Positions 1 to 25,193 of a DNA stretch of 25,193 bases are shown here, piece by piece (the first letter of the stretch is position 1; each line of letters begins with the position of its first letter). Origin of the DNA: a virus; IMG/VR virus record IMGVR_UViG_3300044971_001039, positions 1 to 25,193 of that record. One strand, given 5' to 3'. The notes under the pieces were generated by a model, which was given only the letters and a program-made list of their open reading frames with translations, was not told the DNA's origin and did no database searches. The translations under genes and the position numbers were made by a program.

Positions 1-6
1 AAAAAG

Positions 7-1209
7 TTAGCTTGGATTAGCATTAAGTGAACCAGTCACAAATGCATCAGTATAGTAGATAGGTAAAGCAATTCTACCTTCAACACGAACTGTAATCTTG
101 TTCTCACGAACGTTAGTACCATCTTCCTCAAAGAATCTTACAATAGGATTCTCACGTACAAATAGCTGCGCACCTTTTGCCCAGTCTCCAACGATGTACT
201 TAGAATCACTCATTGCAGTAGACTTAAAGATAGGAACTCCAGAGATAAACAACTGACCATTTACAAGATCAACTGCAACTCCACCTGGAAGGGTGTAGTC
301 ATTAGTAGTTCCTCTAGTAAGCATTAAAGCATAAAACTGCTCTGGACTTAACAAGATACCATTTGCAGAGTGGTTATTGCTTTCAACTTGTGCAATTGAA
401 TCTAGCAACTTCTCAACCTGAATAGTACGAAATCCTGAGTAAGCCTCAGCGTTAGTAATTAAACCACCTAGCTGCGGAGATACACCAGTCCCATTCAATA
501 GCTGATTATCTTCTGCATCTAAATATTGCTCTAACAAGCGGCTTTGAAGATAAGAACGCATAGCTGAGATATCATCTAAAGCCTTGCGAGTAATCCGCAA
601 GAATCCTGCGATAAACTCACTTGGTGCAACCTCTTCTGTCAAATCGTAATCAATCTGTGATTTTGTTCCAGAGTTATCTAAGAACGGAGATACCGATCCC
701 TCTGATCCTGTCTCTTGAAGATAGTGAATTGCAGAGGTAGTCATAACTCCAGTAGGTAACAATGATCTAATGTGCAACTTACGTGGCGCAGCAGGAATGA
801 TACCTGGTAGCATCTGCACGTTTGCAGCAGCAAGATCAGTAATGTTAGCTAATGACATATCGCCAACTGTCTTTAATTCCATTGCAAACTGCTTGATCTC
901 TTTTCTACGGAATTTCTCCAAATTATCAGAGTTCTCATCCATAGCAGTAGCAAATGCTTGATTGAAAGAAATTGGGTTTGCTTCTTTAGCATCCATTTTT
1001 ATTCTGTTAGCTTGTGATTGCGCTTCTAACAATGCTTTGTCCATTGCATCAATTCTAACAGATGTAGATTTTTGCAATTCCTCTAGCTTTAAATCAGCTG
1101 CCTTTGTAGCTTCGCTGATAGCGTTTGCGATGATAGTCTTTGCTTCATCTAATGTTTTGGCTTTGTTTGCATCTAGCAACTCCTGAGCCTTTAATTCTAA
1201 ATTGTCCAT
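7..1209 (-). CDS. Major capsid protein, HK97 fold
   Basis: A 400-residue protein that builds the icosahedral shell. Residues 1-75 are Lys/Glu/Ala-rich and predicted to be coiled coil, like the HK97 delta domain that acts as an internal scaffold and is cut off by the prohead protease. The capsid domain follows from about residue 110; the stretch around YLQETGSEGSVSPF, then TEEVAPSEFIAGFLRITRKA, is the typical HK97 gp5 pattern (N-arm/E-loop into the spine helix). The end near RVEGRIALPIYYTDAF is the usual A-domain and C-terminal strand. It starts with ATG three bases after the protease stop, in the order protease-capsid that is standard for HK97-type phages. The stop codon is 6 bases from the window edge. 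The family call is firm; the cleavage site after the delta region cannot be placed by eye. Confidence 0.93.
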   Translation of the reverse strand: MDNLELKAQELLDANKAKTLDEAKTIIANAISEATKAADLKLEELQKSTSVRIDAMDKALLEAQSQANRIKMDAKEANPISFNQAFATAMDENSDNLEKFRRKEIKQFAMELKTVGDMSLANITDLAAANVQMLPGIIPAAPRKLHIRSLLPTGVMTTSAIHYLQETGSEGSVSPFLDNSGTKSQIDYDLTEEVAPSEFIAGFLRITRKALDDISAMRSYLQSRLLEQYLDAEDNQLLNGTGVSPQLGGLITNAEAYSGFRTIQVEKLLDSIAQVESNNHSANGILLSPEQFYALMLTRGTTNDYTLPGGVAVDLVNGQLFISGVPIFKSTAMSDSKYIVGDWAKGAQLFVRENPIVRFFEEDGTNVRENKITVRVEGRIALPIYYTDAFVTGSLNANPS

Positions 1210-1211
1210 TT

Positions 1212-1919
1212 CTAATTTTTTAAGACGTTAATTAAACTTGTTAATATATTCGGCTCATCAGTTTTAGGAGTGGATTTGACCGGCTCTTTACCTAATAGTG
1301 AATTTTTTCCTAAATTGAAAGCCTCTAATTGGAACTGCTTTAATGCAATTTCCAATCTGCCGAAGCCTTCATCCGTTAAGCTACCATCTTTTAGTAACTT
1401 AATCATTTTACCAATCTGGTCATTAATCTCTGCCATTGTCAAGGACTTGAATCCTGTAAATGGAGTATTTGGATTAGCTCCTAGAGTTACATTTGATCCC
1501 TCGTATAACTTAATCTCTTTAATCATTCTCATTCCTGTCTGCTGATCATAGTCTGACTTAATCGTACTAAACCCAATGGAATGCTGAACAACAATACCCT
1601 CTGCATAAAGAATCATTGCATCCTTTCCGTAGCTTGTAGGTGCAATCTTACTTTCAAAGTAAATACCTTTCTCCTGCGCCTCTAAAACCATTGGTTTACC
1701 ATGCGGTTGTGCGTAGTTATGCTGATTTAAAAAGAATATCTCATTTGATCCCATCGGGCCGCGTTCTGCAATTGTCTTTGTCGCTGCGCCTGGCATTATA
1801 ATATCATCATCATAATCCATATTCCCAAAACTCGCAAAGTAACCGGTAACAGTCATCCTTTCGGGATCCATGTCCTTAATCTCGGCTTTATAGTTTTTGT
1901 ATTCCAATAATCCTTTCAT
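1212..1919 (-). CDS. Prohead protease, HK97 family (U35/S78-like)
   Basis: A 235-residue maturation protease that processes the capsid delta domain during head assembly. The N-terminal half has the family pattern: a GYFASFGNMDYDDDIIMPGA strand-turn region, the catalytic histidine in FLNQHN (His67) and the serine in VQHSIGF (Ser114). Glu140 in IKLYEGS is a good candidate for the third residue of the triad. The C-terminal about 70 residues are helical and Lys-rich and may be a scaffold-like or capsid-binding tail. It lies between the head morphogenesis gene (24 bases upstream) and the capsid gene (2 bases downstream), as expected. Family assignment is firm; the triad is by analogy with HK97 gp4. 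Confidence 0.9.
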   Translation of the reverse strand: MKGLLEYKNYKAEIKDMDPERMTVTGYFASFGNMDYDDDIIMPGAATKTIAERGPMGSNEIFFLNQHNYAQPHGKPMVLEAQEKGIYFESKIAPTSYGKDAMILYAEGIVVQHSIGFSTIKSDYDQQTGMRMIKEIKLYEGSNVTLGANPNTPFTGFKSLTMAEINDQIGKMIKLLKDGSLTDEGFGRLEIALKQFQLEAFNLGKNSLLGKEPVKSTPKTDEPNILTSLINVLKN

Positions 1920-1943
1920 AATTGAAAATTTTATGTAAATATA

Positions 1944-3074
1944 CTATTCATTATCTATTTCTTTTAATTTTCTTATCGCCCATTCAACTCCTGCCGTACC
2001 ACCCCATGCATCCCACATTAAACCACCGCAACCCTCTGAATATGGAACATCTGCATGTTGTTGATGTCTTTTAAAAGATGCCATTCTAGCGATTGTATCT
2101 CTAGACAAAGGTTCTCTGTTTGCTAACTGTCTAGCTCTAGCTTTGCCCACAGGCGTTCCACATTCGCCCCATCCGTTTGATTCAACCCATTTTAAGGCTC
2201 TTTTTGCGTTATTAGTTGCTGCCTGTGGGTAGTCTGTATAGGTTTTAGCTTTTCTCATATAGGCTGGTGTTCTCGGCTTCAATATCGGCAATCCATCTGC
2301 ATCCTTTATAGCTTCCGTTGCCATTACACATCTGCAATTAACAACCTCAGCTGCAGGTGCGCCAACCTCACCCGGATACATCATTGGAACGCCACCAACT
2401 ATAAAAGGCTGATTTATGGCTATTCTATCTTGCGTCATTAGCAAATGACTTCGCCTTGTGCGCTTATCCTTTGTGTTTATCCAAAACTTTTGCACCTCGT
2501 AATCAGAACTCTCAGCACCCATGTTAATCCCAAAGTTTGCGGTTTTTGTTGACTCGGTTCTTGCAATAACCAAAGACCTTGCTCTGTTATATGCAGGATC
2601 GTTTAATGTTTCTTGAAATAATTTAGCCTGATCTCGTCTGGACAAATTTTGTCCTAAAATATTAGATAATAAGTTATTAATAATATTCTTTGTTGTATCA
2701 TCAATACCCTGAACTGTAGTGCCACCAACAAGCCTAAAGAAATTCACCATCTCTTCATACCATGCAGCATTAAAGAAATCTATTATAAAATCCTTTTTGG
2801 TTTTAGGTACTGAGTTTCTAATCCAGTCATAGGAAAATGTCGCAGCTGATACGCCAACCTTTGTGTAAATCTTTTCTAATCCAGAATATAAAGGTTTTTG
2901 CTGAACTAAGAACTGAATGTATAATTCGATATTATCAAACGTATCCTCATTGACAAAGTCAGCAACTGCACCTGTCTGATCATCTAGTGCCTTCTTAATG
3001 ATGGGATAAGCATAAGCCTCATACTCCTTATGTAGCTTTAAATATGTTTTATGATATTTAACACTACTTGCCAT
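1944..3074 (-). CDS. Phage head morphogenesis protein (Mu gpF/SPP1 gp7-like) with extra C-terminal module
   Basis: A 376-residue minor head protein, of the group that binds the portal and enters the procapsid. The Mu F-like domain covers roughly residues 140-253: ARTESTKTANFG, then KFWINTKDKRTRRSH, a PF..GG..MMYPG stretch, and the closing Asn-Cys-Arg-Cys motif (residues 246-249), the usual signature. A second module, residues 285-370, follows: ECGTPVGKARARQLANREPLS, then RMASFKRHQQ and a Gly/Trp-rich end (MWDAWGGTAGVEWAIRKL). I recall this module as a recurrent piece in phage head proteins, sometimes alone or attached to other partners; its function is not known to me. The start overlaps the end of the portal gene by 11 bases. 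Confidence 0.87.
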   Translation of the reverse strand: MASSVKYHKTYLKLHKEYEAYAYPIIKKALDDQTGAVADFVNEDTFDNIELYIQFLVQQKPLYSGLEKIYTKVGVSAATFSYDWIRNSVPKTKKDFIIDFFNAAWYEEMVNFFRLVGGTTVQGIDDTTKNIINNLLSNILGQNLSRRDQAKLFQETLNDPAYNRARSLVIARTESTKTANFGINMGAESSDYEVQKFWINTKDKRTRRSHLLMTQDRIAINQPFIVGGVPMMYPGEVGAPAAEVVNCRCVMATEAIKDADGLPILKPRTPAYMRKAKTYTDYPQAATNNAKRALKWVESNGWGECGTPVGKARARQLANREPLSRDTIARMASFKRHQQHADVPYSEGCGGLMWDAWGGTAGVEWAIRKLKEIDNE

Positions 3075-4506
3075 TTATTGTAGCATTGTTATACGCCGCA
3101 TCTAAAGACAATTCCTCAATCGGAACTAGATTAGCCGGTACGTAAATATTACCCATCTCTTTAGTGCTAATCTTATCATACCCTTGAGCAATACGCTTTT
3201 CATCAGGCGTTATCCAATAGGACTGATTTAGCCATGCAGTTAGCTTTGCCATGTCCTCTTGCATCTCCGGATAACTACTAAAATCAAAATCAAAATAGTA
3301 TTTCTTTCCGTAGGCTTTCGCGTATGGCTCACACACAAACTTATTGATGGCATCCCTAATTTTGCGAGATAGCGGAGCGGTTGCGTTATAAATTAACTGC
3401 TTAGATGCCCAACCCATGTTATTGTCAGTTGATGCAGATTCGCTACCTGAGAACTGAATAGGCACGTGAAACGCTGCATATATCTTTTTAGTGTCTATGT
3501 TTAGCGATTCGATTAACTGCAAATCAGTTGATGGCATTCCTATCTGTGTCCATTTCAAAGGCCCTGAACTTGGAAATATACGATCCATTAAAGTTTCGCC
3601 GCGCTTTGCTTCTACAAACTTTTCTTTCAGCACATTCATTTGGTCTTTAGTCAAACTTGCACCCGGGCCATCTGGTGAGATAAAACCATAAGCGCCACCA
3701 TTTCTGATCTGCTTTAGCAATTCGTTATCACCCTCATTCTCTTTTAGTACGTTTCTGTAAATAGCTTTGATTGGTGATTGTCCATATAGTTGCGCACCGG
3801 TCAAAGTAAAGTCAGGATTAAAGGATTTGAAATGAACAACTTGGTGAGCTGGTATAGGAACTTCGGTCATATAAACCGATCGCATTTGATAACCTTTAAT
3901 TGGCTCAAACATTCCGCCAGAGATAATCTCAATAAACTGACTAGGCAAAGAATACAACTGAGACCATATTTGTTTTTCGGTCATTGCAGCATCCTTACCA
4001 TTTCCAAAGATATATCCATCGCCTGTACATAAGAAGAACCCTGCTAGATCAGTCATCCACTCCTCATACGTTTGCTGAGGATTAGGCTTTGCTAATAAGT
4101 CCAAAATAGGATTGTTTTCTACTTGATTAAACATCTGCTCTTTAAGTTGCAAAGTCCGCATCTTAGCGGTTGCGCCCTCTGCCATTGACATATTCTGAAA
4201 AACCTTTAGATCCTTTTTAGTTACGCCCTCTTTAACTTCGTATAGGCAATAAGCGCATTCAGCTATCTTCTTAGATATAATATCAATGCAAGTATAGATG
4301 TCGGCGTTTTTCTTAAATCCTTCATCTACAAACTTTACCTTATCTTCAAAGTCAACTATGACCTGATTATTGCCAATCCACCCAAAAACATTCTGATTAT
4401 AAAGGTTAGCAGTTATCTGTTGTTGAAGTCCTGGCATTAACGCCTGTAACTGAGTAGTAGCTGCCTTTTCTATATCAGCTTTGAATATCTTAGAAAATAC
4501 GCCCAT
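3064..4506 (-). CDS. Portal protein, HK97 family
   Basis: A 480-residue portal subunit, forming the dodecameric ring at the capsid vertex through which DNA is pumped and to which the tail attaches. Seen: an N-terminal amphipathic region, then KKNADIYTCIDIISKKIAECAYCLYEV (the conserved start of the portal stem/wing domain), NPILDLLAKPNPQQTYEEWM, the HFKSFNPDF/GQSPI region, and the C-terminal FSGSESASTDNNMGWASKQLIYNATAPLSRKI segment, all typical of HK97-type portals. The reading frame also has an upstream TTG codon (4521), but the ATG at 4506, one base after the terminase stop, is the better start and gives MGVFSKIF. Gene order terminase-portal-morphogenesis supports the call. Confidence 0.93.
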   Translation of the reverse strand: MGVFSKIFKADIEKAATTQLQALMPGLQQQITANLYNQNVFGWIGNNQVIVDFEDKVKFVDEGFKKNADIYTCIDIISKKIAECAYCLYEVKEGVTKKDLKVFQNMSMAEGATAKMRTLQLKEQMFNQVENNPILDLLAKPNPQQTYEEWMTDLAGFFLCTGDGYIFGNGKDAAMTEKQIWSQLYSLPSQFIEIISGGMFEPIKGYQMRSVYMTEVPIPAHQVVHFKSFNPDFTLTGAQLYGQSPIKAIYRNVLKENEGDNELLKQIRNGGAYGFISPDGPGASLTKDQMNVLKEKFVEAKRGETLMDRIFPSSGPLKWTQIGMPSTDLQLIESLNIDTKKIYAAFHVPIQFSGSESASTDNNMGWASKQLIYNATAPLSRKIRDAINKFVCEPYAKAYGKKYYFDFDFSSYPEMQEDMAKLTAWLNQSYWITPDEKRIAQGYDKISTKEMGNIYVPANLVPIEELSLDAAYNNATINGK

Positions 4507-4507
4507 G

Positions 4508-5674
4508 TTAATTCCAATCAAATGAATATTCTTGTTTAATTTTAGATGCTAACTTATTTAAAGCCACGTAACGCAACGGATCTATTAAGTGATTAAAAGA
4601 ATCAATAGGCTCATTCAGCATCCTGCCTGTTTTATCTTTTTTCCAAATATAGCTAAATAATTCCTTTTTAAAATTATGACTATTTGCGGTAACATTTATC
4701 TTATATCTTTTAAGGATGTCAATGCCTTGCTTGATACTGTCCGGCCCTTTCATCGCGCCATGTATGTTAAAACCTTCCGCATAGATTTCCTGTATTGACT
4801 TAGGCTCTGCGCTATCTGCTATAATCTCCTGATCTTCCGTAACTCCAAATTCTCGCAGCTTACGACAAATATCCATGTTAGTTAGCCTAGTCTCATAACA
4901 CATCTCATTAACCCATAACTCGCCGCCTGACTTGTAAACCTCTATTATGCCAGTCGGATCATTCGTAAAACCAAAGTCAATTGCAAATGCAATCAAATCC
5001 GCATCCTCTGGGATCCGTTCACAAATGGCCCAGTTCCTAAAGATAACGCCCTCAATCTTACCTGTCAAACCTCTGGCATATACTCGCCATAGTTCTAAGT
5101 CCAAGTCTTTTATCGCTTCGATTCTATCATGATCTTGATCTGATAGGAATGGATTATGCCTGTGATCTGAGATAATTAGCTTAGTATCTGGCTGACCGAT
5201 TAGCTTAGTATGCGCCCAAAACTCATTAGTCGGGTTGTAGTCTATGTAGATTTGATTCTTTGTCCTAATAGCTAACTGCCAGTAGATTTGATAGCTTATA
5301 CCGTTAGCCTCATTTACGAAAAGATAGTCACGCTTACCATTCTTAGCGGACTGCTCATTTTCAAAAGAAACAAACTCAATCAATGAGCCATTCTTAAAAT
5401 AGATAATTCTTTCGGTTCTATTCCAGAATTTTAACTGGGATTGTAAATATTTGTTATCTGCAAATATATTCTCTGCATCCCGGTATGCACCCTTGCGCAA
5501 GTTTGGCAATGATTCACCGGCAACTGTAATGACTGACCTCTGCTCGGTTACTGCTTTATAGAATAGCAGTTGCATGATAGAGTAGGTTTTGCTTGAGGAT
5601 GTTCCACCTTGGTTTATTAAAACCTTTTCCTTGTAATTATAATTTTTATAAAAGACAGGTGAGCATTTAAACAT
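4508..5674 (-). CDS. terL: Terminase large subunit (PBSX/Terminase_3 type)
   Basis: A 388-residue packaging motor with ATPase and nuclease halves. The ATPase shows Walker A GGTSSSKT (residues 23-30), Walker B YLFVNEAN (117-124, with catalytic Glu122) and the coupling motif DYNPTNEF (145-152). The nuclease carries three acidic positions in the expected places: AIDFG (Asp233), IIADSAEPKS (Asp287) and HLIDPLRY (Asp365), an RNase H-like arrangement that cuts the concatemer. The start overlaps the small subunit stop by 8 bases, so translation is probably coupled. The sequence type resembles PBSX-like terminases; the packaging strategy (headful or cos) cannot be told from this alone. Confidence 0.95.
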   Translation of the reverse strand: MFKCSPVFYKNYNYKEKVLINQGGTSSSKTYSIMQLLFYKAVTEQRSVITVAGESLPNLRKGAYRDAENIFADNKYLQSQLKFWNRTERIIYFKNGSLIEFVSFENEQSAKNGKRDYLFVNEANGISYQIYWQLAIRTKNQIYIDYNPTNEFWAHTKLIGQPDTKLIISDHRHNPFLSDQDHDRIEAIKDLDLELWRVYARGLTGKIEGVIFRNWAICERIPEDADLIAFAIDFGFTNDPTGIIEVYKSGGELWVNEMCYETRLTNMDICRKLREFGVTEDQEIIADSAEPKSIQEIYAEGFNIHGAMKGPDSIKQGIDILKRYKINVTANSHNFKKELFSYIWKKDKTGRMLNEPIDSFNHLIDPLRYVALNKLASKIKQEYSFDWN

Positions 5675-5957
5675 CCTCTATATCATTTTCATTGTTAGCT
5701 ATCGGCGGAGCAGTATTGTAAATAACTGGAGCAGGTATGCTTAACAACAAATCGCCATCTACCGAAACCTCTTGTTTTGGTTTGCTCCATCTGTATTCCA
5801 TAAACATTTTAAGAGCTGCCATATCGCCCTCCTCTAACTTATCATTTAACAATTTTAACGCTTTATCATCCATTGGTGATAATCTTTCAATTAAAGCTAT
5901 CTCATCAGATTTACGTTTTCTACCTGCATTTTCTCTAGATCCGCCTCTGTTTTCCAT
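5667..5957 (-). CDS. terS: Terminase small subunit (putative)
   Basis: A 96-residue protein directly upstream of and overlapping the large terminase. It begins MENRGGSRENAGRKRKSDE, a basic Gly/Arg N-terminus (GRK motif) common in small terminases and in other phage DNA-binding proteins, followed by a helical stretch (residues 25-60) that could be the DNA-recognition or oligomerisation part. The C-terminal 25 residues are acidic and Asn/Pro-rich and could contact the large subunit. The assignment rests mainly on position and on this basic-helical-acidic layout; it is short compared with classical small terminases (about 150 residues). Confidence 0.75.
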   Translation of the reverse strand: MENRGGSRENAGRKRKSDEIALIERLSPMDDKALKLLNDKLEEGDMAALKMFMEYRWSKPKQEVSVDGDLLLSIPAPVIYNTAPPIANNENDIEDV

Positions 5958-5967
5958 TTTGAAATAT

Positions 5968-5990
5968 TTTGATTATTCAAATCAAAGTTA
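5968..5990 (-). promoter_or_regulatory. Candidate packaging/head operon promoter with overlapping inverted repeat
   Basis: On the minus strand TAACTTTG (5990-5983) matches the Bacteroidota -7 consensus TAnnTTTG perfectly and lies 26 bases upstream of the small terminase ATG. No TTTG is found at the usual distance upstream, so the -33 part is missing or divergent. The element overlaps a 7-bp inverted repeat with a 5-base spacer (TTTGATT 5968-5974, AATCAAA 5980-5986), which could be an operator, making this a possible activator-dependent or repressed late promoter. The sequence match is seen; promoter function is inferred. Confidence 0.42.
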
Positions 5991-6026
5991 CAAAAATCTG
6001 ATAACTTCCTAATTTTTGTAAATGGA

Positions 6027-6248
6027 TCATTTAAACAACCTTATCAAGTCCTGAATATCCTCCATTGTTTTGGCGTTTGTTGTAATCCATTCATCGCAAA
6101 ATTTAATTTCAAGGATATTATTTACGTAGAAATTAATACTAAACTTTTCATCGGTGTAAGTGTAATCATTAAATACTCTATCTTCTGGATAAGATGTATC
6201 TACAAATCCCATCTCAATTAATGCTTCTGGTGTAATTGGTGTTTTCAT
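6027..6248 (-). CDS. Hypothetical protein, 73 aa
   Basis: Function not recognised. A small acidic protein (starting MKTPITPEALIEMGFVDTSYPED) with a middle stretch rich in Tyr/Phe and alternating hydrophobics (FSINFYVNNILEIKFCDEW) suggesting beta strands, and a helical end (MEDIQDLIRLFK). The N-terminal pattern, TPEALIEMGF followed by a beta-hairpin with aromatic residues, recurs in small phage proteins of Bacteroidota as I remember them, without known role. Its ATG overlaps the stop of the upstream 62-aa gene by 4 bases (ATGA), so the two form one translational unit just ahead of the terminase genes. Confidence 0.7.
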   Translation of the reverse strand: MKTPITPEALIEMGFVDTSYPEDRVFNDYTYTDEKFSINFYVNNILEIKFCDEWITTNAKTMEDIQDLIRLFK

Positions 6249-6433
6249 AGTTTTCTAATTTTGGTGTAATCATTATTAAATTCACAATCATTCAAAGTAT
6301 CTATCCGTTGTTTGATGCAGCGGATGAATAGGGCGCGGCGTTCCTCACTAACCTTAGTAAGTTCGTAAATATCTCCCGGTTGAAGTCTATCAATAATTTG
6401 CCAAGCGCGAGATAGGTTTTCGTCTGTTTCCAT
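6245..6433 (-). CDS. Hypothetical protein, 62 aa
   Basis: Function not recognised. A small, mostly helical and charged protein (METDENLSRAWQIIDRLQPG, then YELTKVSEERRALFIRCIKQRID). The segment after DRLQPGDIYELTKV could fold as a short helix-turn-helix-like unit, but this is not strong enough to call. It is the first gene after the TTAATAGG repeat array, with its ATG one base from the first repeat copy (6434), so its transcription or translation may depend on that array. The ATGA overlap with the next gene supports it as a real gene. Confidence 0.65.
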   Translation of the reverse strand: METDENLSRAWQIIDRLQPGDIYELTKVSEERRALFIRCIKQRIDTLNDCEFNNDYTKIRKL

Positions 6434-6724
6434 CTTAATAGGTTAATAGGATAGTTAATAGGATAAAATTTATTATCCTATTAAGATTTTTCTGTGTTGT
6501 TGATAGCTTAAAGTACATATTTATATAATCTTAATAGGTTAATAGGATATATTTATATAATTAATGTTTCTGTATAAATGTATGATGTATTTTTTTGTTG
6601 CTATGTTGTAGAAATAAACTAACTGACTTTTACCTATTAACCTATTAACCTATTAAGGTTAGAACTCAAAATCCTGACTTTCAATACTTTGCGAGTTTAA
6701 CCGGATAAGCTCGTACCTATTAAG
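6434..6724. repeat. TTAATAGG repeat array, ten copies, next to primase gene
   Basis: Ten exact copies of the octamer TTAATAGG. Plus orientation: 6435, 6443, 6455, 6531, 6539. Minus orientation (CCTATTAA): 6477, 6633, 6641, 6649, and 6716, the last inside the 3' end of the primase gene. They form clusters at 6435-6484, 6531-6546 and 6633-6656, starting about 96 and 102 bases apart. A 17-base unit CTTAATAGGTTAATAGG occurs three times (6434, 6530, and inverted 6641-6657). A 13-base AT repeat ATATTTATATAAT flanks the middle cluster at 6517-6529 and 6549-6561. The rest of the 225-base intergenic stretch is AT-rich with no gene seen. Iteron-like spacing beside a primase-helicase suggests an origin or a multi-site operator. 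Confidence 0.9.
6455..6484. repeat. Perfect 12-bp palindrome with 6-base spacer
   Basis: TTAATAGGATAA (6455-6466) and TTATCCTATTAA (6473-6484) are exact reverse complements separated by AATTTA. The arms contain two of the TTAATAGG octamers facing each other. As RNA on the minus strand it could form a hairpin downstream of the primase gene, but no run of U follows, so a DNA role (protein binding or origin cruciform) fits better than an intrinsic terminator. Confidence 0.8.
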
Positions 6725-8824
6725 AATTACCCCATTTATTGATTTTGACTTAGATTTTCCAAAAAGTTTAGTTAATTCCATTCCGAATTTTCTTATTGAA
6801 TGTATTTTTTGTTTAGTATTTGCTTCAATAAAGTCTTTAATTTCTGTAGCGGTCATCCATTCAGTATACCCACCATGATCAGAAGATTTGAAGAATTTTA
6901 GAATTAATTCGCGTTCAAAAGCTATGCTCTGAAAGTCCTTTCCAACCCCATCAAGAAGCGCAAGTTCATCTTTTGATAATTGCCATTCCTCACCTGATTC
7001 ATAGGCTCTGAAAGCCTCCATAAACAGTTCATCTTTATCAATCGAATTGTATAACTCGTGATCTATGCTAAGCACGTCGACAGGAAGGATCCTGGTATTC
7101 CCGGTGGGATCGTTTATAATTTCAGGATCATTTGAAGTTCCGCAAAGAACGGCCAATCGTTTAAAATCTTCGTTTGATCTGGCATAAGGTGCGCGTAATG
7201 AAAAGATAGATTTTGATGTTAGTTCCTTAAATCGTTTCTCATCTTGCTTAGATTTACCTCCCATTTCATCATCCATTACGATTAGCTTTTGGCACATAAG
7301 AATATCATCATCTTTTCCCGCATCAAGTTTACTTTCTGCGTAGTATTTTTTTAGTTCATTAGGAAGCAACCTTCTAAACCATTCGGTTTTACCAGAATTT
7401 TGTCCACCAACTAAGGATAAAACAGAGCGAACAGGTGCGCCTTTGTATGCAGCGATTAAAGAAATTAACCATTTGCGAACAAATATTTCCTTCATTTCTG
7501 TATTAGATCGGATGCACTTTGCCAAGTCTGTAATATTTCCTACTGATTTTCGGTGCAAATTTTTATCAATGTATTCCGTTATTGGATTGTATTCGATAAT
7601 AAAATCGCTAAAAATATAAGATTCAACTAAATCCTTTGTAATATCCTTTGTATTAAAAAACATTCTTGCACGTAGGTAAATAGAATTTATTCTTTCGCGC
7701 CTGACCTCGTTATTTTTCTCCTCAATTATGCGCGTGATGGAATTTACTTTCATCGGATGATTTTGTTTCATCCATTGCGTTAATGCTTGTATTAAATGAT
7801 CGGGATCTCCCGATGCGGATTTTATCGAAATGTCATCCCGGTTAAAAACTTCGCTAACTAATTTATCAGCTTGTTTTTCATCAACTCCCGTAATTTGCTC
7901 AATCTGCTTTTTTACTTCTTCCTTAGTTTGCCCGGCACGTTTGCCAAGTGTTGCCACTTGTACGGCTTTCTTTTGACTTTCCGGAGCATGTATCCCAACT
8001 TGCTTAAGCATCCAGTAGAAAGTACCGGCAGTTATACCAGAATTTTTACCTTTTAGACAGATAGTAAATTGCTTATCTGCATGGCGCGAATCGTATTTTT
8101 CAGATACTGAGCAAAGCGAGTGAAAATATTCTCTGCCTTGTTCTTGGAATCCTTGCGCAAGTGCAAATCCTAATTTTAAATATGAATCGTAATCTGGTGC
8201 AAGGTTATGGCCCAAGTTTACACACTCCTGCACCATTTCAGCGACTTGTGAGCCATCCACTACAATAGGCAATGATTTGCTTACATACTTTTTTTCTGTA
8301 AGCGTACGCGCAATCTTTGACCTCTCATTTGTTATGAGTTCCGGATCGTATGAAACAAATCTAAGCGATGCCACGTTTTGCGGTGCGGAATCAATTACAA
8401 TACCAAAGTGCTGAAAGTAATAGTTGCGCAACCAGTTAAAAGATTCTTTATGCTTTTCGGAATTTATCTTAACTACTATGGCAAGTCCACCTCCGGATGC
8501 GGACTTAAATAAAGAGTAGGTATAAGGATCCGTGATCAATGCAGATTTATCGGAAAAATGATCAATATCAATCTGAATGAACCCGGAATGAGAAATTAAC
8601 AATTCTGCTTTTCGTTCAGTAAATATTCCAGAAATTGTAACGGCTGGTAATTGCTTTTTTAGCGCATCCCGATTTGTTTTATCCTGCTCAGTTCTTATAC
8701 GTTCAATCTGGAATTTATACTTGCCAGACTTAACGTAATGAAGAAATTCTAAAATAGATATTTTAGCATCTGAAATATGGGGTTTGCCTTTTTCGGGCAG
8801 CGAATTAAATAGCGAAATATCCAT
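6659..8824 (-). CDS. Primase-helicase, BT4734/VirE-type
   Basis: A 721-residue replication protein in three parts. Residues 1-170 match the VirE N-terminal/BT4734 domain, AEP primase-like: FIQIDIDHF (82-90) is the metal-binding acidic motif and RFVSYDP (155-161) the basic one. The middle motif reads SASGGGLAIVV, where the usual GxGxH histidine is replaced (Ala115). Residues 190-280 resemble a PriCT-type helical primase C-domain. Residues 440-640 are a VirE-family SF3-like helicase: Walker A GGQNSGKT (473-480), Walker B LIVMDDE (514-520), sensor GTSND (562-566). It probably opens the origin and primes replication. The start is preceded by AGGAGG (8842-8837), a strong site that is rare in this window and is locked in a predicted RNA stem. 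It has its own promoter and leader. Confidence 0.9.
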   Translation of the reverse strand: MDISLFNSLPEKGKPHISDAKISILEFLHYVKSGKYKFQIERIRTEQDKTNRDALKKQLPAVTISGIFTERKAELLISHSGFIQIDIDHFSDKSALITDPYTYSLFKSASGGGLAIVVKINSEKHKESFNWLRNYYFQHFGIVIDSAPQNVASLRFVSYDPELITNERSKIARTLTEKKYVSKSLPIVVDGSQVAEMVQECVNLGHNLAPDYDSYLKLGFALAQGFQEQGREYFHSLCSVSEKYDSRHADKQFTICLKGKNSGITAGTFYWMLKQVGIHAPESQKKAVQVATLGKRAGQTKEEVKKQIEQITGVDEKQADKLVSEVFNRDDISIKSASGDPDHLIQALTQWMKQNHPMKVNSITRIIEEKNNEVRRERINSIYLRARMFFNTKDITKDLVESYIFSDFIIEYNPITEYIDKNLHRKSVGNITDLAKCIRSNTEMKEIFVRKWLISLIAAYKGAPVRSVLSLVGGQNSGKTEWFRRLLPNELKKYYAESKLDAGKDDDILMCQKLIVMDDEMGGKSKQDEKRFKELTSKSIFSLRAPYARSNEDFKRLAVLCGTSNDPEIINDPTGNTRILPVDVLSIDHELYNSIDKDELFMEAFRAYESGEEWQLSKDELALLDGVGKDFQSIAFERELILKFFKSSDHGGYTEWMTATEIKDFIEANTKQKIHSIRKFGMELTKLFGKSKSKSINGVILNRYELIRLNSQSIESQDFEF

Positions 8825-8930
8825 AATTAAAAGAACCCTCCTGAACCAAAGAAGTCGCTACAACGCCCCCATCGAATGACAGGTAAAAGGAACAGGAGGG
8901 AAATTTTAAATATTTTCATGACGTTGTAGC
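8825..8930 (-). promoter_or_regulatory. Structured 5' leader (predicted pseudoknot) of primase-helicase mRNA
   Basis: Read on the minus strand, four pairing strands are interleaved. S1 GCTACAACG (8930-8922) pairs with S1' CGTTGTAGC (8865-8857), 9 perfect bp. S2 CCCTCCTGTTCC (8900-8889) pairs with S2' GGTTCAGGAGGG (8847-8836), 8 bp, two U-U mismatches, then 2 bp. The order S1-S2-S1'-S2' is that of an H-type pseudoknot, or of two mutually exclusive hairpins. Loops are 21, 23 and 9 nt. S2' contains the AGGAGG Shine-Dalgarno, 11 nt ahead of the ATG, so forming S2 would hide the ribosome site. GGGGGCG sits at 8870-8864 against S1'. The pairing is seen; translational control is inferred. Confidence 0.65.
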
Positions 8931-8935
8931 TAAGG

Positions 8936-8967
8936 TAAATTTACTAATAATTAATGTACTCCTCAAA
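8936..8967 (-). promoter_or_regulatory. Candidate promoter of primase-helicase transcript
   Basis: On the minus strand TTTG (8967-8964), a 20-base spacer, then TAAATTTA (8943-8936), seven of eight to the Bacteroidota TAnnTTTG element. It lies at the 3' end of the nuclease gene. Transcription would start near 8931-8929, exactly at the first strand of the leader pseudoknot. The same TTTG-N20 spacing precedes the other structured leader at 13874. Confidence 0.6.
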
Positions 8968-9405
8968 CTTTCTTTTCGCCTCCTCAAAGCCTTCCGCAAA
9001 GCAAACCGACCAGCCTAAAGTTCTAAGATACTGGTGCATTTCCGCTTGTTCCTGCACATGCTTTTGTGATGATAAACTTCCATCCTTTAAGAAAGTACCA
9101 GAGTCCAGGCGTTTCATTTCTATCATAAGACCGCAGTAATTGCCAACCTTATGATAAATTTGAATATCGGGCCATGCCCTCCAAGGATCAATGATCAGTT
9201 TAATGTTTTGCATCTGTGGCGATAGCTTCCCGGCTGACTGAATATCTGAACGGAAACGAACATCGGGATGTTGCAGCTTTAACCACTTGCACAGAGCAAG
9301 TTGGGCCGCCCATTCATGCTGAATCTTTGGCTTGTATGCCTTGTGGGATTTGTATTGGCTTAGGGGGTTGGTGTGGTCTATTTTCTTTTGTCCTGCGTTT
9401 GCCAT
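8944..9405 (-). CDS. PD-(D/E)XK nuclease, VRR-NUC-like
   Basis: A 153-residue predicted endonuclease. Catalytic residues line up with the VRR-NUC/Holliday-junction resolvase-like fold: Glu31 in HEWAAQLAL, Asp80 in AWPDIQIY, then IEMK (Glu96, Lys98), followed by a QEQAEMHQYLRTLGW helix (the Q-containing helix after the active site) and a final VCFAEGFEEA strand-helix. Such small nucleases in phage replication operons usually act on branched or flapped DNA in recombination or replication. It is the last gene of the recombination operon; its start overlaps the 76-aa gene by 28 bases. Structural class is well supported; the substrate is not known. Confidence 0.82.
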   Translation of the reverse strand: MANAGQKKIDHTNPLSQYKSHKAYKPKIQHEWAAQLALCKWLKLQHPDVRFRSDIQSAGKLSPQMQNIKLIIDPWRAWPDIQIYHKVGNYCGLMIEMKRLDSGTFLKDGSLSSQKHVQEQAEMHQYLRTLGWSVCFAEGFEEAKRKFEEYINY

Positions 9406-9608
9406 TCTTTCTGCATTAATTTTACTTTTTCCTCAATATCCGCCCTTTGCTCTGGGTATTTTTTCCAAAAGAACCTTTCCCTTGCTAATCTGTAATTTCG
9501 CAAGAAATCAGGTTCTTTGTACGGCTTTGGCTTTGCTTTGTAGGTTTGAACTTTTGGGTGTTCAATTGCATCGCCCAGGCCGTTGGTTTTAATTAGTTTG
9601 CGAGACAT
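9378..9608 (-). CDS. Hypothetical basic protein, 76 aa
   Basis: Function not recognised. Very basic and aromatic (KVQTYKAKPKPYKEPDFLRN, then YRLARERFFWKKYPEQRADI and a Lys/Gln-rich helix). It probably contacts nucleic acid or its protein neighbours. It is placed tightly between the methyltransferase (1-base overlap, TAATG) and the nuclease (28-base overlap), so co-expression with both is expected. No domain or metal-binding motif is visible. Confidence 0.68.
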   Translation of the reverse strand: MSRKLIKTNGLGDAIEHPKVQTYKAKPKPYKEPDFLRNYRLARERFFWKKYPEQRADIEEKVKLMQKEWQTQDKRK

Positions 9609-10615
9609 TAAAATAAGGTTTCTGCTTTGTGATTATCAAATCTAGTTTTAACTACTTTCATGTTTTGTATAGCTTGTTTATAGTAACTGTCTTTTAATTC
9701 AATACCTATTGCTTTTCTACCCATTGATACCGGACTATAAACCTCACTACCTACTCCCATAAATGGCGTTAAAACTATTTCGCCTGGATTAGAATATAAT
9801 TCAACTAATCTATCAATTACATCAAGCTGCAAAGGGTGAACGTGTTTTTCGTCGTCATCTTCTTTGCTATCCCTAAAAGGCAATACATTATCAATTCGAA
9901 TATCATCCCAAACAGATGAAGCGTAACGTTGCCAGATATAATCATTAAGCTTTGTAATTTTATCATGTTCATTAATCAAATTTAATCTTTGCCATAGCTG
10001 ATCTTCATTTAGGTTAGAATCATTTGCATTATTCCATGCTCTTAAAATGTTTGGTAAAATAGGTGTTTCCCCAGCATAATGATTAATACCAAAGGGATGA
10101 ACTACCGGAACTTTGTTTTCACCTTTTTTAGTAAATACTAAAACATAATCTGGCATTGCAGTAAAGCATTTTGTGCTATCTTGTACAATAAATTTATGCA
10201 TTAAAGATTGAACCATTGTTCTCATTCTGACCTTTAAAGGTTCTTTCCAAATGGTTATGCGGTTACGATATTCAAATCCGTATTTTTCATGTAATTTAAT
10301 TACCTCGTGTGGAAAATCCCAAAGTCTGCAAGTATTATCAAATACATCGGTAACATGCACCGCTGATATTCTGCCGGGTTTTGTTACCCTTGCAATTTCA
10401 CTAATTAGAAATTCGTACTGATCTAAAAATTGCTCTTTGCTTTCACAATTTGAAAAGTCATTCTCAGAATTTGAATAATTGTATAGTCCGGCAAATGGAG
10501 GACTATAAACCGATAGGTCTATTGATTCATTTTCCAATGTAGGCATTACAAGCATACAATCAGAATTATAGATTGCATAATTTTCTGTTATTATTTGGTC
10601 TTTTACGGTACTCAT
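9608..10615 (-). CDS. Site-specific DNA methyltransferase (N4-cytosine/N6-adenine, beta-type order)
   Basis: A 335-residue amino-methyltransferase. The catalytic motif IV is SPPF (residues 38-41), near the N-terminus; motif X-like HPLQLDVIDRLV (260-271) and the AdoMet-binding motif I TPFMGVGS (283-290) are near the C-terminus, followed by GRKAIGIELKDSYY (299-312). The order IV...X-I is that of beta-class enzymes, and SPPF rather than DPPY points to N4-cytosine or a relaxed amino-methylase. The central 200 residues probably hold target recognition. No cognate restriction enzyme is recognisable, so it likely protects phage DNA from host restriction or marks replicated DNA. Overlaps the helicase gene by 4 bases (ATGA). 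Confidence 0.88.
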   Translation of the reverse strand: MSTVKDQIITENYAIYNSDCMLVMPTLENESIDLSVYSPPFAGLYNYSNSENDFSNCESKEQFLDQYEFLISEIARVTKPGRISAVHVTDVFDNTCRLWDFPHEVIKLHEKYGFEYRNRITIWKEPLKVRMRTMVQSLMHKFIVQDSTKCFTAMPDYVLVFTKKGENKVPVVHPFGINHYAGETPILPNILRAWNNANDSNLNEDQLWQRLNLINEHDKITKLNDYIWQRYASSVWDDIRIDNVLPFRDSKEDDDEKHVHPLQLDVIDRLVELYSNPGEIVLTPFMGVGSEVYSPVSMGRKAIGIELKDSYYKQAIQNMKVVKTRFDNHKAETLF

Positions 10616-11979
10616 AAGAAGTTAGGTTTTATTACTGGTTTATTAAATTCTTTAATTTTGTTTGTAAATACTCCGTTCACGTTTTCAGTTAGATTTTTAT
10701 GCAACTGTATTGCCTTTTGTGTTTTTTGCTCAATAGCTTCTAATACTCTTGTTTGACCATCTGAGATAACTAAATCAATATTGACCGGGTTCTTTTGGCC
10801 AAATCTCCAAAACCTACGAATAGCTTGATAATATTGCTCATAACTCCAAGTCGGAAAAAATACAGAATGATTGCAATGTTGCCAATTTAACCCCATTGAT
10901 GTCATTTTAGCTTTAGTAATTAATCGCTTTATTTCACCATTTGCAAAAGCTAATAAAATTTCTTCTTTTCGGTCAATAGTTTGAGATCCGATTATTTCAA
11001 CTGCATCCTTATCCATTGATTTAAGATAACCGCTTTCAAGATTAGTGTTGCACCAATAGACAGAGGTTTTACCCTCGGCTAATTCAATAGCCTTTTCGCA
11101 CCTTTTTATTTCAGTTTGTTTTTGTTCATGCCTAACCTCTGTTATAGATTTAGCCATCGGAGTAAACATTTGTATTTGACCATTAATGTCAATTAGTGAC
11201 TGATTTTTTACAAAGTGCTTTTGAGTAATTAATTCCGGTAAAATATAATTTTCATCAGAAAATCCTAAATCAGATGGCATCTTTGCCATTATAGACCATT
11301 GATTCACCCATGAAAAAAAGTCTTTTTCGGCATGAGGTTTTAAATAGAATTTTTCTCCAATATTCCGGTTATTACTATCTACGCTATTTTGATTGTTCTT
11401 AAAAAACTTTCCAAGCATATCCATATAACCCATATAACCTAAAACCTCAGAACTTGTACCTAATTCAATAAAATCATTAGGGGAAGGCGTTGCAGTTGAC
11501 AAAAACCGATAAGGCGTTTTCTTAATAAATGCAGTTACCTCAGCTTTAATTTTACCCTCAAAATTTTTCAATATTGAACTTTCATCAAGAATAACACATT
11601 CAAAGTGCTTTGCATTAAAATAATGTAACCGCTCATAATTGCAGATAACTATTTTTTTAGTAAACTTTCCATCCTTACAATATTCAATGTCATCAATCCC
11701 GATTTTATCAGCTTCAAGTAAAAACTGAAAAGCTACTGCCAAAGGTGTTAAAATTAATACCCTTTTATTGGTGTGTAAAATAATGTTGTTTGCAATAGCT
11801 AACTGAATCAAAGTCTTACCAAGTCCAGTATCAAGAAAACAAGCTACGCGACCTTTTTGTATTGCTTTTTTAATTACGTGTTTCTGAAAGTCAAAAGCAA
11901 TATCTGGAGTGTATTTTGCTTCAAAACCAAATTCTGCGTAGCTATGCTTTTTTTGCGCTATAAACTCTTCGTATGTCAT
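10612..11979 (-). CDS. SNF2-like/SF2 DNA helicase
   Basis: A 455-residue superfamily 2 ATPase. Seen: Q-like start FDFQKHVI (29-36), Walker A DTGLGKT (50-56), motif Ia RVLILTPL (73-80), motif II VILDESS (129-135), motif III STATPSPND (161-169), then a C-terminal RecA domain with ITKAKMTSMGLNWQ and motif VI YYQAIRRFWRFGQ (383-395). The arginine-rich QAIRRFWRFGQ form is typical of SNF2-type proteins. Such helicases are common next to methyltransferases in phage replication operons; they may remodel protein-bound or branched DNA. It starts inside the stop of a 37-aa gene (ATGA) and ends in an ATGA overlap with the methyltransferase. Confidence 0.88.
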   Translation of the reverse strand: MTYEEFIAQKKHSYAEFGFEAKYTPDIAFDFQKHVIKKAIQKGRVACFLDTGLGKTLIQLAIANNIILHTNKRVLILTPLAVAFQFLLEADKIGIDDIEYCKDGKFTKKIVICNYERLHYFNAKHFECVILDESSILKNFEGKIKAEVTAFIKKTPYRFLSTATPSPNDFIELGTSSEVLGYMGYMDMLGKFFKNNQNSVDSNNRNIGEKFYLKPHAEKDFFSWVNQWSIMAKMPSDLGFSDENYILPELITQKHFVKNQSLIDINGQIQMFTPMAKSITEVRHEQKQTEIKRCEKAIELAEGKTSVYWCNTNLESGYLKSMDKDAVEIIGSQTIDRKEEILLAFANGEIKRLITKAKMTSMGLNWQHCNHSVFFPTWSYEQYYQAIRRFWRFGQKNPVNIDLVISDGQTRVLEAIEQKTQKAIQLHKNLTENVNGVFTNKIKEFNKPVIKPNFL

Positions 11980-12089
11980 AAGTCATAATAATTTAAAATC
12001 GCCTCACAAATATCTTCAATCTTGTACTTCATCAATGATCTCTTTCTAAAAAAGTCCATCAATATTCGGTGGTGTAGGTGATTAAACAT
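11976..12089 (-). CDS. Small hypothetical protein, 37 aa
   Basis: A short open frame filling the gap between the HTH gene and the helicase. From the ATG at 12089 it reads MFNHLHHRILMDFFRKRSLM, then KYKIEDICEAILNYYDL. It begins in an 8-base overlap with the HTH gene stop (ATGTTTAA) and ends in a 4-base ATGA overlap with the helicase start, a coupling pattern used throughout this operon and the main support for it being real. An internal ATG at 12032 would give only the KYKIEDICEAILNYYDL part. No function recognised. Confidence 0.5.
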   Translation of the reverse strand: MFNHLHHRILMDFFRKRSLMKYKIEDICEAILNYYDL

Positions 12090-12336
12090 TGGATTTTAAG
12101 GTTAAGATTATTGGGTTATCTAATTTTTTGTAAAACCAGTATTTTGTCATCCAATCAGCAACGGTTGACATTGGTAAGTTAAGCAATCTGCCAGCTTCGG
12201 TAGGAGGTATATTATTACCAATGCAATACTCTAATGCTAAACCTATGACTTCTTTTGTATGTCGAGTGCCGTATCGTTTACCCCTGCCAGAGATATTCAA
12301 TGGCAGGGGGGATTGGTTAGAAGGGTAAATCATCAT
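12082..12336 (-). CDS. Small helix-turn-helix protein, 84 aa
   Basis: A compact protein with a resolvase/transposase-like helix-turn-helix: KEVIGLALEYCIGNNIPPTE, then AGRLLNLPMSTVADWMTKYW (residues about 28-67), where the helix before PMSTVADW would be helix 2 and VADWMTKYW the recognition helix. The N-terminal 25 residues are Pro/Gly/Arg-rich. It may be a DNA-binding regulator of this operon or an origin-binding accessory; with no other domain, an enzymatic role is unlikely. It overlaps the SSB-like gene by 20 bases. Its first codons carry a 9-bp inverted repeat (12281-12309), which could be its own target or an mRNA hairpin. Two consecutive ATGs make the exact start uncertain by one residue. 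Confidence 0.72.
   Translation of the reverse strand: MMIYPSNQSPLPLNISGRGKRYGTRHTKEVIGLALEYCIGNNIPPTEAGRLLNLPMSTVADWMTKYWFYKKLDNPIILTLKSNV
12281..12309. repeat. GC-rich 9-bp inverted repeat within HTH gene
   Basis: CCCCTGCCA (12281-12289) and TGGCAGGGG (12301-12309) are exact reverse complements with an 11-base spacer; the centres of the two arms are 20 bp apart. On the minus strand it lies 8 bases after the SSB-like gene stop and within the first 20 codons of the HTH gene. It could be an operator for a dimeric HTH protein or an mRNA hairpin tuning the downstream genes. No U-run follows, so it is not a standard terminator. Confidence 0.7.
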
Positions 12337-12607
12337 CCTTTGCGTTTGGTGTTTGTGCAGCTTGAGGTTTTAGCCCATCAGGCATTTTTGCATTTCCGAA
12401 ATAAACCTTTTCATCAGTCGCATCCTTTTTAGAATTTAGCTGCAATGATAGAATGTTCCCATATTGATCAGGTTGATCGTTCATCCATACTGCAATGTTA
12501 GCGTAGACTTTGCCGTTCTTTTCAGACTTGTTAAATGCGGAGTGCCCAGCTTTGTAAGCATCTCCGAGATCGCTCAAACATATTGAGCCTTGCATTGGTT
12601 TTCCCAT
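12317..12607 (-). CDS. Single-stranded DNA-binding-like protein with acidic DDDLPF tail
   Basis: A 96-residue protein with no clear classical SSB signature but with the hallmark C-terminal tip: KDDDLPF (residues 90-96), matching the acidic (D/E)DDIPF tip through which bacterial SSBs recruit replication and repair proteins. Before it, residues 15-75 hold alternating hydrophobic strands (VYANIAVWMNDQPDQYGNIL, SLQLNSK) compatible with a small OB fold, and residues 76-90 form a Pro/Gln/Ala linker. Position directly after the annealing protein and exonuclease supports an SSB role. It starts in a TAATG overlap with the exonuclease. The tail is seen; the OB fold is inferred. Confidence 0.75.
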   Translation of the reverse strand: MGKPMQGSICLSDLGDAYKAGHSAFNKSEKNGKVYANIAVWMNDQPDQYGNILSLQLNSKKDATDEKVYFGNAKMPDGLKPQAAQTPNAKDDDLPF

Positions 12608-13263
12608 TAGATTGAATTTAGTATTAGGTTTAAATATTGGGTTGATTTGTTAATTTTATCCTGAGCAAGTTCAATGTCTTGCATGACATTTGCACGTTCT
12701 AAACGAATACGTTTGAATTGATACTTGCCCGGATATTCCGGATGATAGGATACGAAATCGAACCACTCGCGCCCGGTTATTATCATGTAACCAATTATCT
12801 GCCAGTAGCACTCTTTATAATCCGCTTTTAGATCAGTTGTAAGCGAGTGAACCAAATGCGCAGTAATTGTATAGGGGCATTTGATTTCAATGCCTCCTGC
12901 CTCATCTACCAAGCCATCAGGCGAACCGCCAAAGTTCTCACCATAGGGAATATATCCTGCTTGCGTTACCTTGGTCTGAAACACCTCCTCATAAATACCA
13001 ATAGCGATTGGTTCGTGCATTACGCCCCAATCTGTGTACTTACTTGTAAAATCATCTTTGGCTGGTTTGCCAGTTAGCTTCTCAGCGATGCACTCCATTA
13101 CATAAGTAATTGCGCCATCTGATAGCTTTCCAGCTTCCTTATCGGCTTTTGCTTTTGGTTCGGTCATTAGTCTGTGCAGTTGACTGCAAGAGAACCGCCC
13201 CATACGTGACTTTAGCCATTCAGGGGTACGTTGGTTTTCGTTTTGTTGTCCGGTGATAATCAT
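12607..13263 (-). CDS. YqaJ-family (lambda exonuclease-like) recombination nuclease
   Basis: A 218-residue 5'-3' exonuclease of the lambda Exo/YqaJ group. Active-site residues: RTPEWLKSRMGRFSCSQLHR at the N-terminus (the typical Arg-containing entry helix), Glu84 in VMHEPIA, Asp116 in GGSPDG, Glu126 and Lys128 in GIEIKCP, and Gln155 in YWQIIGYM. Such enzymes resect double-stranded ends to expose single strands loaded with the partner annealing protein. The gene overlaps the upstream annealing protein by 4 bases (ATGA) and the SSB-like gene by 1, giving a compact annealing protein-exonuclease-SSB unit. Length fits the family. Confidence 0.93.
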   Translation of the reverse strand: MIITGQQNENQRTPEWLKSRMGRFSCSQLHRLMTEPKAKADKEAGKLSDGAITYVMECIAEKLTGKPAKDDFTSKYTDWGVMHEPIAIGIYEEVFQTKVTQAGYIPYGENFGGSPDGLVDEAGGIEIKCPYTITAHLVHSLTTDLKADYKECYWQIIGYMIITGREWFDFVSYHPEYPGKYQFKRIRLERANVMQDIELAQDKINKSTQYLNLILNSI

Positions 13264-13784
13264 GATTGTGAGGCTTTAATGTCATCCATTGGTACATCCT
13301 TAGAGTACATTCCGTTAAACTCGACATCAGAACCGCCATCGGTAAAGATTTTACCCAGCTTAGATGCAGCGTTCTTAAGTGCTAAGCTTTCGGCAGCCGG
13401 GGCGTTCTTTTGAATTGCATCTTGAATAATGTTTTCAATCTGCATTGGTGTAGAACCTGACTTTAACTGTATAGGCCACGCCCCTACTCCATCTACGTTA
13501 CGAGTGCGCCCGGTGATCGGATTGATAACCGATAGCGTTCCAAAAACTAAAACAGAATTAGCCATAATTTGAACATTTTTAATGCTCCAGTCATAATCTT
13601 GAAAAATAGTAATTAGGCTGTTTTTTACCCGATCAATAGGCTGGTAGGTAATACCTTTGTGAACGGATAACCAAGATTGCGGCGGTGTGCTACTCAGCAA
13701 GGTGTTCAAACTATCCATCTTTACGGATAGTCCCAGATCTTTTACTATTGCAGGTAGATTTGGTTTTTTTGTTTCTGTACTCAT
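13260..13784 (-). CDS. Single-strand annealing protein, Rad52-superfamily (Sak/DdrA-like)
   Basis: A 174-residue partner of the exonuclease. The layout fits Rad52-like annealing proteins: an N-terminal GITYQPIDRVKNSLITIFQD helix after the first strand, then a beta sheet (VQIMANSVLVFGTLSVINPI, TGRTRNVDGVGAW), and the helix AESLALKNAASKLGKIF (residues 131-147), which is the conserved helix before the C-terminus in Sak/Erf/Rad52 relatives. RecT is less likely because its typical patterns are absent. It is the first gene of the recombination operon and sits right behind a structured leader, so its expression may be translationally controlled. Family call is by motif and context. Confidence 0.75.
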   Translation of the reverse strand: MSTETKKPNLPAIVKDLGLSVKMDSLNTLLSSTPPQSWLSVHKGITYQPIDRVKNSLITIFQDYDWSIKNVQIMANSVLVFGTLSVINPITGRTRNVDGVGAWPIQLKSGSTPMQIENIIQDAIQKNAPAAESLALKNAASKLGKIFTDGGSDVEFNGMYSKDVPMDDIKASQS

Positions 13785-13874
13785 TATAAATAAAAATGCC
13801 TTATACCGGGTTTGGACTGGAAGATCCGCCCCCGAAATAAGGCTCTTAAGATGTTTTTAATACCGCTTCCAGTC
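13785..13874 (-). promoter_or_regulatory. Structured 5' leader (predicted pseudoknot) of annealing-protein operon
   Basis: On the minus strand: S1 GACTGGAAG (13874-13866) pairs with S1' CTTCCAGTC (13823-13815), 9 perfect bp. S2 GCCTTATTTCGGG (13843-13831) pairs with S2' CCCGGTATAAGGC (13810-13798): 7 bp, one U-U mismatch, then 5 bp including one G-U. The order is again S1-S2-S1'-S2', with loops of 22, 7 and 4 nt. S2' ends 13 nt before the ATG. GGGGGCG lies at 13833-13827, shared with the leader at 8825. The short third loop makes a fully stacked pseudoknot strained, so alternate hairpins are also possible. The stems are seen; function is inferred. Confidence 0.65.
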
Positions 13875-13881
13875 GGTGTAT

Positions 13882-13913
13882 CTAAATTAAAAAATTATTA
13901 TGTTACCTGCAAA
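13882..13913 (-). promoter_or_regulatory. Candidate promoter of recombination operon
   Basis: On the minus strand TTTG (13913-13910), a 20-base spacer, then TAATTTAG (13889-13882), matching TAnnTTTG at seven of eight positions. It overlaps the 3' end of the 43-aa membrane protein gene. Transcription would begin about 13877-13875, right at leader strand S1. The match is seen; use as a promoter is inferred. Confidence 0.6.
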
Positions 13914-14029
13914 TAAAATTTTATAAAAATTTCCATGATAAAAAACATAGCAAGTAACATAATCAAAAACATGATAGTCCAAAATGCACGATCATTTTTT
14001 GGTTCGTGATCTTCGTGAAAGTGCATCAT
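13898..14029 (-). CDS. Small membrane protein, 43 aa
   Basis: From the ATG at 14029 the product is MMHFHEDHEPKNDRAFWTIM followed by a hydrophobic stretch FLIMLLAMFFIMEIFIKFYL: a His/Asp-rich soluble head and one membrane helix. This start forms a 4-base ATGA overlap with the preceding 83-aa gene, so it is preferred over the longer frame that begins at 14083 inside that gene. A role is not recognised; early phage membrane peptides of this size often affect the host envelope or exclude other phages. Confidence 0.6.
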   Translation of the reverse strand: MMHFHEDHEPKNDRAFWTIMFLIMLLAMFFIMEIFIKFYLQVT

Positions 14030-14277
14030 TTCAAAATTTCCTTTGCTAACTTTAAAGCTGATTCCTGACCTTCCTGGTGACATACTCCACCAAGTTTAAT
14101 CCGATTAATGATTTTACCCCACATTCGCATTTTAATATTTTCGTTTTGGATATAAAAATGCCATTGATTAAACTGGTCAGAATGTACTTCCCTGGTCTTA
14201 TGAACTGGCATTCCATCCTCCCAAGTGATACGCTCACCACTTGGAAGGATTGTTGTTTTGATTAATAATGTTTTCAT
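14026..14277 (-). CDS. Hypothetical protein, 83 aa
   Basis: Function not recognised. A basic protein with beta-type segments: MKTLLIKTTILPSGERITWE, a Trp/Phe-rich middle (FNQWHFYIQNENIKMRMWGK) and a helical end (ESALKLAKEILK). The pattern resembles a small alpha/beta domain. It sits in an early gene cluster with ATGA overlaps at both ends (4 bases with the upstream 72-aa gene and 4 with the 43-aa gene), which strongly supports it being translated. Confidence 0.65.
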   Translation of the reverse strand: MKTLLIKTTILPSGERITWEDGMPVHKTREVHSDQFNQWHFYIQNENIKMRMWGKIINRIKLGGVCHQEGQESALKLAKEILK

Positions 14278-14492
14278 TTTTCGTTAAATAAGTTTGAAAT
14301 TTCGGTAAATCCTGAATTTTTTACATTCAGGTACAATGCTAAGGACCCGACAGTTCCGTAGCGTAAATCTAAAATAGACTTTTCTTTTATAAGTTCATCA
14401 ATGATTAATGGAATAGCATTAGGATAAAATTCAGCTTGATCTTGCAATAGTGTCTTGTACTCAGGCTTCAATCTGTCAAATAGATTATTCAT
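14274..14492 (-). CDS. Hypothetical protein, 72 aa
   Basis: Function not recognised. The ATG at 14492 is chosen because AAGGAGGG lies about 10 bases upstream and because it makes an 8-base overlap with the stop of the preceding 48-aa gene. A longer in-frame start (14624) would run antisense to nothing but would duplicate the 48-aa gene region in another frame, and has no support. The product is acidic and helical (MNNLFDRLKPEYKTLLQDQA, IIDELIKEKSILDLRYGTVG) without visible motif. It has one of the few strong Shine-Dalgarno sites in the window. Confidence 0.65.
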   Translation of the reverse strand: MNNLFDRLKPEYKTLLQDQAEFYPNAIPLIIDELIKEKSILDLRYGTVGSLALYLNVKNSGFTEISNLFNEK

Positions 14493-14631
14493 TTTCTTCA
14501 TCCCTCCTTCTGTCGTAATCATCGTGCTTGTGGCATTTACATTTTTCAATTCGTGCATTGCAGTATTCGCAATGCTCTGCTGATGTCTCTGTCCTATCGT
14601 ACAAGTCATCATAATACGCGTCAAAGTTCAT
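14485..14631 (-). CDS. Small cysteine/histidine-rich protein, 48 aa (possible zinc knuckle)
   Basis: A short gene reading MNFDAYYDDLYDRTETSAEH, then CEYCNARIEKCKCHKHDDYD and a charged RRRDEENE tail. Cys21 and Cys24 (CxxC), Cys31 and Cys33, His34 and His36 form a cluster able to bind zinc, with acidic/aromatic sequence before and charged sequence after. It starts in a 4-base ATGA overlap with the 29-aa membrane protein and ends in an 8-base overlap with the 72-aa gene. Such small zinc-binding early proteins can be host-takeover factors, but that is inference. Confidence 0.62.
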   Translation of the reverse strand: MNFDAYYDDLYDRTETSAEHCEYCNARIEKCKCHKHDDYDRRRDEENE

Positions 14632-14717
14632 TTGTATTTGTCAGTTATGTAGTCACATAATCCAGCAAGTCCAATTAGGACCGCCGACATAATAATAAAA
14701 AAAATGATAATTTCCAT
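14628..14717 (-). CDS. Small membrane protein, 29 aa
   Basis: MEIIIFFIIMSAVLIGLAGL followed by CDYITDKYK: one membrane helix and a short charged tail. The start at 14717 is chosen over a longer frame from 14864 because that extension crosses the AT-rich divergent promoter region and translates into low-complexity Lys/Asn/Tyr sequence. It is the first gene of the leftward early cluster, about 25 bases behind a perfect TATATTTG -7 element (14749-14742), and overlaps the next gene by ATGA. Function unknown. Confidence 0.55.
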   Translation of the reverse strand: MEIIIFFIIMSAVLIGLAGLCDYITDKYK

Positions 14718-14741
14718 AATCGTTTTGTGTTTTGGTGTGGC

Positions 14742-14749
14742 CAAATATA
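14742..14749 (-). promoter_or_regulatory. Candidate leftward early promoter -7 element
   Basis: TATATTTG on the minus strand (14749-14742) is a perfect match to TAnnTTTG, 24 bases upstream of the first leftward early gene. No TTTG is found about 20 bases further upstream, so the -33 part is weak or replaced by an activator site. It faces the rightward element at 14819-14826. Confidence 0.5.
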
Positions 14750-14756
14750 AATCTAT

Positions 14757-14810
14757 TTTTGATATAAAAAAATTATTTTGATATTTTTTTTTATTTATTT
14801 TGATTTTGAT
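14757..14810. repeat. TTTTGAT direct repeats in divergent promoter region
   Basis: Four copies of TTTTGAT on the plus strand at 14757, 14776, 14798 and 14804, within a strongly A/T-rich 125-base region between the leftward early cluster and the rightward operon. Spacings of 19 and 22 bases are near two helical turns. They lie between the two opposed -7 elements, where an operator for the neighbouring ribbon-helix-helix protein would be expected. AT-richness makes chance repeats possible. Confidence 0.45.
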
Positions 14811-14826
14811 AAAATTTATATATTTG
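14799..14826 (+). promoter_or_regulatory. Candidate rightward promoter of RHH operon
   Basis: TATATTTG (14819-14826) is a perfect TAnnTTTG match 16 bases before the ATG of the ribbon-helix-helix gene. An upstream TTTG (14799-14802) is 16 bases away, slightly short of the usual 17-23, so the -33 part is uncertain. Confidence 0.5.
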
Positions 14827-14842
14827 TAGAAATAAAAAACAC

Positions 14843-14995
14843 ATGAGTGAAAAACTAAAATCAATTCCGGTCTACTTGACCGATGAAAAGCGGTCCGCTT
14901 TAAAAACTATTAGTAAAACTAAACGCATTGCCCAGACTCGATTAATCGAGCAGGAGATTGACAAATTGTTAAAAAGAGAGGGATTTAAATTATGA
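14843..14995 (+). CDS. Ribbon-helix-helix (Arc/CopG-like) DNA-binding protein, 50 aa
   Basis: A 50-residue protein, the first gene of the only rightward operon. MSEKLKSIPVYLTDEKRSAL holds the N-terminal strand (SIPVYL) that pairs in the dimer and inserts into the major groove, followed by the first helix (TDEKRSALKTISK) and, after a turn, the second helix (QTRLIEQEIDKLLKRE). This is the usual layout of Arc/MetJ/CopG repressors, which are about this length. It ends in a 4-base ATGA overlap with the membrane protein gene. It faces the leftward early genes across a divergent promoter, so it most likely represses one or both of those promoters. The fold call is good; the target is inferred. Confidence 0.8.
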   Translation: MSEKLKSIPVYLTDEKRSALKTISKTKRIAQTRLIEQEIDKLLKREGFKL

Positions 14996-15351
14996 AAAAA
15001 TTTATCCTAATTACAATAGGATTTGCCCTATTAACCCAAATAACACACGCATCAGAGGTCTTTTACATGATTAGTAAAAAGACAGACTTAGATTACATTA
15101 TATCTTGGATTTTTGCATTTAGTTTAGAATGTTCAATTTTAATATTCACACTAATTGGAAAAAGAAATACCGCAGTATTCTTTGCGCTAATTTCATGGAT
15201 TATTAATTTGCTATATTATTGGTTTGATTTTGGCTTCACTCAGAAATTTGTGGCGATGAATGTAATATCATTAATCATCCCCATAACTATTCTGTTCTAT
15301 TCAGAAACAATAGAAACAGATAAACGTAAAAAGATATTTAAAAGGAAATAA
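14992..15351 (+). CDS. Integral membrane protein, 119 aa
   Basis: A hydrophobic protein with a signal-like first segment (residues 3-20, MKKFILITIGFALLTQITHA) and three further membrane helices (about 35-55, 60-78, 85-103), ending in a basic tail DKRKKIFKRK. No family recognised. Co-translated with the ribbon-helix-helix gene (ATGA). Two membrane proteins behind a regulator in an isolated rightward operon suggest a function separate from virion assembly, such as superinfection exclusion or host membrane change, but nothing in the sequence proves it. Confidence 0.72.
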   Translation: MKKFILITIGFALLTQITHASEVFYMISKKTDLDYIISWIFAFSLECSILIFTLIGKRNTAVFFALISWIINLLYYWFDFGFTQKFVAMNVISLIIPITILFYSETIETDKRKKIFKRK

Positions 15352-15354
15352 CTA

Positions 15355-15651
15355 ATGATCCTCACTGCGTTTATATTCATCACCCTGACAATTTACATAA
15401 CCCTCTCCGCTTTGGTTTGGGTCTGTAGATTGGTTTGGGGTGCCGAAAAACCTGCCTTTTTGGTAGGTGCTATTATGAGTAGTGTTTATCATTGGATGAT
15501 GTGCAATTTGCCATTTCGTTTGATGTATAAGCACACTTGGATTGATAGTCAACATAAAATGTGGCTTCCAAGATTTGGATGGAGCAAAAAGCAAATTGCG
15601 GATGCGGAAAAGTCAGCTAAAGAAAAGTACGGAAATATTAAATGGGAGTAG
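15355..15651 (+). CDS. Membrane-anchored hypothetical protein, 98 aa
   Basis: One N-terminal membrane helix (residues 3-26), a second hydrophobic stretch (AFLVGAIMSSVYHWMMC, about 34-51), and a soluble Lys-rich end (GWSKKQIADAEKSAKEKYGN). Tryptophan-rich. Family not recognised. It starts three bases after the stop of the upstream membrane protein and is the last clear gene of the rightward operon; the remaining 88 bases to the end of the endolysin gene hold no convincing gene. The antisense frame at this place is a shadow. Confidence 0.68.
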   Translation: MILTAFIFITLTIYITLSALVWVCRLVWGAEKPAFLVGAIMSSVYHWMMCNLPFRLMYKHTWIDSQHKMWLPRFGWSKKQIADAEKSAKEKYGNIKWE

Positions 15652-15739
15652 TTCTCTGAAATCTTATGAACGTCGCCGCAAATGGTGCTATATTAGTAAA
15701 CATCCGACAAATACAAGTAATAAACCTGCACTTGTCATA

Positions 15740-16201
15740 TCATGAATAAGGCAAATACTTTGTCTGCCCTTTTACTTTTACTGCCTTTAATATTTGACCT
15801 CTTTGCTTTGCATCGTAGGAAACATGCACCCAGTCTGGATTGTTGTCATTACCAAACTCCCAGATTAACTGATCAAATGGTAAATTATCTTTAATGTAAT
15901 TAAACACATCAGCATTGGTAACTCCATTGGTACTGCCATCCATATCTATGTCAATGGCTTGACCTTTGCAATGCTGACTGGTTGCACTTCCTCCAATCTT
16001 GGCATTTAACTCTTTGCTTCTGTACCCGGATGATATATGAATTGGAACTCCAAAATGTTCTCTGATAGGCTCAAATACTTTTTCAGCCAATATCATAAAG
16101 TTTGCAATATGCTCACCGGTTGGCATATTTGAAATTTGATTACGTTTTGCAGATTCGCTGCGAGTAACTTCGCTTAAATCTAAATGTTTAGATAGTTTCA
16201 T
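15740..16201 (-). CDS. Endolysin, peptidase M15 (D-Ala-D-Ala carboxypeptidase-like)
   Basis: A 153-residue peptidoglycan peptidase that would open the cell wall at lysis. The M15_3 signature is clear: ISSGYRSKELNAKIGGSATS, then QHCKGQAIDID with the zinc ligands His82 and Asp89, and near the end NPDWVHVSY with the third ligand His126 and the catalytic Asp/Trp next to it. No cell-wall-binding domain or signal peptide is present, so release to the periplasm needs a holin. It is the last gene of the lysis cassette, overlapping the candidate holin by 14 bases, and faces the end of the rightward operon. Confidence 0.92.
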   Translation of the reverse strand: MKLSKHLDLSEVTRSESAKRNQISNMPTGEHIANFMILAEKVFEPIREHFGVPIHISSGYRSKELNAKIGGSATSQHCKGQAIDIDMDGSTNGVTNADVFNYIKDNLPFDQLIWEFGNDNNPDWVHVSYDAKQRGQILKAVKVKGQTKYLPYS

Positions 16202-16412
16202 TTTTCTTCTTAAATATTTTTTCAGCAGAGGTTAAACCTAAACAACCAAAAGCCAATAAAGCTACTGACTCAACCAATATTGCGGATGGCGCAGTATGTT
16301 CCTCGCTAAATGAGTTATGATACATAGTCACGCATAAGGCAATTACGCAAAGCAATCCGCATAAACGCTTCATGCTTAGACTTCCACTTTCATCACAAAA
16401 AAACTGTTTCAT
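16188..16412 (-). CDS. Candidate holin, 74 aa, two membrane helices
   Basis: A small protein with a short polar start (MKQFFCDESGSLSMKRLCG), two hydrophobic helices (about residues 17-33 and 43-60) joined by a polar loop, and a basic tail (SAEKIFKKKNETI). Size, topology and direct placement before the endolysin are those of a class II-type holin. The start of this gene forms ATGA overlap with the upstream lipoprotein gene. The 55-aa protein at 17582 is another holin candidate. Confidence 0.68.
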   Translation of the reverse strand: MKQFFCDESGSLSMKRLCGLLCVIALCVTMYHNSFSEEHTAPSAILVESVALLAFGCLGLTSAEKIFKKKNETI

Positions 16413-16750
16413 TGTACTGTGTCTTTTTTACTTTTACCCCAAAAGTTTTTCTTCTCTGTAACAAAAATAGTATCCCTAACAGTATCAATTTGAATTTGTA
16501 CTCTTGGATTTGCTTTTATTTCAGCTACCTCACTAAACAATTGTTTAATCTGTTTTTTATCCTCAATAATACTTTCAACAGTTTTGTTAATTATTTTAGC
16601 TTCTTTCTTTGTAGCCTCAACAATACTACTATCCATCTTTAATTGACTTTTAGCAACTTTTAATAGTAAAGTATCGTATTTGTTTACCTGCTCGTGTTCA
16701 GTTGTTGTACTACACGAACTTATGAAAAGTATGAATACTAAATATCTCAT
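16409..16750 (-). CDS. Lipoprotein with coiled coil, candidate outer-membrane spanin
   Basis: A 113-residue protein with a short signal ending in a lipobox (I-S-S-C, Cys13), followed by a Lys/Glu/Ile-rich helical stretch (residues 35-80) predicted to be coiled coil and a short end (FVTEKKNFWGKSKKDTVQ). A lipoprotein beside an inner-membrane coiled-coil protein and an endolysin is the arrangement of two-part spanins that fuse the membranes at the last step of lysis. It is longer than lambda Rz1 (about 60 residues), so this role is inferred from topology and place, not from similarity. Overlaps the neighbours by 4 bases on both sides. Confidence 0.62.
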   Translation of the reverse strand: MRYLVFILFISSCSTTTEHEQVNKYDTLLLKVAKSQLKMDSSIVEATKKEAKIINKTVESIIEDKKQIKQLFSEVAEIKANPRVQIQIDTVRDTIFVTEKKNFWGKSKKDTVQ

Positions 16751-17046
16751 TTGATTTTCTGAATTTTACCTAATGATTCCAACGTGCTTAACTTTGCAGA
16801 TGCTCCACTCATTGCACCCTCGCACTTAATTAATGATTGACTCATAGCATCCATTTTAGCTTCAAGTTTCTCGATTTTTGCTCCTTGATTATCAATTTGC
16901 TCATGAAACGTGCTTCTAATATCAATGTATAAAGCACTAATGCCAATGATTACTAAGAACATTGTACCCACCACTGGGTTTTTACTAAAATCCTTAAAAT
17001 TTATTGGTAAAGGATTTGTTAAATTTACTTTTTCTTTGATTGCCAT
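16747..17046 (-). CDS. Inner-membrane coiled-coil protein, candidate i-spanin
   Basis: A 99-residue protein with a polar N-terminus, one membrane helix (about residues 26-44, PVVGTMFLVIIGISALYIDI) and a long periplasmic helix (50-80, with heptad-like Ile/Leu/Met spacing). N-in, C-out with coiled coil matches an Rz-like inner-membrane spanin. Its partner would be the lipoprotein gene directly downstream (4-base overlap). Alternatively, a structural or holin-associated membrane protein. Confidence 0.58.
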   Translation of the reverse strand: MAIKEKVNLTNPLPINFKDFSKNPVVGTMFLVIIGISALYIDIRSTFHEQIDNQGAKIEKLEAKMDAMSQSLIKCEGAMSGASAKLSTLESLGKIQKIK

Positions 17047-17048
17047 AA

Positions 17049-17585
17049 TTATAATTTTAATGAATAACCTACTGAATAACCACTCATTCCATAACCAACG
17101 CTAAATAAGCCTCTCTGCCGAGTTTTAAATGATAGGCTAATGTTGTGATTCACTTTACCTAAATCTCTCGTTATATCGCTTCTTATGCCTAAATACAAAG
17201 CCGCTTTGTTTTTGGATTCTATATTGTTTGTTATTGTGATTGTTTTTTCTTGGATTTTGGCTTGGAATGACCTGCCGATGATTCTGTTTTGGCTGATGGT
17301 ATCTGTGATGACAAAGAGGTTACTGTCTTGTCTGATTGAATCCAAATATTCTTTAGCCTGGTTATAATCTTTAATAATGTATGTTGTATCATAGCTTTTT
17401 GTATTAGTGAAAATCGTGTCTAAAACTTTAAAAGGTATTCTATCTCCTTTGGTATGCTTTGTGAAAGTTTTCACAGTAAAAACGGTATCTATTTTAGTTT
17501 TAGTAACTGTCCTTGTTGGAATCCTAAGTTCAAACAAAAACAAACACACTAAACCCAAAATAAATATTATTCCGTTCTTAATCAT
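17049..17585 (-). CDS. Membrane-anchored periplasmic protein, 178 aa
   Basis: Function not recognised. One N-terminal membrane anchor (residues 3-19), a Thr/Lys-rich strand-forming middle (VTKTKIDTVFTVKTFTKHTK), a helical part, and a striking C-terminus with alternating hydrophobic and polar residues (YLGIRSDITRDLGKVNHNIS, GYGMSGYSVGYSLKL) that resembles strands of an outer-membrane barrel. A protein that is anchored in the inner membrane and ends in outer-membrane-like strands could bridge the two membranes. It is co-translated with the upstream 55-aa gene (ATGA). Confidence 0.65.
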   Translation of the reverse strand: MIKNGIIFILGLVCLFLFELRIPTRTVTKTKIDTVFTVKTFTKHTKGDRIPFKVLDTIFTNTKSYDTTYIIKDYNQAKEYLDSIRQDSNLFVITDTISQNRIIGRSFQAKIQEKTITITNNIESKNKAALYLGIRSDITRDLGKVNHNISLSFKTRQRGLFSVGYGMSGYSVGYSLKL

Positions 17586-17749
17586 TTGATTTTATTAGTT
17601 GCTTTAATGTAATACCTGACGGCAAATATTCCACTGACAATAGCGACAATAGAAGCTATTAATGTAACTATCGGTTGCACATTTGCAATACTTAGCATTG
17701 CGCCTGATACGGAAACTATGGTCGCTAAATCAGCGTTATTATTTGTCAT
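17582..17749 (-). CDS. Small membrane protein, 55 aa (possible holin)
   Basis: Sequence MTNNNADLATIVSVSGAMLS, then IANVQPIVTLIASIVAIVSG and IFAVRYYIKATNKIK: one or two hydrophobic helices and a basic tail. It fills the gap between the 63-aa gene (11-base overlap) and the 178-aa gene (4-base ATGA overlap). Size and Gly/Ile/Val/Ala-rich helices are holin-like, and it opens the run of envelope proteins ahead of the endolysin; a two-holin arrangement is possible. Confidence 0.6.
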   Translation of the reverse strand: MTNNNADLATIVSVSGAMLSIANVQPIVTLIASIVAIVSGIFAVRYYIKATNKIK

Positions 17750-17930
17750 CTTTAATCTGAGGTTGTAATTGTTTAACTAATTCGGCTGCTACTGCCTTTA
17801 CTTGAATGTGTGAAGCGGTTGACTGCTCAATGACTGCCAATACTGCTTCCCATTCTTGTACTTCCAATTCTACTTTTAACTTTTTTGGGGTTGGTTGTAC
17901 TTCTGTTTGTGTTTCTTTTTCAGTTTTCAT
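17739..17930 (-). CDS. Hypothetical helical protein, 63 aa
   Basis: Function not recognised. A polar Thr/Gln/Glu-rich start (MKTEKETQTEVQPTPKKLKV) followed by a helix (EVQEWEAVLAVIEQSTASHI) and a second one (VKAVAAELVKQLQPQIK). I recall small proteins of this type at the boundary of tail and lysis genes in other Bacteroidota phages, with no assigned role. It overlaps the 55-aa membrane protein gene by 11 bases. Confidence 0.65.
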   Translation of the reverse strand: MKTEKETQTEVQPTPKKLKVELEVQEWEAVLAVIEQSTASHIQVKAVAAELVKQLQPQIKDDK

Positions 17931-17955
17931 AGGGTTGTTTTTATCTCAAATATAA

Positions 17956-18237
17956 TTAATTATTGGGTTGTGTTTCTGGCTTGGCATAATCCCCTATAAT
18001 AGTCAAGTTCAACTGCTCTGCAATCCAACCCCAAGCAAATACATCTGCATCCCATTGTTGATAATCTTCGCCTTCAAGTGTTAAGTTCCCAAATGCTAAC
18101 TGCTCCGTTTCATTTGAGATTGTGTAATAAAATTCAGCGGACTTTCCTAATGTTACGTTAACCGCAAATGCATTGAGTATATCTGCTTGCTTGTTTTGTC
18201 CATTATGCCAGATAGTAATAGCTGTGATTGTTTTCAT
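17956..18237 (-). CDS. Hypothetical protein after tail fibre, 93 aa
   Basis: A 93-residue acidic protein with strand-rich sequence (TAITIWHNGQNKQADILNAF, KSAEFYYTISNETEQLAFGN) and a Trp/Asp-rich section (YQQWDADVFAWGWIAEQLNL). It starts directly at the stop of the tail fibre gene. Position suggests a tail-associated or fibre-assembly accessory protein; no domain is recognised. Confidence 0.62.
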   Translation of the reverse strand: MKTITAITIWHNGQNKQADILNAFAVNVTLGKSAEFYYTISNETEQLAFGNLTLEGEDYQQWDADVFAWGWIAEQLNLTIIGDYAKPETQPNN

Positions 18238-20100
18238 TTACTTGTTTTTTAAAATGTCGATTTCTTTTTTTAATTCTTGAATTGCCTTGATGTATACTGC
18301 GTGAAGCTGGTCATAACTAATACCCATTTTCCCAGTTGATGCGGTTACAAAAACCGCTTCTGGTATTATCTCTGCCATTTCTTGTGCTATATTTCCATTC
18401 TGTCTGCCTTCGCCAAAGTTTTTGTATTCATCAATAAAATTAAACCAAACTGGATTCATTTTCATGATTTCATTCAATCCATATCCGATAGGCTTAATAT
18501 TTTGTTTTACAGATATATCAGAAACGGGAGCGGATAAAACACCGTTTGAATCTGCAAATACTGCTCTGCTTCCTGTGCCTGCTAAATTCACTATTGTAAC
18601 TACCCCATCCGAATCCATTGAGAATTTTTCAGTACCTTCTTTGTAAATTCGAAAAATATTAGATACTACAGCAAGCGAGTAATTATTAGCACCTTGTGAT
18701 AATACTAATCCCGAATTACTAGCATTAGAAATATTCAAAACCCTTGCAATTCCTGGGGGATTAGAGATAGTTGAACTTCCTATTCCGACGTCACCATCTG
18801 ATGAAATAACTATTCTGTTGGTAGAATTCGTTGAAAAAGCTAATGTATTTGCGGCACTTAAATACATTCCATTGGTTGCAACCGTTGAACCCGATGGAAT
18901 AAAAGCCGATGCGGCTACAGTTGAACTAAAACTTGCACTTGTACCACTTAATGCTCCTGTATTTGCAATTGTAACTTTATCACTTCCAGATGCCTGAAAT
19001 TTAGCAATAACTCCTGTATATGAATCAGCAATTAATCCAACTCCACCTGTGTTATTAGCAATAAAAACACCCCCAACCCCAGTAGTAGCATTACCAGCAA
19101 CTGCATTTCCGCTTGTTGCTTCTCCTGATACACCAAATCCGCTTGTAGCTATTCCTTTTACAACACCAGATAAAGTTGTTCCTGTAAAGGTTGCACTTGT
19201 TCCTGATAATGCTCCTGTAAGCGTACCTCCTGTTAATGGTAAGTAACCACTTAATGCAGAACCATAATCAGGAATGTTTAATGTATTGCTAATAAAAGTT
19301 GCTGCACCACTTGTGCCTGTCGTTGTTAAGGTAATTGCACCTTGATAAGTAGTCGAATCAACAGTACCATCAGCTTTTAGGAATTGCGCAGATGTGCCAC
19401 CTGACTTAACCAAAGTTGTAGCGTTTAGCGTTCCTATAATAGTTACCGCATTACCACTTCCCGAAGTCTTATTAACATAAATACCCTCGCCATTTCCACC
19501 CTTTGTAATATTTAACGCAATACCTGCACCGCTTGAATGATTAATACTAAATGTATCGCTACCACCACTAGATGAAAAACTTCCAGTTGTGCCTATCAAC
19601 GCACCAGTCAATGTTTTATCACCTGCTATTGTTTGCGAGCCTGTGGTTATTACACCACCAAAGGAGCTTGATGCAGGTTGCAAATTTAATACAGTTCCTG
19701 TTATGGTTGCTGCGTTTGCGTTAGGAACCGCACCGATAGCTGATAGCGATAGCACTCCACCATCAGCATAATTAGGAATGTTTAAAGTATTGCCAACCAA
19801 TGTAGATGGACCACTTGTGCCAGTTGTGGTAAGCGTTATAGTTCCTTGCTTACCATTTAGCTGATTCTGAACTTTGCCAAATGCTTGTAAAATTGTATCT
19901 GTTGCAAGAATTGCGCTGCCTGTGACTGATAATCCTGTTAGTAGCTTACTTGTAACTCTAGCATCTGTCACAATACCTCCGACAGTTGTTCTATACGCTA
20001 TATTATCGCCTGTAATAGCAATAGGTATTATATTAGCATCCGTTACCGAACTCGGTAATGCCGTAAAATCCTTTAAATAAACTCCATTAATTACTGGCAT
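18238..20100 (-). CDS. Tail fibre/spike protein with C-terminal S74 intramolecular chaperone
   Basis: A 620-residue receptor-binding candidate. The N-terminus (MPVINGVYLKDFTALPSSVT) likely attaches to the tail. The body is Gly/Ser/Thr-rich and repetitive: two copies of an ITLTTTGTSG...NTLNIP unit (about residues 88-110 and 256-278) and several LSGTSATF/LIGTTGSF-like strands, as in trimeric beta-helical fibres. The C-terminus (about 526-620) is an S74/ICA chaperone: VSDISVKQNIKPI with the Ser527-Asp528 autocleavage site and Lys532, NGNIAQEMAEIIPEAV, then YDQLHAVYIKAIQELKKEID, a coiled-coil end. The chaperone helps trimer folding and is cut off. Host specificity would be here. Confidence 0.88.
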   Translation of the reverse strand: MPVINGVYLKDFTALPSSVTDANIIPIAITGDNIAYRTTVGGIVTDARVTSKLLTGLSVTGSAILATDTILQAFGKVQNQLNGKQGTITLTTTGTSGPSTLVGNTLNIPNYADGGVLSLSAIGAVPNANAATITGTVLNLQPASSSFGGVITTGSQTIAGDKTLTGALIGTTGSFSSSGGSDTFSINHSSGAGIALNITKGGNGEGIYVNKTSGSGNAVTIIGTLNATTLVKSGGTSAQFLKADGTVDSTTYQGAITLTTTGTSGAATFISNTLNIPDYGSALSGYLPLTGGTLTGALSGTSATFTGTTLSGVVKGIATSGFGVSGEATSGNAVAGNATTGVGGVFIANNTGGVGLIADSYTGVIAKFQASGSDKVTIANTGALSGTSASFSSTVAASAFIPSGSTVATNGMYLSAANTLAFSTNSTNRIVISSDGDVGIGSSTISNPPGIARVLNISNASNSGLVLSQGANNYSLAVVSNIFRIYKEGTEKFSMDSDGVVTIVNLAGTGSRAVFADSNGVLSAPVSDISVKQNIKPIGYGLNEIMKMNPVWFNFIDEYKNFGEGRQNGNIAQEMAEIIPEAVFVTASTGKMGISYDQLHAVYIKAIQELKKEIDILKNK

Positions 20101-20106
20101 AATATT

Positions 20107-20562
20107 TTAATTTACAAATACATACAAACCACCACCGTTATCCACATAAACACCTGAATCCTGAGCCCAGACATTATAAGCTAGAGCTGCATTTACTATT
20201 GCTCCATATCCGGTAATAACTCCTGTAAATTTAACAAAATCCTCTGAGGTTCCGGTTATTTCTAAAGATTCCAGAAACCCCTCACCTGCATCGCCCTCAT
20301 TCGTATCTGTGTTTAGCATTGACCAGTCCATAATCTGTCTTGACCTGCCTAAATCTTTTAACTGATCCCAACCTATTATAGCCTGATCTGTAGAGTAGAC
20401 CGCTTCAAAACTTATAGAATAAGAATGCAACTGTGGTAACTGCTTTTGAGCCATATCTTGCGTAGACTTGCAAGTCTTTATAAAGTTGATATTTTCAGCT
20501 AGATTATTACTCAGCAAACACCCAACAGGCGTATCGTTTATATAAAGCATTAAATCAGTCAT
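20107..20562 (-). CDS. Tail protein paralogue A, 151 aa (tail-tube-like fold?)
   Basis: Clearly homologous to the upstream 114-aa protein over its first 115 residues: shared MLxIN..PVGCL, TCK, Y.YSI.FE.V, W..LK.L, DW, and GFxExLEI.G...DF.KF.G.ITGY. The domain has the look of a small beta-sandwich of the tail-tube type (strand-helix-strand with the conserved G.GF.E.LEI and KF.G.ITGY ends). It has an extra C-terminal 30 residues ending DNGGGLYVFVN. MTDLM start is kept, though the second Met (aligned with the paralogue) is possible. Function in the tail tip or as fibre adaptor is inferred. Confidence 0.72.
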   Translation of the reverse strand: MTDLMLYINDTPVGCLLSNNLAENINFIKTCKSTQDMAQKQLPQLHSYSISFEAVYSTDQAIIGWDQLKDLGRSRQIMDWSMLNTDTNEGDAGEGFLESLEITGTSEDFVKFTGVITGYGAIVNAALAYNVWAQDSGVYVDNGGGLYVFVN

Positions 20563-20899
20563 ATCCTGTTATATTACCACTAAATTTAATAAAATCCTGC
20601 ACCTCACCTAATATCTCTAAATTCTCTATAAATCCTTGCCCTTGCTCACCCTCTATGCCATCGCCTGTAATTTCCCAATCTATCTGAACTCTTTCAAGCG
20701 ATTTTAAGCCTGTCCACGACATTATATTATTTTCGGTAGTCATAACACCCTCAAAGGGTATTGAGTAGGTGTAGATCCTACCTAATTGAGTTAGTCCGCC
20801 TGACTGTGAAGTCTTGCACGTTGCTAGAAAAGAAATCTGCTCTGATCTGCTTACAGAGGTTAAACAACCTACTGGCACATTGTTTATAAATAGCATCAT
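20555..20899 (-). CDS. Tail protein paralogue B, 114 aa
   Basis: The shorter of two tandem paralogues, ending in KFSGNITGYD without the C-terminal extension of its neighbour. The conserved cysteines (in VGCL and TCK) and the GFIENLEILG...DFIKFSGNITG end match paralogue A. It starts in a 4-base ATGA overlap with the large tail protein upstream and overlaps the next paralogue by 8 bases. The pair probably arose by duplication and may form different rings or a hetero-complex at the tail end. Confidence 0.72.
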   Translation of the reverse strand: MMLFINNVPVGCLTSVSRSEQISFLATCKTSQSGGLTQLGRIYTYSIPFEGVMTTENNIMSWTGLKSLERVQIDWEITGDGIEGEQGQGFIENLEILGEVQDFIKFSGNITGYD

Positions 20900-23346
20900 G
20901 GTCCTGCTTTTACAGTTACTTTAGTTGTCGCTCCGTAATCTGGAGTTAACGTATAATCCAGAGCAATTTCGTCATCTACTATTCTACCTAAAACTGCTTT
21001 ACAAATATTCTGCTGTAAGTCATAAGTTAGGCTTAAATTCATAAAATAACCCTCTATTAAATTAATTGACCACCTCTGCAAAGGATTAAAGTAGCCAAAT
21101 ATAGATCCCTCAAAGCGCACAAATGGTCCTGCGTATAATCTCTGTTTTTCTTCTACTGATATTCGTAAAAATGCTTTGCTACTTTCATAAGGAGTAGCTA
21201 AAATACTCTCAGATATTCCTCTGCGATTCCATAAAGTAGTTAGCGTCGTTTGGTTTGCTTGATAAATTCCGCTTAGATATAAATTTGATGTTGTATCGCC
21301 ATTAAACAGATTAACAGTTTCTGGCACAAAAGTAAACTTCCCTGTTTGCGTAGCCGTATGCATTTCACCAATAGGATCCTCTGTGCCTATGTTAGGAATT
21401 ATACTTGCTGATCTATAAGTAATAAATAAATCAATAGATGGAGGTATTAAGTCCTCACGTGCTTCGTATAGTCTAATAGTTAGGTTTCCTGTAATTGGCG
21501 CTCTACGTGCAGTAATACTCATAGCGCCCTCATAGTATTGTAAAGTCAAGCCGTTTATTCTAGTATCATTTACACCCCATTCGCCAGTCTGGTCTAAATA
21601 CCATGTTGTTAATCCATCAGTTAGCATAACTCTAGCACTTGGTCCGTCTGATATATAGTTATAATAACTCATCTTAAACACCACCATATCGCCCTCTGTA
21701 ATTGGCGCAGGTGTAATGTTTTCAATATACTCATAAGGACCAGGCGATGCAGTTACATTGCCCAATTTAGCGCCACCGGCAGAATCTTCTGTAAGTGGTA
21801 ATAAAACATTACTCTTTGCCCAATCTGTAAAAGTTATGCCATTCCATCCAACAAATTCTGGATTTACAATCAAAGAGGTTACAAAACCATAAAGAAAAGA
21901 CATCGACGCATTTTTGTACGGTCTGTCAATCATTTTCATCTGATCTGTATTGATATGAAAATAAGGAGCTGCAATTACGCCCTCACTTTCACCACCTAAA
22001 ACTAAATCTAAATTCTCTGTTAATGTAGATTGATCATAAACCCTGTAACCATCTAAATATCTTCTAAAAGTCAAACTGCCATCTACGGCTAACTCCGTTG
22101 GTCTATAAATAAACCATTCGCCAGAACTTTGTACTAATACGGCAGTCCATAACTCTAAAACAGATCTAAGAACCTCCTCGCAACTCATAGGATTAAACTG
22201 GTCATCCTTTAAAAACCGTTCACTATTTACATAGCATTGATCTAGCGGATCGTATGTATCGCCTTGCGTCATGCTATCTTCAAAGATATTTACGCAAGTA
22301 TTTAGATACAATGCAGGTGCTTCTAACCTTACCAAACAAGCCTGTATGACTTCTATAAAAGTTTGTTTACCTAAATAGAAATTTCCATCATTCTGTACAT
22401 AGGACAGATTTTTTAGCAACCCTATTCCATCAACCGCATTTACAGAAATAACATAAGGCGGAAATGTAAAAGACTCCTGACATCCATCTGGAATGATAAA
22501 TCCTTGCCAGATTAAATCCTCAAATTCGCCTGGACTAACATAACAAACGCCATTTGCATTTGCATAGGCTTGCCCTTCTGCCGTAAATCCGCTATCAGCA
22601 TCTGCTAGAGCCTGAGCTGCTGCCTGACTTGTCACGCTATTATAATTTTTAGTAAAGACCTCTAAGGATCCCTCACCAGATGCGCAAGATGTTTCAAACA
22701 CCGCTGAACGGATAGCGGTATATTCTGTAGCTGAATGAGTACTTTGCAAAAAAACATTTATATCAGTTGTAGGTATAATAGTTGTATCCATTGCAAAAGG
22801 GAATATGACAGACCTTTTAGTTGGTATTCCTGTAATTTCTAAATTAACACCATTATTACCTGATGTCGATGTGTAACTAAATGATTTAATTAAAACAGTA
22901 TCGCCAAAATTAATATTAAATGATCCGGATGCACTATTAAACTGATTGACTATCTGAACACCATTTACCAATATCTCTAAGTTTGCATCAACTCCTGATA
23001 TATCTTCTTCTAATTCCCAGTTAATAATTAATGTATTCGGAGTTTCTTTGCGATAAATTTGCACCATGAACTCACGCTCATTCTCGGTATACAAATCCTC
23101 TAGCTCAAAGTTTTCAGTAGCTATTAAATTTAACGTACATTCAGATCCGATAATAGGCTCTAGCTTATTACTTGAAGTATTTTGATAGTTAATCTGAATT
23201 GGATTCTGCTGAGCCTGAATCTCTGTAGCTGCCCCTGCATAATCTAACTGCGAGATACTGCACAAATATTCATCTGGCAACCCATCAACAATCCGAGTAT
23301 CTCTGTCGCTATAAAAGGTAAAATAATATTTTTGGGAATAACTCAT
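20896..23346 (-). CDS. Large tail tip/hub protein, 816 aa (putative)
   Basis: Directly downstream of the tape measure, where siphoviruses encode distal tail, hub and tip proteins. The first 100 residues (MSYSQKYYFTFYSDRDTRIV, DEYLCSISQLDYAGAATEIQ, IIGSECTLNLIATENFELED) resemble the strand-rich start of tail hub domains. VISVNAVDGIGLLKNLSYVQ (about 300-320) and LEAPALYLNTCVNIFEDSMT are compatible with a gp27-like hub core, and residues 500-650 look like a carbohydrate-binding-type beta-sandwich (LIVNPEFVGWNGITFTDWAK and a TIRLYE end). No enzyme motif is visible. The role is inferred from place and length. Confidence 0.65.
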   Translation of the reverse strand: MSYSQKYYFTFYSDRDTRIVDGLPDEYLCSISQLDYAGAATEIQAQQNPIQINYQNTSSNKLEPIIGSECTLNLIATENFELEDLYTENEREFMVQIYRKETPNTLIINWELEEDISGVDANLEILVNGVQIVNQFNSASGSFNINFGDTVLIKSFSYTSTSGNNGVNLEITGIPTKRSVIFPFAMDTTIIPTTDINVFLQSTHSATEYTAIRSAVFETSCASGEGSLEVFTKNYNSVTSQAAAQALADADSGFTAEGQAYANANGVCYVSPGEFEDLIWQGFIIPDGCQESFTFPPYVISVNAVDGIGLLKNLSYVQNDGNFYLGKQTFIEVIQACLVRLEAPALYLNTCVNIFEDSMTQGDTYDPLDQCYVNSERFLKDDQFNPMSCEEVLRSVLELWTAVLVQSSGEWFIYRPTELAVDGSLTFRRYLDGYRVYDQSTLTENLDLVLGGESEGVIAAPYFHINTDQMKMIDRPYKNASMSFLYGFVTSLIVNPEFVGWNGITFTDWAKSNVLLPLTEDSAGGAKLGNVTASPGPYEYIENITPAPITEGDMVVFKMSYYNYISDGPSARVMLTDGLTTWYLDQTGEWGVNDTRINGLTLQYYEGAMSITARRAPITGNLTIRLYEAREDLIPPSIDLFITYRSASIIPNIGTEDPIGEMHTATQTGKFTFVPETVNLFNGDTTSNLYLSGIYQANQTTLTTLWNRRGISESILATPYESSKAFLRISVEEKQRLYAGPFVRFEGSIFGYFNPLQRWSINLIEGYFMNLSLTYDLQQNICKAVLGRIVDDEIALDYTLTPDYGATTKVTVKAGP

Positions 23347-25139
23347 GGCCCGAATCTCTGTAATTTAGCACCTGCTCTGTTTAAAACTCCGATTAAGTTA
23401 GTACCTGAAATCTCAAATACAACACGACCACCACCAAAGTCCTGAGCAGATCCTGCCGCACTTGTACTGATTGTAGATGATGCTTGTGGAATAGGTGCTT
23501 GTTGTTTCTTTTTAAATAAAGATGCAATCCCTGCTATTGCAGCAACCCCGGCTAAGATAGGTAGTAATGGACTGGCGGCAGCAACTGGTGCGCCAATAGT
23601 TGCAGCCGATCCTAAAATGCCTCCAGTTGATTTAGCAATATCTGCTAAAGGTGCAGCTTTTTTACTTGCGCCAAACAACCCTGCAATACCTGCTATTAAA
23701 CCGCCACCTTTTTCAGTTTTACCACCTTTAGATCCTAATAGATTTAAAACGCCTTGAGTTGCCTCACTTGCTAATACTGATAAAAAAGTATTTTTTATTG
23801 CCTGACCTAATGCCGAAAAAGAAAAATTACCATTCATTAATATATCATCAAAGAATGTCTTAAAGGATGATCCTAACTGTGGCAATAAATCAAACTTAAT
23901 ATTATCCTGTAATATCTGGAATGGAGTGTAAAGTTGCTGACCTATATTATCAGGTATAAAACTTTTAGTATCTAATAATTTAGTTACATCTATTAAAGGC
24001 TTATCCGTTAAACTAGCAAAAGTCTTTTTAGCATCTTTAGATAAGGCTTTTTTTAATACTTCAACCCCTTGCGCTGCAAGTCTAAATGAAATATCTAAAC
24101 CCTGTAAGTAATTATCTAATTTAGCTGCTTTTAATTGTTTAGTTAAATCTAATAAACTACTGCCTTTACCTTGCTTGTCATCAAATAAATTACCTGTTTT
24201 TGCTTCCTCAATTCTTAATTTATCTAATATATTAGTATAGGTATCTATTTCTGCTCCTGCTTCCTTAAAGGCTTTTGTTTGATTGTTTATTCCATCTTGT
24301 AAAACAACAAAGTTTTTTATTCCCGCTGCTCCTAATGCAACTCCAACGACTTTACTAAATGTAGATGCTTGTTCAACTGCCGTTTTTGTAGTTGCTTGTA
24401 ATTGTTTTACAAATGCTTCACCTAGTAATTTTTCTGCTGCTTGTATCTTAGCTTTTCTTAATAATGAATCACTTAGTAAATCTATTGCTTTTGCAGCCTC
24501 TTTACTTCCAACAGTTTCTAGCGTTAAGAAATTTAATTGTTCTGGATATTCAGCTTTTACTGCTTTTAATGCCTCAAGTCTTGCATTCCTAGATAAAGTT
24601 TCATTTTTTGCAATACCTATTAAACTCTCTAAAGTTGATATTTCTAATTTTGCAGCACCTTGTGAATCTATAAGAGCTTCATTATATTTTTTTTGATTTT
24701 CAGTCGCATTATCTACTACGCCTGATAAATAATTTAAAGCACCTGCAACCTTTTCAGGATTCTGAGCCAATACAGTTAATGCAGAAGTAACTAAAGAAAC
24801 TGCGAGTAGTAAACCGCCACCGCCAACTAAAGATGATGCTAATGCTTTTAATGCGCCTCCGCTAGAGCCTGATTCTTGCTTTAGCCTTTGAAATGATTCT
24901 ATTAATGGTTGAATATTGTTTTGAATACCAATAAACCCAAAAGGTGCATCTTGCGCAACCCTGCCTAAATTAGTTAAGGCAAAGGCAGCAGAGTTAGATC
25001 CTTTTACTAATTTATCTCCTAACCCGGCACCAGCTTTACCTGCATCGTCGGCTAATTGTTTTAATCTGTCTTTTATTTCCTTCTGCGCAGCTTTTAATTG
25101 ACTTAAATCAGCGCCAATAGGTATCTCAATTCCTTGCAT
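23343..25139 (-). CDS. Tape measure protein
   Basis: A 598-residue helical, Ala/Lys/Gly-rich protein. The start (LSQLKAAQKEIKDRLKQLAD, DDAGKAGAGLGDKLVKGSNS) is typical for tape measure proteins, followed by hydrophobic Gly/Ala-rich segments (about 95-125 and 520-545) able to insert in membranes for DNA passage, and long helices between. The length would predict a rather short tail (about 90 nm by the usual 1.5 Angstrom per residue). It overlaps the truncated upstream gene by 14 bases and the tail hub gene by 4 (ATGA). Confidence 0.87.
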   Translation of the reverse strand: MQGIEIPIGADLSQLKAAQKEIKDRLKQLADDAGKAGAGLGDKLVKGSNSAAFALTNLGRVAQDAPFGFIGIQNNIQPLIESFQRLKQESGSSGGALKALASSLVGGGGLLLAVSLVTSALTVLAQNPEKVAGALNYLSGVVDNATENQKKYNEALIDSQGAAKLEISTLESLIGIAKNETLSRNARLEALKAVKAEYPEQLNFLTLETVGSKEAAKAIDLLSDSLLRKAKIQAAEKLLGEAFVKQLQATTKTAVEQASTFSKVVGVALGAAGIKNFVVLQDGINNQTKAFKEAGAEIDTYTNILDKLRIEEAKTGNLFDDKQGKGSSLLDLTKQLKAAKLDNYLQGLDISFRLAAQGVEVLKKALSKDAKKTFASLTDKPLIDVTKLLDTKSFIPDNIGQQLYTPFQILQDNIKFDLLPQLGSSFKTFFDDILMNGNFSFSALGQAIKNTFLSVLASEATQGVLNLLGSKGGKTEKGGGLIAGIAGLFGASKKAAPLADIAKSTGGILGSAATIGAPVAAASPLLPILAGVAAIAGIASLFKKKQQAPIPQASSTISTSAAGSAQDFGGGRVVFEISGTNLIGVLNRAGAKLQRFGP

Positions 25140-25193
25140 CTTCTAAGTATTTAAGCATCGCCTTATTCATTTGTTCTTTAATTATATCCATGT
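25126..25193 (-). CDS. Partial gene upstream of tape measure (C-terminus only)
   Basis: The end of a reading frame that runs off the window: MDIIKEQMNKAMLKYLEDAR, then N and a TGA stop inside the first codons of the tape measure gene (14-base overlap). It could be the end of a tail assembly chaperone, which normally precedes the tape measure and is often made by frameshift, but too little is visible to decide. Confidence 0.5.
   Translation of the reverse strand, partial: MDIIKEQMNKAMLKYLEDARN

Follow-up and report, generated by a model that had tools for sequence, protein, structure and literature searches.

The window analysed here, i.e., the whole stretch of 25,193 nucleotides of the viral record IMGVR_UViG_3300044971_001039, carries on its minus strand a unit of three genes with an RNA leader in front of it. 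The first gene (13260-13784) encodes a 174-amino acid protein and is followed by the genes of a YqaJ-type exonuclease (12607-13263; PF09588, E 4e-14) and of a small SSB-like protein (12317-12607), the latter designated from its position, its DDDLPF tail and a match to phrog_24909 only. The 174-amino acid protein is presumed to be an ssDNA annealing protein, because it precedes the YqaJ and SSB-like genes and because RecT (L127) or ERF (L171) takes its place at related loci. It has no Pfam match, a profile search of the PDB gave nothing credible, and its AlphaFold (AF2) model was poor (pLDDT 44) and was left out of fold searching. The order of the three genes is that of the Erf-YqaJ-SSB genes in phage P12024L; a comparison of the operon DNA with phage records found no similarity. 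Divergent from the minus-strand operons, a pair of small plus-strand ORFs (14843-15351) encodes a 50-amino acid ribbon-helix-helix-like protein and a 119-amino acid membrane protein.

Upstream of the unit, a Bacteroidota-type promoter is predicted on the minus strand (13882-13913). It consists of TTTG (13913-13910), a spacer of 20 nt and the box TAATTTAG (13889-13882), which deviates by one mismatch from TAnnTTTG and is kept in relatives; consensus and spacing (G at -5) follow Baez 2019 (PMC6847099). With the published spacing, the predicted +1 is 13877, and the hairpin P1 starts exactly there (ACCG/CGGU, 13877-13874 with 13865-13862, present in the MFE structure). Its loop, ACUGGAAG, holds the 7-nt kissing core CUGGAAG (13872-13866) of the stem S1, whose complete 5' arm, GACTGGAAG, spans 13874-13866 and forms 9 bp with the 3' arm CTTCCAGTC (equal to CUUCCAGUC; 13823-13815). 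An A-rich linker L1, AUUAAAAACAUCUUAAGA (13844-13861), leads to the 5' arm of the stem S2, which is identical with the hairpin stem P2 (GCCTTATTTCGGG, equal to GCCUUAUUUCGGG; 13843-13831). Within P2, the short hairpin P3 (GGA/UCC, 13827-13825 with 13816-13814) presents the S1 3' arm in its loop, and the four nucleotides CAAA (13814-13811) separate this arm from the S2 3' arm (CCCGGTATAAGGC, equal to CCCGGUAUAAGGC; 13810-13798). Twelve of the 13 positions of S2 are paired, the exception being a single U.U mismatch on the minus strand. From P2 to the AUG there follows a U-rich tract resembling the tail of a terminator, AUUUUUAUUUAUA (13785-13797, with the U-run at 13797-13788), and the ATG of the 174-amino acid gene lies at 13784, just 3' of the leader (13785-13874, minus strand).

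When the window leader was shuffled 3000 times with its dinucleotides preserved, crossing stems as strong arose in 6 cases, and its nested MFE of -27.4 compares with -18.7 +/- 3.1 in shuffles (z -2.84). In the original prediction, arms, loops and coordinates are all correct for the minus strand; P1, P3, the promoter, the U-run and the size of the class did not figure in it. The nested MFE fold comprises the hairpins ACCG-ACUGGAAG-CGGU and GCCUUAU...AUAAGGC, the latter tipped by GGAU-CUUCCA-GUCC. Since the loops of both hairpins are complementary, S1 is better read as a loop-loop kiss of P1 with P3, and the whole fold as an intramolecular kissing complex in which P3 sits at the tip of P2. An H-type pseudoknot with a strained loop of 4 nt was dropped after P1 and P3 had been recognised, because the strain vanishes once S1 becomes a loop-loop contact.

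Among viral contigs, 42 relatives of the 174-amino acid protein were found; the closer ones have the leader, and the changes in it are compensatory. Such changes had been named by the original prediction as a check, and both S1 and S2 are indeed retained in homologues by way of double changes. The S1 core, CUGGAAG/CUUCCAG in the window, reads CUGCUAC/GUAGCAG in L020, whereas L030 and L127 have CUGGAAC/GUUCCAG; the S1 arms are entirely different in L062, L048, and L014. P1 occurs in the subfamily in the compensatory forms CCCG/CGGG and ACAG/CUGU, and P3 in the window and its relatives as GGA/UCC, GGG/CCC, GGUG/CGCC, GGCG/CGCC, and GAG/CUC. In an alignment of 11 sequences, 98.5% of the cells are paired and five pairs are changed on both sides, a result which none of 500 shuffles equalled. 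All seven pairs of the S1 core are retained in the 11 aligned sequences, with double changes at three of them; in a hand-slotted table, the kissing arms comprise seven distinct sequence pairs, with 128 of 128 pairs kept. The base of P2 is almost invariant in the 11-sequence set and shows little covariation by itself. With complementary apical loops on two hairpins and covariation in all helices, the leader has the features of an intramolecular kissing-loop RNA, and its anatomy and covariation are regarded as established.

The leader is independent of the protein that is encoded behind it. It precedes not only the 174-amino acid protein, a RecT (L127; PF03837, E 8e-43; followed by YqaJ) and an ERF protein (L171; PF04404, E 8e-26) but also a helicase (L124) and a 155-amino acid gene of unknown kind (L126, L140). 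Conversely, distant homologues of the 174-amino acid protein (56-67% identity) are without the leader and have coding sequence upstream instead. The small upstream genes (83 and 61 amino acids in the window) are common to most such loci, and the downstream recombination module is swapped; the leader can persist while entire recombination modules change behind it. In L126 and L140, an unrelated pair of ORFs (155 and 222 amino acids, the latter phrog_6706) stands in place of the annealing-exonuclease-SSB unit and perhaps constitutes a third type of module for recombination or SSB.

A second leader of this kind lies on the minus strand before the primase ORF (8824), at 8836-8930, with S1 formed by 8930-8920 and 8867-8857 and S2 by 8900-8893 and 8843-8836. 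Its crossing energy of -37.9 was not reached by any of 60 shuffles, so that the prediction of a first interleaved leader at this site is borne out. L050 is a relative with compensatory changes; in distant primase relatives, the leaders are unrelated in sequence and share the crossing geometry. Seven primase leaders (L072, L073, L079, L081, L083, L087, L105) constitute a sub-type with a common GUAAAAAC ... GUUUAC helix (P3) and an additional hairpin P4 located 5' of S2b, several of them including a short uORF whose UAA stop is located where S2a ends. In the window, the interval from the primase stop to the following ORF carries, at 6434-6658, short copies of TTAATAGG / CCTATTAA, both direct and inverted, in arrays of 16-25 nt, which could be origin iterons or a terminator region.

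Both leaders belong to a large class of self-kissing 5' leader RNAs in phages of Bacteroidota, for which no earlier description seems to exist. Among 2592 ORF upstream regions from all fetched loci, stem energies of -30 or lower were found in 39, compared with 6 in shuffles. When the Bacteroidota -7 box was used as a filter (TAnnTTTG 60-130 nt upstream of the ATG) and helicase loci were added, 61 of 405 upstream regions carried crossing stems of -24 or lower, with 0.7 expected; membership is defined by our own energy scan on mechanically taken ORF starts, the IMG/VR contigs are fragments, and some low-scoring entries will be false. At the helicase loci, 13 TTG/TAnnTTTG promoters have a leader of 90-129 nt, and in 9 cases it is of this class. 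The association with this promoter and with replication genes is likewise established: the genes concerned encode DEAD and DnaB helicases, BT4734-type primases, annealing proteins, DUF6291, Lin1244, and KilA-N proteins, and several homing endonucleases (HNH/NUMOD4, GIY-YIG). Many of the leader-bearing genes are free-standing endonucleases of the last-mentioned kind (HNH/NUMOD4/AP2 or GIY-YIG; L241, L228, L203, L227, L131, L148, L095, L114), and such enzymes could help the leader to spread. Cultured members are the Flavobacterium phages hattifnatt9-1, snusmum6-1, mumin9-1, and FCV-1, while the phages phi46:1, P12024L, phi18:1, phi38:1 (first 50 kb), and 6H contain no convincing member. The 4227 models of Rfam 15 gave no match at the gathering cut-off in the window or in 13 member loci, and nothing credible at E<=5 in the 500 bases around the window leader. 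In the open-access literature searched, no description of a pseudoknot or kissing leader of Bacteroidota phages was found.

From this class, 52 leaders non-redundant in sequence were compared. Median values are 8 bp for S1, 10 bp for S2, and 23, 8, and 8.5 nt for L1, L2, and L3, respectively; the spacer to the ATG has a median of 15.5 nt (10-90% range, 11-21) and the distance from box to ATG one of 104.5 nt. P1 and P3 had played no part in the detection of the leaders and provide an independent test of the fold. The flanks of S1a pair with each other at -5 kcal/mol or lower in 28 of the 52 leaders, as against 7.2 expected from swapped flanks, and those of S1b in 26 as against 7.4; the permutation p of 0.0002 in either case is only indicative, because the 52 leaders are not independent phylogenetically. 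Across the class, pairing begins at +2 (median) relative to the predicted +1. The linker L1 contains the motif AAAACAT in 10 of the 52 leaders (1.0 expected). An internal loop AGUA / GAA between P2 and P3, similar to the bulged-G (loop E) motif, is seen in L064, L253, L259, L226, L223, L060, L254, and L241; with 8 leaders versus 4.6 expected, the enrichment is too weak for a class motif. Within a contig, off-target pairing between leaders was only weak, with few cases to compare.

P2 combines a stable hairpin with an immediate U-tract, as is typical of intrinsic terminators. The mean energy of P2 (including P3) is -18.0 kcal/mol versus -8.1 kcal/mol in shuffles, the T fraction in the 8 nt 3' of P2 is 0.64 versus 0.295 at control starts (p=1e-17), and at least four T within 7 nt after P2 are found in 41 of the 52 leaders versus 16% of control starts. 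The T-run follows the end of P2 and not the ATG, its T fraction being 0.69 at spacers of 7-13 nt and 0.68 at spacers of 17-24 nt. GC is not enriched at the base of the P2 stem. P2 of the window leader is passed over by a simple terminator scan, since the scan allows loops of no more than 8 nt.

Because P2 and the U-tract look like an intrinsic terminator placed right before the gene, the preferred reading, held at somewhat less than an even chance, is that of an attenuator-type leader limiting expression. Transcription would start at the TTTG/TAnnTTTG-type promoter, and the first nucleotides of the transcript would fold into P1. About 20 nt after P1, hairpin P2, tipped by P3, would form, and the loops of P1 and P3 would pair over 6-10 bp into one compact kissing complex. 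P2 together with the U-tract directly after it and before the start codon would then terminate transcription, the kissing contact fixing or tuning the strength, and no more than a fixed proportion of the polymerases would proceed into the replication or recombination gene. The covariation of the kiss and of both supporting hairpins and the excess of crossing stems at the promoter (61 versus 0.7) are in favour of this proposal, as is the precedent of the corrinoid riboswitch, in which a kissing loop stabilises the expression-platform stem and favours the terminator (PMC10653944). Against it stand the lack of a conserved antiterminator, the oddity of a constitutive terminator ahead of essential genes, the long P2 loop (about 24 nt when P3 and the kissing contact are disregarded), the failure of the simple scan to list P2, the stem base without GC enrichment, and a good U-run missing in some relatives (L030, L014). 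The main rival, possible and seriously to be considered though doubtful, is a leader for mRNA protection and translation: P1 would seal the 5' end, the kissing complex would fold the rest away, and the open U/A-rich 10-20 nt before the AUG would receive ribosomes not relying on a Shine-Dalgarno sequence, to give a stable and well-translated mRNA. Pairing that begins close to the predicted +1, the lack of an alternative fold, and an unpaired, A-rich start region with A at -3 in 60% agree with it, and so do the independence of the leader from the downstream gene and the preference of initiation in F. johnsoniae for open start regions (PMC6847099). Taken alone, however, it leaves unexplained the U-run that is anchored on the P2 end and abuts the AUG at short spacers, and also the need for anything more than a plain 5' hairpin.

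Further readings are much less probable. The original prediction was right in placing a conserved interleaved-stem leader at the head of the annealing-YqaJ-SSB unit; its view of S1 and S2 as alternatives is not supported. Their arms do not overlap and covary jointly, and upstream complementarity to S2a or S2b in the 52 leaders was not above that in swapped controls (p 0.88-0.98); there being no conserved antiterminator, any regulation would need a trans-acting factor or folding kinetics. Although the crossing topology could fold stepwise and AAAACAT recurs in L1, a bistable switch or a metabolite riboswitch is on this account improbable; arms and loops vary freely, the structure rather than a highly conserved ligand-pocket-like sequence is kept across the class, and no Rfam family matches the members examined. 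An autogenous operator of the T4 gene 32 type, at which a phage ssDNA-binding or annealing protein would bind the pseudoknot and repress the operon when ssDNA is scarce, would suit a pseudoknot leader ahead of a recombination unit and has its precedent in T4 (PMC535899); one shared trans-acting SSB could in principle act on many leaders. It is nevertheless unlikely to a similar, marginally smaller degree: annealing proteins of unrelated families, helicases, primases, and homing endonucleases all follow the same leader, which is not tied to a binding-protein gene, S1 and S2 are replaced freely, and the fold ends about 15 nt from the AUG, where T4 has an unstructured operator with UUAAA elements that is longer than 40 nt. 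That the annealing protein, SSB, or primase controls its own leader, as implied by the original prediction, is unlikely for a specific binder because unrelated genes replace the annealing gene behind the same leader. Least probable is an element acting as DNA, whether replication origin, recombination joint, or homing target, and folding by chance. Replication genes are nearby, and subfamily A shows near identity where unrelated recombination modules are exchanged, so that it may act as a recombination joint; yet the leaders are strand-fixed between promoter and ATG ahead of many genes, pairing is kept while the sequence changes, and the U-tract is on the RNA sense strand. A leader-peptide attenuator was rejected: an ATG occurs 5' of S2a in 23 of the 52 leaders (22.8 expected) and is absent from the 13.8-kb window leader, and the peptide is not conserved. 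Between the window and L050, the changes in the uORF of the primase leader, read by eye, are mostly non-synonymous.

Among known systems, the repZ leader of IncI/IncB plasmids contains a hairpin loop that pairs with a downstream leader sequence just 5' of the replication gene; the leader peptide RepY is required, and an antisense RNA antagonises. The likeness lies in a leader pseudoknot at a replication gene, the difference in the phage leader being without a conserved leader peptide. In their way of working, the corrinoid expression platform and the pT181 attenuator would be most similar to the proposed attenuator. The corrinoid (cobalamin) riboswitch has an L5-L13 kissing loop in its expression platform, and there, as would be the case here, the kiss of an upstream hairpin with a terminator- or start-adjacent hairpin in a 5' leader decides on the stems (PMC10653944); in contrast, the phage leader of about 100 nt in total has neither aptamer nor ligand core nor antiterminator and precedes many unrelated genes. 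In pT181, a 5' hairpin, a kissing-competent loop, and an intrinsic terminator are likewise found in the 5' UTR of the replication gene repC, but the kiss is made in trans with an antisense RNA and a competing antiterminator exists, whereas the phage leader has its partner in cis and no conserved antiterminator (PMC4878617). The T4/RB69 gene 32 operator, a phage pseudoknot leading a recombination/replication gene, is similar in context only: a pseudoknot of about 28 nt is followed by more than 40 nt of UUAAA repeats that are bound cooperatively by gp32 (PMC535899), as opposed to a pair of kissing hairpins with a terminator-like stem that ends about 15 nt from the AUG and is found at many genes. 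STAXI (RF01728) is also a pseudoknot RNA near SSB, integrase, and topoisomerase genes, but is built from pseudoknots repeated in tandem, has UUCG tetraloops, and occurs in Enterobacteriales (PMC2864571); the phage leader has no Rfam match.

The leaders of the class would probably govern the yield of each gene behind them, and the window leader may plausibly set the dose of the whole recombination unit. A wider proposal is rather unlikely: a terminator at the gene door, held or released by loop-loop contact, would be a general layer of expression control in Bacteroidota phages, perhaps with one phage factor co-ordinating replication, recombination, and homing genes, and a kissing sequence of its own for each leader would avoid cross-pairing within the genome. 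Bacteroidota are a phylum with a promoter type of their own; to our knowledge, the Shine-Dalgarno sequence is not used by them, and we know of little on gene control in their phages. Here, a defined, strongly covarying RNA architecture is found ahead of replication, recombination, and homing-endonuclease genes, and, owing to its occurrence in cultured Flavobacterium phages, it is directly testable. It would provide an element for control in cis and could perhaps serve as a part in the engineering of Bacteroidota.
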